A DNA stretch of 64,000 bases from the NCBI RefSeq assembly GCF_003633715.1, contig NZ_RBIE01000001.1, forward strand, positions 667,331 to 731,330, read 5' to 3'. A program made the position numbers and the translations under genes. Every line of letters begins with the position of its first letter. Position 1 is the first letter of the stretch. The DNA is from Thermovibrio guaymasensis (lineage in GTDB: Bacteria > Aquificota > Aquificia > Desulfurobacteriales > Desulfurobacteriaceae). Under the pieces are notes generated by a model. It was not told the origin of the DNA. It ran no database searches and was given only the letters and a program-made list of their open reading frames with translations. Positions 1 through 64,000 of this stretch are shown here, one piece after another.

Positions 1-428
1 CCTTTGCCACTGCTTCCTCTTCGGCCACCCTTCCGGTAACTATTGCCGTTTCAACAGCTGCTGGGATTAAGAGGCAAGTAGCCAACTTTACTCTCCCCCT
101 TGGAGCCACAATAAATATGGACGGGACGGCTCTCTACGAAGCTGTTGCGGCTGTCTTCTTGGCACAAGCCTACGGAATGGACCTATCTCTTCCCCAATAC
201 TTAACTATTTTCTTAACTGCAACTCTAGCGGCAATCGGAGCAGCCGGTATACCAGAGGCTGGTCTAATCACAATGGTTTTGGTTCTTGAATCTGTTGGAA
301 TTCCGATAGAGGGAATAGGGATAATCCTAGCTGTTGATTGGTTCCTTGACCGTTTTAGGACTGCCGTTAACGTTCTTGGTGATATAATCGGAGCTGCAAT
401 AATTTCAGCTTCTCTGGAGGAGAAATGA
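1..428 (+). CDS. Dicarboxylate/amino-acid:cation symporter (DAACS family), C-terminal part
   Basis: This gene is cut by the left edge; it is open in the frame starting at base 3 with no start codon inside the window. The visible ~141 residues hold the DAACS signatures: the serine-rich SSSATLPVT stretch of re-entrant loop HP1 and, after it, [15 protein letters not shown] of transmembrane segment 7 with its NMDGT cation site. HP2-like and TM8-like hydrophobic segments follow, including the AAGIPEAG turn. Family members import glutamate, aspartate or C4-dicarboxylates with Na+ or H+ across the inner membrane; the exact substrate cannot be read from this fragment. The stop codon overlaps the next gene by 4 nt (ATGA), so the two are probably translationally coupled. 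Confidence 0.9.
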
Positions 429-1228
429 TTGGTTTCCTCCTTGACCTTGAAGGAACTTTAGTTAAGGATAAGAGCTATACTCCCTTTAAAGAGGCCATTG
501 ATTTTACTAAGGAGCTTGACAGGAGAGGAATTCCCTGGATAGTTGCTACGAACAACTCAACCGAGAAACCTTATGAGCTCATCAAAATCCTAAGGGAGAA
601 GGGTTTTAACGTTGATGAAAAGAAGCTCCTTTCTCCCTCTCTCCTTGCAAAGGACTTCCTAAAGGAAGAGGGGGTAAGTTCCATTTATTTTTTAGGAACA
701 GACAAGATTAAGGAGTTTTTTGAGGAAGAGGGCTTTGAGGTTAAGGACGATTACAGAGTAGATGCTGTAGTTGTAGGTAGGGATAGAGAGGTAAACTACC
801 AGAAGCTTAAAGTAGCAACGTCGGCCCTTGTGAAAAATGATGCGAAGCTCTTCTCGTTTCACATGAACCGGTTAATTCTTGACCCTGATGGTTTAGTAGG
901 ACCGAGCGTTGGAGCAATTGCCACTGCTCTTTCCTACGCTTCTAATAAACCCGTAATCTCCTTTGGTAAACCTTCAAAGGAGTACTTTAATAGGGCATTT
1001 GAACTCCTAGGGATTAAAGATCCAAAGAGGGTATTTATGGTTAGTGACGATCCCTTTACAGACCTTGCCCAAGGGAAAAGAGTTACTGGGTTTAAAACTG
1101 TTTTCGTTTTAAGCGGTAAGTACAGTGATGAGAAGGTCCTTGAAGAGGTAGAACCTTCTCTAAGGCCTGATTACGTGTTTACTGATATTTCAGGTTGTTT
1201 AAAGTTAATAGAGGGAAACCTTGAGTAG
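425..1228 (+). CDS. HAD-superfamily (subclass IIA, NagD-like) phosphatase
   Basis: A 267-residue protein of the HAD-IIA type, which includes NagD and sugar- or glycerol-phosphate phosphatases. Motif I is DLEGT at residues 7-11, the TNNS sequence near residue 43 is motif II, a lysine in the FGKPS stretch is motif III, and VSDDPFTD near residue 205 is motif IV. Motif I normally reads DxDGT; here the second acid is Glu, which is also seen in some HAD branches with altered phosphotransfer chemistry. The start overlaps the upstream transporter stop (ATGA). The substrate is unknown, and the transporter and UbiA neighbours do not indicate one. Confidence 0.8.
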
Positions 1229-2096
1229 TATTCTTGAGAAGGTAAAGAATTACCTTGAGCTCATAAAGGTTGAGCATACAGTCTTTGCCCTCCCCTTTGC
1301 CCTTACTTCTGCACTGATTGCTGCAGACGGTTTCCCTAGCCTCTATCAGGTTTTCTGGATAACCGTTGCCCTGTTTGGAGCAAGGACGGCTGCAATGAGC
1401 TTAAATAGGGCTATTGATGCAGAGATTGATGCGAAAAATCCCAGAACCGCCAACCGCCATATTCCAAGGGGTGTAGTAAAGAAGACGGAAGGTTTACTAC
1501 TGGCGGTTTTAGGTTTTGCTCTTATGGTCTATTCAGCGTATAGGCTGAATCCTTTGGCCTTTAAACTTTCCCCGGTTGCAATCTTTGTACTGACCCTTTA
1601 CTCCTTTACTAAGAGGTTTACGGCCCTCTGCCACATCGTTTTAGGAGTGGCCATAGCCCTTGCTCCACTTGGGGCGTGGGTTGCCGTTAGGGGAAGTATT
1701 GACCTTCCTGCACTTATCCTATCAGCTGCAGTTGCTTTTTGGGTTGCAGGCTTTGACATTATTTACGCCCTTCAGGACGTTGAATTTGACCGTAAGATGG
1801 GTCTCTTCTCAATACCAGCTAAGCTTGGAGTTGAGAGAGCTCTCCTCCTTTCCCGCCTGTTTCACCTAATAACCCTTCTATGTCTCATCTTTGTCGGCCT
1901 TTTAGAGAACTTGGGTCTTTTTTACTACTTAGGCCTTCTGATTTCAGCATTCTTTATGGTTAAGGAACACAGAATAGTGGCTAGGGAAAGGGAGAAAATA
2001 GCCTTTGCCTTCTTCAACCTAAACGGTTACATATCTTTAACAGTTTTCTTCTTTACTCTCATTGACTTTCTTTGGAGGGGGACTTGGAGTTCTTAA
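1221..2096 (+). CDS. UbiA-family prenyltransferase (probably MqnP-like, menaquinone synthesis)
   Basis: A 291-residue polytopic membrane protein with the two Asp-rich motifs of UbiA enzymes: NRAIDAEIDAKNPRT near residue 62 and DVEFDRKMG near residue 188. These bind the polyprenyl diphosphate through Mg2+. The family attaches an isoprenoid chain to an aromatic ring. In Aquificota and Epsilonproteobacteria the close homologue is the MqnP-type enzyme of the futalosine menaquinone route, which is the likeliest role here (inference; no other mqn gene is in view). The start is TTG inside the end of the HAD gene, an 8-nt overlap. Confidence 0.85.
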   Translation: MSSILEKVKNYLELIKVEHTVFALPFALTSALIAADGFPSLYQVFWITVALFGARTAAMSLNRAIDAEIDAKNPRTANRHIPRGVVKKTEGLLLAVLGFALMVYSAYRLNPLAFKLSPVAIFVLTLYSFTKRFTALCHIVLGVAIALAPLGAWVAVRGSIDLPALILSAAVAFWVAGFDIIYALQDVEFDRKMGLFSIPAKLGVERALLLSRLFHLITLLCLIFVGLLENLGLFYYLGLLISAFFMVKEHRIVAREREKIAFAFFNLNGYISLTVFFFTLIDFLWRGTWSS

Positions 2097-2698
2097 AGTA
2101 CTTTATTTCCCTCCTTGTAATAGTTGATCCTTTCTTTGCAGCGGTAATCGTTTCAACTATTGCTAATTCTGTTACTGAAGTTAAAAGCATAGGAAAGGGA
2201 GCAACCCTTACTTTCTTGGTTGCTTCGTTAATAACGATCCTTTTCGGTGAAGCTTTCTTAAAGCTTATAGGAGTAAGTGTCTTTAGCATAAAAATCTTTG
2301 GTGGGCTGATACTGCTTCATATGGCATTCCAGATGCTTCAGGCCCACAAGCCTAAGACGAAGCATACCGATCGTGAGGAAGAGGCAGTCTACGAAAAGAA
2401 CAATATTTCAGTGATTCCCATTGGGATCCCCATCCTCTTTGGTCCGGGAGCCTTTACTACGCTCTTAATTTTTAGGGAAGAAGCATCAACCCTCTTTTCC
2501 ATGCTTCAACTGATGCTTGCTGTCCTTTCACTTGCCGTTATCATCTATTTTTCAATCCTAAACTCCCTTTTCTTCTCAAAGAGGCTAGGGCCTACGGGAA
2601 TAGGAGTTATGATGAGGATTTTTGGCCTCTTTACGGGAGCCCTCGGTTCCCAGTTCGTCGTTGACGGGATAAAACACCTGTGGATGGAGGGACAATGA
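2084..2698 (+). CDS. MarC-family integral membrane protein
   Basis: A ~204-residue protein with six predicted transmembrane segments matching the MarC (UPF0056) family, including the early IVDPF motif (in place of the usual DPxG region) and the PIGIPILFGPGAFTTL signature in the second half. Family members were once linked to multiple antibiotic resistance, but a transport function has not been established. I chose the TTG at 2084 over the TTG at 2072 because a strong GGAGGGGG ribosome site (2073-2081) sits just upstream of it; the ribosome site lies inside the end of the UbiA gene. The stop overlaps dtd by ATGA. Confidence 0.8.
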   Translation: MEFLKYFISLLVIVDPFFAAVIVSTIANSVTEVKSIGKGATLTFLVASLITILFGEAFLKLIGVSVFSIKIFGGLILLHMAFQMLQAHKPKTKHTDREEEAVYEKNNISVIPIGIPILFGPGAFTTLLIFREEASTLFSMLQLMLAVLSLAVIIYFSILNSLFFSKRLGPTGIGVMMRIFGLFTGALGSQFVVDGIKHLWMEGQ

Positions 2699-3141
2699 AG
2701 GCCTGTCTTCAGAGAGTAATTTCTGGAAAAGTTGTTGTTAACGGCAAGGTCGTTGGAGAGATCGGAAAGGGAATAGTTGCACTCGTTGGCTTTGAGAAGG
2801 GAGATTTAACGAGCTACATTGATAAGATGGCTAATAAGATAGTCAACCTTAGGATTTTTGAGGACGATTCTGGAAAGATGAACCTCTCTTTAAAGGAGGT
2901 TGGTGGGGAGCTCCTCCTCGTTCCCAACTTTACGCTTGCTGCCGACTGCAGGAAGGGTAGACGTCCGAGCTTTCAGTCATCTGAAGAGCCTTCCCGGGCC
3001 GAAGAGATGTTTAACAGGCTGGTTGAGGCCTGCAGAGATGAAGGGATCAACGTTAAAACGGGAATTTTCGGTGCAGATATGAAGGTTCACATTATCAACG
3101 ACGGTCCGGTGACCTTTATCTTAACCAATAAGGAGGTCTAG
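2695..3141 (+). CDS. dtd: D-aminoacyl-tRNA deacylase
   Basis: A 148-residue protein, the usual Dtd length. It hydrolyses D-amino acids wrongly attached to tRNA. The sequence has KGRRPSF after the active-site strand, the FGADMKV loop, and the Gly-cisPro motif in INDGPVTF near the C-terminus. The catalytic strand normally reads S77-Q78-F79-T80; here it reads P77-N78-F79-T80, so the canonical Ser and Gln are both replaced while Phe79 and Thr80 remain. The ATG at 2695 is preferred over an in-frame upstream start at 2680 because GGAGG at 2686-2690 is well spaced for it and homologues begin MKAxxQRV. It overlaps marC by 4 nt. Confidence 0.92.
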   Translation: MKACLQRVISGKVVVNGKVVGEIGKGIVALVGFEKGDLTSYIDKMANKIVNLRIFEDDSGKMNLSLKEVGGELLLVPNFTLAADCRKGRRPSFQSSEEPSRAEEMFNRLVEACRDEGINVKTGIFGADMKVHIINDGPVTFILTNKEV

Positions 3142-4284
3142 TTGGCGGGCAAGGACCTTTGGACAGGTTTACTGTCCAACTTTCAGAACTTTACTTCCAA
3201 ACACGTTCCTTGGCTTAAGGTTGAATACGTCTTTGCCCTCTCTTTCCTGTTCCTTTCACTCCTTTCTCTCTGGAGCAGGAAGTTCTTCAGGAAGCTTCTT
3301 ATGAAGTTCTTCCTCAGGGATAAGAGACTTACTAAGGCAGAGAAGATGTTGGTTAGCCTTTCTAACTGGATTTCTTACTTCTTCTCGCTTCTCTTTATAA
3401 ACCTTGCTTTTGTTCAGTTAAGCTTACCTACAAAAGTTTTAAAGGTCTTCAATACAGCCTTTTTTATACTGTACGTCTTCATTTTGACCTTTGTCTTTGC
3501 ACGGCTCGTTGAGATTTCCCTTGAGAGAATTTCCCAGAGAGTGAGGAAAAAGGTCTCTCCTACAGAAGCTCCTCTTGTGGATACTTACTATTCAATGATT
3601 TCTAAAATCGTTAACGTTTTTATCGTTCTCATTGCACTAATAGCGATCCTTGATAAGCTCGGTTTTAACGTTACGTCACTGGTTACCTCTTTAGGAGTTG
3701 GTTCCTTAGCGGTAGGCCTTGCTGCTCAGGATACTATTAAGAACTTCATTTCAGGAATTCTCCTCGTTACCGATAGGCAGTTTAGGATAGGCGATAGGGT
3801 CTACATAAAGAACATAGACGTTGAGGGGTACGTCTACGATATAGGCTTAAGGACTACCCGCATTTTAACTATTTCAGGCAACAACTTAATAACCGTTCCT
3901 AACTCAAAGCTTACAGAGGGAGTCATTGAGAACTCCCTCTACCCTGATCCAAAAGTTAAAGACTCTGTTGAAGTTGGGGTAGCCTACGGTACAGACGTTG
4001 AAAAGGTTAAAGAGTTACTTATCAGGTCGGTTGAAGGAGTTGCAGGAGTTCTCAAGGAGCCGCCTCCTTCTGTCTACTTTACACAGTTTGGAGATAGTTC
4101 CCTTATCTTTAAACTGATCTACTACGTTGAGAGGAAGGATTTAGCATTTGGCGTAAAGTCCACAGTTAATGAGAGGATTAAGAGGCTCTTTGAGGAGAAC
4201 GGAATAGAAATTCCTTTCCCTCAACAGGATGTATGGTTTAGGAACCCTTTAAGGGTGGAAGGTGAAAGAGGAAAAACTCTTTAG
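3142..4284 (+). CDS. Small-conductance mechanosensitive channel (MscS family)
   Basis: A 380-residue protein with an N-terminal hydrophobic segment, further membrane helices near residues 70-100 and 150-180, then the MscS pore helix and beta-domain. The pore-lining TM3 carries the Gly/Ala pattern GVGSLAVGLAAQDTIKNF, followed by DRQFRIGDRV, which starts the cytoplasmic beta-domain. The family releases osmolytes when membrane tension rises after hypo-osmotic shock. The start is TTG directly after the dtd stop, with AAGGAGGT ending 6 nt before it inside the end of dtd. The end overlaps bioW by 23 nt. Confidence 0.9.
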   Translation: MAGKDLWTGLLSNFQNFTSKHVPWLKVEYVFALSFLFLSLLSLWSRKFFRKLLMKFFLRDKRLTKAEKMLVSLSNWISYFFSLLFINLAFVQLSLPTKVLKVFNTAFFILYVFILTFVFARLVEISLERISQRVRKKVSPTEAPLVDTYYSMISKIVNVFIVLIALIAILDKLGFNVTSLVTSLGVGSLAVGLAAQDTIKNFISGILLVTDRQFRIGDRVYIKNIDVEGYVYDIGLRTTRILTISGNNLITVPNSKLTEGVIENSLYPDPKVKDSVEVGVAYGTDVEKVKELLIRSVEGVAGVLKEPPPSVYFTQFGDSSLIFKLIYYVERKDLAFGVKSTVNERIKRLFEENGIEIPFPQQDVWFRNPLRVEGERGKTL

Positions 4285-5047
4285 CGTTAAGATGAGGAGC
4301 TCCTTTAAAGGTATCCACATATCAGGAGCGGAGGCGATAGTTCTAGAGGAAGAAGTAGAGGAAACTGTTCTTTCTTTCCTTAAGAGGGCTAGAAGCCACT
4401 CACGGGGTAGGGCAGACTTTATAAACGTAAAAGTTGAAGAACTTAAGGAAGAGCCAATTAGAGCTCCTCTCCTTCCTGTCTTTCACGTTGAAGGTGATCC
4501 TTTAAAAGCCCTTAAAAGGCTCTTTCCTTTAGCGGGAATTCCGATTGATTTGGGTTTTAAGGTTTACAATCTCTTACTTTCCGGACCGGCTCCCGGTGGG
4601 AGAGTAATGAGGGGAGCTATGATCGTTGAAGTCCCTTCAGGTAGGCGCCTAGAACCGGACATGGAAAGGGGAGTTCGGGCCTCGTTCCTAGGGATTACCA
4701 GAGAAGCTACAGATGAGCTTAAAGGACTTTCTGGAAAGCACTATACCGAAAACCTAAAGGAGGCTTTGACTCTAACTACAAAGATTAACTATTTTGACGG
4801 GGTTTTAGGGGAGCTCTGTATCTCCGACGACCCTAACTATACAACCGGCTACATTTCAGTTTCAGGAGTGGGCTACTTTAGGCTCTTCAACATTAAGCCT
4901 TTAAACCACCCTAAAGGGGGGAGGGCTCTTTTTGTAAAAAGGGGAATTCCCGTGAAAGATTTAATCTCTTTCCTTGAGAAGAAACCTTTCCTTGCAGTTA
5001 GCTTTCCTGGTTACTACTTTGAACTTCCAGAAAACTTCCGCTCTTAA
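4262..5047 (+). CDS. bioW: 6-carboxyhexanoate-CoA ligase (pimeloyl-CoA synthetase)
   Basis: A 261-residue protein that converts pimelate, CoA and ATP to pimeloyl-CoA, the first committed step of one biotin route. Recognised by the BioW signatures: HISGAE near residue 19, the RARSHSRGRADFI block near residue 41, the GVRAS motif, and SDDPNYTTGY near residue 190. The GTG start at 4262 gives an N-terminus (LFSVKMRSS) that aligns with known BioW proteins, so it is preferred over the internal ATG at 4292. The other bio synthesis genes are not in view, but biotin-protein ligase lies at 13363. Its 3' end overlaps the convergent bactofilin gene by 50 nt. Confidence 0.93.
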   Translation: MKEEKLFSVKMRSSFKGIHISGAEAIVLEEEVEETVLSFLKRARSHSRGRADFINVKVEELKEEPIRAPLLPVFHVEGDPLKALKRLFPLAGIPIDLGFKVYNLLLSGPAPGGRVMRGAMIVEVPSGRRLEPDMERGVRASFLGITREATDELKGLSGKHYTENLKEALTLTTKINYFDGVLGELCISDDPNYTTGYISVSGVGYFRLFNIKPLNHPKGGRALFVKRGIPVKDLISFLEKKPFLAVSFPGYYFELPENFRS

Positions 5048-5372
5048 CTGTACCGTCAAGGGAAGCACCCTTTTCAACGGAGAGGGCTCTTACGTTTAAA
5101 TTCCCTTTTATCTTTGCAGAACTCCTCACCTCAAGCTCTTCTGCCTTTATGTCTCCCTCTATCTCACCCATTAAGACTACTCTTTTTGCTTCAACGTTTC
5201 CTTTGACTTTAGAGCTCTCTCCGAATATTATGTAATCTCCTGAAACGTCTCCAAAGACTTGACCGTCAATCCTTACTTTGCCGGTTGCAAATATGTTTCC
5301 TTCAACTTTTAACTCTTCAGATAAAATGCTTTTAATCTCTCCACTCTCTACTTTATCTTTTTTTCCTATCAA
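4998..5372 (-). CDS. Bactofilin (polymer-forming cytoskeletal protein)
   Basis: A 124-residue protein with the right-handed beta-helix repeat pattern of bactofilins (DUF583). From about residue 20 to 110 the chain is built of short repeats of the form V-x-G-x-(V/I)-x-G-(D/N)-(V/I), for example KVRIDGQVFGDVSG. Bactofilins polymerise without nucleotide and scaffold cell-wall enzymes at the membrane. It lies just downstream of, and overlaps by 20 nt, an M23 peptidase gene; that pairing is common (as with CcmA and its partner endopeptidases) and supports a role in cell-shape control. Its last 50 nt are antisense to the end of bioW. Confidence 0.9.
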   Translation of the reverse strand: MIGKKDKVESGEIKSILSEELKVEGNIFATGKVRIDGQVFGDVSGDYIIFGESSKVKGNVEAKRVVLMGEIEGDIKAEELEVRSSAKIKGNLNVRALSVEKGASLDGTVKSGSFLEVQSSNQES

Positions 5373-6237
5373 GGCTCACCTCTAGGAAAGGTTCTGGATT
5401 TATTATTTTCCCTTTATACTTTATTGAGTAGTGGAGGTGAGGTCCTGTGCTCCTTCCGGTACTTCCCATGAGGCCTATAATCATTCCCCTTCCAACTCTC
5501 TGTCCTTTATGGACTACGATTTTAGCCATGTGGCCGTAGAAAGTTTTAAATCCGTTTCCGTGGTCTATTTCAACGTACTTTCCAAGAAGTCTGCAGTAGC
5601 CAGCCTTTACGACCTTTCCTTCAGCAGCAGCCCTTATTGGAGTTCTCCACCTGTTTGCTATATCTACTCCCAGGTGAAACTCTACAGACCCTGTGATAGG
5701 GTTTCTCCTAAGTCCGAACCCAGACGTTATTCTTCCGGCTGTAGGGTAGCCTATAGGGGTAGTCTTAAAGTTCTTTATGATTAGATCAACCCCAGGTATA
5801 AGTTCCTTCAAATCAATGCTTGGGTTGTTCAGTACCTTATCAATCGGAACGGCGGTACCACCTTCCCCTGCGCTTTCAAACTTTATACCGACCTTCTTCA
5901 TCAACGAGTTAATCATTTCAACTCTTTTAGCAAGTTCCCTAACGGTTTCTTCTCTTTCTCTCTCTAGCTTTGCTACTTCTTTTTTTAACCTCTCATTCTG
6001 AGAACTTAATCTGCTAATTTCCCCTTCAAGTTTTTTCAACCTCTGTGTTAGCTCCCTCTTTTCTTCTTTCCTTTCAAAGTGTTCCTTTATAGAAATTCCC
6101 GCAAACACCGTAAGTGCAACGAAGGATCCGAGGAAGAGGGAGGAGAGGGTTATTAACAGTTTTTTGGAAATACTAAACCTGGAGTAGCTTCCTACTTCAT
6201 CTTTAATTACTATGAACTGTATTTTGTCCTCTTTCAT
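5353..6237 (-). CDS. M23 (LytM) zinc metallopeptidase with membrane anchor and coiled coil
   Basis: A 294-residue bitopic protein. A cytoplasmic tail is followed by one transmembrane helix at about residues 28-50, a Lys/Glu-rich coiled coil at ~52-110, then a complete LytM domain from ~165. Zinc ligands are visible as HLGVD (HxxxD) and HLHY (HxH). The family cuts peptide cross-links in peptidoglycan. The topology puts the catalytic domain in the periplasm. Linkage to the bactofilin gene suggests that the bactofilin filament positions this enzyme (inference from the known Helicobacter/Caulobacter pairs). Confidence 0.9.
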   Translation of the reverse strand: MKEDKIQFIVIKDEVGSYSRFSISKKLLITLSSLFLGSFVALTVFAGISIKEHFERKEEKRELTQRLKKLEGEISRLSSQNERLKKEVAKLEREREETVRELAKRVEMINSLMKKVGIKFESAGEGGTAVPIDKVLNNPSIDLKELIPGVDLIIKNFKTTPIGYPTAGRITSGFGLRRNPITGSVEFHLGVDIANRWRTPIRAAAEGKVVKAGYCRLLGKYVEIDHGNGFKTFYGHMAKIVVHKGQRVGRGMIIGLMGSTGRSTGPHLHYSIKYKGKIINPEPFLEVSLDRKKR

Positions 6238-6252
6238 AAAAGCTTAAATCTC

Positions 6253-7647
6253 CTATTTTCCTATGCAGAACCGAGAAAAAATTATATCATACATATCCTC
6301 CGTCGTTACTTTGCCTACTATCATTCCTAGACTCTCTAGGGCTTGGTCAATATCCATTGAGAGGAATTCGGGAGATTCAAAACCTTCCTCTAGACTTTTA
6401 AGGGCTTTTTCAATTGAGTTTTTAGCTTTTTCTAAGAGCTCCCTGTGCCTTTCACTTGTTATTACCTCTTCTTCACCTCCAAAAACCGCTTCAGGTTCAA
6501 GTAAAACCATCTTTACAATCTCCTCTGAAAGCTTCTCAATCCCTTTCCCTTCCTTTGCGCTGATTTCAACGCACCTGTTCCACTCCTTTAAATCTTTACA
6601 GTTGACCTTTAACCCCGCATCCTTTTTGTTTACTACTACTATTACGTTTTTCCTCCCCTTAAGGAGTTCCCAAATTTTTTTATCTTCCTCAGTTAAACCG
6701 ACAGAACCATCTACTACAAAGAGAACAACGTCGGCCTCTTTCAGCTTTTCAAGGCTCCTTTCAATTCCTATCCTCTCCACCTTTTCAGCAGTATCCCTTA
6801 TTCCAGCAGTGTCTATAAGCCTTACGGGAATTCCCTTTACAGTAACGCTCTCTTCAATAACGTCCCTCGTAGTTCCTGGAATTTCCGTAACAATAGCCCT
6901 TTCTTCCCTTAAAAGGGCGTTTAAGAGTGAGGACTTGCCTACATTTGGTCTTCCAACTATCGCCACCTTTATCCCTTCTCTTATTACCTTTCCTTCCCTG
7001 TAGCTCTTTAGGAGTTTTTCTATCTCTTCCTTAATTTCAATTAACTTCTCTTTGACTTTTCCCCTTTCAAGGATCTCAACTTCTTCCTCTGGAAAATCTA
7101 CGGCGGCCTCTATGTAGGCTTTAGTTTCAAGGAGTTTGTTCCTGATCCCCTCAATTCTCTTTGATAGAGAGCCTTCAAGGTGTCTTAGAGCGACCTTTGC
7201 CTCAACTTCACTCTTAGCTTCAATTAACTGGTTTATTGCTTCTGCCTGTACAAGGTCAATTTTCCCGTTTATAAAGGCCCTCATTGTAAATTCACCGGGT
7301 TCAGCAAGCCTTGCTCCCCTCTTTAGTACTTCCCTTAAAATCTTCCTCACCACGACTATTCCGCCGTGGCTGTGAATTTCAACTACGTCCTCTCCCGTGA
7401 AGCTCCTTGGAGCTCTCATGTAAACTGCCAAAACCTCGTCTATCGGCTCCCCAAACTCATCAACTACCAGTCCGTAGTAGACTCTCCTCTCTTCAAACTC
7501 TTCCTTCTTATTTCCCCTTTTAGTTCTGAAGAGTTCTTTAAGTATCCTAAGAGCCTCCTTTCCAGAGATCCTAACTATTCCGATAGCTCCTCTTCCAATT
7601 GGCGTTCCGATTGCCGCTATCGTATCCTGGCACATGTAATCTCTCAT
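6253..7647 (-). CDS. mnmE: tRNA-5-carboxymethylaminomethyl-U34 GTPase
   Basis: A 464-residue protein with the full MnmE layout: N-terminal formyl-THF-binding domain, a helical domain interrupted by a G domain, and the C-terminal CIGK motif with its essential Cys. G-domain motifs are GRPNVGKSS (G1), DTAG (G3) and NKKD (G4). With MnmG it modifies wobble uridine of several tRNAs. The ATG at 7647 has GGGAGGAA just upstream; an internal ATG at 7635 is the alternative. It is divergent from glmS with only 51 nt between the start codons. Confidence 0.95.
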   Translation of the reverse strand: MRDYMCQDTIAAIGTPIGRGAIGIVRISGKEALRILKELFRTKRGNKKEEFEERRVYYGLVVDEFGEPIDEVLAVYMRAPRSFTGEDVVEIHSHGGIVVVRKILREVLKRGARLAEPGEFTMRAFINGKIDLVQAEAINQLIEAKSEVEAKVALRHLEGSLSKRIEGIRNKLLETKAYIEAAVDFPEEEVEILERGKVKEKLIEIKEEIEKLLKSYREGKVIREGIKVAIVGRPNVGKSSLLNALLREERAIVTEIPGTTRDVIEESVTVKGIPVRLIDTAGIRDTAEKVERIGIERSLEKLKEADVVLFVVDGSVGLTEEDKKIWELLKGRKNVIVVVNKKDAGLKVNCKDLKEWNRCVEISAKEGKGIEKLSEEIVKMVLLEPEAVFGGEEEVITSERHRELLEKAKNSIEKALKSLEEGFESPEFLSMDIDQALESLGMIVGKVTTEDMYDIIFSRFCIGK

Positions 7648-7698
7648 TTCTTCCTCCCAGACTGTTATACTAACAAAATAAAAATCTGGGAGATTTTA
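7648..7698. promoter_or_regulatory. Divergent mnmE/glmS promoter region with 8-bp inverted repeat
   Basis: The 51 nt between the two start codons must hold promoters and ribosome sites for both genes. CTCCCAGA at 7654-7661 and TCTGGGAG at 7685-7692 form a perfect inverted repeat whose arms contain the Shine-Dalgarno sequence of mnmE (minus) and glmS (plus). Between them TATACT at 7666-7671 could be a -10 element for glmS, and TATAAC on the minus strand (7669-7664) one for mnmE; no convincing -35 boxes are visible. There is no room for a glmS ribozyme. Confidence 0.5.
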
Positions 7699-9528
7699 AT
7701 GTGTGGAATTGTCGGTTACGTTGGAAAGGATAACGCAAAGAACGTTGTGGTTGACGGGTTAAAGAGGCTCGAGTATAGAGGTTACGACTCTGCAGGCTTA
7801 GCCCTGATAGTTAACGGTGAAATTAAAGTCTTTAAAAAGGTAGGGAAGATCAGAGAGTTTGAAATAGAGCTCAACAGGCTTAACGTTTACTCAAACGTTG
7901 GAATCGGCCATACTCGTTGGGCAACTCACGGTAAGCCCACCTTTGATAATGCCCATCCCCACCTTTCCTGCGACGGCAAAATAGCCCTCGTTCACAACGG
8001 GATAATAGAAAACTACGCCCAGCTTAAAGAGGAGTTCTTTAAAAAAGGCCACAAGTTTAAGTCTCAAACTGATACTGAAGTTGTAGTTCACCTGATAGAG
8101 GAGGAACTGAGGAGTTCTAGGGATTTTTTTGAAGCCTTCTTAAGGGCAGTAAACAGGTTAAAGGGTTCCTTTGCCCTTTGCGCTATAACTACCCATGAGC
8201 CCGATAGACTCTTCTGCGCCAGAAAGGACAGTCCTTTGGTTGTAGGCCTTGGAGAGGATGAGTCCTTCGTAGCTTCAGACGTTCCAGCTTTCCTATCCTA
8301 TACAAACAGGGCCGTTTTCCTAGATGATGGGGAGGTTGCCGTTGTAGGTAGAGACGGGGCTGTCTTTTACGATTTTAGCGGGACTGAAGTTAAAAAGGAG
8401 GAAGTTAGAATCCCTTGGAGTTTAGCTCAGGCTGAGAAGGGTGGTTATAAACACTTTATGATTAAGGAAATCTACGAGCAGCCGAGGGCCGTTTCAGATA
8501 CCATAAGTGGAAATATGGCTTGGTTTAAAGGGGATGTTCCTTTGGAAGGGATTGATCCAACTTCTTTTGAGAGGATACAGATCGTTGCTTGTGGAACCTC
8601 TTTCCACGCCGGGTTGATAGCTAAGTTCTTCTTTGAGAACTTTTCCCAGATACTAACTGAAGTTGACTACGCTTCTGAGTACCGATATAGGAATCCTGTA
8701 GTTAACGGGAAAACCTTGGTTATTGCAATAACTCAGTCGGGAGAGACTGCCGATACCCTTGCAGCTATGAGGCTTGCCAGAAAGAAAGGAGCAAAGCTCC
8801 TTGCTGTCTGTAACGTTATAGGCTCTACCGCAACCAGGGAAGCGGATACCGTCATATACACCTATGCAGGTCCTGAAATTAGCGTTGCCTCAACGAAGGC
8901 CTTTACAACTCAGCTAACTGCTCTATACATGCTTTCACTTTGGCTTGGTAGGGAAAATGGCGTTCTTAAAGAAGAAGAGGTAAACGCAAGGTTCTCTCAA
9001 TTAATGGAAGTTCCCTCAAAGATTGAGTATTTCCTCGGTAGGGAGAAAAAGGAAGGAAACGTTAAGAATATTGCCCTTGAGTTCTACAGGTCTAAAGATG
9101 CTCTATACCTTGGTAGGCACGTTAACTATCCAATAGCACTTGAAGGTGCTTTAAAGCTGAAAGAGATTTCTTACATACACGCTGAAGGCTACCCTTCAGG
9201 AGAAATGAAGCACGGCCCTATTGCCCTTATAGATGAGAGTGTACCTGTTATATTTATTGCCACAAAGGGTAGTGTTTATGAGAAAGTGGTTTCAAACATG
9301 GAGGAGGTGAAGGCGAGGAAGGGTAAGATCATTGCCCTTTTGAACCCATCTTCTCCTGAAGTTGAAAGGATTTCAGATTTTAAGATTGAAGTTCCTGAGG
9401 TTGATGAGTTCTTGTCTCCTATTGTTAACGTTGTTCCGCTTCAGCTCTTTGCTTACTACATTGCCGATTTTCTTGGCTACGACGTTGACCAGCCGAGAAA
9501 CCTTGCAAAAAGCGTAACTGTGGAGTGA
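7699..9528 (+). CDS. glmS: Glutamine-fructose-6-phosphate aminotransferase (isomerizing)
   Basis: A 609-residue enzyme making glucosamine-6-phosphate, the entry point to UDP-GlcNAc for peptidoglycan and LPS. The mature protein begins with Cys2 (MCGIVGYVG), the catalytic nucleophile of the Ntn glutaminase domain (~1-220). Two SIS sugar-isomerase domains follow (~280-430 and ~450-600), with TQSGETADT and STKAFTTQ in the first and the EGALKLKEISY and GEMKHGP stretches in the second, ending in the usual NLAKSVTVE tail. The frame stays open far upstream over mnmE, but the ATG at 7699 is fixed by the need for Cys2 and by GGGAG at 7688-7692. Confidence 0.96.
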   Translation: MCGIVGYVGKDNAKNVVVDGLKRLEYRGYDSAGLALIVNGEIKVFKKVGKIREFEIELNRLNVYSNVGIGHTRWATHGKPTFDNAHPHLSCDGKIALVHNGIIENYAQLKEEFFKKGHKFKSQTDTEVVVHLIEEELRSSRDFFEAFLRAVNRLKGSFALCAITTHEPDRLFCARKDSPLVVGLGEDESFVASDVPAFLSYTNRAVFLDDGEVAVVGRDGAVFYDFSGTEVKKEEVRIPWSLAQAEKGGYKHFMIKEIYEQPRAVSDTISGNMAWFKGDVPLEGIDPTSFERIQIVACGTSFHAGLIAKFFFENFSQILTEVDYASEYRYRNPVVNGKTLVIAITQSGETADTLAAMRLARKKGAKLLAVCNVIGSTATREADTVIYTYAGPEISVASTKAFTTQLTALYMLSLWLGRENGVLKEEEVNARFSQLMEVPSKIEYFLGREKKEGNVKNIALEFYRSKDALYLGRHVNYPIALEGALKLKEISYIHAEGYPSGEMKHGPIALIDESVPVIFIATKGSVYEKVVSNMEEVKARKGKIIALLNPSSPEVERISDFKIEVPEVDEFLSPIVNVVPLQLFAYYIADFLGYDVDQPRNLAKSVTVE

Positions 9529-9530
9529 AG

Positions 9531-10388
9531 ATGGGTAGAACGGCAATTCTTTTGATCTCCTGTCCAGATACAAAGGGGATTCTCGCAGAGGTAACAGGGT
9601 TCATAGCTAGGAACGGCGGAAACATAATCCATGCCGATCAACATATAGACTTTCAGAAGAAAATCTTCTTCATGAGGATTGAGTGGGAGCTCTCAGACTT
9701 CAAAATTCCCGACTCCCAAATAGGGGATGCCTTCTCTCCGATTGCCCAGAAGTTTAAAATGGAGTGGGAGCTCCACTTTAGCGATGAAGTTAAAAGGGTT
9801 GCTATCTTTGTCTCAAAACACGATCACTGTCTCTACGAACTCCTCTACCGTTTTAAGGCTGGGGACTTTCCTGGAGGTGATTTAAGGCTGGTTATCAGCA
9901 ACCACCTTGACCTTAAAGAGTTGGTTGAGCGTTTTGGGGTTCCCTTTTACCACTTTCCAGTGAGTAGGGAGAATAAACAGGAGGTTGAGAAAAAGGAACT
10001 GGAGCTCTTAAAGGAAGAAGGTATAGACTTAATCATTCTTGCCCGCTACATGCAGATTTTGAGCGATCAGTTTGTTAACCAGTACAGGAACAGGATAATA
10101 AACATTCACCACTCATTCCTTCCTGCCTTTGTAGGAGCGAAGCCCTACCACAGGGCTTACGAGAGAGGAGTAAAGATAATTGGGGCAACGAGCCACTACG
10201 TTACAGAGGAACTTGACCAGGGACCTATAATTGAACAGGACGTTGTTCGGGTAAGCCACAGGGATAGCGTTGAGGATATGATTAGAAAGGGCAGGGACCT
10301 TGAAAAGCTAGTCCTTGCCAGAGCTGTAAAGTGGCACCTTGAGAACAAGATTCTCGTTTACGACAACAAAACTGTTATCTTTGACTAA
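9531..10388 (+). CDS. purU: Formyltetrahydrofolate deformylase
   Basis: A 285-residue protein with an N-terminal ACT domain (~1-80) and a formyl-THF hydrolase domain (~85-280). The catalytic region shows INIHHSFLPAF and LDQGPIIEQD, supplying the Asn-His-Asp triad of this family. It releases formate from 10-formyl-THF and balances the one-carbon pool, which fits an organism with metF/metV nearby. The ATG at 9531 is preferred over a GTG at 9525 because GGAG at 9522-9525 is correctly spaced only for the ATG. It follows glmS by 2 nt and overlaps the convergent hisG end by 14 nt. Confidence 0.93.
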   Translation: MGRTAILLISCPDTKGILAEVTGFIARNGGNIIHADQHIDFQKKIFFMRIEWELSDFKIPDSQIGDAFSPIAQKFKMEWELHFSDEVKRVAIFVSKHDHCLYELLYRFKAGDFPGGDLRLVISNHLDLKELVERFGVPFYHFPVSRENKQEVEKKELELLKEEGIDLIILARYMQILSDQFVNQYRNRIINIHHSFLPAFVGAKPYHRAYERGVKIIGATSHYVTEELDQGPIIEQDVVRVSHRDSVEDMIRKGRDLEKLVLARAVKWHLENKILVYDNKTVIFD

Positions 10389-11013
10389 TTGCAGATTTGA
10401 GTGAGTCTATTATCGGCTTTATCTCACTGTACTTTGTTTTGAGGCTAGCCCTGTTTACTATTAGCCTTGCAGTAGAGTTCAGGATCGTGTCTACCTCCCT
10501 TAGTCCGTTCTCCCTTAAAGTCGTTCCCGTTTGAACCAGGTCAACGATTCTGTCTGAGAGTCCTACCAGCGGCGCAAGCTCAACGGATCCGTAAAGTATA
10601 ATGATTTCAGGGTGAATTCCTTTACTCCTAAAGTACCTATCAGTAATTTTAGGATACTTTGTGGCAACCCTTATGAAAGAGAGCTTTTCAAGGTCGTAAG
10701 GTTCGCTGATGTTAACCGGTTCGGCTACGCTTAACCTACACTCCCCAAACCTTAAGTCAAGGGGCTCGTAGAGGTCAAATCCCTTTTCTTTTATTACATC
10801 CTTTCCTGCAATCCCTAAGTCTGCAGCTCCGTAAAAGACGTAGGTGGGGACATCCATAGGTTTAACGAGTAGAAATCTGTACTTTCCACTTTCAAATATC
10901 AGTTTCCTAGTTTCTTTAAGGGTTTCGGATGCGTCAACTCCCGCCTTTTTTAAAAACTCTACGCTCTCCTTTAGTAATCTTCCCTTTGGAAGGGCAAAGG
11001 TTATCCTTTCCAT
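10375..11013 (-). CDS. hisG: ATP phosphoribosyltransferase, short form
   Basis: A 212-residue HisG of the short type, which lacks the C-terminal regulatory domain and works with a separate HisZ subunit. It catalyses the first step of histidine synthesis (ATP + PRPP). Visible motifs are ALPKGRLL at the N-terminus, the ADLGIAGKD loop, and DLVQTGTTLRENGL, the PRPP-binding loop. HisZ is not in the window. The ATG at 11013 is chosen over an in-frame GTG at 11040 because homologues begin MERITxALPKG and AGGAG, merged with the murA stop codon, precedes it. Confidence 0.94.
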   Translation of the reverse strand: MERITFALPKGRLLKESVEFLKKAGVDASETLKETRKLIFESGKYRFLLVKPMDVPTYVFYGAADLGIAGKDVIKEKGFDLYEPLDLRFGECRLSVAEPVNISEPYDLEKLSFIRVATKYPKITDRYFRSKGIHPEIIILYGSVELAPLVGLSDRIVDLVQTGTTLRENGLREVDTILNSTARLIVNRASLKTKYSEIKPIIDSLKSAISQR

Positions 11014-11023
11014 TTTACTGCTC

Positions 11024-12289
11024 CTAGTATTTAAGCTCACTCTTTACCCTTTCTATTTCTGCACCAAGGGCCTTTAGTTTCTCTTCCATCCTCTCGTAGC
11101 CCCTGTCAAGGTGGTAAATTCTATAAACTTCCGTTGTATTTTCAGCTGCTAGCCCTGCAATTACCAATGAGGCACTTGCCCTTAGGTCCGTTGCCGTTAC
11201 TTTTGCCCCGGATAGTTTCTTAACTCCCTTTACTACTACAGTGTTCCCGTCAATCTTCAGATCTGCCCCTAAGCGCTTTAGCTCTAAAGCGTGCATAAAT
11301 CTATTTTCAAAAATGGTCTCCTTTATAACAGAAACCCCTTCAGCTAGGCACATTGCAGCCATAAACTGTGCCTGCATATCGGTTGGAAATCCAGGGTAAG
11401 GAGCCGTTGTAACATCGGTTCCCTTCAAACTACCGGTTTTTTTCACTTTTACCTTTCTATCGCTTAACTTTTCAATGCTGAGTCCAGATTCCAAAAACTT
11501 TTCAATTACAGCCGTTAGACTTTCGTAGGGGAACTCTTCTATTTCTACTTCTCCTCCAACTGCTCCAACTGCCGCAACGAAAGTTCCAGCCTCTATCCTG
11601 TCAGCCATTACTCTGTAAGTTGCAGGGTGGAGTTCCTCTTGACCGACAACTTCTATCGTATCTGTTCCCTCCCCCTCTATTTTAACCCCCATAGCCTTTA
11701 GAGCCCTTGCAAGGTCAACGATTTCCGGTTCCTTCGCAGCGTTCCTTATTACAGTCTTCCCTTTAGCAAGGGTTGCTGCCATCATTACGTTTTCAGTTCC
11801 ACCAACCGTTGGAAAGTCAAAGGTTATTTCGTTTCCCTTTAGGCCCTTTGGAGCTTCAGCTATTACGTAGCCGTGTTTAACCTCTATTCTTGCTCCCAGC
11901 CTTTCAAGGCCTTTTAAGTGTAGATCTACCGGTCTTAAGCCTATTGCACATCCACCGGGAAGGGAAACAACTGCCTTCCTGTACCTTGCCACTAAAGGTC
12001 CAAGGGCTAAGATGGAGGCCCTCATCATCTTTACAAGCTCGTAGGGGGCCTCTTTTCTCTCTACTTCTCCGTAAATCCTTACTCTATTGTCCTTCCTTTC
12101 AACATTAAGGCCCATGTAAGAAAGGATTTTACAGGTGGTATCAACATCTTTGAGCTGCGGAACGTTCTCTACTTCAAGCTCTCCGCTCAAAATGGATGAA
12201 AATAGTATTGGAAGGCTAGCGTTTTTAGAACCTGAAACTTTAACTTTCCCTTTTAGTTCTTTACCACCTTTTATTACGAATTTATACAT
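11024..12289 (-). CDS. murA: UDP-N-acetylglucosamine 1-carboxyvinyltransferase
   Basis: A 421-residue protein of normal MurA length. It transfers enolpyruvate from PEP to UDP-GlcNAc, the first committed step of peptidoglycan synthesis. It shows the N-terminal GSKNASLPI substrate loop and the active-site loop PGGCAIGLRPVDLH with the catalytic cysteine at residue 114; because Cys is kept rather than Asp, the enzyme is expected to be fosfomycin-sensitive. It lies between prmC (8-nt overlap upstream) and hisG. Confidence 0.96.
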   Translation of the reverse strand: MYKFVIKGGKELKGKVKVSGSKNASLPILFSSILSGELEVENVPQLKDVDTTCKILSYMGLNVERKDNRVRIYGEVERKEAPYELVKMMRASILALGPLVARYRKAVVSLPGGCAIGLRPVDLHLKGLERLGARIEVKHGYVIAEAPKGLKGNEITFDFPTVGGTENVMMAATLAKGKTVIRNAAKEPEIVDLARALKAMGVKIEGEGTDTIEVVGQEELHPATYRVMADRIEAGTFVAAVGAVGGEVEIEEFPYESLTAVIEKFLESGLSIEKLSDRKVKVKKTGSLKGTDVTTAPYPGFPTDMQAQFMAAMCLAEGVSVIKETIFENRFMHALELKRLGADLKIDGNTVVVKGVKKLSGAKVTATDLRASASLVIAGLAAENTTEVYRIYHLDRGYERMEEKLKALGAEIERVKSELKY

Positions 12290-13133
12290 CTTCTTTTACT
12301 CCTAATGCGACTCTATCAATACCGGATAAGTCCTTGAAAATTTTAACTCCTTTAAAACCTCTTTCCTCAAGCAGTTCCTTTACCCTTTCGCCCTGTCCTT
12401 CTCCAAATTCAAGCGCTATAAATCCGCCTGGTTTAAGCTTTTCTCTGGCCTCTTTTATTAAACTTTCTATTACTTCAAAACCGGTTTTACCTGCAAAGAG
12501 GGCAACTGCAGGTTCAAACTTTACAACTTCCCTATCTACTCTCTTGTCGTCAAACGATATGTATGGAGGGTTTGAAACTACCACATCAACTTTCTCGTTA
12601 ATTTCCTTTAATAGGTTGCTCTTTTTAAATTCAACCGGACAGCTTAAGTTTTCAGCATTCTCCTTTGCTACTTTCAGCGCTTTTTCAGATATGTCAACAC
12701 CTATAATTTCATGTTTGTTCTTCGTTAATTTACAGAGAGAAATAGCTATACAGCCACTTCCTGTTCCTACGTCAATGATCTTTAAACCTTCCTTATCTTT
12801 AACTCTTTCGTAAACAACCTCAACTAAAAGTTCTGTTTCAGACCTAGGTATCAAAACTCCCCTTTCGACTTTAAAACTGAAACCGAAGAACTCCTTTCTT
12901 CCAGTTATATAAGCTACAGGCTCTCCCTTTGCCCTCCTTACAATTAACTTCCTGTAATTCTCTACTTCTTCTTCAGTTAAGGGCCTATCAAAATTTGTGT
13001 AAAGTTCTACTCTGCTTTTAAAACCGAGGGAGTAACTTAATAGGAGTTCTGCATCTAGCCTAGGACTCCTACTTCCCCTCTCTCTTAAAATCTCCGTAGC
13101 TCTCTTTAGTAATGCTCCGATGGTCCACTTCAT
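12282..13133 (-). CDS. prmC: Peptide chain release factor N5-glutamine methyltransferase
   Basis: A 283-residue protein with a small N-terminal helical domain and a Rossmann methyltransferase domain. The SAM site is IDVGTGSGCIAIS, and the substrate motif NPPYI, diagnostic for N-glutamine methylation of the GGQ loop in RF1/RF2, is present in VVSNPPYISFDD. It is the first gene of the minus-strand prmC-murA-hisG group. In many bacteria prmC lies beside prfA, but no release factor gene is present here. Confidence 0.94.
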   Translation of the reverse strand: MKWTIGALLKRATEILRERGSRSPRLDAELLLSYSLGFKSRVELYTNFDRPLTEEEVENYRKLIVRRAKGEPVAYITGRKEFFGFSFKVERGVLIPRSETELLVEVVYERVKDKEGLKIIDVGTGSGCIAISLCKLTKNKHEIIGVDISEKALKVAKENAENLSCPVEFKKSNLLKEINEKVDVVVSNPPYISFDDKRVDREVVKFEPAVALFAGKTGFEVIESLIKEAREKLKPGGFIALEFGEGQGERVKELLEERGFKGVKIFKDLSGIDRVALGVKEDV

Positions 13134-13362
13134 AGCGGAGTATTATCTACTAAATTGTTTTTTTGTTCAATATTACTTATAAAATTTACGGTTATTTAGT
13201 TTGCCAAACCAAACCTCAACCTCAAAATAGTATCCCTTACTTCCCTAAGTATTCCCATAGGTCCTTTATAGGAACTTATTTCCTATCCAGTCTAACCCTA
13301 TTATTTAATTCAGAGTTAAATTAGTTCTGATCACTCTAAACCTACTTTGACGGAGGAAATCT
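13134..13362. promoter_or_regulatory. Divergent intergenic region prmC/birA with inverted repeats
   Basis: 229 nt separate the two divergent starts; no gene is recognisable. It contains TAGGAA-CTTAT-TTCCTA (about 13269-13285) and, overlapping it, TCCTTTATAGGA, either of which could be an operator or a leader hairpin. A 13200-13230 stretch repeats AACC/ACCTCA units. The birA ribosome site GGAGG lies at 13352-13356. Clear -35/-10 pairs were not identified by eye. Confidence 0.4.
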
Positions 13363-14055
13363 TTGAAAATCCTTTACTTTGAAGAGCTCCCTTCAACCAA
13401 CGACTACCTTAAATCTGTTCCATTTGAACCTTTCCTGGGAGTAGTTGCCCTATCTCAGACTGCAGGAAGGGGTAGAAGGGGAAAGAGTTGGCTTTCAGAA
13501 AGGGAAAAGGGGCTCTACTTTTCACTTCTCTTTCCTCCCCTAAAGGAAAACCTAACCTTGGCTGGTCTAGCCTTTGGCTATGCAACCTACTTGGCCTTAA
13601 AGGAACTCTCTCCCGACTTTTACTTAAAGTGGCCTAACGATGTCTACATAAACGGAAAGAAAGTTGCCGGAGTTTTACCGGAGATCTTAAAGGACCGTCT
13701 GATAGTCGGAGTTGGAATAAACCTCCTCTACGCGGAAGAAGAGCTTTCCTCACTTTCCGTTCCGGCAACGTCACTCAAAGCTCAAGGTATAGAGTTTAAT
13801 TACGACCTTTTAGTTTCAAACCTATATAACCAATTAGTTGAACACTACCACCTTCTAGATAGAGGTTTTTTTAAAGTTGATGAATTTGAAAAAGCGTGTC
13901 CTTTAGTAGGCTCTCCCGTAAAAGTAATTGAGGGTGAAAAAGTTTATAATGCTTTTGCCTTAGGTGTAGATAGGGAAGGAGCCTTGATCGTTGAGACTTC
14001 AGAAGGTATAAAGAGGCTCTTCTCGGCAGAGGTTTCCGTAAGAGAGGTAAGATGA
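13363..14055 (+). CDS. birA: Biotin-[acetyl-CoA-carboxylase] ligase, class I
   Basis: A 230-residue biotin protein ligase without the N-terminal DNA-binding domain, so it should attach biotin to carboxylases but not act as a repressor. Signatures are SQTAGRGRRGKSWLS (the GRGRxG biotinyl-AMP loop), GLYFSLLFPP, and LKWPNDVYINGKKVAG with the catalytic Lys, followed by a small SH3-like C-terminal domain. The start is TTG with GGAGG 6 nt upstream. It heads the plus-strand operon running to hypD and overlaps the next gene by ATGA. Confidence 0.93.
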   Translation: MKILYFEELPSTNDYLKSVPFEPFLGVVALSQTAGRGRRGKSWLSEREKGLYFSLLFPPLKENLTLAGLAFGYATYLALKELSPDFYLKWPNDVYINGKKVAGVLPEILKDRLIVGVGINLLYAEEELSSLSVPATSLKAQGIEFNYDLLVSNLYNQLVEHYHLLDRGFFKVDEFEKACPLVGSPVKVIEGEKVYNAFALGVDREGALIVETSEGIKRLFSAEVSVREVR

Positions 14056-14723
14056 GAGAGGTAGAGTTTCCAACCTACAGGGAGCTCCTTAAGGACAAGA
14101 GAATCCTCTACTACATAGAAAGGGCCGATTACTTTTTAGAGAGAATGGGGTACACTGACCACGGTATAAAACACGTAGGCTGGGTAGCTCAGAAGGCCAG
14201 GGAACTACTTCTAGCCATAACTGGTGATAGGCGTTTAGCAGAGCTTGCCGGGGTTGCCGGGCTTTTGCACGACATCGGTCACGTTGTTGGCCGCCACGAC
14301 CACGCCCAGAGCGGAGCCCTCCTTGCATACCAGCTCTTAAAGGGAAGGGGCTACCTGGACGACGACTTAACGGAGATAACATTTGCAATTGGAAACCACG
14401 AAGAAGGAACAGGAGAGCCTGCGACAGAAGTTGCAGCTGCTTTGGTTATTGCCGATAAGTCCCACGTTCACAGAACTAGAGTGAGGAGCTCCAAGACGAT
14501 ATACGAGGATATTCACGACAGGGTCAACTACGCCGTCCTTTACTCAAACCTTTTGGTTGATAAGAAAGAAAAGGTTCTAAGGCTGGTTCTAAAGATAGAT
14601 ACTGAAATTTCAGACCTGCTGGACTACTTTTCTATATTCCAGCCTAGGATGGAGATGTGCCGTAGGGCTACTCAGGTTCTAGGCTACCGCTTTAGAATCA
14701 GGATTAACGACACCGACCTTTAG
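14052..14723 (+). CDS. HD-domain metal-dependent phosphohydrolase
   Basis: A 223-residue protein with an HD domain. The metal ligands are visible as the His of HGIKHVGWVA, the HD pair in LLHDIGH, and later H residues in GRHDHA and GNHEE. HD proteins usually hydrolyse phosphomonoesters, nucleotides or cyclic nucleotides. Here the substrate is unknown, and the protein has no RelA or GYP motif. It is coupled by ATGA to birA and sits 10 nt before metV, but neither neighbour explains it. Confidence 0.8.
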   Translation: MREVEFPTYRELLKDKRILYYIERADYFLERMGYTDHGIKHVGWVAQKARELLLAITGDRRLAELAGVAGLLHDIGHVVGRHDHAQSGALLAYQLLKGRGYLDDDLTEITFAIGNHEEGTGEPATEVAAALVIADKSHVHRTRVRSSKTIYEDIHDRVNYAVLYSNLLVDKKEKVLRLVLKIDTEISDLLDYFSIFQPRMEMCRRATQVLGYRFRIRINDTDL

Positions 14724-14733
14724 GGGGAGTTAA

Positions 14734-15384
14734 ATGGTAACAGTTAGGCTGAAACCTGTAGAGGAGATAGTAAAGTCCTTGAAGCCTTACCGGAAAGTGT
14801 TTGTTATAGGCTGTCAGCTTGGTTCTGGGAGGTGTAAAAACGGCGGTTTAAGGGAAGCCTTTAAGGTTGCCGGTTACCTTGAACTTCACGGCTTTAAGAT
14901 AAGTGGGGTTAAGAGTCCCGGCGGAACATGTATTCTTGAGAGGTTGGATTCCTCAGATAGGAGTTTGATTAAGGAGGCTGAAAGTTCCTCAGATGCAATT
15001 CTCTCCTTGGCATGTGGGGCCGGTACACAGCTTATTGCTGAAAACGTTTCTATTCCTGTTGTCACAGGAGTTAACACTCTCTTCATAGGGGTTGAGAGGG
15101 AGAGGAAGTACTTTGATGAGTACTGTATAGCCTGCGGTGAGTGTGTAATCTCTGAAACCGGCGGGATCTGTCCCGTTGCAAGGTGTCCTAAGTCCCTCGT
15201 AAACGGTCCCTGCGGTGGGGCTATAGCCGGTAAGTGTGAAGTTGACCCTTCAATTCCCTGTATCTGGTACAGGATAGAGAATAGGTTGAGAGAGCTCTGT
15301 TCTTTAGAGACCCTTAAAAAGAGAGTCCCCCTTAAAGATTACAGGGCTTCAGTTTATCCGAGAAGGTTAGTTCTGGAGGATTGA
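14734..15384 (+). CDS. metV: MetV-type zinc-binding partner of methylenetetrahydrofolate reductase
   Basis: A 216-residue protein. The C-terminal half carries the Cys-rich MTHFR_C (PF12225-type) signature: CIACGECV, then CPVARCPKSLVNGPCGG and GKCEV. In acetogens and related anaerobes this protein forms a complex with MetF and is needed for its activity or for coupling to other electron carriers. It lies directly before metF (4 nt apart), the conserved arrangement. This supports use of the methyl branch of C1 metabolism, in carbon fixation or methionine supply. Confidence 0.85.
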   Translation: MVTVRLKPVEEIVKSLKPYRKVFVIGCQLGSGRCKNGGLREAFKVAGYLELHGFKISGVKSPGGTCILERLDSSDRSLIKEAESSSDAILSLACGAGTQLIAENVSIPVVTGVNTLFIGVERERKYFDEYCIACGECVISETGGICPVARCPKSLVNGPCGGAIAGKCEVDPSIPCIWYRIENRLRELCSLETLKKRVPLKDYRASVYPRRLVLED

Positions 15385-15388
15385 GGAG

Positions 15389-16270
15389 TTGGAGTTTAGA
15401 GAGAAATTAGAGTCTGGGCAGTTTCTCATAACCGTTGAAGTGGCACCTCCGAGGGGAGTTAGCTGGGAGGAGACTATCTCAGCCCTTAAACCTTTAAAGG
15501 GAAAGGTAGATGCCTTTAACGTTACAGACTGTCAGCGTTCAATGGTTAGAATGTCTGCGCTGTCAATGGCTAAGCTCCTGCTTGACTCTGGATATGAGCC
15601 TATTCTACAGCTAACCTGTAGGGATAGGAACAGAATTGCCCTTCAATCTGACCTTCTGGGGGCCTGGACCTTAGGTATAAGAAACCTTTGTCTTATGACT
15701 GGAGACTTTACTACGCTGGGCGATCAGCCCGACGCAAAGCCAGTTTTTGACGTTGATTCGGTTCAGCTGATAGAGATTGCAGAGAAACTAAACTCTGGAA
15801 GGCTTCTAAATGGAAAGGAGCTAAACGGTAAGACCTCCTTTCTCATAGGAGCAGTTCACAATCCTTTTGCAGGTCCTGAGTTCCTTCAAACGTTGAAACT
15901 TAAGAAGAAAATAGAGGCTGGGGCACGCTTTGTACAGACCCAGCCGGTGTACGAGTTGAAAATAGCTGAGGAGGTCCACAGCCTCATTTCCTCCCTTGGA
16001 GCAGTTCCCCTAATAGGGCTACTTCCTATTAAGAGCCTTAAGATGGCAAACTTCATGAAGAGGCTCAATCCTACTTCAATTCCGCCTTCTCTCATTGATG
16101 GCCTTGAGAGGGCTAAAGATCCTGTCCTGTACGGTTGGGAATATACCCTGGATCTTGCCAGGGCTGTTTCAGAGTTTGGAGCTGGCGTTCACTTCATGCT
16201 TGTTGGTAAAGTTAGGGAGCTTGCAGACTTTATTGACGAGCTGAGGAATAACAGGAGAGAAGGGCCTTAA
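15389..16270 (+). CDS. metF: 5,10-methylenetetrahydrofolate reductase
   Basis: A 293-residue TIM-barrel flavoprotein reducing methylene-THF to methyl-THF. Family features include ITVEVAPPRG near the N-terminus (the catalytic Glu region), QLTCRDRN, CLMTGDF, and ARFVQTQPVYE. The start is TTG at 15389 with GGAGGA at 15375-15380; the ribosome site lies within metV. The adjacent metV gene indicates the two-component, acetogen-like form of the enzyme and not the stand-alone NADH-dependent form. The stop is followed immediately by the uppS start. Confidence 0.92.
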   Translation: MEFREKLESGQFLITVEVAPPRGVSWEETISALKPLKGKVDAFNVTDCQRSMVRMSALSMAKLLLDSGYEPILQLTCRDRNRIALQSDLLGAWTLGIRNLCLMTGDFTTLGDQPDAKPVFDVDSVQLIEIAEKLNSGRLLNGKELNGKTSFLIGAVHNPFAGPEFLQTLKLKKKIEAGARFVQTQPVYELKIAEEVHSLISSLGAVPLIGLLPIKSLKMANFMKRLNPTSIPPSLIDGLERAKDPVLYGWEYTLDLARAVSEFGAGVHFMLVGKVRELADFIDELRNNRREGP

Positions 16271-16963
16271 ATGGAAGTAAAGAACGTTCCGGTTCACGTT
16301 GGAATAATTATGGATGGAAATGGCCGTTGGGCTCAAATGAGAGGTTTACCCAGAATTGAGGGCCACAAAGCTGGAGCCCAGACTACTGAGAAGATCGTCG
16401 TAGCAGCGAGAAAAACTGGAATTAAGTACCTCTCCCTCTTTGCCTTTTCAACTGAGAACTGGAAGAGGCCTAAAGAGGAAGTTGAGTTCCTTTTTCACCT
16501 TATGTACGAGTATGTTAAAAGTAAACTTCCCCTCTTCCTTGAGAATAACGTAAGGTTTAGGGCTATGGGAAGGCTCTGGAAGCTCCCTCCTTACCTTCAA
16601 GAGGCTTTTTCCAGCGTAGAGGAGAAAACCTCCCACTGTACCGGAATGACCACCGTTTTTGCAGTCAACTACGGAGGCAAACAGGAGATTTTGGACGCAG
16701 TTAACAGAGCTATAAAAGATGGCCATAGGGAGATAACCGAAGCCGTTTTAAGGAGGTACCTTTACATTCCTGAGCTTCCAGACCTTGACCTATTAATTAG
16801 AACCAGCGGGGAGCTCCGAATTTCAAACTTCCTCCTGTGGCAGTCTGCATATACGGAGCTCTGGTTTACCGATACCCTCTGGCCAGACTTTACCGAGGAG
16901 GAGTTCATGAGGGCCCTCCTTGATTACTCTAAGAGGGAGAGGAGGTTTGGCGGAGTAAAATGA
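16271..16963 (+). CDS. uppS: Isoprenyl transferase (undecaprenyl diphosphate synthase)
   Basis: A 230-residue cis-prenyltransferase that extends farnesyl diphosphate to the C55 carrier lipid for wall and surface polysaccharide synthesis. It has the catalytic IIMDGNGRWAQMRG motif near residue 14, the FSTENWKRP block, and the C-terminal LLIRTSGELRISNFLLWQ motif. The start codon abuts the metF stop. The next gene, cdsA, overlaps by 4 nt, the usual uppS-cdsA order. Confidence 0.95.
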   Translation: MEVKNVPVHVGIIMDGNGRWAQMRGLPRIEGHKAGAQTTEKIVVAARKTGIKYLSLFAFSTENWKRPKEEVEFLFHLMYEYVKSKLPLFLENNVRFRAMGRLWKLPPYLQEAFSSVEEKTSHCTGMTTVFAVNYGGKQEILDAVNRAIKDGHREITEAVLRRYLYIPELPDLDLLIRTSGELRISNFLLWQSAYTELWFTDTLWPDFTEEEFMRALLDYSKRERRFGGVK

Positions 16964-17784
16964 AAGAAAGGATAGTTGGAGCTCTTATCGTTCTAATTTA
17001 TGCTCTCCTCATGTACTTACTTCCCTACAACTACTACTACTCCCTCGTTTACCTGCTGGGAGTTTTTATGGTGGTCGAGCTCTTTAAAATGGCCTCCCTT
17101 GAAAAGCTCTTGACCTGGGCAGTTCTCCTATTCTCACTTGCCTTCTTTGTGGCTGTAAACCTTCCACTTGTTTTATCCCTCCTATCAAAAGTCTTCTCAA
17201 GTTTCTCCCTTATCTTTTACAGCGGAACTTTTCTCTCTTACCTTCTTATTCTCCTACCGGCCCTACTCTCCCTTACTCTCCTCCTTTTCTCTCTCCTTTC
17301 TTACGGTGAGGTTAAAACTTCCTTCTTTCCGACCCTTTTCTTCCTCATCTATATAACCTTTGGAACCGTTGCCCTTGCTAAGTTAACTAAACCCTACTTC
17401 CTCCTTCTACTGTCAATTGTCTGGAGTACAGATACTTTTGCCTACTTAGTCGGTAAGTACTTTGGGAAGAGGAGGATTACTCCGAAAGTTAGCCCTAAAA
17501 AGACCCTTGAGGGCTCTGTTGGAGGAAGTCTTGCAGGAGCTCTCCTATCCCTTCTCATAGGTTCAGAGCTGGGCCTTCTGGAACCTTCTCTAGAGAGTTT
17601 ATTCATTTTGTTTTTCCTTACCGTTGTATCCCAGCTCGGAGACCTACTTGAGAGCGCACTAAAGAGGCTATTTGGTGTAAAGGATTCTGGTAATATAATA
17701 CCCGGCCATGGCGGGGTCCTTGATAGACTTGACAGTACTCTTGCTGTTTCCCCATTCCTCTTTGTTATTGGAGGCCTTTCATGA
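16960..17784 (+). CDS. cdsA: Phosphatidate cytidylyltransferase
   Basis: A 274-residue membrane protein with about eight hydrophobic segments. It makes CDP-diacylglycerol for phospholipid synthesis. The C-terminal third holds the family signature: VSPKKTLEGSVGG, then SQLGDLLESALKRLFGVKDSG, and IPGHGGVLDRLDS, whose Asp residues bind Mg2+ and CTP. Overlaps uppS by 4 nt and hypE by 4 nt, so lipid and hydrogenase-maturation genes are in one transcription unit. Confidence 0.94.
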   Translation: MKERIVGALIVLIYALLMYLLPYNYYYSLVYLLGVFMVVELFKMASLEKLLTWAVLLFSLAFFVAVNLPLVLSLLSKVFSSFSLIFYSGTFLSYLLILLPALLSLTLLLFSLLSYGEVKTSFFPTLFFLIYITFGTVALAKLTKPYFLLLLSIVWSTDTFAYLVGKYFGKRRITPKVSPKKTLEGSVGGSLAGALLSLLIGSELGLLEPSLESLFILFFLTVVSQLGDLLESALKRLFGVKDSGNIIPGHGGVLDRLDSTLAVSPFLFVIGGLS

Positions 17785-18767
17785 AGAAGGTAGAAATTGG
17801 GCACGGAAGCGGAGGTAAGCTTACAAAGGAGCTGGTAGAGAACCTATTCCTTAAATACTTTAGTTCTCCTGCCCTTCATAAGCTTTCCGACTCTACTTAT
17901 GCTCCTGGATTTAATAAGTTGGCCATTACTACGGACAGTTACGTCGTTCAGCCCCTTTTCTTCCCCGGTGGAAACATTGGAAAGCTTGCAGTGAGCGGAA
18001 CCGTTAACGACCTTACTGTTGGCGGAGCTCTTCCCAAATACCTAACTGCTGGTTTTATTATTGAAGAAGGTTTTCCATTAGAAGAGCTTGAGAAGATAGT
18101 TTCTACCATGGCTGAGACTGCTAAAGAAGCCGGAGTTGAAATTGTTGCAGGTGATACTAAAGTCGTTGAAAAGGGAAAGTGTGACGGAGTTTATATAAAC
18201 ACTGCTGGGGTTGGTCAGGTTGTTAGGGAACTTTCCCCGAAACTTATAAAGCCTGGGGATAAGGTAATAGTTACTGGAACTATTGGGGACCATGGAATAG
18301 CAATATCCCTTGCAAGGGAAGAGTTTGAGCTTGAAACGACACTTGAGAGCGACTGCGCTCCTCTTAACTCTCTCCTAGTTTCCCTCTTTGAACTTCCCGG
18401 CTTGAGATTTATGAGGGATCCAACCAGGGGAGGGCTTGCCACTGTTTTAGTTGAGGTCTGTGAGTCTGCCGGGCTTGGAGCTCTTTTGTACGAGGAGAAG
18501 ATTCCCGTTAGGGAAGACGTTAAGTTCGTATGCGACATGCTCGGTTACGATCCTCTCTACCTTGCAAATGAAGGCAAGGCTGTTGTAATAGTTTCTCCTG
18601 AAGATTCACAGAGGGCCCTTGAAATTCTCCGTTCCCATCCCCTTGGTAAGAATGCACAGTTAATAGGAGAGATTACTCAAGATCCTCACGTTTTACTTAA
18701 AACGGAAGTTGGAGGGATGAGGAGGTTGGAGCTCCTTGAGGAAGATTCCCTTCCAAGGATCTGTTAA
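17781..18767 (+). CDS. hypE: [NiFe]-hydrogenase maturation protein HypE
   Basis: A 328-residue PurM-like ATPase that, with HypF, converts a carbamoyl group on its C-terminal Cys to thiocyanate, the source of the CN- ligands of [NiFe]-hydrogenase. The hallmark C-terminal PRIC tail is intact. The N-terminal GHGSGGKL and the DPTRGG motif fit the family. hypD follows after one intervening gene. hypA, hypB, hypC and hypF are not in view. The presence of hyp genes indicates hydrogen metabolism. Confidence 0.95.
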   Translation: MKKVEIGHGSGGKLTKELVENLFLKYFSSPALHKLSDSTYAPGFNKLAITTDSYVVQPLFFPGGNIGKLAVSGTVNDLTVGGALPKYLTAGFIIEEGFPLEELEKIVSTMAETAKEAGVEIVAGDTKVVEKGKCDGVYINTAGVGQVVRELSPKLIKPGDKVIVTGTIGDHGIAISLAREEFELETTLESDCAPLNSLLVSLFELPGLRFMRDPTRGGLATVLVEVCESAGLGALLYEEKIPVREDVKFVCDMLGYDPLYLANEGKAVVIVSPEDSQRALEILRSHPLGKNAQLIGEITQDPHVLLKTEVGGMRRLELLEEDSLPRIC

Positions 18768-19535
18768 ATGGTTGAACCGATAGAAGTCCTAAGAATTCTC
18801 CTTGTTTCATACTCCTTCGTTCTGGCGGTGGTTCTCCTTGATAGGAAGTTTTCCATAGGAATTTGGAAAGAGCTACTCATCTCTTCCGTTCTTTCCCTCA
18901 TCCAACTTATTTTGATTGGATTTGTAATTCTCTTCTTCTTAAAGCTTAAGCATCCTATCTATAACTTCATCTTCGTTCTCTTCTTCTACTTTAACGCCTC
19001 TTTGATTGCCCTTAAGAGGTTTAACCTTCCACTTCCAAAGTATAGAGCTTTTCTCGTTATCTTTTTCTCTATCTCTACTCTCTCTAGTTTAACCCTCTTC
19101 CTCCTTTACTTTGGAGGGGTTCTACACTTGAAGGCCACTTCACTAATTCCTCTTGCCGGAATAGTTACTGCTGCAGGAATGAGGAGCCTCTCCCTTTCCT
19201 TTAAGTACTACTCTACTCGCTTACAGGATTTGGAGGATATTATCCTGGGAATGGCTGCTTTGGGAGCTCCGAATTTTGAAATTTTTAAGTTTATTTTCCG
19301 CCAGCTCATTGATGACGTAACGACCCCTGTGAGGGATATGTTCCGCTCCGTTGGTATAGTCCACATTCCGGGAGTTATGGTCGGTCTTCTCCTTGCTGGA
19401 GCCTTTCCCTTAAAGGCAGCCCTCGTTCAGTTTGCAGTTCTCAGCACTATGGTCTTTCAGTTTACATTTACTCCAACCCTTGCCCTGTTTCTCCTGGTTC
19501 TTTCCTTTGGAGTTAAAATTCCTAACAGGAGTTGA
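18768..19535 (+). CDS. FetB/UPF0014-family membrane permease
   Basis: A 255-residue membrane protein with about seven hydrophobic segments matching FetB (YbbM, UPF0014), the permease of an ABC-type iron exporter. The conserved core reads IPLAGIVTAAGMRSLSLS, then TRLQDLEDIILGMAALGAP, and PVRDMFRSVGIVHIPGVM. No FetA-type ATPase gene is adjacent; instead it sits between hypE and hypD, starting directly after the hypE stop. A link to metal supply for hydrogenase maturation is possible but unproven. Confidence 0.82.
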   Translation: MVEPIEVLRILLVSYSFVLAVVLLDRKFSIGIWKELLISSVLSLIQLILIGFVILFFLKLKHPIYNFIFVLFFYFNASLIALKRFNLPLPKYRAFLVIFFSISTLSSLTLFLLYFGGVLHLKATSLIPLAGIVTAAGMRSLSLSFKYYSTRLQDLEDIILGMAALGAPNFEIFKFIFRQLIDDVTTPVRDMFRSVGIVHIPGVMVGLLLAGAFPLKAALVQFAVLSTMVFQFTFTPTLALFLLVLSFGVKIPNRS

Positions 19536-19538
19536 ATT

Positions 19539-20588
19539 ATGAAGAGAGAAAGAGTTAAAGAACTTGTAAACCTAATCCATTCACTTGCTCCAAGGGATAG
19601 AAAAGTAAAGATAATGAACGTCTGCGGTTCTCATGAACATACGATAACCCATGCAGGCCTCCGTTCCTTGATGCCTGAAGCTATTGAGCTCGTTCCGGGA
19701 CCGGGGTGTCCAGTTTGTGTCTGTTCTGAAAGCGACGTAATAAACGCAATAAACCTTTCAAATAGGGACGACGTTATCCTCGCAACTTACGGAGATATGC
19801 TGAGAGTCCCTACAAAAATCGGTTCAATCAGGAGCAGTGGCGGAAACTATAAGATGATCTCTGCTCCACATGAGGTTTTAAAGATTGCAAAAGAGAATCC
19901 CGATAAGAAAGTTGTCTTTTTCTCAATAGGATTTGAAACGACCACAGCTCCAACAGCTGCTCTCCTTGAGATGGGTATTCCGGATAACGTCTTTATACTT
20001 ACCTCTCAAAAGCTTACCCCTGAGATAATGGAAGTTCTAGTTAAGGATTCTGAGGTAGGAGTTGATGCGTTTATTGCTCCCGGCCACGTTTCTGCAATAG
20101 TAGGCTCAAAGGCTTGGAAGGTCTTCCCTGAGGAGTACGGAATACCGACAGTTGTTGCTGGGTTTGAGCCGGAGAACCTCCTCCTTGCGATTGTTAAGGT
20201 TCTCTACCAGCTAAAAGAGGGAAGGGCGGACCTTGAGAACGTCTATAGCGGAGTTGTTCGTCCTGAAGGGAATAGAAAGGCTCAGGAACTTATGTATAAG
20301 TACTTTGAAAAGGCTGATGTAAACTGGAGGGGAATAGGTTTGATTCCAAAATCGGGGCTGGAGCTCCGACCGGAATACTCTAACGTTAACGCAAAAGTAG
20401 TCTTCAACCTTCCAGAAATCAAAGAGGAGAAAATCCCAGGGTGCATCTGCGACAAGGTCGTCCTCGGTAAGGCCTATCCAACCGACTGTAAACTCTTCGG
20501 GACTGCCTGCACCCCGAGAAATCCCAAAGGCCCCTGTATGGTCTCCTTAGAGGGCGCCTGCAACATTTGGTACCGCTTCGGAAATTAA
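19539..20588 (+). CDS. hypD: [NiFe]-hydrogenase maturation protein HypD
   Basis: A 349-residue iron-sulfur protein that assembles the Fe(CN)2CO unit with HypC. Family signatures are NVCGSHEHTI, VPGPGCPVCV, and FFSIGFETTTAPTAA, with a C-terminal [4Fe-4S] region beginning GCICDKV and containing CTPRNPKGPCMVS. All expected cysteines are present. It is the last gene of the plus-strand operon before the two-component system. Confidence 0.95.
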   Translation: MKRERVKELVNLIHSLAPRDRKVKIMNVCGSHEHTITHAGLRSLMPEAIELVPGPGCPVCVCSESDVINAINLSNRDDVILATYGDMLRVPTKIGSIRSSGGNYKMISAPHEVLKIAKENPDKKVVFFSIGFETTTAPTAALLEMGIPDNVFILTSQKLTPEIMEVLVKDSEVGVDAFIAPGHVSAIVGSKAWKVFPEEYGIPTVVAGFEPENLLLAIVKVLYQLKEGRADLENVYSGVVRPEGNRKAQELMYKYFEKADVNWRGIGLIPKSGLELRPEYSNVNAKVVFNLPEIKEEKIPGCICDKVVLGKAYPTDCKLFGTACTPRNPKGPCMVSLEGACNIWYRFGN

Positions 20589-20663
20589 CTTTTATCCCCT
20601 CTTTTCTCTATTCTCCAGTTAGTATTTCTCTTTGGTAGAGTATTATCTTTGGAGGAGAGAAAT

Positions 20664-21983
20664 TTGGACAGTTTTAGGGTTCTGCTTGTTGAAGACGATA
20701 AAGTTCAGAGGGAGCTCCTTACCGAGCTTTTAGAGGAGGAAGGCTTTTCGGTTGCTTCGGCCTCAAGCGGTGAGAGAGCCCTTGACCTCTTCAGGAAGGA
20801 GCGCTACGACGCGGTTATTACCGACGTTCGCCTTCCTGGTATGAGCGGTTTGGAGCTCCTACAGAAGTTAAAAGAGCTTGAGCCCTCTGTTGAAATAATA
20901 GTGATAACCGCTTTCAGCAGCGTTGATGATGCTGTAAAGGCTATAAAAATGGGAGCTTTCCACTACGTAACAAAGCCCTTTGAGCCCGAAGTTCTGCTTA
21001 ACCTGCTCAGAAAGGCCTGTAAGCTGAGACTCCTCTCTAAACCTTCAAGGGAGTGTTGCGGTCTGGTTTACTCCTCAAAGGTTATGGAGAATTTGATTAA
21101 TCAGGCTTCACTCTTTGCCCGCTCCGATGCTCCCGTTTTAATAACCGGTGAAAGCGGAAGCGGTAAGGAGCTCCTTGCCCGTTTCATCCACAGGGAGAGC
21201 CGCAGAAAAGTGCAGTTCGTTGCGGTCAACTGCGGAGCTCTCCCCAAGGAACTCTTTGAAGCCGAGCTCTTTGGCTACGAGAAGGGAGCCTTCACCGGAG
21301 CAACCTCCTCCAAAAAGGGGCTTGTTGAGGAAGCCGAAGGAGGAACTCTCTTCCTTGACGAAATTGGCGAACTTCCTTTAGAACTCCAACCCAAACTCCT
21401 GCGCTTTCTTCAGGAGGGAGAGTTCAGAAGGGTAGGGAGCACCAAACTCAGAAAGGCCAGTGTTCGGATTATAGCCGCAACAAACAGGGACTTAAAAAGA
21501 ATGGTTAAAGATGGAAAATTCAGGGAAGATCTATACTACCGGCTGAGCGTTTTAACTCTTAATATACTGCCCCTCAGGGATAGGCCTGAAGATATTCCCG
21601 TTTTAATTGAACACTTCTTAAGAAAGTACTCTAAAAAGTATTCAAAAAAGGTCAGGATAACCCTTGAAGCCCTTGAGCTTCTTTTGGCTTACTCCTATCC
21701 CGGAAACGTCAGGGAGCTTGAAAATCTGATTCACCGTTTAGTTATCCTTTCAAGAGGTGAAGTTGATAGAGCTCTTCTTACTTCCTTTATGAACCTAACT
21801 TCACCCTCGGTTTCCTTTACTCCCGACCTTTCAAAGCCTTTGCCTAAGGTAATTGAGGAAGTTGAGCGGGCAATGATAGAGGAGGCCTTAAGGAGGGCCA
21901 ACTTTGTCCAGACAAGGGCTGCAAGGCTTTTGGGAATAGATGAAAAGTCTTTGAGGTATAAGAGGAAGAAGTATGGAATTTAG
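20664..21983 (+). CDS. NtrC-family sigma-54-dependent response regulator
   Basis: A 439-residue three-domain activator. The receiver domain (~1-120) has the acidic pair EDD near residue 10 and phosphoacceptor Asp54. The AAA+ domain (~135-370) has Walker A GESGSGKE, the sigma-54 contact loop GAFTGA, and Walker B LFLDEIGE. A Fis-type helix-turn-helix ends the protein. The TTG at 20664 has GGAGG (20651-20655) 8 nt upstream, so it is preferred to the TTG at 20649. It overlaps the kinase gene by 11 nt. A sigma-54 promoter with two palindromic upstream sites lies just past the kinase and is the likely target. By position after hyp genes it could resemble HoxA/HydG, but the downstream operon is not a hydrogenase. 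Confidence 0.94.
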   Translation: MDSFRVLLVEDDKVQRELLTELLEEEGFSVASASSGERALDLFRKERYDAVITDVRLPGMSGLELLQKLKELEPSVEIIVITAFSSVDDAVKAIKMGAFHYVTKPFEPEVLLNLLRKACKLRLLSKPSRECCGLVYSSKVMENLINQASLFARSDAPVLITGESGSGKELLARFIHRESRRKVQFVAVNCGALPKELFEAELFGYEKGAFTGATSSKKGLVEEAEGGTLFLDEIGELPLELQPKLLRFLQEGEFRRVGSTKLRKASVRIIAATNRDLKRMVKDGKFREDLYYRLSVLTLNILPLRDRPEDIPVLIEHFLRKYSKKYSKKVRITLEALELLLAYSYPGNVRELENLIHRLVILSRGEVDRALLTSFMNLTSPSVSFTPDLSKPLPKVIEEVERAMIEEALRRANFVQTRAARLLGIDEKSLRYKRKKYGI

Positions 21984-23139
21984 GGAGCTCCCCCTTAAAA
22001 AGCTCTCACTCTTTGCCTTGCCTTTAACTTTCCTCTTTACCGTTATGCTCCTAAACTTCTACTTCCTTCAGAGCGAGCTTGAAGACTTCTACTCCTTAAT
22101 TATAAAGGAAGAAATTTCAAAAGTTCGCTCTGTCGTTGAGGGAACTCTCTCTGCAGGGGGAGACCCGGTTGATGCCCTCAGCTACTACATAGAGCACTCA
22201 AAGCTCCTTAAAGGTGCTACTTTCTACATCGGGGGAAGGGAGGTTATTGTTCCCGGCTCCGATATATCCGACTCTTACTATCAGGTTGTTTTGGAAGTTA
22301 AGCCCTTTAGATTTAAGCTCTTTATTGATACTTCCTATCTGAAAGAGCTCAACCGACACATAAAAATTATCTTCTTCTACCTCATATTCTTCACCCTCCT
22401 CTTTTCCCTTTTTCTCCTCTATTGGCTCAGGGAGTATTACAGGGAGAGAATTGAGCACGAGAGGGAGAGGCAGGAGAAAGAGAGAATTAAGAGTATTAAC
22501 CTCGTGATTCACTCAATCCTCCACGAAGTGAAGAACAGGCTCAACGTTTTAAACCTTTTACTCCACAGGTTTAAAAGGAGTGGCGATAGTAAATACCTTG
22601 ATATGTTGAGGCAGGAGCTCCGCTCCTTAAACCGCTACGTTGAGGAGACGGCCGATTTAAGGAAACCGATTTCTCTTGATATTGCCAAGTTTCCGGTCGG
22701 AGCCCTCTTTAACGAGCTGAAACTCAGGGTTGAGCCCCTTGCAGATAAGGGAGGTGTTAAACTCCTTTTTGACTACCACAACTGCCCTTTGAAGGCCGAC
22801 TACGAGAGGCTCCTCTCTGCCTTAACAGACCTTGTGAAAAATGCCATTGAGGCCCTTGAAGGTAAAGAGGAAAGAGTTGTAAGAGTAGGGGGACGGGGGG
22901 CCGGTAAGTTTTACACTTTTAAGGTTCTTGATAGCGGGGGAGAACTGCCGAAGAGGGAGCTCTTTAAACCCTTTAAAACCTCAAAGGATAGAGGTTTTGG
23001 CTTGGGGCTCTTTAACGTAAAGAGGATAGCTCTGGCCCACGGGGGAGAAGTATGGGCCTTTACACAGGACGGTTGGACCGTTTTTGAGCTGAAGATTCCT
23101 GCCGACTGCTCGGAAATTTCCCCGAAAAACGGGAAGTAG
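21973..23139 (+). CDS. Sensor histidine kinase, partner of the NtrC-type regulator
   Basis: A 388-residue membrane kinase: TM1 at ~10-32, a small periplasmic sensor of ~100 residues, TM2 at ~130-150, a charged linker, the dimerisation helix with His184 in LHEVKNRLNVL, and an ATPase domain with N box DLVKNAIEAL, G1 box DSGG and G2 box GFGLGLFNVKRI. The organisation resembles ZraS/HydH-type kinases. The periplasmic sensor has no recognisable metal motif, so the signal is unknown. The 3' end of the gene contains the first palindromic activator site. Confidence 0.9.
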   Translation: MEFRELPLKKLSLFALPLTFLFTVMLLNFYFLQSELEDFYSLIIKEEISKVRSVVEGTLSAGGDPVDALSYYIEHSKLLKGATFYIGGREVIVPGSDISDSYYQVVLEVKPFRFKLFIDTSYLKELNRHIKIIFFYLIFFTLLFSLFLLYWLREYYRERIEHERERQEKERIKSINLVIHSILHEVKNRLNVLNLLLHRFKRSGDSKYLDMLRQELRSLNRYVEETADLRKPISLDIAKFPVGALFNELKLRVEPLADKGGVKLLFDYHNCPLKADYERLLSALTDLVKNAIEALEGKEERVVRVGGRGAGKFYTFKVLDSGGELPKRELFKPFKTSKDRGFGLGLFNVKRIALAHGGEVWAFTQDGWTVFELKIPADCSEISPKNGK

Positions 23140-23156
23140 ATTCGGAAATTTTTCCG
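23111..23156. promoter_or_regulatory. Twin palindromic upstream activator sites
   Basis: Two related 14-bp palindromes: CGGAAATTTCCCCG at 23111-23124 (one imperfect position pair) and the perfect CGGAAATTTTTCCG at 23143-23156. Their centres are 32 bp apart, about three helical turns, so both lie on the same DNA face, as expected for an NtrC-type hexamer enhancer. They lie about 75 and 107 bp upstream of the predicted start of the sigma-54 promoter. The first site is inside the end of the kinase gene. A further smaller repeat, CCGAAAAACGG, starts at 23122. Confidence 0.75.
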
Positions 23157-23195
23157 TCCTTTTCTCTACGATTTCCCCTCTTTAGGCGTTCCAAA

Positions 23196-23213
23196 ATTGG
23201 CACTCCGATTGCT
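23196..23213 (+). promoter_or_regulatory. Sigma-54 (-24/-12) promoter
   Basis: The sequence TTGGCAC-TCCGA-TTGCT matches the sigma-54 consensus closely, with GG at 23199-23200 and GC at 23211-23212, exactly 10 nt between them. Transcription would start near 23223, which makes an upstream ATG at 23225 unlikely as a start and supports the ATG at 23249 for the first gene. The NtrC-family activator gene lies directly upstream. Confidence 0.9.
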
Positions 23214-23248
23214 AACAATATCCGATGAACTTAATAGTTGGACTAATC

Positions 23249-24220
23249 ATGAGAAAACTTCTTCTAATGACTTTTGTTGCGGCTTTGACGGGGTTTTTGC
23301 CGCAGACGGTAGCTGCCCAAGGTCAAAGGATAAAAACTTACGGAGCTTATATGGTGCAAACTCTTCCTAAAGAACCCCTTTCTAAGGAGGAGATAAACGA
23401 CCTTCTTCACATGCGCGAGGAGGAGAAGCTTGCCAGAGATGTCTACCTGACTCTCGGCAACTACTATCCCCTTCCCATTTTCAGGAACATTGCCCGCTCG
23501 GAAGAGCAACACATGAGGATGATTAAGCTCCTTCTTGATAAGTACTCCCTTCCCGACCCGGTTGAAGAGAGCGGAGGAAGAGTGGGAGTTTTTAAAGACC
23601 CGAAGCTGCAGAAGCTCTACAACAAACTGGTCTCTCGGGGAAAGCGCTCCCTGATTGACGCCCTTAAAGTTGGAGCTACAATTGAAGACCTTGACATTAA
23701 AGACCTTGAAGAGGCGCTCTCAAGAACCGATAACAAGGACATAAGGGTTGTTTATCAGAATTTGATGAGAGGTTCCCGAAACCACATGAGGGCATTTGTC
23801 AGACTTTTGAGGAGGTATGGTTCCGATTATCAACCTCGGTACATTTCCTCTGAGGAGTTTAACTCCATTCTCTCGGTTAAACATGAAGCCGGTTTTTACT
23901 CCCCCAGCGGTACCTATTTTGGCCCTCGGTTTCTTAAGGGGAAAGTCCTAAAGATTTCTCAGAAGCCAGGATTTAGACGGAAGAACGTAATGTGGTGGGT
24001 GGTCCAAATAAAAACGCCTCAAGGAGAAGTTTCCGTAAGAGTCGCTCCCGTCCGGTGGTTACCTCAGTTTGAAGTTAAAGCCGGAGATTTTGTAAAGGTT
24101 ATCAGACTTCCTTACTGGAATATAAAGGGACTAAACGGTTATATGGCCTGCAAGTTGATTGACGAGACTGCCGGAAAAACCTACGACTTCTCTAAGTGGC
24201 GCAAGTGGTGCAGGAGGTAA
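23249..24220 (+). CDS. Exported DUF2202 ferritin-like protein with C-terminal extra domain
   Basis: A 323-residue protein with a signal peptide (MRKLLLMTFVAALTGFLP, cleavage probably after VAA-Q). Residues ~45-200 match the DUF2202 ferritin-like domain: EEEKLARDVYLTL, the ARSEEQHMRMI helix, the repeated GS-NHMRAF ending, and several Glu/His positions spaced as in di-iron four-helix bundles. The last ~100 residues form a separate beta-rich, basic region, possibly an OB fold (inference). It is the first gene after the sigma-54 promoter. A periplasmic role in metal or oxidant handling is plausible but not shown. The start at 23249 is preferred to the ATG at 23225 because of the promoter position and because the signal peptide begins there. 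Confidence 0.8.
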   Translation: MRKLLLMTFVAALTGFLPQTVAAQGQRIKTYGAYMVQTLPKEPLSKEEINDLLHMREEEKLARDVYLTLGNYYPLPIFRNIARSEEQHMRMIKLLLDKYSLPDPVEESGGRVGVFKDPKLQKLYNKLVSRGKRSLIDALKVGATIEDLDIKDLEEALSRTDNKDIRVVYQNLMRGSRNHMRAFVRLLRRYGSDYQPRYISSEEFNSILSVKHEAGFYSPSGTYFGPRFLKGKVLKISQKPGFRRKNVMWWVVQIKTPQGEVSVRVAPVRWLPQFEVKAGDFVKVIRLPYWNIKGLNGYMACKLIDETAGKTYDFSKWRKWCRR

Positions 24221-24222
24221 AG

Positions 24223-25047
24223 ATGCTGAGAAAATTTGTCAGCCTAATGCTCTTTTACTCCCTTCTGGTGATGCTTATCAGCGGTGTAGTTCTCTTCATA
24301 ATGCCCCACGGAAGGGTAGCCTACTGGACAGGCTGGACTTTCTTAGGTCTTGATAAAGACCAGTGGGATAACCTCCATATTATCTTTGGTTTTCTCATGC
24401 TCTTTTTCGGCTTCTGGCACCTCCTTTTAAACTGGAGGGCCATCGTAAACTACTTCAAATCCAAATATTTCCTCGTTTCAACCCTTTTAACCGTTATCGT
24501 TGCCGTTGGGGCTGTTTCAAACTTACCTCCCTTTAAAAACTTCATTGACTTTGGTGAAAAGATTAAAAACAGCTGGCCTAAACCCGCAACCATGCCTCCC
24601 GCTCCGCATGCCGAGCTCTTTCCCCTCTCTAAAGTTGCCCAGATGGTAGGCCTTGAGCCCCGGCAGGCCGTTGAAGTTCTTAGGAGCAGGGGCATTAAAG
24701 TTCCCTCACCAAATACCACTTTAAAAGAGATTGCAAACCTTAATAATACTACTCCTGCAAGGGTTTACGAGATTCTCCTTGAGGTCTCTCCGAAAAGGAG
24801 CTCCTCCCGAACTCTCCGGTTTCAGCCGGGCTCGGGTATGGGCAGGCTTACTTTAAAGGAGGTCTGCGCTCAGCTGAGGATTCCCCTTAACGTTTGTCTT
24901 GAGAGGCTTAGGAAGAGGGGAATTGAGGCAGCTCCCGATTCTCAGCTTAGGGAGATTGCCTTTAAAAATGGACTCTATCCCTATCAGTTAATTGAAATTC
25001 TTCAGGGAGGTAAAAATGGGGAAACTTCAGAAGCTGGCCATAAGTGA
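24223..25047 (+). CDS. DUF4405-type membrane protein with two C-terminal repeats
   Basis: A 274-residue protein. The first ~110 residues contain three hydrophobic helices with LHIIFGFLMLFFGFWH in the second, the histidine pattern of DUF4405, a family thought to resemble cytochrome b-type haem-binding bundles. After a Pro-rich linker come two related ~50-residue units (about residues 134-183 and 205-257): each begins with a Leu-x-(K/E)-V helix, has a VEVLRSRGI / LERLRKRGI core, and ends with a Tyr-containing ILL/ILQ helix. The repeats resemble small winged or HTH-like folds seen in some DUF4405 proteins; their function is unknown. AGGAGGT precedes the ATG. Confidence 0.7.
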   Translation: MLRKFVSLMLFYSLLVMLISGVVLFIMPHGRVAYWTGWTFLGLDKDQWDNLHIIFGFLMLFFGFWHLLLNWRAIVNYFKSKYFLVSTLLTVIVAVGAVSNLPPFKNFIDFGEKIKNSWPKPATMPPAPHAELFPLSKVAQMVGLEPRQAVEVLRSRGIKVPSPNTTLKEIANLNNTTPARVYEILLEVSPKRSSSRTLRFQPGSGMGRLTLKEVCAQLRIPLNVCLERLRKRGIEAAPDSQLREIAFKNGLYPYQLIEILQGGKNGETSEAGHK

Positions 25048-25270
25048 TGAGGGTTTCATCTTTGACCCTGAAACGGGAAGCAGCTTCACTGTTAACCAGA
25101 CCGGTCTCTTTATTCTGAAGCTCCTTAAGGAGGGTAAAAGTCAGGAAGAGATTGTTGAGGCTTTAACAGAGGAGTTTGACGTGAGCCGTGGGGAAGCCGC
25201 CAGAGACCTGATTGACTTCCTTGAGCAGCTAAGGCTCAACGGCCTTTTAAGGGAGGAGAAAAATGTATAA
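25016..25270 (+). CDS. PqqD-like (RiPP recognition element fold) protein
   Basis: An 84-residue protein with the PqqD pattern: an N-terminal beta hairpin (ISDEGFIFDPETGSSFTVN), the conserved N-x-T-G turn, and three helices ending FLEQLRLNGLL. PqqD-type domains bind the leader segment of ribosomal peptides and present it to modifying enzymes. They also occur in systems without known peptide substrates. The ATG at 25016 has GGGAGGT upstream inside the preceding gene and overlaps it by 32 nt. The ATP-grasp gene overlaps by 8 nt. Confidence 0.75.
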   Translation: MGKLQKLAISDEGFIFDPETGSSFTVNQTGLFILKLLKEGKSQEEIVEALTEEFDVSRGEAARDLIDFLEQLRLNGLLREEKNV

Positions 25271-26291
25271 GGTAGCCGTTTCGGGAATAAATGCCGTTGA
25301 TAACCCCGGCCCCGGCGTTGGCATTGCAAAGAGTTTGAAGGAGGGAGACAGGGAGCTCCGGGTCTTCGGCCTTGCCTATGACGCCATGGAGCCGGGAATC
25401 TACATGGACTGGCTGATAGACAAGAGTTTTATAATGCCCTACCCCAGTGAAGGAGAGGAGCTCTTCTTAAACCGGCTCCTCTACATTAAGGAAAAGTACG
25501 GCTTTGATGCAGTAATTCCCGCCCTTGACGCAGAGCTCCCCCTCTTCATAAAAGGCGCCCAGTACCTTGAAAACCTCGGGATAAAAACCTTCCTCCCGAC
25601 TCAGGAGCAGTTTAACTTAAGGGCTAAAGATAAACTCCCCGAAGTTGCCGAGAGAATAGGAGTTAAAGTTCCTAAGACAGTTGTCGTTACCTCATACGAG
25701 GAGCTCAGTAAAGCCGTCTCCGAGCTCGGCTTCCCTGTTATGATTAAGGGCATCTTCTACAAGGCCTACAAAGCCCAAAATATGGCTCAGGCTACCGCCT
25801 ACTTTAACTCAATAGTCAGTGAGTGGGGCTACCCGATAATCGTTCAGGAAGTAGTCTCCGGCGAGGAGATGAACGTTGTAGGGGTCGGAGACGGTGAGGG
25901 AGGGCACTTCGGCCTTGTGGGAATAAAAAAACTCTGGATAACCAGTCTCGGGAAAATCTGGACGGGAGTAACCGTGAAGAATGAAAAACTCCTTGAGGCC
26001 GCAGAGGGGTTTGTTTCGGCCTACTCTTGGAGGGGAGCCTTTGAGTTTGAATGTGTAGCCACCGATAGCGACATCTACCTGATTGAGATTAATCCCCGAT
26101 TTCCCGCGTGGGTTTACTTCTCAACGGGAGTCGGCGTAAACCTTCCCTACAGGCTCCTTCAGGCGGCTTTGGGAGTGGAACCCGAAAGGAGCTGGGATTA
26201 CGAGGCTGGAAAGCTCTACGTCCGCTACACCGACGACCTCGTTACCGACATGGATAGATTCCAGAAAATCATTACTTCCGGGGAGGTATAG
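25263..26291 (+). CDS. ATP-grasp ligase of unknown substrate
   Basis: A 342-residue protein of the carbamoyl-phosphate-synthase/PylC-like ATP-grasp type. An N-terminal Rossmann-like preATP domain (~1-115) is followed by the ATP-binding module with FPVMIKGIFYKA (phosphate-contacting Lys region), IVQEVVSGEE, and the Mg-binding EINPRFPAW near residue 275. Such enzymes join a carboxylate to an amine through an acyl phosphate. Its position between a PqqD-like protein and a Cys-rich peptide suggests either peptide modification or small-molecule ligation; the sequence does not decide which. Confidence 0.82.
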   Translation: MYKVAVSGINAVDNPGPGVGIAKSLKEGDRELRVFGLAYDAMEPGIYMDWLIDKSFIMPYPSEGEELFLNRLLYIKEKYGFDAVIPALDAELPLFIKGAQYLENLGIKTFLPTQEQFNLRAKDKLPEVAERIGVKVPKTVVVTSYEELSKAVSELGFPVMIKGIFYKAYKAQNMAQATAYFNSIVSEWGYPIIVQEVVSGEEMNVVGVGDGEGGHFGLVGIKKLWITSLGKIWTGVTVKNEKLLEAAEGFVSAYSWRGAFEFECVATDSDIYLIEINPRFPAWVYFSTGVGVNLPYRLLQAALGVEPERSWDYEAGKLYVRYTDDLVTDMDRFQKIITSGEV

Positions 26292-26292
26292 A

Positions 26293-26427
26293 ATGGGGCG
26301 CTTTCTGGCAGCCGCGGTTCTTTTGGGAATTCTTCTATTTAATCCCGGCTGCTGCCGTTGTCACTCCTGCGGAGAGGTCTGTCATCATCCCTGTAAGTGC
26401 TGTGTAAATCAAGATTTTAGGAGGTAA
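26293..26427 (+). CDS. 44-residue cysteine-rich peptide with N-terminal hydrophobic segment
   Basis: A short ORF filling the gap between the ATP-grasp and decarboxylase genes. The ATG at 26293 has GGGAGGT just upstream, and the gap is otherwise unexplained. Residues 4-16 are hydrophobic (signal or anchor), followed by CCRCHSCGEVCHHPCKCC, eight cysteines and three histidines within 18 residues, then a short polar tail. It could be a metal-binding lipoprotein-like peptide, a membrane-anchored metallothionein-like protein, or a ribosomal peptide substrate of the neighbouring enzymes. No lipobox of standard form is present (NPGC). Translation is likely from context but unproven. Confidence 0.65.
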   Translation: MGRFLAAAVLLGILLFNPGCCRCHSCGEVCHHPCKCCVNQDFRR

Positions 26428-26429
26428 AT

Positions 26430-27791
26430 ATGAAGAAACCCTATGAGAAGCCGGTAATTTTCAAGCTCAAAACCGGCTTTATGAATAAGTTCGGCGAAGG
26501 TTCCTATCTCTTAAAGAAAGTTCGCTCCAAGATAGAGGGTGTAAGTGTTGATGACCTCGTTAAAGAGTTCGGCTCTCCCCTCTTTGTCTTTTCCGAGAGG
26601 AAGTTGAGACAGAAGTTCCGTGAGCTAAAGAATGCCTTTGCTCTCCGTTACCCCAACGTTGAGTTCAGCTGGTCTTACAAGACCAACTACCTTGACGCTA
26701 TCTGTGCCATTCTCCACGATGAGGGGGAGACTGCCGAAGTTGTCTCAGAGTTTGAGTACGAGAAGGCAAGGAGGCTCGGAGTTCCTGGAAATAAAATCAT
26801 TTACAACGGTCCCTACAAGCCCCTTGATTCCCTGCGTGTTACAGTCAAAGAGGGGGCAAGGATTAACGTTGACCACTTTGAGGAGATAGCAGACCTTGAG
26901 CAGGTTGCTGACGAGTTGGGTACCAAGCCCCGTATAGGTATCAGGCTTAACATGGATATAGGGATTCAGCCCCAGTGGAGCCGTTTCGGCTTTAACCTTG
27001 AGAGCGGTCAGGCTTTGGACGCCGTTAAGCGAATTGCCGCCGGAGGCAAACTTGAGCTTGTGGGTCTCCACTGCCACATCGGTACCTTTATCCTTGAGCC
27101 CCGTGCCTACGAGCAGGAAGTTAAGAAGATGGTTGAGTTTGCTTACCGCGTTGAGGAGGAGTTCGGCTTCAAAATTGAGTACCTTGATATCGGAGGCGGT
27201 TTCCCCTCAAAGAACAAGCTCAGGGGAATTTACCTCCCTCCCGACGTTGCCGTTCCTTCAATTGATGAGTTTGCAGAAAGGGTCTGCAACGCTTTGCTAT
27301 CCTCCCTCCGTCCTGGAGATTACCCGAAGTTAATCCTTGAGAGTGGAAGGGCTATAGTTGATGAATCAGGCTACCTGATTACCACAGTTCACGCTGCAAA
27401 GAGAATGCCCGACGGCAGAAAAGCCTACGTCCTTGATGCGGGAGTAAACATCCTTTTTACCGCCTTTTGGTACCACTTTAACGTTGAGATTGACAGAGAA
27501 ATAAACGGTCCAGCCGAGCCCTGCATTCTCTACGGTCCCCTGTGTATGAACATTGATGTTGTTGACGATATGGTTCAACTCCCTCCCCTTCCTAGGGGAA
27601 CGAGGTTAATTCTTTCTCCCGTAGGCGCATACAACGTTACCCAGTGGATGCAGTTTATCAGGTACAGGCCCAACGTCGTTTTAATCGGGGAAAACGGAGA
27701 GGTTGAGCTAATCAGGAAGGCCGAGGACCTTTCTGACATAGTCAAAAGAGAGAGACTCCCCGAAAGGTTGGAGCTGAAATGGAAAGGTTAA
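26430..27791 (+). CDS. PLP-dependent LysA-like (fold type III) decarboxylase
   Basis: A 453-residue protein of the diaminopimelate/ornithine decarboxylase class. The PLP lysine lies in FSWSYKTNYL near residue 83, LVGLHCHIGT holds the ring-stacking His, and YLDIGGGFP supplies the phosphate loop. The C-terminal barrel ends with VGAYNVTQWMQF and keeps GPLCMNIDVV, where LysA enzymes have GPxCxSxD. It differs from housekeeping LysA in its ~45-residue N-terminal extension beginning MKKPYEKPVIFKLKTG, which resembles YxxPxI-type RiPP leader peptides. It starts 2 nt after the stop of the Cys-rich peptide gene, whose end supplies the AGGAGGT ribosome site. Its substrate is unknown. Confidence 0.8.
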   Translation: MKKPYEKPVIFKLKTGFMNKFGEGSYLLKKVRSKIEGVSVDDLVKEFGSPLFVFSERKLRQKFRELKNAFALRYPNVEFSWSYKTNYLDAICAILHDEGETAEVVSEFEYEKARRLGVPGNKIIYNGPYKPLDSLRVTVKEGARINVDHFEEIADLEQVADELGTKPRIGIRLNMDIGIQPQWSRFGFNLESGQALDAVKRIAAGGKLELVGLHCHIGTFILEPRAYEQEVKKMVEFAYRVEEEFGFKIEYLDIGGGFPSKNKLRGIYLPPDVAVPSIDEFAERVCNALLSSLRPGDYPKLILESGRAIVDESGYLITTVHAAKRMPDGRKAYVLDAGVNILFTAFWYHFNVEIDREINGPAEPCILYGPLCMNIDVVDDMVQLPPLPRGTRLILSPVGAYNVTQWMQFIRYRPNVVLIGENGEVELIRKAEDLSDIVKRERLPERLELKWKG

Positions 27792-29845
27792 AAAACTACT
27801 TTCTCCCTATTCTGAGGAGCTACTCGGCGGTTCTCTTTAACTCAAGTTTCTTGGGAGGAGGGGCTCTCCTCCTTCTAACCTTTTTAAACCCTAACCTCGG
27901 TTTAGGAGGTTTGGTTGCCGTTATTTCGGCCTACCTCTTTGCCAGGTTAATCAGCTTTAAGAGGGAGTTCCTTCGCCTTGACTACTACATCTACAATCCC
28001 CTTCTGGTGGGCCTTTCCCTAGGTTATCTCTTTAAAGTTTCCTTTCTCAGCCTCCTTTTCTTTGCGGTTGCCGGAGTTATGACCTTTCTCTTAACCTACG
28101 CCCTCTCTTCTCTCTTTTCCTACTACCTTAAACTTCCCGTCCTCAGCGTTCCCTTCGTTATAGGGAGTTCCCTCCTCTACCTGGCGAGCGTAAAGTTCAG
28201 CAACCTTTTTGCAGTAAACCTCTATCCCCACGGAGCTCCCCCCTTTTCTTTTAACCTGCCCCTGCCCCTTGAGGGCTACTTAAAATCCCTCGGGGCAATC
28301 TTCTTCGTCCCAGATTCATTTGCCGGCTTTGTTATTTTCCTTGTTCTCCTAATGGTTTCTCGGATTCTCCTCTTCCTTTCACTTTTGGGCTACTTCTCGG
28401 GAGCTCTCTTCCAGGCCCTCTTAACTGGTTCAACCTACCACGCTTTCTCCGATACCTCTGCCTTCAACTACATCCTTACCTCAATGGCGGTAGGCGGTGT
28501 TTTCCTTATTCCCTCTTTAAGGAGCTACAAGTTTGCCCTCCTCTCCTCTCTCATTGCCGTTCCTTTAAGTGCCGGTGCCAAGGTCTTCTGGGAGAGCTAC
28601 GGACTTCCCGTCTTTGCCATACCCTTTAACATCTCAACTCACATGCTCCTCTACGTTTTAATCGCCATTAGCTACTACTCTGTTGTAAAGATTTACAAGG
28701 GAACTCCCGAAAGGACCCTTGACTACTACCTTACCTACCAGAGGAGATTTCCCTTTACCGGCAGGGAGCTCCTGCCGCCCTTCTCAGGAAGGTGGACTGT
28801 CTGGCAATCCTTTGACGGCCGATGGACCCATAAAGGCCCCTGGAGGTACGCCCTTGACTTCGTTATTACCGATGAAGAGGGTAAGACCTATAAGGGGGAG
28901 GGCCTCTACCTTACCGACTACTACGCCTTCGGTAAACCCGTTCTCTCTCCCGTTGACGGTGAGGTCGTCTCTGTGGTCTCAAACCTTCCCGATAACCCTC
29001 CCGGGAAGGCCGACAAAGAGAACAACTGGGGCAATTACGTTCTAATCTACGACAGAAGAGGCTTTTACGTTCTCCTGTGCCACTTTAAGCAGAACTCTAT
29101 CAGGGTAAAACCGGGAGAACACGTTGTTAAGGGTACTCTCTTGGGACAGTGTGGGAACTCTGGCTACTCTCCCCAGCCCCACATCCACCTTCACGTTCAG
29201 CTCCTTCCCCATTTGGGAGCCCCCACAGTTCCCTTTAACCTTGCCTCTTACCTGTCGGGGGAGTTTTTCTACGACTGTGGGGTGCCTGAAGAGGGGCAGG
29301 AGGTTGAGCCGGTTTACCCCGATAAATCTCTCTTTAACCGCCTCAACCTTCTGATTGACCAGGAGATGGAGTTTACCGTTTCAGAGTTAGGAAAGGAGTT
29401 TCCTCTCAAACTCAAGGTTAAGATGGCTCCGGAGGGGACCTTTTACCTTACCGACGGCCTTGCTAAGCTTTACTTTGGAATAGAGAACTCTACTTTCTAC
29501 TTCTACCATTTTGAGGGAGATAGTTCCTCTCCTCTCAGGTATTTCTTCTTTTCCGCTCCAAAAATTCCACTTATCGGCCGTCAGGGGATTATCTGGAAGG
29601 ATTATCTACCCCTCCTAACTCTCTCTTCAAAATTGAGGAGGGAGCTCTACCTTTTTCTCTCTTCCTTCAAGTACGGCCTCTTTGAGGTTAAGGTTGAGAG
29701 TTCCTTTATCTCTTCTGAAAAGGTCTCTTCTGATATACTTCTGCCGGGAGGAGAGAAGGAGAGAGCTTGCCTTCTGATAGCTCCCGACTTTGGATTTGAA
29801 GAGATCTGCTTTGGAAATAAAGTAACAATAAGGAGGAAGAGATGA
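27779..29845 (+). CDS. Urea-transporter-like membrane domain fused to M23 peptidase-like domain
   Basis: A 688-residue fusion. Residues ~1-310 form about ten hydrophobic helices in the pattern of the urea transporter (UT) family. Residues ~330-480 form an M23/LytM-like domain with GNYVLIYDRR, LCHFK, GQCGNSGYSPQPHIHLHVQL and the HxH zinc pair. The usual first-ligand motif HxxxD is replaced by RYALD (preceded by HKGPW), so catalysis is uncertain. A ~200-residue beta-rich C-terminal region follows. The ATG at 27779 overlaps the decarboxylase gene by 13 nt. Such UT-M23 fusions exist in other anaerobes but I know of no characterised one; it may move a small molecule across the inner membrane. Confidence 0.75.
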   Translation: MERLKNYFLPILRSYSAVLFNSSFLGGGALLLLTFLNPNLGLGGLVAVISAYLFARLISFKREFLRLDYYIYNPLLVGLSLGYLFKVSFLSLLFFAVAGVMTFLLTYALSSLFSYYLKLPVLSVPFVIGSSLLYLASVKFSNLFAVNLYPHGAPPFSFNLPLPLEGYLKSLGAIFFVPDSFAGFVIFLVLLMVSRILLFLSLLGYFSGALFQALLTGSTYHAFSDTSAFNYILTSMAVGGVFLIPSLRSYKFALLSSLIAVPLSAGAKVFWESYGLPVFAIPFNISTHMLLYVLIAISYYSVVKIYKGTPERTLDYYLTYQRRFPFTGRELLPPFSGRWTVWQSFDGRWTHKGPWRYALDFVITDEEGKTYKGEGLYLTDYYAFGKPVLSPVDGEVVSVVSNLPDNPPGKADKENNWGNYVLIYDRRGFYVLLCHFKQNSIRVKPGEHVVKGTLLGQCGNSGYSPQPHIHLHVQLLPHLGAPTVPFNLASYLSGEFFYDCGVPEEGQEVEPVYPDKSLFNRLNLLIDQEMEFTVSELGKEFPLKLKVKMAPEGTFYLTDGLAKLYFGIENSTFYFYHFEGDSSSPLRYFFFSAPKIPLIGRQGIIWKDYLPLLTLSSKLRRELYLFLSSFKYGLFEVKVESSFISSEKVSSDILLPGGEKERACLLIAPDFGFEEICFGNKVTIRRKR

Positions 29846-30726
29846 GAAAGCTAATCGGAGTTCTTACAGTTTCACTTCTCTTTTCTGCACCTGCCCTTTC
29901 TCAGGAAATTCACGGTTACGAAGCCATCTACGGCAGCTACGTTAACTACTCAGGTTCAGGAATTAAGGACTACGGCTATTCCGGAACCGCGTACCTTGCA
30001 GTTGGAGATGGGAAGGAGCATTCCCTTCAGGCTGGCTACTCTTATACTAAAATCAAGTACAAGAGTGCTCCAGACCTTAATCAGAACGAATTTACTCTGG
30101 CCTATTCAAATACAAATGGAATCCTGAAAAACCACACTTTTACCTTCGGTGGTCACTACATTGACTCTGATGACGACTTAACCGATGGTGGATATGCCCT
30201 CTTTTTTGACGGAACTTACTCGAGCTACTCAAAAACTTACCCTTACGCTTTTAACTGGTCTGGTGGCCTTGGTTTTTACTACACCAGATACCCCAATACT
30301 GTTGACTTCTACGTTTTCCAGCTTACTCCCCATGCAACCTTGAAACTATTTTCTGACTATAAAAAGGGAGCTCTCTACCTTGACCTTACCGGTTACGGGA
30401 TTCACGTTGATAAGAGTTCCCAGGTTGGCCTTTCAAAGAGCAACTACTACTCCCTTGAGGGAACTCTCAGATATTACTACGGCCGATACGACTTTAAAGT
30501 GGGCGGCTGGGTCGGTCAGCAGGTCTTTGCAGTTAAGAAAGGAGGTTTTATCGTCTATAACCTGTCTGAGAAGTACAAGGGAGGAGCAGAACTTGAGACT
30601 GGCTACACTTTTAAGAATGGCCTGAGATTTTCATTCAACGTTAGCTATAACAAGTATAAGGAACTTTCTACCGATAATTCGGTTAACCAGACTGTAATTA
30701 CCGCCTCCCTTGGGTACAGATTTTAG
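29842..30726 (+). CDS. Outer-membrane beta-barrel protein
   Basis: A 294-residue protein with a signal peptide (MRKLIGVLTVSLLFSAPALS, cut before QEI) and alternating-hydrophobic, Tyr/Gly-rich strands through to a C-terminal ASLGYRF. The terminal Phe is the Bam recognition signal for outer-membrane barrels. About 12-14 strands are likely by eye. It overlaps the UT-M23 gene by 4 nt. Being in the same operon, it may be the outer-membrane channel or receptor for the operon's product. Confidence 0.75.
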   Translation: MRKLIGVLTVSLLFSAPALSQEIHGYEAIYGSYVNYSGSGIKDYGYSGTAYLAVGDGKEHSLQAGYSYTKIKYKSAPDLNQNEFTLAYSNTNGILKNHTFTFGGHYIDSDDDLTDGGYALFFDGTYSSYSKTYPYAFNWSGGLGFYYTRYPNTVDFYVFQLTPHATLKLFSDYKKGALYLDLTGYGIHVDKSSQVGLSKSNYYSLEGTLRYYYGRYDFKVGGWVGQQVFAVKKGGFIVYNLSEKYKGGAELETGYTFKNGLRFSFNVSYNKYKELSTDNSVNQTVITASLGYRF

Positions 30727-30735
30727 GGGGAGGAG

Positions 30736-31389
30736 ATGTTCCTGAGAGTATTTGTCCTCCTTCTCCTCATCTTCTCCTCCATTGCCTACTCTATGGACTA
30801 TGAGGAAATTAAGAGCTCCTATAGCCGTTCTTACTTCTACGAGAAGAGTGGAGATTACGAGGATGCGATAAAGGCCTTAATGCCGGTCTATAAAAGTTTC
30901 CCAAACGGCTATACCGTTAATCTCAGGCTTGGGTGGCTCTACTACCTTGCAAAGAAGTACGCAAACTCCGAGTTTCACTACAAGAAGGCTCTTCAAGTAA
31001 TTCCCTCGTCGGTTGAGGCCATGCTTGGCCTCACCCTTCCCTATATGGCTCAGGGAAAGTGGTCCGATACTGAAGCTCTCTGCTACAGGATTCTCAGAAT
31101 TGACTACTACAACTACTACGGAAATCTTAGGCTCTCTTACGTTCTGAGAATGGAGGGTAAGCACTCCATTGCGGAGGCCGTTGATAGGAAGATGCTGTCT
31201 CTCTATCCTGCAGATGTTAATTTCCTCCTTGAGCTAGCTCTCTCTCTTTATCACCAGGGAAAAATTGCTTATGCTAAAAGTCTTTTTCAAGACGTTCTCA
31301 TTCTTGAACCTGAAAACCTTCTAGCCAAAGATTATTTAAAAAAGCTTAATGAAAAACTTAAGACTGGTAAGGTGGAAGAGAAAGAGTAA
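30736..31389 (+). CDS. Exported TPR protein
   Basis: A 217-residue protein with a signal peptide (hydrophobic residues 3-17, probable cut near YSM) and about four tetratricopeptide repeats, for example SYFYEKSGDYEDAIKALMPV, LGWLYYLAKKYANSEFHYKK and ALSLYHQGKIAYAKSLFQDV. Probably a periplasmic adaptor. It is the last gene of the sigma-54 operon, 9 nt after the beta-barrel gene; GGGGGAGGAG precedes the ATG. A strong hairpin follows its stop. Confidence 0.78.
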   Translation: MFLRVFVLLLLIFSSIAYSMDYEEIKSSYSRSYFYEKSGDYEDAIKALMPVYKSFPNGYTVNLRLGWLYYLAKKYANSEFHYKKALQVIPSSVEAMLGLTLPYMAQGKWSDTEALCYRILRIDYYNYYGNLRLSYVLRMEGKHSIAEAVDRKMLSLYPADVNFLLELALSLYHQGKIAYAKSLFQDVLILEPENLLAKDYLKKLNEKLKTGKVEEKE

Positions 31390-31390
31390 A

Positions 31391-31420
31391 TTAAGGGGGA
31401 ATTACTCCCCCTTTAATCTT
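31391..31420 (+). terminator. Hairpin terminator ending the sigma-54 operon
   Basis: Two bases after the TPR gene stop, AAGGGGGA (31393-31400) pairs with TCCCCCTT (31406-31413) around the loop ATTAC, with a TTAA extension and a T-rich tail (TCTTTT). The right arm is also the last codons of purD, which converges from the other side, so the element may stop transcription both ways. Confidence 0.75.
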
Positions 31421-32682
31421 TTAATGGCTTTTAATCCTATATCCTTTCTGTAGTGCATTCCTTCAAAGTGAATCTTCTCAACTGCTCTGTAAACCCTTTC
31501 CCTTGCTTCGAAGATGTCTTTTCCAAGAGCTGTTACGTTTAAAACCCTTCCCCCGTTAGTTACTAACTTACCATTTTCAATCTTTGTTCCTGCATGGAAA
31601 ACAACTACTGTAGGTATTTTTTCCGCCTCTTCAATTCCGGTTATTACTTTTCCCTTTTCGTATTTGCCCGGATAACCTTTTGAAGCAAGAACTACGCATA
31701 TTGAAGTTTCCGGCTTCCACTTTAACTCATCAACCAGTTTACCCTCTGAAACGCTCATGCAAACTTCAAAGAGATCGCTGTCAAGTCTCCTCAGTATTGC
31801 CTGTGCTTCCGGGTCACCAAATCTTACGTTAAACTCAAGGACTTTCACCCCTTCGTCTGTAACCATTAATCCGGCGTAGAGGACTCCCTTGAAAGGATGT
31901 CCTTCCTTTCTCATTCCTTTTAGGATTGGCTTTATTACTCTTTCCTGAACTTCCCTTTCAAGCTCTTCCGATAGAACAGGTGCCGGAGAGTAGGCTCCCA
32001 TTCCTCCGGTGTTTGGGCCTTTATCTCCGTCAAAGACGGCCTTGTGGTCCTGAGCCGTTGCAAGGGGAATAAACCTTTTCCCATCGGTTATTACAAGGTA
32101 GGAGGCCTCCTCTCCAAAGAGACAATCCTCTATAACTACTTTATCTCCTGCACTTCCAAATACCTTTTCTACCATTATCTTTTCTATAGCTTTTATAGCT
32201 TCTTCAACGCTTTTTGCAACAACTACTCCTTTACCTGCAGCAAGGCCGTCGGCTTTAACTACTATTGGAGCTCCCTTTTCCTCAACGTACCTCTTTGCCT
32301 CCTCTGGATTGCTGAAGACCTTAAAGTCTGCGGTAGGAACTCCGTACTTCTTCATCATCTCCTTTGCAAAGGCCTTACTTCCCTCAAGCCTTGCTGCCTG
32401 TTTACTCGGGCCGAAAATCTTTAGTCCTCTACTTTCAAATTCATCAACTATTCCGGCAACTAATGGTGCTTCTGGTCCTACAACTGTAAGGTCTATCCCC
32501 TCTTTCTCTGCAAAATCTGCAAGGGCTTTGATTTCTGTTACTGGTATGTCAATACACTGACCTATTTGGGCTATTCCCGGGTTTCCTGGAGCTCCGTAAA
32601 CCTTACTGACTTTTCCACTTTGAGCCAACTTCCATGCTAAGGCGTGTTCCCTTCCTCCGCTTCCAACTACAAGCACCTTCAT
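31402..32682 (-). CDS. purD: Phosphoribosylamine-glycine ligase
   Basis: A 426-residue ATP-grasp enzyme for the second step of purine synthesis (GAR synthetase). It has the N-terminal VLVVGSGGREHAL motif, the DGLAAGKGV ATP-binding loop, GPNTGGMGAYSP, and EFNVRFGDPE with the Mg-binding residues. It is the last gene of a minus-strand run that begins at xer. The stop codon lies in the loop side of the shared terminator hairpin. Confidence 0.96.
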   Translation of the reverse strand: MKVLVVGSGGREHALAWKLAQSGKVSKVYGAPGNPGIAQIGQCIDIPVTEIKALADFAEKEGIDLTVVGPEAPLVAGIVDEFESRGLKIFGPSKQAARLEGSKAFAKEMMKKYGVPTADFKVFSNPEEAKRYVEEKGAPIVVKADGLAAGKGVVVAKSVEEAIKAIEKIMVEKVFGSAGDKVVIEDCLFGEEASYLVITDGKRFIPLATAQDHKAVFDGDKGPNTGGMGAYSPAPVLSEELEREVQERVIKPILKGMRKEGHPFKGVLYAGLMVTDEGVKVLEFNVRFGDPEAQAILRRLDSDLFEVCMSVSEGKLVDELKWKPETSICVVLASKGYPGKYEKGKVITGIEEAEKIPTVVVFHAGTKIENGKLVTNGGRVLNVTALGKDIFEARERVYRAVEKIHFEGMHYRKDIGLKAIKRLKGE

Positions 32683-32719
32683 CCTTTAGCTCCCTGCAAA
32701 ATTTTTTCAGCCAATTATC

Positions 32720-33385
32720 TTATATTGATTTCTCTTTATCAACTTCAAACCTTATCTCTACCCTTTCTAAAGGACTTTCTATTCCTTTTAAAGTCTTTAT
32801 ATATCCTTCAATGACTCCCCTCAAACTATCCTGAACGAACTTCTTAAGAGGGATTTTCTTCCCGTTTACAAGTAGTAAAACCCTTTCTTTCCTCTTTATA
32901 AACTTCTCCTCTATGAACTGGGCTACTTCTTCTGGTCTCTCTATAGAGAACCTCTTTAGTCCTTTTCCTTCTACTGGGAAATCAGAGACTACACCAATTA
33001 CCCCTTCAAGTTCTCTGTAGAGGGCTTTATCCTTGAACTCTTTCCTTACAACCTCTATTTTTGGAACTTTAGATCTCTTAAACCCTTCACAGATTACAAC
33101 GTCGTAGTTACTAAAGAGGAGGAATGATAAGTAGAGAGGGTCTCTATCCTCTAAATCCATAAAGAGGATAGCCCTTTCTGGCTCAACCAGTCCTACTGCT
33201 TCTGTTCCTGCCCTCTTATACTTATAGGTATCGCTTCCCTCTCTGTCCTTTATTAAACCTTTGTGTTTTGTTGATTTTAGAACGGCTACTCTGTATCCTT
33301 TCCTAGTGAGAATTTCAACGACTTTCGTTGCAAAGGTCGTCTTACCGCTGTTGTGGTAGCCGACAAAGGTTATTACAGGAACCAT
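32720..33385 (-). CDS. mobB: Molybdopterin-guanine dinucleotide biosynthesis protein B-like GTPase
   Basis: A 221-residue protein. The N-terminal ~160 residues are MobB-like: P-loop FVGYHNSGKTTF, ATKVVEIL, KSTKHKG, a SDTYKYKRAG motif, and VVICEGFKRS. MobB assists guanylation of molybdopterin. A C-terminal tail of ~60 residues beyond the usual MobB end (LLLVNGKKIPLKKFVQDSLRG) is of unknown role and is also seen in some MobB homologues. The ATG at 33385 overlaps the stop of the lytic transglycosylase gene, with GGAGG just upstream. It implies molybdenum or tungsten enzymes in the organism. Confidence 0.82.
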   Translation of the reverse strand: MVPVITFVGYHNSGKTTFATKVVEILTRKGYRVAVLKSTKHKGLIKDREGSDTYKYKRAGTEAVGLVEPERAILFMDLEDRDPLYLSFLLFSNYDVVICEGFKRSKVPKIEVVRKEFKDKALYRELEGVIGVVSDFPVEGKGLKRFSIERPEEVAQFIEEKFIKRKERVLLLVNGKKIPLKKFVQDSLRGVIEGYIKTLKGIESPLERVEIRFEVDKEKSI

Positions 33386-34002
33386 CACTCCTCCAAGATG
33401 TTGGAAATAACTATTGTGTCTCCCCGCTGTTTAACGACTATCCTGCAGTTACCTTGCCTTCTGGGATTTTTAAGGTCTTCGTACCTGCTAAGTATTTTCC
33501 TTACGTAGGCCTTGGTTTCTTTATAAGGGGGAACTCTCCTTCCGTACTTTTCAACAGCACTTTCCCCTGCGTTGTAAGCGGCAAGGGCTAACTTCCAGTC
33601 TCTATACTTGTTGTAGAGCTCCCTCAGATACTCTGCTCCTGCCCTTAGGTTCTCATCTGGGTCAAAAGGGTTTTTTACTCTAAACCTTCTGGCTGTTGCC
33701 GGCATCAGCTGGCACAGACCTAGAGCTCCCTTTGGAGAAACTGCTTTTGGGTTAAAGTTTGACTCTGCTCTAACTAGTTCTATAAAGAGTTTTTCAGGTA
33801 TTCCGTACCTTTTAGCGTAGAGTTTTACCTTTTCAAGTATCCGATTTACATTCTTTGGCCTTTTAAATGTCTTTTCTCCGATTCCCGTTATGTAGATTAC
33901 TCCGTTCCTCTCGTAGACTTTTATCCAACCAAAGCTCTTAACAGAAGTTAGAGTGTTTATCATTAAACTAGTTAAGAAGATACATAAGCTTAACCTCTTC
34001 AA
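33385..34002 (-). CDS. Exported SLT-type lytic transglycosylase
   Basis: A 205-residue protein with a signal peptide (~1-23). A short N-terminal segment is followed by a Slt70-like lysozyme fold: catalytic Glu in [20 protein letters not shown], then [17 protein letters not shown] and ALAAYNAGE. It cleaves the glycan backbone of peptidoglycan. The gene overlaps sppA by 35 nt; the ATG at 34002 has GGGGAGA upstream. Confidence 0.9.
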
Positions 34003-34837
34003 CTTCTCCCCTTAAGGCTTTAAAGATGTTCTTTACTGAGGAGCTCTCTTTTCCGACTACCCTCTCAATTAGACTCTTTTTTTCCTTAACTTCGTACTTA
34101 ACTGCATTTGGATAACCGGAGAGTTCTCTTGCGACTTCTACAGCTCTATCAAGTCCTCCTAAATAATCAACTAAACCCAGTTCCTTTGCCTTTCTTCCGC
34201 TGAAAATCCTTCCATCTGCAAAGGACTTTACCTTCTCAACTGGGAGTTTCCTTCCTTCTGCCACTGCTTCTACAAACTGCTGGTAAGAGTCGTCTATAAG
34301 CTCTTGAATAATCTTTAAGCTCTCGGGATCTGGTTTCCTAAAAGGGTTAAGGAGGTCTTTAAACCTACCACTTTTTACAGTTATAACCTTTATCCCCAGT
34401 TTATCGGCAAGTTCCTTAAGGTTGTAACTCTGGAGTATTACCCCGATACTTCCAGTTATCGTTCCTGGATTTGCTACGACTTTCGTAGCTCCAACGCTAA
34501 TGTAGAGTCCTCCCGAAGCAGCTACAGACCCCATTGACGCTACAACGGGTTTATGCTCTTTAACTTCTTTTACCTTTTCGTATATTTCCTGACATGCACC
34601 TACTACTCCTCCCGGTGAATCTACCCTTAGAACAACTGCTTTTATGCTCCTATCTTTTTCCAGCCTGTCAAGAGTTTTTACTACCTTATCTGAAGAGTTT
34701 ATAACCCCGTAAACCTTCACGATTGCAATTTTAGGAACTCCAAAGCCCTTTAAGGTTCCCCTAAAGATGGTTCCCACTACAGCAGATACAAATAGGGCTG
34801 ATAGTAAGACGAAAATTAGGATCTTGAACTTCCTCAA
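33968..34837 (-). CDS. sppA: Signal peptide peptidase SppA, short form
   Basis: A 289-residue membrane-anchored serine peptidase (S49). One N-terminal TM helix at ~5-26 is followed by a ClpP-like fold. The nucleophile Ser lies in [11 protein letters not shown] and the general-base Lys in [13 protein letters not shown], as in the short Gram-positive/archaeal SppA type that forms homo-octamers. It degrades leftover signal peptides in the membrane. It begins 1 nt after the rnhC stop. Confidence 0.9.
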
Positions 34838-34838
34838 C

Positions 34839-35657
34839 CTAATCCTCCACGTTAAAGTGCTCTTTTACAAATCTATACCTGATCTCTTTCGGTATTTCCT
34901 TTAGAAGTTCCCTGTTTTCTAAGTTTCCTTCCTTGACTTTTCTTCCAAGCTCCTGAGACATCTTCCTCAGCTTCTTCAATCTTTCAGCCTTTGCAACGAT
35001 TGACGCTGCAGCAACAACTGGTTCATCCTCTCCTTTCGGAATGGCAACTATTTCAACCTCTGGAAACTCTTCTTTAAGTCTTTCTCCAATGCTCTTACTG
35101 AACTTATCAATTACAACGACTTTTGCACCGTGCTTTTTAAGGAGCTCCTTTAAGATCTCTAAGTAAACCTCTTCAAGGAGTCTGTTTTGATTCCTATACT
35201 TCCTGTAGAGCCTGTTGTACTCTTCAGGCATTAGTACCTTTACCCTGCCGTGACAGGTGTTTTTTATCTCCTCAGAGAGTTTCGGTATTCTCCTTTCGTC
35301 TAACCTCTTTGAATCCTTTACTCCCAACTTTAGGAGTTGGCGGTACTTATTCCTATCTGCCCAAACGCAGGCAACTACTAAAGGTCCAAAGAACTCTCCC
35401 TTTCCTGCCTCGTCACAACCTACTATCGGAAACTCTCTGCCTCTCAGTACCTCTTCCGATAGAGCTTTAACAACCTCACTTTCTACCTTTTCCCTTTCTT
35501 TACCGCTGAAAGTTATAGAGCCTGTATGGTAGACTTGGACTATTCCTCCACCAAATCTAAATCTGGCTGCTACTCCCTTTGGAGGTTCTTCCTCTTTTCC
35601 TCCAATTTCCCTCAACTTCTCAATGACCCTTTTAACTTCTTCTTTTCTAACCTTCAC
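34839..35657 (-). CDS. rnhC: Ribonuclease HIII
   Basis: A 272-residue protein with an N-terminal TBP-like substrate-binding domain (~1-75) and an RNase H2-fold catalytic domain. The signature VGCDEAGKGEFFGPLVVAC holds the first Asp-Glu pair; further acids are in LGVKDSKRL and VVIDKF. The DEAGKGEFFGP form together with the N-terminal domain marks RNase HIII and not HII. It removes RNA from RNA-DNA hybrids. It overlaps tamB by 4 nt. Confidence 0.9.
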   Translation of the reverse strand: MKVRKEEVKRVIEKLREIGGKEEEPPKGVAARFRFGGGIVQVYHTGSITFSGKEREKVESEVVKALSEEVLRGREFPIVGCDEAGKGEFFGPLVVACVWADRNKYRQLLKLGVKDSKRLDERRIPKLSEEIKNTCHGRVKVLMPEEYNRLYRKYRNQNRLLEEVYLEILKELLKKHGAKVVVIDKFSKSIGERLKEEFPEVEIVAIPKGEDEPVVAAASIVAKAERLKKLRKMSQELGRKVKEGNLENRELLKEIPKEIRYRFVKEHFNVED

Positions 35658-38600
35658 TTTATCCTTACCTCAGCTCCGATTCCTGCTTCTGCTCCGTAGT
35701 AGGAGTTATACCTAAATTCTAGATAGTATTTGTCGTCTAGACGGAAGTCTATACTTCCTCCGTATTCCGGGTTCTGTCCGGTCGTTTCATAACCTACTAG
35801 CCTGATTCTCTCTGAGAGTCTTTTTACTACTGTTAGTTTCGCAACAGTTTCCCCGTACTTGGTTATGTAAGGCTCGATAGAGAAGTTCTCAAGGCCAAGT
35901 GCTTCTTGAAACTTGCTCTCAATAGGTTTAAAGAATGAAGATGCAGCGTAGTATGCAATCTGGACTGCAGGGAATAATTCAGAGCTTGCCTCCACCTGTT
36001 CGGGAGAGGCTCCCGTCATTATAAGGTTTAGTATCTCTTCTCTGGTTAGCGGTGGGTCTGATGAGAGATAAATCGTCGGAGATGAAAACTCCCCTTCAAT
36101 CTTCATATAGATGTAGTACCCTGAAATGTGGGCTGATGCAAGTATACTAAGCCTTCCCCTTTTCTTACTTAGGTCCTCAATAGTTCCTGAACCGTAGAGG
36201 ACTTTAAACTTCTTTCCCATATAGTTAATCACTCCATCTGTTACGTAGAAGTTCCCCGAAATTACCGGTTCTCCGTTGAGGGTGGTTAGTTTGAGTGTTG
36301 GGAGTATCTCAATCCAGAAGAGCTCTCCCTTTAACCTTACTGGTTCGCTAAAGAGAGCTCCAATACTGAGCTCTACTGGAATCTTCCTTACTTCCTTGTT
36401 CTCCTCCTCCTTTTCCTTTCTTTCTTTTAGAAAGAGTTTAGTTTTAGAGAGCTCTACACTCCCTTTTAGGTTTTTCTTTTTAATTTCATAAGTTAAATTT
36501 CCAGAAACTAAGCTTTTCCAAAAGCCTATTTCTCCTACAGGTATCTGTGAAAGGGCTATTATGACTGAGTGGTTAGTTTTATTTATCAGTACGTTACCGT
36601 CTCCAACTGAAATTTCGCTCTTTAAAACCTTAACTTCACCGTTACTTACTCTTCCCGTTAGATCATTTACGATAACTTTACTGAGGATGTATTTACTCCT
36701 TAAGCTTATATCGCTTCCTTTTATGTAAGCATCATAGTTTAGGATTTTATCGTAGTTAAACTTACCCTTTACTTTTAAGTTCCCTTTACTGTACTTAATT
36801 AGGTCGTTCAGTTTAAAAAGGTATATAAGCCCTTTTATTCCTAGTTCAGCCTTAAACTTTGCCGAAATGGGCTCTATTTTAGGCTCCCTAATCTCTATCC
36901 AGCCGTCAACGTAGGAAAGTGTAAAAGGAGAAACTTCTAATTCCTTATTTTTTAACTTTAGGTAGACTCCAGTAGGCGAGTAGAGTTTGTAGAAACCATA
37001 AGGTTTTACGGTAAACGTAGGAACAGATACGTAACCGTTAAAACTCGGAAACTCCAAATTGACAAAGGCTAAGTTTATTAAGACGTAGCCTCTAGTATCT
37101 TTAATCTTAAGCCTCCTTACTTTACCTACAACGTTTCCCTTTTCCCCAAACAGGATAACGTAAATTTCATTTCCGTTTCCAAAAACCTTAATGTTACCCC
37201 TATTACTGGGCTCATTTACAGTTCCAGCAACTTCAAACTCTATGGGTTTTTCAAGGTATTTTGATTCTAGCTTTCCTTTACCAGAAATTTTTACAGTGAA
37301 ATTAGAAAACCTACCAGAGAAAACAAACAAATAATCACCACCTAAACTACCAACCGGCTTAACCAGATCTCCGAAAACTCTCACTTTACCGTTAATCCAA
37401 TTTCTATCCAGCAGAAGATCAACGCTTCCGGAGCTCTTAAACCCTTTTAGCTTTCCACAGAGATTAATTCCGTTATAGTCAACCTCTAAGTTCCTTCCTT
37501 TAAAAGATACTCTGTATTTACCCTCTTCAAACTTAAAACCCTTGAATACTCCTTTTTCCAAGTTGCCTGAGAAATTTCCGAATAGGTTTTTGCTTCTGTA
37601 AATGATGTTACCACTACCGTTCCCCTTTACAGAAATTAAATTTTGATAGGTGAAACTACCGTAGAAGGAGTTCACTTTCAGATTAACGTTACTTTCCTTT
37701 GGCTTAGATATTGGAATAATAACTTCTGCAGAAGAAGTTGTTTTTCCAGAAACCTCAAAAGGTAACTTTACGCCGAATCCCTCAACAATCTTTAAGATAG
37801 AGGAAGAAGGAAAGTCCTCAACGTTAACATCAAGGAGTACTTTTTTCTCTCTTATTAAATAAGTCAAATTATTTAAGTTAACTCCTATGGGGCTTATAGC
37901 TGAGATAACTAAACTGTGATCTTTATAAATTACTGAACCTTCAACGTTCGGAATAAACACTTCAAAGAGGGAGAGCTCTGGTGATGAGAAACTGAACTTA
38001 GCTTCCGGCTCCTTTAACTTCCCAAAGACCCTTCCACTGCCGGAAACTCTCCCTTTAAGGCCTAACTTCCTTAGAAAATCAATAGAAGAAACTTCCAAAT
38101 CCTTCCCAAAGAACCGAGAATCTATTTCCCTTTTAGCTAAAGATATCTCTCCCCTTCCTTGAACCTTTCCTTCATTTCCTCCAATTAAGACTTTAAATAG
38201 AGTTTTCTGAGAGTTCCCCCTTATGTAAGCTTTTCCTTTTCCTTTAAATCCCCTAAAGTAAAAACTGCTAACTTTTAGATTCCCTTCATACTTAAACTCC
38301 TCATCGTAGTTGAAACTTAACCTTCCGCTGAGTGTTGCTTTAGGTATCCAGCTTCCGTACTTCTCCTTAAAAGAGGAGACCTGCCTTATAGTGCCAAGCT
38401 CAAAATCCTTTAAGTTAAAGTTTCCCCGTAGCTTTTTACCTAAGTAACTTAAATTTCCAGTTATCTCTGGAGACTCAAGCTCAACCTCTCCTCTCTCCTT
38501 TGAGATTTTCCCCTTAACTTTAATTTCCCTTAACGCAACAAACTGGGTTGAAAGGGTTTTTGATTTTAACTGAACCCTTAAAACGGGATTCTTGGTTTTC

Positions 38601-39592
38601 CCCTTTAAAGAGAAATCTCCCTTTAAACCTTCAAGAATAAAACTTTCCTCTTTTACGTCTCCATCAACTTTTCCCCTTAAGGAAACTTTTTCAGGCGATA
38701 CTATTCCCTTTAACGTAAAGTTCAGACCATCAAGCTTTCCTGAAGCCTTTGAAAAAATTAACTTTAAATTCTTTAAATCATACTCCCCATTCCCACTGAA
38801 TAAGATTTTCCTTTCTTTAACTCTTCCTCTTGCATCTGCAGAAAACTTTTTACCATTAATTTTTACAGTTATCTCTCCCAGAGAAAAAACACCACCAACT
38901 AAACTACCAACAAACTCTCCCTCCCTCCTTTCCTGATCAAACGAAAGGGAACCCTTTAGGTTTAAACTTCCATAGGAAAAATTCAGCGTAGGAATTATCA
39001 GCTTACCTCCATCAAAGTAGCCCTCAAGAGGGAGAAGGGAAAATTCCTTTCCTCCTAACTTCCCGAAGATACCTCCTATCAAAACTCTCTCTCTGCCCTT
39101 TAAAAGTTGCCTACCGTAGAGGTAGAAGTTACCCTTCTTAAGGTAGAGATAGTCTATATCCAGCTTATCTATTAGAACAGGGGGAATATTAAGTGAAAAC
39201 TTATAACTTTTTCTATTTTCCGAAGAAGGTAAGATGAGTTCAACTCTTTCGGCACTGATAAGCTTAAAATGGGGCTTTAAATTCAAAAGGGAATCGTAGA
39301 CTAAAATCTCTACCTTTCCATCGTCCACCGATAAGGATGACTTCTCCGAGTTTACGCTAAGTTCTTTAAACTTTAGTGAGAGTTCACCTTTCTTTATGGA
39401 AAAACTCCACTTGAAGTTCCGGAGGGAAATGTTTAGCTTTTCTTTCTGATATAGGTAGTAGTTTAGGAGCTCTCTTCCAACTTGAACAGATAGATAGATA
39501 AACAGAAGAACCATTAAGAGTTTTAAAAGCCTGTGAATTCTTCCGCTCTTAATTGACTTTAAGAGCTCTGCCAGAACTTCTCTAAACTTCAC
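35654..39592 (-). CDS. tamB: TamB/AsmA-like inter-membrane lipid transport protein (DUF490)
   Basis: A 1312-residue protein with one N-terminal membrane anchor (~22-42) and a very long periplasmic region of repeating amphipathic beta strands, as in the hydrophobic groove of TamB. The C-terminal DUF490 domain is clear: GEPVISGNFYVTDGVINYMG, then SSDPPLTREEILNLIMTG and a barrel-like last strand. TamB-type proteins carry phospholipids between inner and outer membranes or help assemble outer-membrane proteins. Confirms a two-membrane envelope. It overlaps the LapB-like gene by 11 nt. Confidence 0.88.
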   Translation of the reverse strand: MKFREVLAELLKSIKSGRIHRLLKLLMVLLFIYLSVQVGRELLNYYLYQKEKLNISLRNFKWSFSIKKGELSLKFKELSVNSEKSSLSVDDGKVEILVYDSLLNLKPHFKLISAERVELILPSSENRKSYKFSLNIPPVLIDKLDIDYLYLKKGNFYLYGRQLLKGRERVLIGGIFGKLGGKEFSLLPLEGYFDGGKLIIPTLNFSYGSLNLKGSLSFDQERREGEFVGSLVGGVFSLGEITVKINGKKFSADARGRVKERKILFSGNGEYDLKNLKLIFSKASGKLDGLNFTLKGIVSPEKVSLRGKVDGDVKEESFILEGLKGDFSLKGKTKNPVLRVQLKSKTLSTQFVALREIKVKGKISKERGEVELESPEITGNLSYLGKKLRGNFNLKDFELGTIRQVSSFKEKYGSWIPKATLSGRLSFNYDEEFKYEGNLKVSSFYFRGFKGKGKAYIRGNSQKTLFKVLIGGNEGKVQGRGEISLAKREIDSRFFGKDLEVSSIDFLRKLGLKGRVSGSGRVFGKLKEPEAKFSFSSPELSLFEVFIPNVEGSVIYKDHSLVISAISPIGVNLNNLTYLIREKKVLLDVNVEDFPSSSILKIVEGFGVKLPFEVSGKTTSSAEVIIPISKPKESNVNLKVNSFYGSFTYQNLISVKGNGSGNIIYRSKNLFGNFSGNLEKGVFKGFKFEEGKYRVSFKGRNLEVDYNGINLCGKLKGFKSSGSVDLLLDRNWINGKVRVFGDLVKPVGSLGGDYLFVFSGRFSNFTVKISGKGKLESKYLEKPIEFEVAGTVNEPSNRGNIKVFGNGNEIYVILFGEKGNVVGKVRRLKIKDTRGYVLINLAFVNLEFPSFNGYVSVPTFTVKPYGFYKLYSPTGVYLKLKNKELEVSPFTLSYVDGWIEIREPKIEPISAKFKAELGIKGLIYLFKLNDLIKYSKGNLKVKGKFNYDKILNYDAYIKGSDISLRSKYILSKVIVNDLTGRVSNGEVKVLKSEISVGDGNVLINKTNHSVIIALSQIPVGEIGFWKSLVSGNLTYEIKKKNLKGSVELSKTKLFLKERKEKEEENKEVRKIPVELSIGALFSEPVRLKGELFWIEILPTLKLTTLNGEPVISGNFYVTDGVINYMGKKFKVLYGSGTIEDLSKKRGRLSILASAHISGYYIYMKIEGEFSSPTIYLSSDPPLTREEILNLIMTGASPEQVEASSELFPAVQIAYYAASSFFKPIESKFQEALGLENFSIEPYITKYGETVAKLTVVKRLSERIRLVGYETTGQNPEYGGSIDFRLDDKYYLEFRYNSYYGAEAGIGAEVRIK

Positions 39593-40643
39593 TGTTTATC
39601 TCCAGACTTTCCCAGCTCTTACAACGGGGACATACCCAATCAAAGTTATCCGTTCTATAGCCACAGTTTTCACACTTAAACAGTTTTTCCTTTTTCTTTA
39701 AAGTATCCAAGTATTGAATAACTTTATTAACGACTTGCTTCCTTTGACCTCTTTCCCACATCAGCTTCAAGTAGGTCTCAAAGAGGGAGGCGCTAAACTT
39801 TCCTCCGTTTAGAGAGTACCTATCAAGTAAACTCAGCGCTTCATCCGTATTTCCTTCCCTAAGTAGAAATTCAACCCCCTTTGATACAGCGGGAAGGGAG
39901 AAGTGGGAAATCTCAATAATCTCTTTTAATCTTTCATAGGTCAGTTCTCCGAAGTTTTCTATTACCTGAATAAAAGGATAGGCGTGCTTAGGAGAGAGCT
40001 TTATACCCTTTAGCGCTGATTTATAGCCCTTTTCCCCTTCCCCGACGGAGTAGTAGAGCTTTGAAAGGACGTAGTACAGGAGGGGAATAGGAACTTTTAG
40101 ATTCGTCTTCCTAACTATCCTTGATGCCTTATCTGTCCTTCCCTCATCTATATACCTATCTGCAAGATAAAGCTTTGTGTGGATTAACTCATCGTAAAAC
40201 TCCTCTTTCAGCTGAGAGGCCTTTTCAAGGAGCTCTACAGACTCTTCAAACTTACCGCTGATCGCCCTTATTCTAGCAAGCTCATAGTAGAAAAAGCTTT
40301 CGTCTGGAAATCTATTTATTCCTTCCTTAAGGGCATCCTCTGCCCTATCTAAGAAACCTGCAGCTTTATAGACGAGGGCTAAGTTGAGAATTACTAACCT
40401 CTCCTCGTAGGGGGTTAAGTTTTCCTTCCTCAGTCTTTCAAGGACTTTTAGACTCTTATAGTACTCTCCCTTCTCCTTTAAGAGGATAGCAAGGGTTAAG
40501 TAGGCGTTAATAGGACTATCAAGGTCTATATCGGATATTGTCTTTATAAGATCTTGCCTGTTAATGGAGAGCTTCTTTAAATAGCTTTCAAGGTCAAAAT
40601 CCTTCCTCTTTTTAAAGAGATTTTTAAGCTTTCTAAATATCAT
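39582..40643 (-). CDS. LapB/YciM-like TPR protein with C-terminal rubredoxin-type zinc module
   Basis: A 353-residue protein. About eight TPR-like helix pairs span residues ~30-320. The C-terminus ends in a two-CxxC metal ribbon (FKCENCGYRT ... WVCPRCKSW), the combination diagnostic for LapB, which controls LPS synthesis through FtsH. E. coli LapB has an N-terminal TM helix; here the first ~25 residues are basic and polar with no clear membrane segment, so localisation may differ. It lies directly before tamB. Confidence 0.72.
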   Translation of the reverse strand: MIFRKLKNLFKKRKDFDLESYLKKLSINRQDLIKTISDIDLDSPINAYLTLAILLKEKGEYYKSLKVLERLRKENLTPYEERLVILNLALVYKAAGFLDRAEDALKEGINRFPDESFFYYELARIRAISGKFEESVELLEKASQLKEEFYDELIHTKLYLADRYIDEGRTDKASRIVRKTNLKVPIPLLYYVLSKLYYSVGEGEKGYKSALKGIKLSPKHAYPFIQVIENFGELTYERLKEIIEISHFSLPAVSKGVEFLLREGNTDEALSLLDRYSLNGGKFSASLFETYLKLMWERGQRKQVVNKVIQYLDTLKKKEKLFKCENCGYRTDNFDWVCPRCKSWESLEINSEV

Positions 40644-40646
40644 ACT

Positions 40647-41141
40647 CTACTCCCAGAGCTCTTTAAGGAGCCTATAAGTTTCATCAAGGGATTGAGGGAT
40701 CACTTTCACTCCTCCTACAATGGGCATGAAGTTGGTATCTCCCAGCCACCTTGGAACTACGTGGTAATGTATGTGTGTATTGATACTTCCTCCAGATACC
40801 TTTCCCAAATTGAGACCTACGTTGAATCCATCTGGGTTATAGGCTCTTTTAAGAACAGAGATGGACTTCTTTAATAGAAGGTCTATCTCCTGAAGTTCCT
40901 CAGGAAGAAGGGAGAGAAAATCTCCAGTGTGTCTAACTGGACAGACCATCAAATGACCGGTATTGTAAGGAAAGCGGTTGAGTATTACAAGAGCTTTCTC
41001 TCCTCTGTAAAGGAGGAGGTTTTCAGGGTCCTTCTCAGGGGGAGATTTTAGGGCCTCACATATAAAACAGCCCTTTCCTTTCCTTCCTTCGGTGGCCTCT
41101 TTAACGTAGTTCAACCTCCAGGGAGCCCAAAGTATTTCCAC
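40647..41141 (-). CDS. HIT-family nucleotide-binding protein
   Basis: A 164-residue histidine-triad protein of the bacterial Fhit/Ap4A-phosphorylase-like group. The triad reads HIHYHVVPRW near residue 125; the N-terminal LWAPWRLNYV and CFICEAL motifs are typical of this subgroup, the latter with a CxxC half of a zinc site. It likely hydrolyses dinucleoside polyphosphates or nucleotide conjugates. It lies 3 nt upstream of the LapB-like gene on the minus strand. Confidence 0.9.
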   Translation of the reverse strand: MEILWAPWRLNYVKEATEGRKGKGCFICEALKSPPEKDPENLLLYRGEKALVILNRFPYNTGHLMVCPVRHTGDFLSLLPEELQEIDLLLKKSISVLKRAYNPDGFNVGLNLGKVSGGSINTHIHYHVVPRWLGDTNFMPIVGGVKVIPQSLDETYRLLKELWE

Positions 41142-41153
41142 TTCTATTACCTC

Positions 41154-41807
41154 CTACAAGAGATTGTTATTCTTCAGGTTCTTCACTATTTCTTTTAAAT
41201 GTTCTCCCTTAGCCCTTTCAGGTTTTTTGTATATTTCCCCCTCCTCTTTTCTTAGATACTCAAATAGGGTCTCCAGCGTCTGATCTGGAAAGTGTTTTAG
41301 GAGTTCCTTACACTGAAAGTCATTAAGGAATGAGGAAATGGAAGGATTTGCCTTTAAAAGTTTGCACTCTTTAATTGCTTCCCTTAAGTATTCCTTTGAG
41401 TTCCTGTCAATAAACTTTTTAATGTCCGATTTACAGTTAACTCTTACTTGATCTGTTAAGTTTTCCATTAAGAAGGCAACATCAGGATCCTGAACTCTAA
41501 ACTTAAAGTGGGAGAGTACGTCCTTAATGGCAACCTTTACGGCTCTACTGTAGAGTTTTTCGGTTTCTTTAACCGGTAATTTGTAACTGTTAGTAATTTG
41601 AGTAAAGGTCTCTATCTTTAAGAAGTTGGGAGGTATTATTTCTAATTTTTTCCTGTTAATCTCCTCTGCAGACTGTTTAAAGAATTCATTGATTCCTTCC
41701 TGCCAGTAAGGAAGAGGTTTTTCAATGAGCTCTTCAAGTCCCATTCCATAGGACGTTGGGAGGTAGGAGAGTCCGATAATAATTCCAACTAATAAAAGTT
41801 TCTTCAT
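41154..41807 (-). CDS. Exported protein of unknown function
   Basis: A 217-residue protein I do not recognise. It has a clear signal peptide (MKKLLLVGIIIGLSYLPTSYG, cut near YGM) and a highly charged, mostly helical mature part with three cysteines (near residues 123, 147 and 166), suggesting possible periplasmic disulfides. The C-terminal 30 residues are Lys/Glu-rich. It is co-directional with xer upstream (28 nt apart) and the HIT gene downstream. AGGAGAT precedes the ATG. Confidence 0.6.
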   Translation of the reverse strand: MKKLLLVGIIIGLSYLPTSYGMGLEELIEKPLPYWQEGINEFFKQSAEEINRKKLEIIPPNFLKIETFTQITNSYKLPVKETEKLYSRAVKVAIKDVLSHFKFRVQDPDVAFLMENLTDQVRVNCKSDIKKFIDRNSKEYLREAIKECKLLKANPSISSFLNDFQCKELLKHFPDQTLETLFEYLRKEEGEIYKKPERAKGEHLKEIVKNLKNNNLL

Positions 41808-41835
41808 CTTTTATCTCCTTTAACTTTACTGAATT

Positions 41836-42654
41836 TTACTCAAAAACTTCCTCAATTACTTTAAACATAACTTCATCCCTAACCTTTGCATACCTTGCAG
41901 ACGTGTTGGGTGAGGCGTGGCCTAAGAAGGCTTGGATTACTCTTATATCCACGCCCTTTTCAACGAGGAAGGTGGCGAAGGTATGCCTTAGTTTATGAGG
42001 GTGAAGGTTGACGGAGCTCTCCTCTTTTATCTTATTGAAGATGTACTTTGCCCCCTGATAAGAAAGCGGGAAGAGTCTATCCCTAGGTTCAAAGTTTTCA
42101 GCGTAGTTTATTAGTTCTCTAGCTAGAGAGCTGTTCAGAGGGATAAACCTTTCTTTGTTTCCTTTGCCGATTACCCTTAAAACGTACCTTCCCTTGTGCT
42201 GGACTATATCTGAAGGGGTAATGGAGAGGAGTTCTGAAATCCTTAAACCGCAGTAGAGGATTGTTTTCACCATTAAGTAGTCTCTCTTTCCCCTCCTTCT
42301 TGCAACTTCCAGTACTTTTTCAACCTCTTCCTTCGTTAAAGCTTCTGGAACCCTCTGTTTTACCTTTTTTATTCTTAAAGAAGGCTTGACTGGATTTTTC
42401 TCTATTACTTCCATATCAACCAGGAAATTAAAGAAAGAGTTGAGGGCTGAAATCCTCCTGTTGATTAGCGAAGGACTGCAGTTCATTGAAGTTCTAAACA
42501 GCATAACGTCAGCTGTCTTTACATCTTTAACCGGCTTATTCCCGACGACCCTTAAAAATTGGTTAAGGTCACTCCTATACTCTTTTATGGTTCTGGGAGA
42601 GAGCTCCCTCTCTTTAAAGTTCAGGAAGAGTTCAATTGCCCTTTCTAAGTCCAA
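41836..42654 (-). CDS. xer: Tyrosine recombinase, Xer type
   Basis: A 272-residue site-specific recombinase with an N-terminal SAM-like core-binding domain (~1-95) and a catalytic domain. Active-site residues are visible: Arg in YCGLRISELL, Lys in GKGNKERFIP, HKLRH, GHAS, and the Tyr nucleophile in ARYAK near the C-terminus. It is the right size for a chromosomal XerA/XerC/XerD/XerH. It starts at TTG (42654) with GGAGGAGAG upstream. A dif-like 28-bp palindrome lies 136 bp upstream of its start codon, so this is probably the dimer-resolution recombinase, perhaps acting alone as in single-Xer systems. Confidence 0.9.
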   Translation of the reverse strand: MDLERAIELFLNFKERELSPRTIKEYRSDLNQFLRVVGNKPVKDVKTADVMLFRTSMNCSPSLINRRISALNSFFNFLVDMEVIEKNPVKPSLRIKKVKQRVPEALTKEEVEKVLEVARRRGKRDYLMVKTILYCGLRISELLSITPSDIVQHKGRYVLRVIGKGNKERFIPLNSSLARELINYAENFEPRDRLFPLSYQGAKYIFNKIKEESSVNLHPHKLRHTFATFLVEKGVDIRVIQAFLGHASPNTSARYAKVRDEVMFKVIEEVFE

Positions 42655-42789
42655 CTCTCCTCCGTCTATCCATTTCCTCTATTTCACGTTGGGTAGTACT
42701 CTTATGCCCTCTGATTGTGTGTAGGCCAAATATATTGACGTTATAGTTTATCTCTCTTCCTTTTGAAAATGTTTCCTCACTGGAATAAT

Positions 42790-42817
42790 ACCATAACAAA
42801 TGTCAATTTGTTATAGT
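42790..42817. other. Candidate dif site (Xer recombination site)
   Basis: The 28 bp have dif architecture: 11-bp arms around a 6-bp centre. The perfectly paired core is ATAACAAA (42793-42800), spacer TGTCAA (42801-42806), TTTGTTAT (42807-42814), extended by a TAC/GTA pair at 42789-42791 and 42816-42818. It lies next to the xer gene, as difSL/xerS does in streptococci. A second partial copy of the right arm, GTTATAGT, is at 42740-42747. The minus-strand TTGACA inside it could instead be a -35 box, but no -10 follows at proper spacing. Confidence 0.55.
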
Positions 42818-42907
42818 ACCCCTTCTCCACGTATTAGCTCTGCAGGATAGGCAAAATACCGTACAATACTCTATCAAGTTGAAACTTTACGTGATGAGGA
42901 GAGGAAG

Positions 42908-43972
42908 TTGACTAGAATCCTACTTATAAGCAGTTCTGCAATTGATAGAGTTTCTTTGAAAAGAATACTAAACAGGTTGGGAAGTTTAGAGGTAGTTAAA
43001 GAAGTTCCGGAAAAGTTAGTTGAGCTAAATAAAAGAGATATTGATATTATTGTAGTTTCCTCTGCAAAGGAAGATGAAAACGTTTACGCATTAATGGAGA
43101 ATCTCCTTGAATATACTAATATCCCAATCCTCTTTATAGGAACAATTCCTTCAAAGGAAGTGCAAAAGCTAGGAGATTTCTTCAATTTGAATTACTTCTT
43201 TTACATAGAAAGAGATATCAAAAAAACCATTAAGGATTATGAAAAAGACATTCTTCAGGCTATAGATAAACTACTGAAGTGGAACAAGAGTAAACCCTTC
43301 CTAGAAAAAAGACCATATTTTAAAAACTTATCAATAAATAACATTAAGATCTATAAAAATTTTCAAGAAAAAGTACAGCCAAATAGTAATTTAAAATTTG
43401 TTCTAATAGGAGCTTCAACTGGAGGTCCTAGGCTCATAGAAGCTATAGCAAGGAGCCTTCCTGAGAACTATCCTTACCCAATATGTGTAGTTCAACACAT
43501 GCCAACTAACTTCACTTCTAAGTTCGCAAGTAGACTAGACAGTATCTCTAAGATAAAAGTCGTTGAGGCGCGAGACGGTGAAGAACTTACACCTGGAAAA
43601 ATGATAATCGGGAAGGGAGGAAAACATCTTCATTTTACGAAAAGGGATGATAAGATTTATGCAAAACTGGTACCGAACACTAGAGGAAAGTTTTTCTGTC
43701 CTTCAGTAGACGAAATGTTTTTCTCTGCAAAAGAAGTAATAGGTGGAAAGAATATAATGGCCGTGCTTCTTACCGGTATAGGAGACGATGGAGCTGAGGG
43801 AATGGTCGCCTTGAAAAAAGATGGTGCTTACACAATAGCAGAAAGTGAAGAGACAGCAGCAGTCTATGGAATGCCCAAAGAGGCTTACGTTCGTGGAGGA
43901 ACCGTAAAAGTCCTTTCTTTTCCAAAAATTTTAGAGGAAATTATAAAATTTGGATATGATACTACTTCTTAG
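42908..43972 (+). CDS. cheB: CheB-type methylesterase with degenerate receiver domain
   Basis: A 354-residue protein. The C-terminal methylesterase domain is intact: Ser170 in GASTGGP, His197 in VQHMP and Asp294 in GIGDDGAEGM form the catalytic triad that demethylates or deamidates chemoreceptors. The N-terminal ~125 residues look like a receiver fold but lack the acidic pair (SS at 8-9) and the phosphoacceptor Asp (Ser51 in IIVVSS), so control by CheA phosphorylation is unlikely. The start is TTG with GAGGA upstream. It is convergent with cheR (11-nt overlap) and is the only plus-strand gene of the signalling block. Confidence 0.88.
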   Translation: MTRILLISSSAIDRVSLKRILNRLGSLEVVKEVPEKLVELNKRDIDIIVVSSAKEDENVYALMENLLEYTNIPILFIGTIPSKEVQKLGDFFNLNYFFYIERDIKKTIKDYEKDILQAIDKLLKWNKSKPFLEKRPYFKNLSINNIKIYKNFQEKVQPNSNLKFVLIGASTGGPRLIEAIARSLPENYPYPICVVQHMPTNFTSKFASRLDSISKIKVVEARDGEELTPGKMIIGKGGKHLHFTKRDDKIYAKLVPNTRGKFFCPSVDEMFFSAKEVIGGKNIMAVLLTGIGDDGAEGMVALKKDGAYTIAESEETAAVYGMPKEAYVRGGTVKVLSFPKILEEIIKFGYDTTS

Positions 43973-44774
43973 CTATGTAAACATAACTTTCTCCCACTTT
44001 CCTTTTTTCAAATAAGTGTGAAGAATTTCTAGGAATTTTCTCAGCATGTCCTAAGAATAGATAACCCCTTGGAGACATTATTTCGTAAAAGTTTTTAATA
44101 GTTTTCTCTCTCGCAACTTCATCAAAGTAAATCAGTAAATTTCTTGAAAACACTATGTCAACATATTTAAATTTTCTCAGGTCTTCAATATTCAAAACAT
44201 TTGCTCTATGGAAAGAAACTGCAGTTTTTAAAAAACTTTTAACTTTATAACATCCTCCATCAACTTTATCAAAGTATTTATCAAGAAGATCCTGCTCCAC
44301 TTTCTGTATACTACGCAAATTATAAACACCTTTCTTGGCATTCCCTATCATTTTCCAGTCTATGTCTAAACCTATTATAAAAATTTTTTCTTTAATTTCT
44401 GGTAACTTTTCAAATATCTCTATCGCTATACTGTAAACTTCTTCACCAGAAGCACATGGAGCACTTAAAATTCGGATTTGTGTCTTTTCCTTTTCTAATT
44501 CCGGAATTATAAAATCCACTAAAGATCTTATCTGGTAATACTCTCTGAAAAAATAAGTTTCGTTAACGGTTACTAAACTTATAAACTTATCAAGAAGTCG
44601 AACATCTTTATCTAGGGAAGAAATGAAGTCAAAAAAGGATATTTCTTCCTCCTTCAGTAGCTTCTCAAATTTCCTTTTATATATATTCCTCAATTTTTTC
44701 TCAGGAATATCAATTCCAGTTTTTTCCTTAACAACTCTTCTTATTATGCCAAGCTCGTAGTTAGTTAATTCCAA
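43962..44774 (-). CDS. cheR: Chemoreceptor glutamate methyltransferase CheR
   Basis: A 270-residue protein with the N-terminal helical CheR domain (~1-70) and a SAM-dependent methyltransferase domain. Typical stretches are TVNETYFFRE, ILSAPCASGEEVYSIAI (the SAM-binding loop), FSRNLLIYFD and YLFLGHAE. It methylates receptor glutamates. No C-terminal pentapeptide-binding insert was noticed. It is the last gene of the minus-strand chemosensory group. Confidence 0.92.
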   Translation of the reverse strand: MELTNYELGIIRRVVKEKTGIDIPEKKLRNIYKRKFEKLLKEEEISFFDFISSLDKDVRLLDKFISLVTVNETYFFREYYQIRSLVDFIIPELEKEKTQIRILSAPCASGEEVYSIAIEIFEKLPEIKEKIFIIGLDIDWKMIGNAKKGVYNLRSIQKVEQDLLDKYFDKVDGGCYKVKSFLKTAVSFHRANVLNIEDLRKFKYVDIVFSRNLLIYFDEVAREKTIKNFYEIMSPRGYLFLGHAEKIPRNSSHLFEKRKVGESYVYIAKK

Positions 44775-44786
44775 CGGCTCCTCCTG

Positions 44787-46163
44787 TTACTTGGGTAACT
44801 CCTCCTTTTCTTTCTTAGCAAACACCGCCTCAGGATTTAGAACTTCATAGAGTTTATTTTCTTCTCCTGTAACAACACCTTTCACTAAATAGTTCTTACT
44901 TTCTGTTACCTTGTAATAGAAGCGTTTGGGAACAGAAAGTATATTTGTAACTTCAGAAATCTTGAGAGCTATCTCGTTTCCCTCTATTGTTCTAAAAATG
45001 AGAATTCTGTTCTCTTCACTATCTTCTATTTTGGTACCCAATACTTTCTCTAAAGTTACTAGAAAATAACTTGTATTCTTCGTTGTAACTATGCCTTCTA
45101 TTGCCTCTACTCTCGTTGGATAAGGACTCAGGTTAACATCATCAAGTTTGTATATCTTAACTATTGATTCTATTTCCACGAGAAACTCTTTTTCACCAAT
45201 TGAAATTACTAAGAAAGATATCTCATTCTCCGGATCTTCCCTGAAGAACTCCTCTTGACTTACTTCATCTTTTAATCCTTCTTTCTGTAAGAAATTATCA
45301 ATAAATAGGTCTGACAAAACCGGAACGACTTTACCTTTATAGTTTACAAAATACTTAAATTTTGAATCAGATTTTCTGTCCTCAAAATGGGAAGTCTGAT
45401 CTAGTTCTAAAAAATCTATTATTTCATCCACTTCAAAACCGATTATCTTGTCATCCTTTTTTAAAATAATTAATATAGGATTCTCTCTTACAGTACTTAT
45501 TCCGGTACCCACAAACTTTGATAAAGCTGTTGCCTTCACTATTTTATTTCCAACAACGTAGGCCTTTTCAAATAATTGATCTTTGTCAATAAAAGTTTTT
45601 GACTGAACATTATCTGAATACTCTATTTTCAGTACCTTTTCTGCCTGGATACCTACCAAATTACCATTGGTCTCTAAAATTAAAATCCTTTCTTTTTCTT
45701 CCAAGCTCCTCAAATCAAAATTTTCTTCCTCCTGATCCTCTTCTTCAAAAATTCCCGGAACGTTCACTTCTTTTAAGAAGAATTCAGCAGTTAACTCTTC
45801 TACTACCTTGCCTTCCACTTGACATATATTAACTTCTCCAGTTGTGTATTCACTCCTCTCAACTTCAAAAATTCCTTCAATTTCATCTGCTAAAACTGCC
45901 CAACTTCTTCCAGATATGTTTACTATAACAGCATCCTTGCCGTTAACATCAGTACAAGAGTGAATGTCTAAAAATTTTGCCAAGCAAACGAGAACAAAAG
46001 CCTTATTCTTGTGTTTGAGAAATCCAAGGGCAGTATCAGGAAAAGAAAGTGCTGGGAAAATATTCTCTTCATTTACTTCAACTATTTCCTTTATTAATTC
46101 AGTATTAATAGAAAAATAGATTTCTCCTACTCTAAATACTAAAAGATTTACTTTTCCATCCAT
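44787..46163 (-). CDS. Protein with three tandem CheW-like domains
   Basis: A 458-residue protein made of three CheW-like modules: about residues 1-135, 155-300 and 310-450, each starting with a strand of the type LLVFRVGEIYFSI, ILILETNGNLVGI or FLVISIGEKEFLV. Acidic linkers separate them. CheW domains link receptors to the kinase CheA; a protein with three could cross-link arrays or dock several receptors. Sequence between modules is divergent. I chose the ATG at 46163 (GAGGT upstream, directly after the receptor gene stop) over a GTG at 46175. Confidence 0.8.
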   Translation of the reverse strand: MDGKVNLLVFRVGEIYFSINTELIKEIVEVNEENIFPALSFPDTALGFLKHKNKAFVLVCLAKFLDIHSCTDVNGKDAVIVNISGRSWAVLADEIEGIFEVERSEYTTGEVNICQVEGKVVEELTAEFFLKEVNVPGIFEEEDQEEENFDLRSLEEKERILILETNGNLVGIQAEKVLKIEYSDNVQSKTFIDKDQLFEKAYVVGNKIVKATALSKFVGTGISTVRENPILIILKKDDKIIGFEVDEIIDFLELDQTSHFEDRKSDSKFKYFVNYKGKVVPVLSDLFIDNFLQKEGLKDEVSQEEFFREDPENEISFLVISIGEKEFLVEIESIVKIYKLDDVNLSPYPTRVEAIEGIVTTKNTSYFLVTLEKVLGTKIEDSEENRILIFRTIEGNEIALKISEVTNILSVPKRFYYKVTESKNYLVKGVVTGEENKLYEVLNPEAVFAKKEKEELPK

Positions 46164-46164
46164 T

Positions 46165-47937
46165 TTAAACCTCACATAACTCAGAAAGCCTCTTCTTCAT
46201 ATTCTCTAAATCTTTTGAAATACCAAGAATCATCTCTGCAGCCTCTTTAGACTGAGAAATATTTGATAGAGATATCTGAGCTGCCTCGTTTATCTGGTCA
46301 GAGGCTATTTTTGCTTGTTCTAGGGCAGTATAACTCTCTTCTACATGCTTCTGAAATTCCTTAATCTTCTCTAAAGCAGATTCAACAGCTTTATAGTTTC
46401 TTCGCAGTTCAAACTCAAGTTTTTGAAGTTTTTCTACTTCTCTATTTTGATATATCAGGACATTGTTTACTTCCAGAAGTATGGAGTCAGTTTCTTTAGC
46501 AATTTCGTTAATGGTTCTAAAAACTCTATCTAAGTGTTCTTCAGACTGTGCTGCCAGTTTCTTAATATCCTTACTGACCTCACTAAAACCGGCCCCAGTG
46601 TTTCCATATCTCGCTGCTTCTACAGCTCCGTTTATTGAAAGTGCCGCTATTTGAACTATGGAAAGTTCTATCTTTCTTATCATACTGATGAATAAGTTAA
46701 GAATAGCCTTTATCTCAACTATATCACCTTTTCTGCTCTCTAAGAGCTCCACATTACTCTTTGAATCCTGTATGAGCTTGTAAATCTTCTCAATTATCGT
46801 TTCAAAGTTTCCGGACATTTTCTCCATGTTTTCCTTGACTTTGATGATAAGGTTTTTTGCGTTACTCATGTGGCTTAAGGAATTCTTAGAAACAGTAGCG
46901 TTGTTTGCTGCATCTTCTTTTGATATTAGAGCTGCTTGTTCTATTTGGTCGAAGGCTGCAACCAACTTCTCCATAGAGGCCCTTAATTCAACTGTTAAAT
47001 TGCTTATAGTATCTATGGCAATTTTCAGTTTTTCTTTATCTCCTGATTGAATTAAACTTTTGATTTCTTCTGCAACTTCTTCCACCTTAGCAAATGTTTC
47101 AAGGTTCCTACCAACAGTTTCCGTAACTGAATTTACTGCAACTGCGCTTTTTTCAGCGGCTTCTGCAATTACCTCAGCTCCTTGATGAAGTTTTTCTATT
47201 TCAAAAGCTACTTTCTCTACAGAAGAAAGGACTTCTTTTATATTTGCAGAGACCTGAGACATCCACTCCACTATCTCGTTTATCAAATCTATAACCTTTT
47301 CTGAATCTTTAGATGCAGCAGATATTCTACTGTCAACCTTTTCTACCTCGTTGTGTAGTTTATGCAATCTATCCTGTATATTCTTAACCGTGTCTTTGAC
47401 GTTTGAAGCGTAAATGTTAGATTTTGCAGCCATTTCTCTAATCTCCGATGCCATTATCGTAAAACTCTTTCCTGTATCCTTTGCTCTTGTTGCCTCTATT
47501 GCTGCATTGAGAGCAAGAATTGATATCCTCTTAGAAAGCTTTGTTATAAGCTCTACAGCTTCACTTATTTTCTTTCCCGATTCAAAGAGCTTTTCTTCTT
47601 TCAATATTATTGCGCTTGCAGACTTTAAAGTTCTTTCCATTCCCATTCGGGTGTCATTTATGTTCTCTTGAGCAATGTCAAGTACCTCTTTCAAATCACT
47701 TATGGTGTTAAAGACTTTATTTGTCTCACTTTCTAAGTATTGGGAGCTCCTCTTTATCTGGGTTACAGAACTAAGGCTCTCTTCTGCTGCTCCGGCACTT
47801 TCTTCCGCTGATGCAGCAATTTGTTCCATTGTGCCCTTTAATTCCTCTATGGCTGCGAGTCCCTCTTGGGCTTTGGAGTGGAGTATCGAAGAAAACTCCT
47901 CCAGATCTGTTCCTTTGAAATCTACAAATTCGGCCAT
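46165..47937 (-). CDS. Soluble chemoreceptor with two signalling tips
   Basis: A 590-residue, almost entirely coiled-coil protein with no transmembrane helix and no ligand-binding domain. Two separate hairpin-tip-like regions are visible: ILALNAAIEATRAKDTGKSF near residue 150 and IAALSINGAVEAARYGNTGA near residue 465. The N-terminus has EELKGTMEQIAASAEESAGA, a typical methylation-helix pattern, and Ala/Glu-rich segments recur. The ATG at 47937 has GGAGGGGA upstream. It would sense cytoplasmic state or a partner protein. With no CheA nearby it must use a kinase encoded elsewhere. Confidence 0.8.
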   Translation of the reverse strand: MAEFVDFKGTDLEEFSSILHSKAQEGLAAIEELKGTMEQIAASAEESAGAAEESLSSVTQIKRSSQYLESETNKVFNTISDLKEVLDIAQENINDTRMGMERTLKSASAIILKEEKLFESGKKISEAVELITKLSKRISILALNAAIEATRAKDTGKSFTIMASEIREMAAKSNIYASNVKDTVKNIQDRLHKLHNEVEKVDSRISAASKDSEKVIDLINEIVEWMSQVSANIKEVLSSVEKVAFEIEKLHQGAEVIAEAAEKSAVAVNSVTETVGRNLETFAKVEEVAEEIKSLIQSGDKEKLKIAIDTISNLTVELRASMEKLVAAFDQIEQAALISKEDAANNATVSKNSLSHMSNAKNLIIKVKENMEKMSGNFETIIEKIYKLIQDSKSNVELLESRKGDIVEIKAILNLFISMIRKIELSIVQIAALSINGAVEAARYGNTGAGFSEVSKDIKKLAAQSEEHLDRVFRTINEIAKETDSILLEVNNVLIYQNREVEKLQKLEFELRRNYKAVESALEKIKEFQKHVEESYTALEQAKIASDQINEAAQISLSNISQSKEAAEMILGISKDLENMKKRLSELCEV

Positions 47938-47965
47938 TGCTGTCCCCTCCGACGGATTGGTATGG

Positions 47966-49891
47966 TTAGGATAGAGTCTTTTCATCAACAATAATAGGCT
48001 TGCCAAGATAGTACCCTTGTCCATAATCAACACCCAGAGAAGAGATTATGCTCAGTATAGTTCTGTTCTCTATAAACTCAGCTACTGTGAAAAGGTTTAA
48101 TGACTTAGCCATATTACGCAGAGAACTAACTAAAAATACAGCAGTTTCCGAGTTTTCAACTTTCTTAACGTAACTTCCATCTATTTTTAGTCCAGATATT
48201 GGTATGCTCTCTAGCAGTTCTAGGAAGGAAGAAAATGAAGAATAACCTGTACCAAAGTCATCTACTAGGATCGGAATTGATGACATGTTTATAAGTTTTT
48301 TCAGAAGATCGATTGAATTTCTATCAATAATCTCTTGTTCTGTTATCTCCAATCCTACATAAACATCAGAGCTTTTAACTTTATTAAAAATCCTACTAAC
48401 GATTTCTAAGTTTTCATCTTTTAAAGTTTTGGGACTTATGTTTATGAATAAACTTTTTCCTTTTAGGAGTTTTGCCTTTAATAACACCTGTTGCAAGACA
48501 AGCATATCAAGTTTTGAGGCAAGATTCAGTTCGTAAACGATATCTATGACCTTATAAGCAGGTAAAATTTCTCCATTCTTCTTCTTAAATCGGACAAGAA
48601 CCTCCCAATGTATAGGTTTTATCCTCTTTAAATCAAACACTGGCTGGATGGCAAAGGTAATTTTGGAAAAATCTAGCTCCCTTATGGAATCGTAAAGTTC
48701 TTCAAACTCTTTAGCCTCTTCAATTATAGAATTATTAATTTTTACTGTTAAAAATTTTTCTTTTTCTCTCTTAACCTCTCTCATTTTATACCTGATGAAG
48801 TTTATAAGTTCCTTTTTTTCAAAGGGTTTTACTTTAGATATTTCAAAGAGTATCCAAGCTAAATCCACGTTATAATTAAGTTCTTTTAACTTGGTTTTTA
48901 CGATGTTAAAAAACTTATCCAAATCTTCAATTTTTTCTTGCGATAGAACGGAAATACATCCAAATACACATTTTATAACGACAAATTTATATCCCTTTCC
49001 TTTTAAAAACTCCACTATACTAGTTTTTATAATCTGAAATATTTTGTCTCCTGCCGGATATCCAAAGACACGATTTATTACGGATACTTTACTTGGGTCT
49101 ATCAATAATAAATATAGGTCTTCTTTGGTCGATAGAATAAACTCCACCATCTCTTCTAGATCAATTTTGTTACCCCTTTCTTGAAGTTCTTTATATTTAT
49201 CTATAAATCTGTCGAGTAAAAAGAATATCTCCATTAAGACAAAGTATGCTGAAATAAAGTGCTTATTCTTTAGTAAACTGGTAAAAACTCTCCCATAAAA
49301 ATGAAGTAGAAAATGAATCCTTTTTAATTCTTGACATAATTTTTTATTATGAAAGCAAATTAAAGAAAAATCAACCTCTTTAAACGCTTTAGACATAACG
49401 CAATCTTTAGAGTTTTTAAAGAAAAAACCACAAAATTTATACTTATAAGCAAGATCGCAAGATTTTACATCTGTATCATAAGGTACCAAATTATTAACGA
49501 GGTCAATTTCCCTTGATACCTTTTCAAAAATATACTTTAACATATCATTTATAAAAAACTGACAGATCTCTTCCAGAAAATTTCTTGTAAATCTAACAGC
49601 AGTTTTAGGAGGTATTTCTCCCCATTCCAAGTATAAAAGAACTTCCTCTAATACCTTAATAACTAAGGTAGTACTTAATCCACTACTGTAAAATCTTTCT
49701 CCCATATTTTTGGCAACTTCTTTAAACTTATTTTTCTCGGTTTTATAAGCCCTAACGAGCTCCGGCAAAGAACAGAAGTTTTCTAGTTCGTTAGAAATTG
49801 TTAAAAAACTTTCTTCTTTCCTTTGGCTAAGGAACAGCGAACATACCTTTCCATAAAATTGTTTAATCCACTCCTCACTTTTACTCTCCAC
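47966..49891 (-). CDS. EAL-domain c-di-GMP phosphodiesterase with degenerate GGDEF and Cys-rich N-terminal region
   Basis: A 641-residue protein. The C-terminal EAL domain (~390-635) keeps the catalytic set: EVL in HWEVLVRF, the Asn of INISPKTL, ITEQEI, VDDFGTGYSSF, LKIDGSYV and the Glu of VAEFIEN, so it should cut c-di-GMP. Upstream lies a GGDEF-like fold in which the signature is GCISVL, hence no cyclase activity. The N-terminal ~200 residues are unknown and hold five cysteines at about 145, 154, 164, 179 and 186, perhaps a metal site. The GTG at 49891 has AGGAGGGAGAGGA upstream; an ATG at 49945 is the alternative. Confidence 0.82.
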   Translation of the reverse strand: MESKSEEWIKQFYGKVCSLFLSQRKEESFLTISNELENFCSLPELVRAYKTEKNKFKEVAKNMGERFYSSGLSTTLVIKVLEEVLLYLEWGEIPPKTAVRFTRNFLEEICQFFINDMLKYIFEKVSREIDLVNNLVPYDTDVKSCDLAYKYKFCGFFFKNSKDCVMSKAFKEVDFSLICFHNKKLCQELKRIHFLLHFYGRVFTSLLKNKHFISAYFVLMEIFFLLDRFIDKYKELQERGNKIDLEEMVEFILSTKEDLYLLLIDPSKVSVINRVFGYPAGDKIFQIIKTSIVEFLKGKGYKFVVIKCVFGCISVLSQEKIEDLDKFFNIVKTKLKELNYNVDLAWILFEISKVKPFEKKELINFIRYKMREVKREKEKFLTVKINNSIIEEAKEFEELYDSIRELDFSKITFAIQPVFDLKRIKPIHWEVLVRFKKKNGEILPAYKVIDIVYELNLASKLDMLVLQQVLLKAKLLKGKSLFINISPKTLKDENLEIVSRIFNKVKSSDVYVGLEITEQEIIDRNSIDLLKKLINMSSIPILVDDFGTGYSSFSSFLELLESIPISGLKIDGSYVKKVENSETAVFLVSSLRNMAKSLNLFTVAEFIENRTILSIISSLGVDYGQGYYLGKPIIVDEKTLS

Positions 49892-49929
49892 TCCTCTCCC
49901 TCCTCTTTTTCTCTTTTTGTTATATTGGG

Positions 49930-49945
49930 TTGTATAATAATACAA
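49930..49945. promoter_or_regulatory. Palindrome before the EAL gene
   Basis: TTGTAT-AATA-ATACAA is a perfect 6-bp inverted repeat ending 39 nt before the preferred GTG start of the EAL gene, in the expected promoter region of the minus-strand chemosensory group. It may be an operator or overlap a -10 element. Confidence 0.35.
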
Positions 49946-50083
49946 GATCCTGAATCAGGCAACATATAATTTAAAGATCTATTAAAAGCAGAATACAGTT
50001 TTTCAGTAAAAACTACTGAAAGCTATACCTTCCAAAGCCTTTAGAAAGCAATTACAGATTCTTATCAGTTTGTAATTTATTTA

Positions 50084-50135
50084 ATTCTAACAAAGTTAGA
50101 ATAGCCGTCAACTCTACAGACAGCTCTCAGACGGC
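50084..50135 (-). terminator. Paired hairpins downstream of the globin-coupled GGDEF-EAL gene
   Basis: Reading the minus strand past the stop at 50139, GCCGTC (50135-50130) pairs with GACGGC (50109-50104) around a 20-nt loop, then a perfect 8-bp stem with a 3-nt loop (ATTCTAAC/GTTAGAAT, 50102-50084) is followed by TAAATAAATT. The second hairpin with its AT-rich tail looks like an intrinsic terminator, though the T-run is interrupted. The rest of the 49946-50138 gap also holds a perfect 8-bp stem, TTTCAGTA-AAAAC-TACTGAAA at 50001-50021, of unknown role. Confidence 0.45.
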
Positions 50136-50138
50136 GAA

Positions 50139-52817
50139 TTACCTGGTGAAACGAGAATTAAAGTCTTCAAAAAACTTTAAAAATTCTTCTGGAGGTAGAG
50201 GAGGGGAAAAGAGGTATCCTTGACCATAGTCGCAACCGTAATACCTTAGGAACTCTAGCTGTTCCTCTGTTTCGATTCCTTCAGCCACCGTTCTCTTTTC
50301 CAAGGACTTCGCGATACTAATTATCGCTTTTACGATTGCCATGTCATCCTTGTCCTCGGGAATGTCCTTTATGAACTCTCTGTCTATCTTTAAAGCGTAC
50401 ACCGGCAGTTTTTTAAGGTACGCAAGGGAAGAATAGCCGGTTCCAAAATCGTCAATCTCTACCCTCACTCCCTTTTTAGAAAGAGTTTCTATATCATCTC
50501 CAATAACGGATATATTCTCCATCAAAGTAGACTCTGTTATTTCAACAATAATTTTGCTTGGATCTCCATCAAGTTCATCAATTTTCTTTAGAATTAACTC
50601 AGCCAAAGAAGACCTTATGAACTGCTTAGGTGAAACGTTAAGTGAAACTGCAATATCTATATCAATACCTTCCCACTCTTTCTGCTGTTTTACAACTTCT
50701 TCAATGACCCACTCTCCGACTTCAGTAATCATTCCCGTATCTTCTAAAATGGGAATAAACTTAAAAGGAGGAACTAATCCTTCCTTAGGGTCCTTCCACC
50801 TCAACAGAGCCTCAGCTCCTACTATTTTCATTTTCTCAAGGTCAACGATCGGCTGGTAGTAGAGGATGAACTCCCTGTTCTTAATTGCCCTTCTAAGTCT
50901 ACTTTGAAGGTTGATTATTTCAATTGATATTCGCTTCATACTTGGATTAAAGAATTCAATTCCGTTTCCTCCCCTCTTTTTAACTTCATTTAAGGCAGAA
51001 ACTGCAGAAGCTATTATCTCCTCTGCACTTCTACCGTCATCTGGGTATATGGCCACTCCTATACTGACGCTTAAGAACAGATCTCTGCCATCAACCTTAA
51101 TAGGCTTATTTAAAGTTTCCTTTATCCGGGTAATGATTTTCATTACATCTGAATTACTTTTAATATCAAAGGAGAGAACGGCAAATTCGTCATTTCCAAA
51201 CCTTGCAAGGACGTCTCTTCCCCTTAAAACTCTCCTGATTCTCTTTGATACTTCCTTTAGTACCAGGTCTCCTACAAACTCACCGTAGACTGTATTGATA
51301 TTTTTAAAGTTATCTATATCTATAATCATAACCGCAAGTTTTTCTTTTTCTTCCTCAGAGAGTCTAATAGCATTTTCCAGTTTTTCAATAAAGAATCTTC
51401 TGTTAGGTAGATTAGTGAGAACGTCATAGTAAGAGAGGTATTTAATCTCCTCTTTCCTCAAGATTGAATAGACTGCAAAGGCTATATCGTAGCCTATCTG
51501 AGTTAAAAGCCTTTTCTCCTCTTCCGACAAGTCCCTTGCTTCCTTCCCGTAAACGACAATTGCAAAGTTCCTATGCTTAAGCTTTAGGAACGAAGTAATG
51601 AAGTTTTTATACACTAAGGGAATAGCAGCTCCTATTTTTTCATCAAGCTCTATTAGATTTCTCTTCTTTATAGCCTCAAGGATTGAATGGAGACTTTTCT
51701 CTACGTCAACGGCTTTTTCATTTCCGTATTTCTTTACTATTTCTATCTGCCCAAAATCCTTTACCTCGGCGATAAAGCAGAAGCTGAATCCTCCTTCTTC
51801 CACAAGAATCCTGAGTATTCTTTCAAAAAGGAGGTCTATATCAGTGGTTTTTAAGGTTGCTTCATTTATTAAATAGAGAACCCTATAAAGTCTTGATATT
51901 CTTTCTAGTTCTTCCTCCTTCCTTATTCTATCCCTTATGTCCCTGAAGATTCCTACTACAACCTCGTCATTTTCAATGATTATAGAGCTTATGTTAAGTT
52001 CAGTAGGAATAACTTCTCCGGTCTTATGGTTGTAAAGAGGAACGTTTGGTAAAAGTCCTTTTCCTTCGTTCACTAAGAAGTCCTCTATTTTGCTTATTAT
52101 TAGCTTCTCCTTATCGGGAGGAAAGAGAACTGAGAAGTTTTTACCTATCAGCTCTTCTCTGTTTTTCCCGATTAGCTCTTCAAGCTTTTTATTGACATCT
52201 AAAATTTTTTCACTTTTCCAGTCTACTAAAACTATTCCATCGAAGGAACCTTCTCTTAAAGCTTTATACTTTAGATTTTCTCTTTCAATTTCTCTACTTA
52301 AGAAGTAATAATAGATTTTTGTTGTAAAATAAATATCCAAAAAGATTACTTTTAAGAAACTCCTTCCAAACTCGTAAACTTCGTTACACTTAAGCCTTTT
52401 ATTTAAAGCATCAAATATGAACTCAATATAACTGAGGTAAGCCCCGAGGTAGTATTCTATTTTTACACCGTATCTGTAGTGAATACTTTTAACAATTTGG
52501 AAAATTTTTAAAACATATTTAACATCAAAATCGGAACTTAACAAAAAGTCAAAATACTCCTTATGGGCCTTTTTAATTTTTTCAATAGGTGGATGCGCCT
52601 TTTCAAGTATCTCTCTTATTTCATCAAAGGAGGAGAGGTATTCTAAGAAGTTCTGGAATACCTCAGGAAATACCTCCTTTAACTCATTCTTATACTTACT
52701 AAGGATTTCCCGGTCTTTATCGGTTATTAGGAAAAACCTTCTTACTCTATCAAGGTAGTCTTTATCAATCCCCTCGGCTTCTAAGAATTCCCTAAACTCC
52801 CTATTTACTTCCTCCAT
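50139..52817 (-). CDS. Globin-coupled PAS-GAF-GGDEF-EAL c-di-GMP enzyme
   Basis: An 892-residue cytoplasmic signalling protein. Residues ~20-165 match a globin-coupled sensor: the F-helix/FG corner SIHYRYGVKIEYYLGAY places the haem-ligand His at 113. A PAS domain (~185-300), a GAF-like domain (~310-450), a GGDEF domain (~455-615) and an EAL domain (~635-885) follow. The cyclase signature is GNDEF at 541-545 in place of GGDEF, so activity is uncertain. The EAL domain keeps EALLRW, NVSPKQF, EITEST, DDFGTGYSSL, KIDREF and AEGIE. It probably senses O2, NO or CO and adjusts c-di-GMP. Confidence 0.9.
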   Translation of the reverse strand: MEEVNREFREFLEAEGIDKDYLDRVRRFFLITDKDREILSKYKNELKEVFPEVFQNFLEYLSSFDEIREILEKAHPPIEKIKKAHKEYFDFLLSSDFDVKYVLKIFQIVKSIHYRYGVKIEYYLGAYLSYIEFIFDALNKRLKCNEVYEFGRSFLKVIFLDIYFTTKIYYYFLSREIERENLKYKALREGSFDGIVLVDWKSEKILDVNKKLEELIGKNREELIGKNFSVLFPPDKEKLIISKIEDFLVNEGKGLLPNVPLYNHKTGEVIPTELNISSIIIENDEVVVGIFRDIRDRIRKEEELERISRLYRVLYLINEATLKTTDIDLLFERILRILVEEGGFSFCFIAEVKDFGQIEIVKKYGNEKAVDVEKSLHSILEAIKKRNLIELDEKIGAAIPLVYKNFITSFLKLKHRNFAIVVYGKEARDLSEEEKRLLTQIGYDIAFAVYSILRKEEIKYLSYYDVLTNLPNRRFFIEKLENAIRLSEEEKEKLAVMIIDIDNFKNINTVYGEFVGDLVLKEVSKRIRRVLRGRDVLARFGNDEFAVLSFDIKSNSDVMKIITRIKETLNKPIKVDGRDLFLSVSIGVAIYPDDGRSAEEIIASAVSALNEVKKRGGNGIEFFNPSMKRISIEIINLQSRLRRAIKNREFILYYQPIVDLEKMKIVGAEALLRWKDPKEGLVPPFKFIPILEDTGMITEVGEWVIEEVVKQQKEWEGIDIDIAVSLNVSPKQFIRSSLAELILKKIDELDGDPSKIIVEITESTLMENISVIGDDIETLSKKGVRVEIDDFGTGYSSLAYLKKLPVYALKIDREFIKDIPEDKDDMAIVKAIISIAKSLEKRTVAEGIETEEQLEFLRYYGCDYGQGYLFSPPLPPEEFLKFFEDFNSRFTR

Positions 52818-52851
52818 CTTACCCCTTTAATAATTATTTCTATTAAGAAAA

Positions 52852-53862
52852 TTATACTGATCTGATACAAAAGTAAACCTTCAAAAGCCCAGCACAGCCA
52901 AAGAGCATTGCATCTCCCAGAGGGAAAGCATACTCTCCTAACTCCTTAAACTTCTCCCTATTTGGACCTACCAAAAAAACTTTTTCTGGGTTTACCCTCT
53001 CTATAAAGAGAGCTCCATGTCCTCCGTCTTTAAAGACTTCCTCAAATGAGATACTTCCTTCTGTCAATTTAACCATAATTTTTTTTAGTTTTTCAAGGTC
53101 AAGCATCCCGGTATGGTGCTCAAGGAACCCGCATATAAGCCCATCTTTAACAGTTGAGACGAGCGTGTGACCGTTTCCGCAGTCTATACAGACAAACTCC
53201 TTAATCCCCTTTTCCTCTGCGTAAGAATAGACCCCTGCCACCGCAGCTAGTTTACTGTCCATAACAAAGCCCTTAAGCCCCTCTTCCTCTATCTGTTTAA
53301 GGATAGAGTCAAATCGGCTGAGGAATCCGGTTCTCTCTGTATGGTAGAGTTCCCAAGGCTTCCTGCTCTTCTTAAGGAGACCCTTTAAGTACTCAAACCT
53401 TGTAATTCTGTCGCTTTGACCTTTAATAAAGCCGTGGTCCTGACAGGCAACCCCCACAAATTCAAAGTCGCCCTTTAAACCTCCTAGGAGGCGGAGCTCT
53501 CTGAAAACCTCAAACTCAAGGTCCCTTAGGAATAGGTCACACTCCTTTAGCTCATCTACTATCTCTATTCCCAAATCCTTAACTGTTTCAAGGTCGTCCC
53601 TGAAGGTCTTTGCTGCCTCTCTAGAGGCTACTACCCTCCCTCCCCTCTCTATAAACTCAACTATGGCCTTCTTTAAAGGCCCTCCTCCCATAGTATAACC
53701 GCAAACTCTTAGTTCCTTGCCCTTCCACCCTTTAACTACCTTTGCAAGCTTTGTTGTAGGGGAAGGGAGAACAGCCTTTATCCAGTTCTCTAGCTTTTCC
53801 TCTTTAAGAGGAATTAGTACATCCTGAGTTCCTTTACCAACATCAACCAGAACAGCTTCCAT
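52852..53862 (-). CDS. DUF1786 family protein
   Basis: A 336-residue protein matching DUF1786, found in methanogens and anaerobic bacteria and sometimes labelled 'putative pyruvate formate-lyase activating enzyme' without experimental support. It has an actin/hexokinase-like start (VDVGKGTQD), an internal FVCIDCGNGHT loop, a CQDHG motif and an HHTG motif. The nucleotide-binding-like glycine loops suggest an ASKHA-fold kinase or ATPase (inference). It stands alone between a c-di-GMP gene and pncA, with its own leader and an upstream terminator. Confidence 0.75.
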   Translation of the reverse strand: MEAVLVDVGKGTQDVLIPLKEEKLENWIKAVLPSPTTKLAKVVKGWKGKELRVCGYTMGGGPLKKAIVEFIERGGRVVASREAAKTFRDDLETVKDLGIEIVDELKECDLFLRDLEFEVFRELRLLGGLKGDFEFVGVACQDHGFIKGQSDRITRFEYLKGLLKKSRKPWELYHTERTGFLSRFDSILKQIEEEGLKGFVMDSKLAAVAGVYSYAEEKGIKEFVCIDCGNGHTLVSTVKDGLICGFLEHHTGMLDLEKLKKIMVKLTEGSISFEEVFKDGGHGALFIERVNPEKVFLVGPNREKFKELGEYAFPLGDAMLFGCAGLLKVYFCIRSV

Positions 53863-53886
53863 AAGCTTACTCCTATAAATAGAATT

Positions 53887-53909
53887 AAAATAAAATCTCC
53901 GGCCGAGAT
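53887..53909 (-). terminator. Intrinsic terminator after pncA (minus strand)
   Basis: On the minus strand, ATCTC-GGCCG-GAGAT is followed by TTTATTTT. It lies 75 nt past the pncA stop and about 25 nt before the DUF1786 gene start, so it should end the murD-to-pncA transcript. The rest of this 121-nt gap shows a TATACT-like box but no clear -35. Confidence 0.6.
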
Positions 53910-53983
53910 CAAACTCTTAGTATAAACGCAAATGAGCAGATGCTGGTGAAAGGAAGGAAGGGAAGGTAATTGGAAAACCTAGG

Positions 53984-54562
53984 CTAAAGAATTTCTTCCC
54001 TTTCTAAAATTAGAGCTCCCCTATTAAGGAGCTCTTCTTCGGCCCTCTCTACCGTTTGTGGACTTACTCCCCTGACTGCATCTGAGAGGATAAAGACCTG
54101 GTAGCCCAGATTGAGGCCTCCCAGTGCAGTATTCTTTACACAGTAATCTGTGGCAACTCCGCAGATAAAGAGCCTCTTAACTCCCCTTTCCCTCAAGAGA
54201 GAGTCAAGGAGAGTTCCCTGAAAGCCGGAGTAAGCCTCAAGTTCAGATCTGTCTCCCTTGTTAATTATAAAAGTATCCGGAGGGAGCTCCAGCCCATCAA
54301 TAAACTCTGCCCCTTGGCTCCACTGAACACAGTGTCTAGGCCAGATTCCTCCGTTCTCCTTAAATGAAACGTGGTTCTCAGGGTGCCAGTCCCTCGTGGC
54401 AAATATGGGTAAACCCTTTTCCTTAAAGAGCTCTATGTAAGAGTTGATAACCGGGACGATCTCCTCCGTCCCGGGAACCGGCAGAGCCCCTGAAGAGCTA
54501 AAATCCTTCTGCATGTCAACTACGATTAAAGCGTCAAGTTGGACTAACTTTAACCTAGCCAT
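53984..54562 (-). CDS. pncA: Nicotinamidase/isochorismatase-family hydrolase
   Basis: A 192-residue cysteine hydrolase with the PncA active site: Asp in VVDMQKDF, the metal site DWHPENH, the Lys of FIINKGD and the Cys nucleophile in GVATDYCVKNT. It deamidates nicotinamide to nicotinate for NAD salvage. The ATG at 54562 follows the upstream gene's TAA by one base; an in-frame TTG at 54574 is the alternative. It is the last gene of the division cluster transcript. Confidence 0.9.
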   Translation of the reverse strand: MARLKLVQLDALIVVDMQKDFSSSGALPVPGTEEIVPVINSYIELFKEKGLPIFATRDWHPENHVSFKENGGIWPRHCVQWSQGAEFIDGLELPPDTFIINKGDRSELEAYSGFQGTLLDSLLRERGVKRLFICGVATDYCVKNTALGGLNLGYQVFILSDAVRGVSPQTVERAEEELLNRGALILEREEIL

Positions 54563-54563
54563 C

Positions 54564-55424
54564 TTACTGGGCAACCATCCTAAATGCGTTTACTACGAGC
54601 TCCTTCGCATTGTCAACGGAGAGCTTTGAGGTATTGAGTTTTAAGTGAAAGAGGTCTATTTCCCTGATATCCTCATCGCACAGATCCTTGTAGAACTCTA
54701 CCTCTTTAGAGTCAATCTTCTTTAGCTGCTTTTCAGCTTCTTCAACTGAAAGGCCCGTGTTCTCGGCAAATACCTTAACCCTGTCGTGGAATGGAGCCTC
54801 TACCTTTACGTGGAGTGAGTTAGGGTACTCCTGAAGTATGCACGCAGCACCGTGGCCCACAATAACCACGTTGTTTGAAACAGCAAAAGCTGTAATGGTC
54901 TTTACAAGGGCCTCCCTAAACTCCTCAAAGGATATCTCTTTCTTCTTCTCTCCAAACAGAGCTCCAAAGTCTATTAAGCTCTTATCAAGCTGGAAGAGGT
55001 CAAAGAAGGAGAGTTTAGAGGGAACGTACTTAAACTCGCTAAAGTCTTCCACTTTCCACTCAGGAACACCAAGCCTCTTTGCCACTTCAGAGATTATCTC
55101 TGTATAGATGAACCTATAGCCCAGCTCCTGAGCCACCTGCCTTGCAACTTCAAGTCCCATTGAGCCAAGCTCGTATGTAACGGTTACTACGCCCATTCTT
55201 CCCTCCAGAAATCGCTTTTTGTAGTCAGGATTTGCTATTAAGTTTACCCTAATAGAGTTAGCAAGTTCAACAAAGAAGTCCTCGTCGCACTCAGGTGGTA
55301 AAAACTGATTAAGCTTTACAAAGAACTCCTCAATGAGGGGAACCACCTCCTGACAGCAGATTGCCAGTTCCTCGTCCTCGTATAGGAGCTCCACGGCGTT
55401 AAGGATTCTGCTCTCTCTCTTCAC
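54564..55424 (-). CDS. Cytidylate-kinase-like protein
   Basis: A 286-residue protein. The C-terminal ~200 residues match the cytidylate-kinase-like family (PF13189 type): VTVTYELGSMGLEVARQVAQ replaces the P-loop, followed by YRFIYTEIISEVAKRLG, VIVGHGAACIL and a dimer-like CDEDIREIDLFHL end. The classic GxGKS P-loop is absent, so ATP binding, if any, is atypical. The N-terminal ~75 residues are a separate helical part with paired Cys at 23-24. It overlaps scpB by 26 nt. The real substrate is unknown. Confidence 0.72.
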   Translation of the reverse strand: MKRESRILNAVELLYEDEELAICCQEVVPLIEEFFVKLNQFLPPECDEDFFVELANSIRVNLIANPDYKKRFLEGRMGVVTVTYELGSMGLEVARQVAQELGYRFIYTEIISEVAKRLGVPEWKVEDFSEFKYVPSKLSFFDLFQLDKSLIDFGALFGEKKKEISFEEFREALVKTITAFAVSNNVVIVGHGAACILQEYPNSLHVKVEAPFHDRVKVFAENTGLSVEEAEKQLKKIDSKEVEFYKDLCDEDIREIDLFHLKLNTSKLSVDNAKELVVNAFRMVAQ

Positions 55425-55929
55425 CCTCTACCTCTATAATCTCAACGGGAGGAAGTTCTTTTAAGGAAGAGAGCCCAAAGTGCTCAAGGAAAGCTTTTGT
55501 CGTTCCGTAGAGCTTGGGCCTTCCCAGGGAGTTCTCCCTCCCTACTACCTCTATAAGTCCTTTCTCAAGTAATGACTTAACTGCCCCGTCGGGATTCTGT
55601 CCCCTTATCTGGGCTATCCTCTTCTTGGTTATCGGCTGATTGTAGGCTATGATGGCCAAGACCTCAAGGAGAGGTCTTGAGAGTTTTACCGGCCTCTCCT
55701 CAACAAACCTGCTCAGTTCCTCCTTAAGCTCTGGAGATGTGAAGAACCTGTAACCTCCAGCTACCTTCTTTAGGACAACTCCTCTATCAGAGTACTCCAT
55801 CCTTAGCTGGGAGACTATAAGTGAGACCTTCTCTCTATCTATTCCCAGTTTTTCTGAAAGTTCCTCCTCAGAGATTGGCTCTTGAGACAGGAAAATTGCC
55901 CCTTCAACTAACTTCTTCTCTCTCTCCAT
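55399..55929 (-). CDS. scpB: Segregation and condensation protein B
   Basis: A 176-residue ScpB with two winged-helix domains. Family features are the GGYRFFTSPEL strand and the SRPLLEVLAIIAYNQPITKKRIAQIRG block, then LIEVVGRENSLGRPKLYGTT. ScpB with ScpA and SMC compacts and segregates the chromosome. scpA is not in view. It overlaps murG by 22 nt. Confidence 0.92.
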   Translation of the reverse strand: MEREKKLVEGAIFLSQEPISEEELSEKLGIDREKVSLIVSQLRMEYSDRGVVLKKVAGGYRFFTSPELKEELSRFVEERPVKLSRPLLEVLAIIAYNQPITKKRIAQIRGQNPDGAVKSLLEKGLIEVVGRENSLGRPKLYGTTKAFLEHFGLSSLKELPPVEIIEVEGEEREQNP

Positions 55930-57005
55930 TCCTCAATCTCATCTACTATGAGGGAAGTTGCACTTTTTGGAAAGAGGTCTAAGAGGACTCTCTCCATTTC
56001 TCTTCTCTTCATTATATCAAACAAAATGGTCTTTAATCCTTGCAGGAGCGTTTCTACGCTGAGCTCAGACTCCCTAAAGAGCAGAGCTCCCCCCCTTTGG
56101 GATAGAAAGGCTCCGTTTAAGTACTGATGGTCGTCTGCTGCGTAGGGGTAGGGTATAAGGAGGGAAGGAAGTCTAAAGGCGGCAATCTCAGAGATTGCCA
56201 GAGCTCCAGCTCTAGAAACGACCCCATCGCCTGCTGCGTAGAGCTCCCAGATTCTATCGTAGAAAGGGAGGACAACTGCCTTTACGCCTGCCCTCCGGTA
56301 AAGCTCCTTCAGTTTCCCTTCCTTCCCGTAACCTGTAACGTGGATGACCTGTATTGGAAGACCTGAGAGGAAAGGGATTGTCCTTTCAAAGAGCCTATTA
56401 ATAGAGAGAGCTCCTTGGCTTCCCCCAAGTACTAAAAGGGTTCTCTTCTCCTCGTCAAGGGAAAACCTTTTAAAAACCCTTTCCTTTGCCTCTTTCTTTC
56501 TCTTTACAGTTTCTAAGATTTCCTCCCTTAAAGGGTTTCCCGTAAAAGTACATCTGCACTTTAGGTACTTTCCTGCTTCGGGGAACCCGAGAAACCCTCT
56601 AACTGCAAACCGGGAGAGGAACCTGTTGGTCTTTCCAGGAACAGAGTTCTGCTCCTGAATGAAGAGGGGAACTCTTAAAAGGGCACCGGCCAGGCCGACC
56701 GGAAGTGAAGAGTAACCTCCAAAGACTATACAGCAGTCGGGCTTAAAATCCCTAAAGAGGGATAAAACCTTAAGGAAAGCCCTTCCGTAGCCAACCAATG
56801 AAAAAAGCCCCCTTAACCCCTTACCCCTAAATGAAGAGTACTCTAGCAGGAAGATTTCATCAGAAGGGAAACCTAGCTTACCCTCAATGCCTAACTTAGA
56901 GCCGACAAAGAGAACTCTATGTCCCCTCTTCCTTAGCTCCTTCCCGACTGCAAGGGCCGGGAAGTAGTGACCGCCGGTTCCTCCTCCTGCAACTACAACT
57001 CTCAA
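55908..57005 (-). CDS. murG: Lipid II synthase (UDP-GlcNAc-undecaprenyl-pyrophosphoryl-MurNAc-pentapeptide transferase)
   Basis: A 365-residue GT-B glycosyltransferase that completes lipid II at the inner membrane. It has the N-terminal GGGTGGHYFPALA loop, QEQNSVPGKTNR, VLGGSQGA at the start of the C-terminal domain, and the donor-site SRAGALAISEIAAF and PYPYAADDHQ motifs. The ATG lies in a 4-nt overlap with ftsW. Follows ftsW and murD as in dcw clusters. Confidence 0.95.
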   Translation of the reverse strand: MRVVVAGGGTGGHYFPALAVGKELRKRGHRVLFVGSKLGIEGKLGFPSDEIFLLEYSSFRGKGLRGLFSLVGYGRAFLKVLSLFRDFKPDCCIVFGGYSSLPVGLAGALLRVPLFIQEQNSVPGKTNRFLSRFAVRGFLGFPEAGKYLKCRCTFTGNPLREEILETVKRKKEAKERVFKRFSLDEEKRTLLVLGGSQGALSINRLFERTIPFLSGLPIQVIHVTGYGKEGKLKELYRRAGVKAVVLPFYDRIWELYAAGDGVVSRAGALAISEIAAFRLPSLLIPYPYAADDHQYLNGAFLSQRGGALLFRESELSVETLLQGLKTILFDIMKRREMERVLLDLFPKSATSLIVDEIEEWRERRS

Positions 57006-58159
57006 GCGTACTTACCCCTTACCTTAAACCTGATTTTCACCTTTGACTCTGAAGGCAGTCCTTTAGCTATGCTCATGAGGAAGCCAACTGCGAGGAAGTT
57101 TGCAATTAGGGAGCTCCCCCCCATACTTAAGAAGGGAAGGGTAATTCCGGTAGTTGGAACGAGCCCCAGGTTTACCCCTATGTGTACTACGGCCTCAAGG
57201 AATATGTAAAGGGTTAACCCAAGGGCCATAAACTTACCTACCATCTCGTCAGACCTATCGGCTATTGAGAGGCCTAAGAAAAGAATCCCAAAGTAGGCAA
57301 TAACTACAAGGAGGGCCCCAACGGCACCTACCTCTTCTGCTACGTGGGAGAACATAAAGTCACTGAAGGCAAAGGTTAAGAACAGGAACTTAGACTGGAC
57401 TCCCTGACCGATTCCCATTCCGGTCAGCCCGCCTGATGCAAAGGCCACAAACGCCTGAACCAGCTGATAGCTGCTGTACTTACCGCTGGTATAGTAGTAC
57501 TTCTCCGGGTCAAGGAGGATCTTTATCCTAGCAATCCTGTAGGGAGCAGTAACGACGGCAAACGTAAAGAGCCCCAGCCCAAATAGTGCCGGAATAACTA
57601 TATACCTCAGGTTAAGCCCCGTTATGAAGAGAATGGCGAATATGACGATTGAAAGGATCATTGCAGAGCCCAAGTCCTTCTCAAGGAGAATGAGGATAAC
57701 GGGAATGAACGCAAGGACCATTAACTTTGCAAAGTCCCTCCAGTCGTTTTGAATGTCAGACCACTTGTACTGAATGTACCCTGAGACAAAGAGTATTACC
57801 AGCACCTTTGCAAACTCTGCCGGCTGTAGGGAAAACCCTCCAATCACTATCCAGCTCTTAGAGTTGTTTATCTCCCTTCCAAAGAATAGAACTGCAAGGA
57901 GGAAGAGGTTTGCCGAACCGTAAAGAAGCCAGAGGAACTTTTCGCTTGCAACTTTCCTGTAGTCAACCTTCTTATAAATCAGAAGGGATAGGGTGACACC
58001 TATTCCAAGGGCGACAGCCTGCTTAAGGGCGTAGGAGTAAGGGTGCAGTCCGTGCTTTAGACACCAGAAGTAACTTCCAGTGTATACGAAGACTACTCCT
58101 GCAAGGGAGAGAACTAGAGAAATTAAGAAAATAGATAAAGCTGCTGCTCTTTTATCCAA
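57002..58159 (-). CDS. ftsW: Septal peptidoglycan glycosyltransferase (SEDS family)
   Basis: A 385-residue membrane protein with about ten TM helices. SEDS signatures include the GGFSLQPAEFAKVLVIL stretch, LEKDLGSAM, and PTTGITLPFLSMGGSSL near the C-terminus. RodA and FtsW are hard to separate by motif; the position between murD and murG supports FtsW, which polymerises lipid II at the division septum with its partner PBP. Confidence 0.92.
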   Translation of the reverse strand: MDKRAAALSIFLISLVLSLAGVVFVYTGSYFWCLKHGLHPYSYALKQAVALGIGVTLSLLIYKKVDYRKVASEKFLWLLYGSANLFLLAVLFFGREINNSKSWIVIGGFSLQPAEFAKVLVILFVSGYIQYKWSDIQNDWRDFAKLMVLAFIPVILILLEKDLGSAMILSIVIFAILFITGLNLRYIVIPALFGLGLFTFAVVTAPYRIARIKILLDPEKYYYTSGKYSSYQLVQAFVAFASGGLTGMGIGQGVQSKFLFLTFAFSDFMFSHVAEEVGAVGALLVVIAYFGILFLGLSIADRSDEMVGKFMALGLTLYIFLEAVVHIGVNLGLVPTTGITLPFLSMGGSSLIANFLAVGFLMSIAKGLPSESKVKIRFKVRGKYA

Positions 58160-59387
58160 CCTCTTCCTCCAGCTTCCTTACTGCCCTCTTAAAGGCCTTT
58201 CCCCTATCGGCGTAGTTCTTAAACATGTCAAAGCTTGCACATCCGGGGGAAAGGAGGACAACGTCTCCACTGCTAGCCATGCTAAATGCAAGCCTTACCG
58301 CCTCATCCATACTCTCAGCCCTCTTAACCTTTACAAGGGGAGAAAAGCTCTCCTCTATTAGTGGAGCAGCCTCTCCAATTGAGACGACTCCCTTAACCCT
58401 CTCTTTAACGATTGGAGAGAGGACCTTAAAGTCAAGTCCTTTGTCCTTCCCTCCAGCTATTAAGACTACTCTTTCAAAGGAAAGGAGGGCCTTTGCCATA
58501 GAGTCTACGTTTGTAGACTTAGAGTCGTTGATAAAGAGAACGTTCCTTACCCTCCCTACTACCTCCGTCCTGTGGGGAAGTCCCTTAAAAGTCTTAAACC
58601 CTTTAAATATCTCCTCTTCACTTAATCCCAAAACCCTAAGGACTGAAAGGGCGCAGAGGTAGTTTTCTACGTTGTGGATACCCTTAAGGGGTAATTCTTT
58701 AACGTCTATCTTCACTCCGTTGCCACTTAAGTGGCTACCTTCCAGCCTAAACTCTCCTGAGCTCCTTCCAAACTCTACCACTCCTTCGCCCTTTAGGGAA
58801 GAGAGGTTAGGGTCGTCCCCGTTTACCACCAGCCAGTCAAAGTGTTTTAAGGCCTTCAGCTTTGCCCTCAGGTAGTCCTTAAAGGAAGGGTACCTGTCAA
58901 GGTGGTCAGGTGTGACGTTTAAAATGGCTCCCACTTCTCCTCTAAATGAAGTTAAGTCCTCAATCTGGAAAGAGGAGAGCTCCAAAACGGAGATTGAAGA
59001 CCTACTCGTCTCAAGGGCAAAGGAGGAAGCAGGTGTTCCGTAGTTGCCGCCGATGAAAGCTTCCCTTCCCGAGGTCTTAAGGGTATGGTAAACGAGGGCT
59101 GTAGTTGTGCTCTTACCGTTTGTTCCGGTTATTCCGACTATTCTTCCCTTCATAAACCTGTACGCAAGCTCCACTTCACCGTAAACTGGAACCTTTCTCT
59201 CTTTAACCTCCTTAACTACCCGGTGCCACGGAGGGAAGCCGGGAGATTTAACGACAAAGTCAAACGAAGAGACTTCTGGGAAACTTTCCCCGTCTTCAAA
59301 GTACTCAACTTGAAATCCCAGCCCTTTAAGGAGCTCCCCCGCTCCCTTTCCGCTTACTCCCTTTCCTAAGATTAAGGATCTCTGCAT
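58152..59387 (-). CDS. murD: UDP-N-acetylmuramoylalanine-D-glutamate ligase
   Basis: A 411-residue Mur ligase adding D-Glu to UDP-MurNAc-L-Ala. It has the P-loop GITGTNGKSTTTAL, LELSSFQIED, NVTPDHLDRY and the C-terminal FINDSKSTN and IAGGKDKG motifs. It is the first gene of the minus-strand division cluster, which lacks murC, murB, ddl and ftsQAZ; these must be elsewhere. It overlaps ftsW by 8 nt. Confidence 0.95.
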   Translation of the reverse strand: MQRSLILGKGVSGKGAGELLKGLGFQVEYFEDGESFPEVSSFDFVVKSPGFPPWHRVVKEVKERKVPVYGEVELAYRFMKGRIVGITGTNGKSTTTALVYHTLKTSGREAFIGGNYGTPASSFALETSRSSISVLELSSFQIEDLTSFRGEVGAILNVTPDHLDRYPSFKDYLRAKLKALKHFDWLVVNGDDPNLSSLKGEGVVEFGRSSGEFRLEGSHLSGNGVKIDVKELPLKGIHNVENYLCALSVLRVLGLSEEEIFKGFKTFKGLPHRTEVVGRVRNVLFINDSKSTNVDSMAKALLSFERVVLIAGGKDKGLDFKVLSPIVKERVKGVVSIGEAAPLIEESFSPLVKVKRAESMDEAVRLAFSMASSGDVVLLSPGCASFDMFKNYADRGKAFKRAVRKLEEEVG

Positions 59388-59465
59388 AGGAGAATACCCT
59401 CCTTCAGCTTTAAGGAAGATTATAGTCCTTTATAATTAGAGAAGTTTATTGAAAGAGGAGAGCTT
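59388..59465. promoter_or_regulatory. Divergent promoters murD / M16 peptidase
   Basis: Two face-to-face -10 boxes are visible in this 78-nt gap: TATAAT at 59431-59436 on the plus strand for the peptidase, and ATTATA at 59419-59424, which is TATAAT on the minus strand for murD. Each would start transcription about 20-25 nt before its start codon. -35 regions are weak. Ribosome sites AGGAG flank both starts. Confidence 0.6.
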
Positions 59466-60680
59466 ATGAGGAAGTTTGTCCTTAAAAACGGCCTTAGAGT
59501 TTATTTAAAGGAGAGGAGGGACTTAAACTCTATCTCAGTAAACGTATGGGTTAAGGCGGGAGCTTCCTACGAGAGGGAAGACAATAGGGGTGTAGCCCAC
59601 TTCCTTGAGCACGTACTCTTTAACGAGAGCTCTAAGTACAAAAGGGGAGAGATAGACAGGATTGTAGAGGAGCTGGGAGGGGAAATTAACGCAGCTACCT
59701 CTTACGACTATACCTACTACTACATAAACCTTCCCTCATCTGCCGGTTTGAGAGCAGTTGAGCTCCTTTCCCAGCTTGTGTGCCATCCGGTTATAACCGA
59801 CCACTCTGTTGAGAAGGAAAAGCCGATAGTCTTGGAGGAGATTTCAAGGAGCAGGGATAACCCCCAGGAACTCTTTGCGGAGAAGTTTATGGAGGAGCTC
59901 TATGAAAGGGCTCCTTACCGCTACCCGATTCTTGGCTTTCCCGAAACTGTTAAGACCTTTACAAAGGAAACTTTAACTGAGTTTTACAAAAGCCTTTACA
60001 GGCCTGAGAGAATGTCAGTTGTAATCGTTGGTAATTTTGATACAGGCAGGGCTTTAGAGGAAGTTGAAGAACACTTTGGAAGTTTTACTGCCGGTGGCTC
60101 CTTACAGCCTTTAAATTCTCCTAAGGAGGAAAACCTCTCCTCATCAGGCTCCTTTAAGTTAACTCACCCTGCAGTGAGCGTCCCCTACGTTTACCTAGGT
60201 TGGAAACTTCCTCCCTGCAGTAGGGATGATGTTTACTACGAAATCCTTGACTCCCTTCTTTCCTCAGGTAGAAGCAGTCTACTGTACAGGTACTTAAGGG
60301 AAAGGGGGCTTGTTTATGCTGCTTACTCAAACTACCAGAACCTCCTCTTTGGCTCTAACTACACAGTCCTCGTCATTACAGAGAGAGTTGATGAGGCACT
60401 TAAGGAGTTAAGAGAACTTTTAACTCACGTTCTCTCAATTAGTAATGATGAGTTTGAATTTGCAAAGTCAAAGCTCCTTAAGGGGGAGCTCTTTGGAAGG
60501 GAGTCTGGAGAGGCTGAAGCCGACGCGATAGGTTTTGCCTCTACCGTAATTGAGGATGAAGGCTACTACACCCAGTTCTTTGAGGATCTAAAGAGTGCAG
60601 ACTATAGTGAGTTCCTAAAGAGGGTAGAGTTCCTGAAGGAAGAGCCCCTAGTTGGACTCCTCCTTCCAGGCACACCTTAG
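59466..60680 (+). CDS. M16-family zinc peptidase
   Basis: A 404-residue single-unit M16 peptidase of the processing-peptidase type. The inverted zinc motif HFLEH lies at about residues 46-50, with the distal Glu in EKPIVLEEISRSRDNP. The second half has the R/Y pair region (YRYLRERGLVYAAYS) needed for substrate binding. No signal peptide is present, so it acts in the cytoplasm unless exported otherwise. The end overlaps the convergent SurA-like gene by 33 nt. Confidence 0.9.
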   Translation: MRKFVLKNGLRVYLKERRDLNSISVNVWVKAGASYEREDNRGVAHFLEHVLFNESSKYKRGEIDRIVEELGGEINAATSYDYTYYYINLPSSAGLRAVELLSQLVCHPVITDHSVEKEKPIVLEEISRSRDNPQELFAEKFMEELYERAPYRYPILGFPETVKTFTKETLTEFYKSLYRPERMSVVIVGNFDTGRALEEVEEHFGSFTAGGSLQPLNSPKEENLSSSGSFKLTHPAVSVPYVYLGWKLPPCSRDDVYYEILDSLLSSGRSSLLYRYLRERGLVYAAYSNYQNLLFGSNYTVLVITERVDEALKELRELLTHVLSISNDEFEFAKSKLLKGELFGRESGEAEADAIGFASTVIEDEGYYTQFFEDLKSADYSEFLKRVEFLKEEPLVGLLLPGTP

Positions 60681-61892
60681 GTTCTCCCTGTATATCTCCT
60701 CCCCGTACTTCCTCTTTAGTTCCTCCATTCTCTTTTTAAATAGGGATCTTGCCTTCTCAGTAAAGAGCTTACTCTTTACCCTTGAGTAGGCGTCTCCGTA
60801 AGGAAGGGGTTTAGGCTCCTTCTTTTCAAGAACCTCTATTAAAAGGACTTTCCCGTTTGGCAACTTTAAGATGTTGTACCTCTCCTTTGAACTGAATACC
60901 AGTAGGGAAACAGGGTTATTCTTATCCTCCGATGATACTAGCCATTCCCTAGCGGTTCTTAAGGAATTTTCCGGGATTGCCCTTTCCTCTCTTTCACCCT
61001 TTTTAAGTCTACTAAGGCTCCTCTTAGCCTCCTCCTCACTCTCAAAGACGAAAATCTTAACTTTTGCCGTTCCGGGAGCTTTAAACTCGCTTTTGTGCTT
61101 TTCGTAGTAATTCTTAATCTCCTCATCTGTTACCTTTACGGAAGATAGGATTTCCCTTTCAAACTCCTTAACTGCTAACTTCTCCTTAAATGCCCTTAAA
61201 GAGTTTTTAAACTCCTCCCTCCTATCAAGGTTTTCCTTAAGGGCAAGCTTATACAGGGCGTAAGTTTCAAGGGCTCTCTCTATTTTCCTTTTGTTTGATT
61301 TTCCGCTGATTAGGGGGGAGATTTCAGAGAACCTTACCTCCTTCCCATCTACTTTTCCTACAACGTCGTTGGGCTTCTTGGGGTTTGGGTTTATTACTTC
61401 TATCTTCTTTTTCACATTAGAGATTATCTTTTCCCTTTCAGAGATTATCTTCTTTGCCATTAGGGAGGCTTTAACCGACTTTAGTTTCTTTTTCCTCTCC
61501 TCCGGAGGGTACTTTTGAAGGGCTTTTTGGATCTCTTCATCGGAGATCTTAACGTTTTTCAGCCTTTCGTTGATGTACTCGTAGGCTAGCCTCTTCATTT
61601 CAAATCGTTTAACCTTACTTCTCAGGGGCTCTTTCTTAAAAGTCCCTCTCTTTTCAGCGTCAACGAGTATTAATGTCCTCTGGGCTATCTTCTCTAGGAG
61701 CTTCTCCTTTCCTCTGTTTCCTCCGTAGTACTTATTGAGGGCCCAGTTTGGAATGGTCTCCTCAACGTACTTAAAGTAGGAGAGCGTAATCTCTTTCCCG
61801 TCAACCTTTGCCAGTACAGTGTTAGAACTGCACTCAGCAGGAGCGTTTGTTGATATGAGGAACGCCAGAAGGATGGGAATTAGGGTTCTCAT
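60648..61892 (-). CDS. Periplasmic SurA/PpiD-like chaperone-prolyl isomerase
   Basis: A 414-residue exported protein with a signal peptide (~1-19). Two tandem SurA_N-like helical units start with VLAKVDGKEITLSYFKYV (~26) and VVGKVDGKEVRFSEISPL (~177). The C-terminal third has a parvulin-like outline (KVKIFVFESEEEA, LPNGKVLLIEVLEKKEP) but lacks the usual parvulin ARxxSxD signature, so isomerase activity is doubtful. Probably an outer-membrane protein chaperone. Confidence 0.75.
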   Translation of the reverse strand: MRTLIPILLAFLISTNAPAECSSNTVLAKVDGKEITLSYFKYVEETIPNWALNKYYGGNRGKEKLLEKIAQRTLILVDAEKRGTFKKEPLRSKVKRFEMKRLAYEYINERLKNVKISDEEIQKALQKYPPEERKKKLKSVKASLMAKKIISEREKIISNVKKKIEVINPNPKKPNDVVGKVDGKEVRFSEISPLISGKSNKRKIERALETYALYKLALKENLDRREEFKNSLRAFKEKLAVKEFEREILSSVKVTDEEIKNYYEKHKSEFKAPGTAKVKIFVFESEEEAKRSLSRLKKGEREERAIPENSLRTAREWLVSSEDKNNPVSLLVFSSKERYNILKLPNGKVLLIEVLEKKEPKPLPYGDAYSRVKSKLFTEKARSLFKKRMEELKRKYGEEIYRENLRCAWKEESN

Positions 61893-61934
61893 TCTTCCTC
61901 CAAACTTTCAGTATTTTATACAAAACTGATTTTA

Positions 61935-62903
61935 TCAGATTTGTATCTTCTCAATAAACTTTTCAATTGTAATCTCAATATCTCTTAAACCTTCTAAGCA
62001 CTCAATCCACTCCCTTGGAACTGCAGAGACTGAAAGGTACCCTCCGGAGAGAGTTCCCGTTATAAAACCTACTGCATCAGTATCTCCTCCAAAGTCGCCG
62101 TAGGAGTTAACTGCACTAAGGAGAGCTCTCTTAAAAGAGTTAGGGTATCTGAGGAAGATGTAGAGTGAAAGGGTTAAGGTCTCTGGGGCAAACGTTCCGT
62201 TTCCAATCAGAAGGATAACCTCGTCAAGGGGAACCTCTCCCCTCTTTAAGACCTGAATTAGTAGGTCAAGGTAGCCTTTAACGTTCTCGCTTTTTGAGAG
62301 CTCCCTTAGGGAGTCAACGAAGGAGAGCTTACTTTCAAGGGTTGAAAGCTCAACCCTTCCTCCAACGACCGATGAGACCGCTGCAGCCAGAATTCCTGCA
62401 GAGTCTACCAGCGTTTCATCAGAGTGGGTTATTGATGCTACGTAGGCACCTTCCTGGTATGCCTCAAAGGAGTTATCCCACCTAAACAGTCCTGATGCAA
62501 CGGCTGGTATAGCTCCGTCAACGTCGCAGGCCTTTACCCTTGCCTCTTCCGGCTCAAGGCCTGCAGCGTACGAGAGGGCAGCGTTTACGTGGGCTCCTGA
62601 TGGGTACCTGTGGGACTTCTCGTCCTTTACCCACTCCACCAACTTCTCAATGTAGAGGGTCTCGTCAAAGTAGCCTTTCTCTGCGTAGACTTTGAGAGCT
62701 AGGAGAAAGATTTGACTTTCGTGGGAGTATTGCCCCTTCTTTAAGAAGGGGCAGACGGAAAGGTGTGAGGGCTCCATAAAACCTAAGATGGCTCCTCCGT
62801 ATGCCCTCTTCACAGTCTCCCTATCCATATCCTCGACTAAGGTTCCTAGTGCATCTCCAATTATTCCTCCTAGTACCGCTCCTCTTATCTTCTCCTTTAA
62901 CAT
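61935..62903 (-). CDS. ADP-ribosylglycohydrolase-like protein
   Basis: A 322-residue protein of the DraG/ARH fold. It has the N-terminal GAVLGGIIGDALGTLVE motif, the helix after NSYGDFGGDTDAVGFITGTL supplying the second metal motif (GGDTD), and several His/Asp-rich loops. The first metal motif, normally (T/S)DDT, appears as SHESQ, so metal binding at one site may be altered. DraG-type enzymes remove ADP-ribose from proteins, or act on ADP-ribose derivatives. No ADP-ribosyltransferase is in view. Confidence 0.82.
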   Translation of the reverse strand: MLKEKIRGAVLGGIIGDALGTLVEDMDRETVKRAYGGAILGFMEPSHLSVCPFLKKGQYSHESQIFLLALKVYAEKGYFDETLYIEKLVEWVKDEKSHRYPSGAHVNAALSYAAGLEPEEARVKACDVDGAIPAVASGLFRWDNSFEAYQEGAYVASITHSDETLVDSAGILAAAVSSVVGGRVELSTLESKLSFVDSLRELSKSENVKGYLDLLIQVLKRGEVPLDEVILLIGNGTFAPETLTLSLYIFLRYPNSFKRALLSAVNSYGDFGGDTDAVGFITGTLSGGYLSVSAVPREWIECLEGLRDIEITIEKFIEKIQI

Positions 62904-62958
62904 TTTCTCCTCCTGTGTTTAGTGCCTATAATTTAGAATCTATCAGCCGGAGAGGATA

Positions 62959-64000
62959 ATGTTTAAGGAAGATAGGAATTTAGCCTTAAAGCTTTACAGG
63001 AAGCGTTTAAAGAGGAAGAAGTGTTTCCGCCTTTCATTTCTACTTCCCGGACTTGGGCAGTTTTGTCAGGATAGAAAAGTTTCTGGATCTTTATTCTTCC
63101 TCCTTTTTTCATTCCCCTTTTACTACTTGTACCTGATTGGGGATCTTCTCTCCTACGGCGGGATTTCCCTTATCCTTTCCCAGTTAACCCTTTACATCCT
63201 CCAGCTTTACGATGCCTACAAGAGAACCTTTAGGGAGACATCTCCCTGTGAAGATTCCTGTCCGGCCGGAGTCGTTGTTCCCACTTTTATGGGCTTTTGT
63301 CAAAAGGGAGACTTTGAAAAAGCTTTTGCTTCCTTCCTCTTAAGAGCTCCTTTTCCGTTTACCTTGGGGGAAATCTGTCCGGCCGAGTGTGAGAAGAAGT
63401 GTGGGATTCTTCCCGGAAGGAGTTTGAGAATTAGGGAAGTCCACAGGGAGCTTGCAAGGATAGTCCTTGAGAGTATGGAAATAGGGGAGAGGGAACCTTT
63501 CTTCCCCAGAGTTAATAGGAAAGTTGCAGTGGTTGGGGGAGGTGTTGCCGGTTTAACCGTTTCCTACTACTTAGCTTCCTGTGGTTTAAGTGTAGAGATA
63601 TTTGAGAAGGAGAACCATCTTGGAGGGATCCTTAACTACGTTCCTGATTTTAAGCTAAATAAAGAGCTCTTTAAGAGGGAAATTGAGTTTATAACTTCTT
63701 TTAAGAACGTTAAAGTTCATACTGGAGTTGAGTTAAAGGAAAGGCCTGAAGGTTTTGACGTTGTAGTTGTTTGTGTAGGTTCTCAGGTTGAGAGGAAGTT
63801 TCCCGTTAATTCACCTAGGGTTATCTATCCCCTTTCCTTTTTAAAGAATCCTCCTTCTCTTTCTGGAAAGAGAGTTTTAATTATCGGGGCAGGAGATACT
63901 GCATTTGACGTTGCAAGGTTAACAGTGAAGAGGGGAGGGGAGGCAGTTGTCCTTTATAGAGGTGAAGTTAAAGGGGTTAGAGCTTCTGACAAGGAAGTTA
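62959..64000 (+). CDS. Membrane-anchored GltD-like FAD/NAD(P) oxidoreductase, N-terminal part
   Basis: The gene runs past the right edge; 347 codons are visible from the ATG at 62959 (GGAGAGGA upstream). Residues ~24-85 form a small membrane domain (LPGLGQFCQDRKVSG, then two hydrophobic helices), like TM2/DUF5683-type proteins. After it comes the Cys-rich [4Fe-4S] segment of glutamate-synthase small subunits (CEDSCPAG ... CPAECEKKCG), then an FAD Rossmann motif VAVVGGGVAGLTVSYYLA and a second GIIGAGDTAFDVARL-like NAD(P) loop (residues ~311-325). It probably passes electrons between NAD(P)H and a partner; the fusion is unusual. Confidence 0.82.
   Translation, partial: MFKEDRNLALKLYRKRLKRKKCFRLSFLLPGLGQFCQDRKVSGSLFFLLFSFPFYYLYLIGDLLSYGGISLILSQLTLYILQLYDAYKRTFRETSPCEDSCPAGVVVPTFMGFCQKGDFEKAFASFLLRAPFPFTLGEICPAECEKKCGILPGRSLRIREVHRELARIVLESMEIGEREPFFPRVNRKVAVVGGGVAGLTVSYYLASCGLSVEIFEKENHLGGILNYVPDFKLNKELFKREIEFITSFKNVKVHTGVELKERPEGFDVVVVCVGSQVERKFPVNSPRVIYPLSFLKNPPSLSGKRVLIIGAGDTAFDVARLTVKRGGEAVVLYRGEVKGVRASDKEV

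Follow-up and report, generated by a model that had tools for sequence, protein, structure and literature searches.

The open reading frame (ORF) at positions 26293–26427 (+ strand) of the window, by which we mean the whole 64,000-nucleotide stretch of DNA analyzed here from the hydrothermal-vent bacterium Thermovibrio guaymasensis, is a real gene and is lineage-restricted. We put at roughly 55% the probability that this gene specifies a genuine exported Cys/His-rich mini-peptide whose translation is coupled to that of the flanking genes, and which is a passenger of its operon rather than a substrate of the neighboring PqqD and ATP-grasp proteins. The best explanation is that the peptide is one of a set of mini-lipoproteins of 39–44 residues confined to some Desulfurobacteriaceae. 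The genes of this class lie beneath the usual annotation size and occupy different genomic positions in sister genera, and what the class keeps is Cys content and anatomy, not sequence.

The predicted product, MGRFLAAAVLLGILLFNPGCCRCHSCGEVCHHPCKCCVNQDFRR, has 44 residues, among them exactly 8 cysteines and 3 histidines. Upstream, the gene for a PRK12767-like ATP-grasp ligase (25263–26291; Pfam, NCBIfam) ends in a TAG codon at 26289–26291, the peptide's start follows 1 nt further on, and a Shine-Dalgarno (SD) sequence (GGGGAGG, 26280–26286), which recurs as GGGGAGG in the relatives G001, G002 and G006, lies within the end of the ATP-grasp gene, 6 nt from the peptide's ATG. Downstream, the stop codon (TAA, 26425–26427) overlaps the SD sequence AGGAGGTAA of the decarboxylase gene, whose AGGAGG is shared with the final codons and stop of the peptide gene (26419–26427); the C-terminal RR is therefore the in-frame reading of AGGAGG and no feature of the protein. 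Between these ends, a hydrophobic signal-like segment (residues 1–19, 26293–26349) precedes the Cys/His cluster CCRCHSCGEVCHHPCKCC (26350–26403). The first-pass annotation had described an eight-cysteine ORF of 44 residues that has a good ribosome site, fills the only gap in the operon, and joins a hydrophobic N-terminus to a Cys/His-rich tail. Each of these points holds; indeed, the ORF occupies the sole sizeable gap between the PqqD and decarboxylase genes, and no promoter or terminator is listed between 26293 and 26430. An origin of the ORF by chance is excluded: an eight-cysteine ORF arose in 0 of 5,000 dinucleotide shuffles of the 141-nt gap, and for the gaps of G001, G002, G013, G016 and G021 the observed Cys number was reached in 0 of 3,000 shuffles each (9 of 3,000 for G006, whose gap is rich in Cys codons).

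The genes around the peptide, all on the + strand, encode a DUF2202 protein (23225–24220; PF09968), a DUF4405 membrane protein (24223–25047; PF14358), a PqqD-family protein (25016–25270; PF05402), the ATP-grasp ligase, a pyridoxal phosphate (PLP) decarboxylase resembling LysA and N-citrylornithine decarboxylase (26430–27791; PF02784/PF00278, NCBIfam, PDB 7kh2 and 1twi), a urea transporter-like protein with a peptidase M23 domain (27779–29845; PF03253, PF01551), and a protein that accompanies the cassette at many loci by co-occurrence and has no Pfam match (29842–30726); by appearance only, this last product is a YaiO-like outer-membrane barrel. The PqqD/ATP-grasp/decarboxylase/urea transporter-M23 cassette (25016–30726) is found in many phyla, its carriers including Desulfurobacteriaceae, Thermodesulfobacteria, Campylobacterota, Ignavibacteria and Gemmatimonadota, and our literature search found no paper on it. 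A partial second ATP-grasp copy, 76% identical over residues 1–152, lies near the cassette of one relative (G013:C65:21130–21585).

A clear cassette ATP-grasp gene was present in 18 of the 22 Desulfurobacteriaceae genomes sampled. In G001, G002 and G006 the slot between the ATP-grasp and decarboxylase genes holds an ORF of 43–44 residues with 8 Cys, a CC pair and a hydrophobic N-terminus, and in G003 it holds a 41-residue version with 4 Cys; in the other 12 of the 18 genomes the slot is empty. The frame, whose persistence in relatives with the same neighbors had been proposed as a check, is thus held by four relatives but missing from most. In G006 (L013, minus strand) a second Cys/His-rich ORF, MRGGWWILVVILVVLWVLGGFCCGLRGCHGAFCHCWHCRW, of 40 residues and with its own SD sequence, lies directly 3' of the first peptide gene. 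The slot of G007 (L008, about 2525–2820) encodes a c-type cytochrome (PF13442) whose C-terminus reads RQRCKNCGRF; it is like the window peptide in being an exported, Cys-bearing product of the same slot, and unlike it in its length (96 residues), its CASCH heme motif, its PF13442 match and its unrelated sequence. In most cassettes the ATP-grasp/decarboxylase gap is only about 0–30 nt, and nearly all cassettes of other phyla have a gap that is too short or lack such an ORF. Because the slot is mostly empty across cassettes, we conclude that the peptide is no part of the cassette. A wider profile search of 293 genomes gave matches at E ≤ 0.1 in 101 of them, mostly weak and partial, and those inspected yielded no convincing member from beyond the Desulfurobacteriaceae.

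Searching with a slot-peptide profile gave weak matches in genus g6, and these proved to be 39-residue ORFs of like anatomy directly 3' of pycB, the gene for pyruvate carboxylase subunit B. In G013, G016, G018 and G020 the ORF lies between pycB and a tRNA-Pro gene, and G021 has a 40-residue relative behind pycB without the tRNA-Pro gene. In all five of these genomes the decarboxylase slot lacks a peptide; conversely, no genome with a slot peptide carries one behind pycB. Given the five copies beside pycB, the peptide class is not tied to the PqqD/ATP-grasp/decarboxylase operon. Most of the pycB-type peptides share the mature part CCxCHPFCHHRECxCPC, and in the four genomes that could be compared (G013, G016, G018 and G020), which offer few sites, the omega of the mature part is 0.03–0.13 where dS is defined and that of the signal part is higher. 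The mature part of these four copies is under clear purifying selection, and this is the strongest evidence that peptides of this kind are functional. In composition the peptide is a short chain rich in Cys and His, as a metallothionein-like metal binder would be; conserved spacing of the ligands, for which the first-pass annotation had proposed to look, is seen among the pycB copies only. Homology of the slot and pycB peptides was considered and is unsupported beyond composition: alignments between the two mostly fail to beat composition-preserving shuffles, which justifies treating them as peptides of one kind but leaves it unproven that a single gene has changed place. Nor does a tree of two genes resolve into one clean gain or require a single origin. 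Plasmids gave no match for the pycB-type peptide.

Nine of the 11 peptides in the set pass a PS51257-type lipobox pattern (positive n-region, hydrophobic core). The lipobox is TSG-C, LGS-C or LSS-C in most members (TSG-C in G001), whereas the window copy has NPG-C at that position, within F-N-P-G-C, and does not satisfy the pattern. The set therefore looks lipoprotein-like with the window copy left unclassed as a lipoprotein; the genome encodes the lipoprotein signal peptidase LspA (PF01252, E 1.4e-42). Read together, these features suggest a pathway in which translation would be coupled to that of the flanking genes, the peptide would be exported by Sec, and, in most members, the first Cys of the CC pair would be lipidated, leaving a Cys/His tail of 19–25 residues anchored on the outer face of the membrane. 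Such a thiol- and imidazole-rich tail could bind soft transition metals (Cu, Zn, Fe) or exchange with sulfide or polysulfide. Because its lipobox is broken, the window copy would more likely be held by an uncleaved hydrophobic segment. The gene itself would be an operon passenger, lodged in an intergenic gap that has a good SD site at either end. Judged by composition, the peptide is probably an envelope-anchored metal/thiol peptide, the function that suits it best; the membrane-bound metal-binding peptide that the first-pass annotation had offered as an alternative is accordingly the better fit, with composition as the pointer to metal binding.

The window copy has evolved quickly. It is 70% identical to its G001 counterpart (dN 0.163, dS 0.150, omega about 1.1), whereas its neighbors have dN 0.017–0.041 and dS 0.145–0.334 in the same comparison, and it has no third-position excess against G001; the bias toward synonymous substitution that had been suggested as a test is thus missing here but present in the mature part of the pycB copies. 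The window copy may be under relaxed constraint, and its fast change together with its broken lipobox means that it may be membrane-held and not lipidated, or decaying. Decay would make it the relic of a mini-lipoprotein that was once functional and is now, in the window lineage, being released from constraint, as the omega value, the broken lipobox and the halved Cys complement of G003 might suggest; however, the SD sites, the frame and the Cys count are all kept, the last at 8 despite two gains and two losses relative to G001, and in neutral simulations the frame stayed open with at least 8 Cys in only 3–6% of runs. The simulations lend weak support to selection on the Cys content of the window copy, and we regard a relic as unlikely.

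Less probable still is that the peptide is exported, changes fast and is cross-linked by disulfides, as an antimicrobial or contact peptide might be, instead of binding metal. Its Cys-rich, cationic tail and the speed with which close species differ would suit such a role, but the peptides carry signals for anchoring in a membrane, the pycB copies have a His-rich CHPFCHHRECxC that resembles metal ligands, and no immunity or dedicated export gene lies next door. Moreover, the Desulfurobacteriaceae live in anaerobic, sulfidic habitats, which disfavor disulfides.

The first-pass annotation had first suggested a RiPP precursor; on this reading the neighboring PqqD, ATP-grasp and decarboxylase proteins would modify the Cys-rich peptide. 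The location between the ATP-grasp and decarboxylase genes favors this, as does the PqqD protein, which is a discrete RRE similar to the leader-binding B1 proteins of lasso peptides: its closest solved relatives are, by profile search, TbiB1 (5v1u, E 4.5e-11) and TfuB1 (6jx3, E 1.6e-10), both solved with leader peptides (YxxP), and its model (pLDDT 87) matches with a Foldseek probability of 1.00. Discrete RREs of this type bind [Y/W]xxPx[L/V/I/F/A] (PMC13381572; related statements in PMC12710340). However, the [YW]xxPx-hydrophobic motif is absent from all five slot peptides and is carried instead by the decarboxylase, nearly all cassettes have nothing in the slot, similar peptides lie behind pycB, away from PqqD and ATP-grasp, in five relatives, the peptides bear export signals, mostly of the lipoprotein type, and no division into leader and core is conserved. 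Nor did the slot peptide show the constant presence beside modifying enzymes that would mark a RiPP precursor. We reject this proposal as very improbable.

More promising is the decarboxylase tag. The motif YEKPVI (26442–26459) lies in the N-terminal tail of the decarboxylase, MKKPYEKPVIFKLKTG, of which residues 1–30 are predicted to be disordered (mean pLDDT 41–51) and with which the genome's own LysA paralogue does not align, its match to the tagged enzyme beginning only at residue 35. YxxPx-hydrophobic, or the same motif with Met in the last position, is found at this N-terminus in 103 of the 103 loci with a readable N-terminus, some of which represent the same genome twice and so are not 103 independent species, down to 56% overall identity. 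One of the six patterns used to search for loci was MKKPYEKP, which biases the sample toward the motif; despite this, many loci differ there (YVKPTI, YESPTI, WVKPSI). Pro8 never varies, and conservation is at least 90% at Tyr5 and Lys7. YEKPVI is likely a docking motif for the PqqD/RRE protein, and we lean toward a widespread, apparently undescribed cassette in which a lasso-type motif would serve as the docking tail of the decarboxylase, the RRE would recruit that enzyme in place of a precursor peptide, and the Cys peptide would be a lineage-specific passenger of the envelope. The tag makes the role of PqqD in this many-phyla cassette directly testable by a binding assay. Three Aquificota loci (L043, L044 and L048) have a tagged decarboxylase with the tag kept and PqqD and ATP-grasp undetected nearby. 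In a Melioribacteraceae locus (L079, 246–440), a free ORF of 64 residues starting MKKYHKPIIEKV lies between the ATP-grasp and decarboxylase genes and is a candidate stand-alone peptide carrying the YxxPx-hydrophobic motif.

That the slot is noncoding, its ORF a product-less accident in the spacer 5' of the decarboxylase gene, is scarcely credible: sequence is poorly conserved between genomes and the slot is empty in most relatives, but the shuffle tests, the identical anatomy in G001, G002 and G006, the purifying selection on the pycB copies and the lack of an Rfam match all oppose it. An RNA element in the gap was likewise rejected, since Rfam gave no match in the region up to E 1. The window peptide matches no known family at threshold in Pfam, NCBIfam or PHROGs, its sole family matches being weak ones to the DnaJ Cys-rich zinc-finger region (E 0.1–1.6), and the literature search found no paper on the cysteine-rich peptide.

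Like the precursors that act with discrete RREs, namely lasso peptides and LPPs (PMC13381572), the window peptide comes from a small ORF with a discrete RRE gene close by. Unlike them, it lacks [Y/W]xxPx[L/V/I/F/A], which the decarboxylase has in its place. In size and plan the set recalls small lipoproteins of the entericidin kind, with about 40–50 residues, a lipobox signal peptide and a short mature part; unlike those, the mature part here is about one-third Cys, with His in addition, there is no family match above cut-off, and the window copy is without a valid lipobox. In its shortness and its very high Cys content with His the peptide also resembles the metallothioneins, but these are cytosolic, whereas the window peptide, which has no match in the PDB, bears an export signal.
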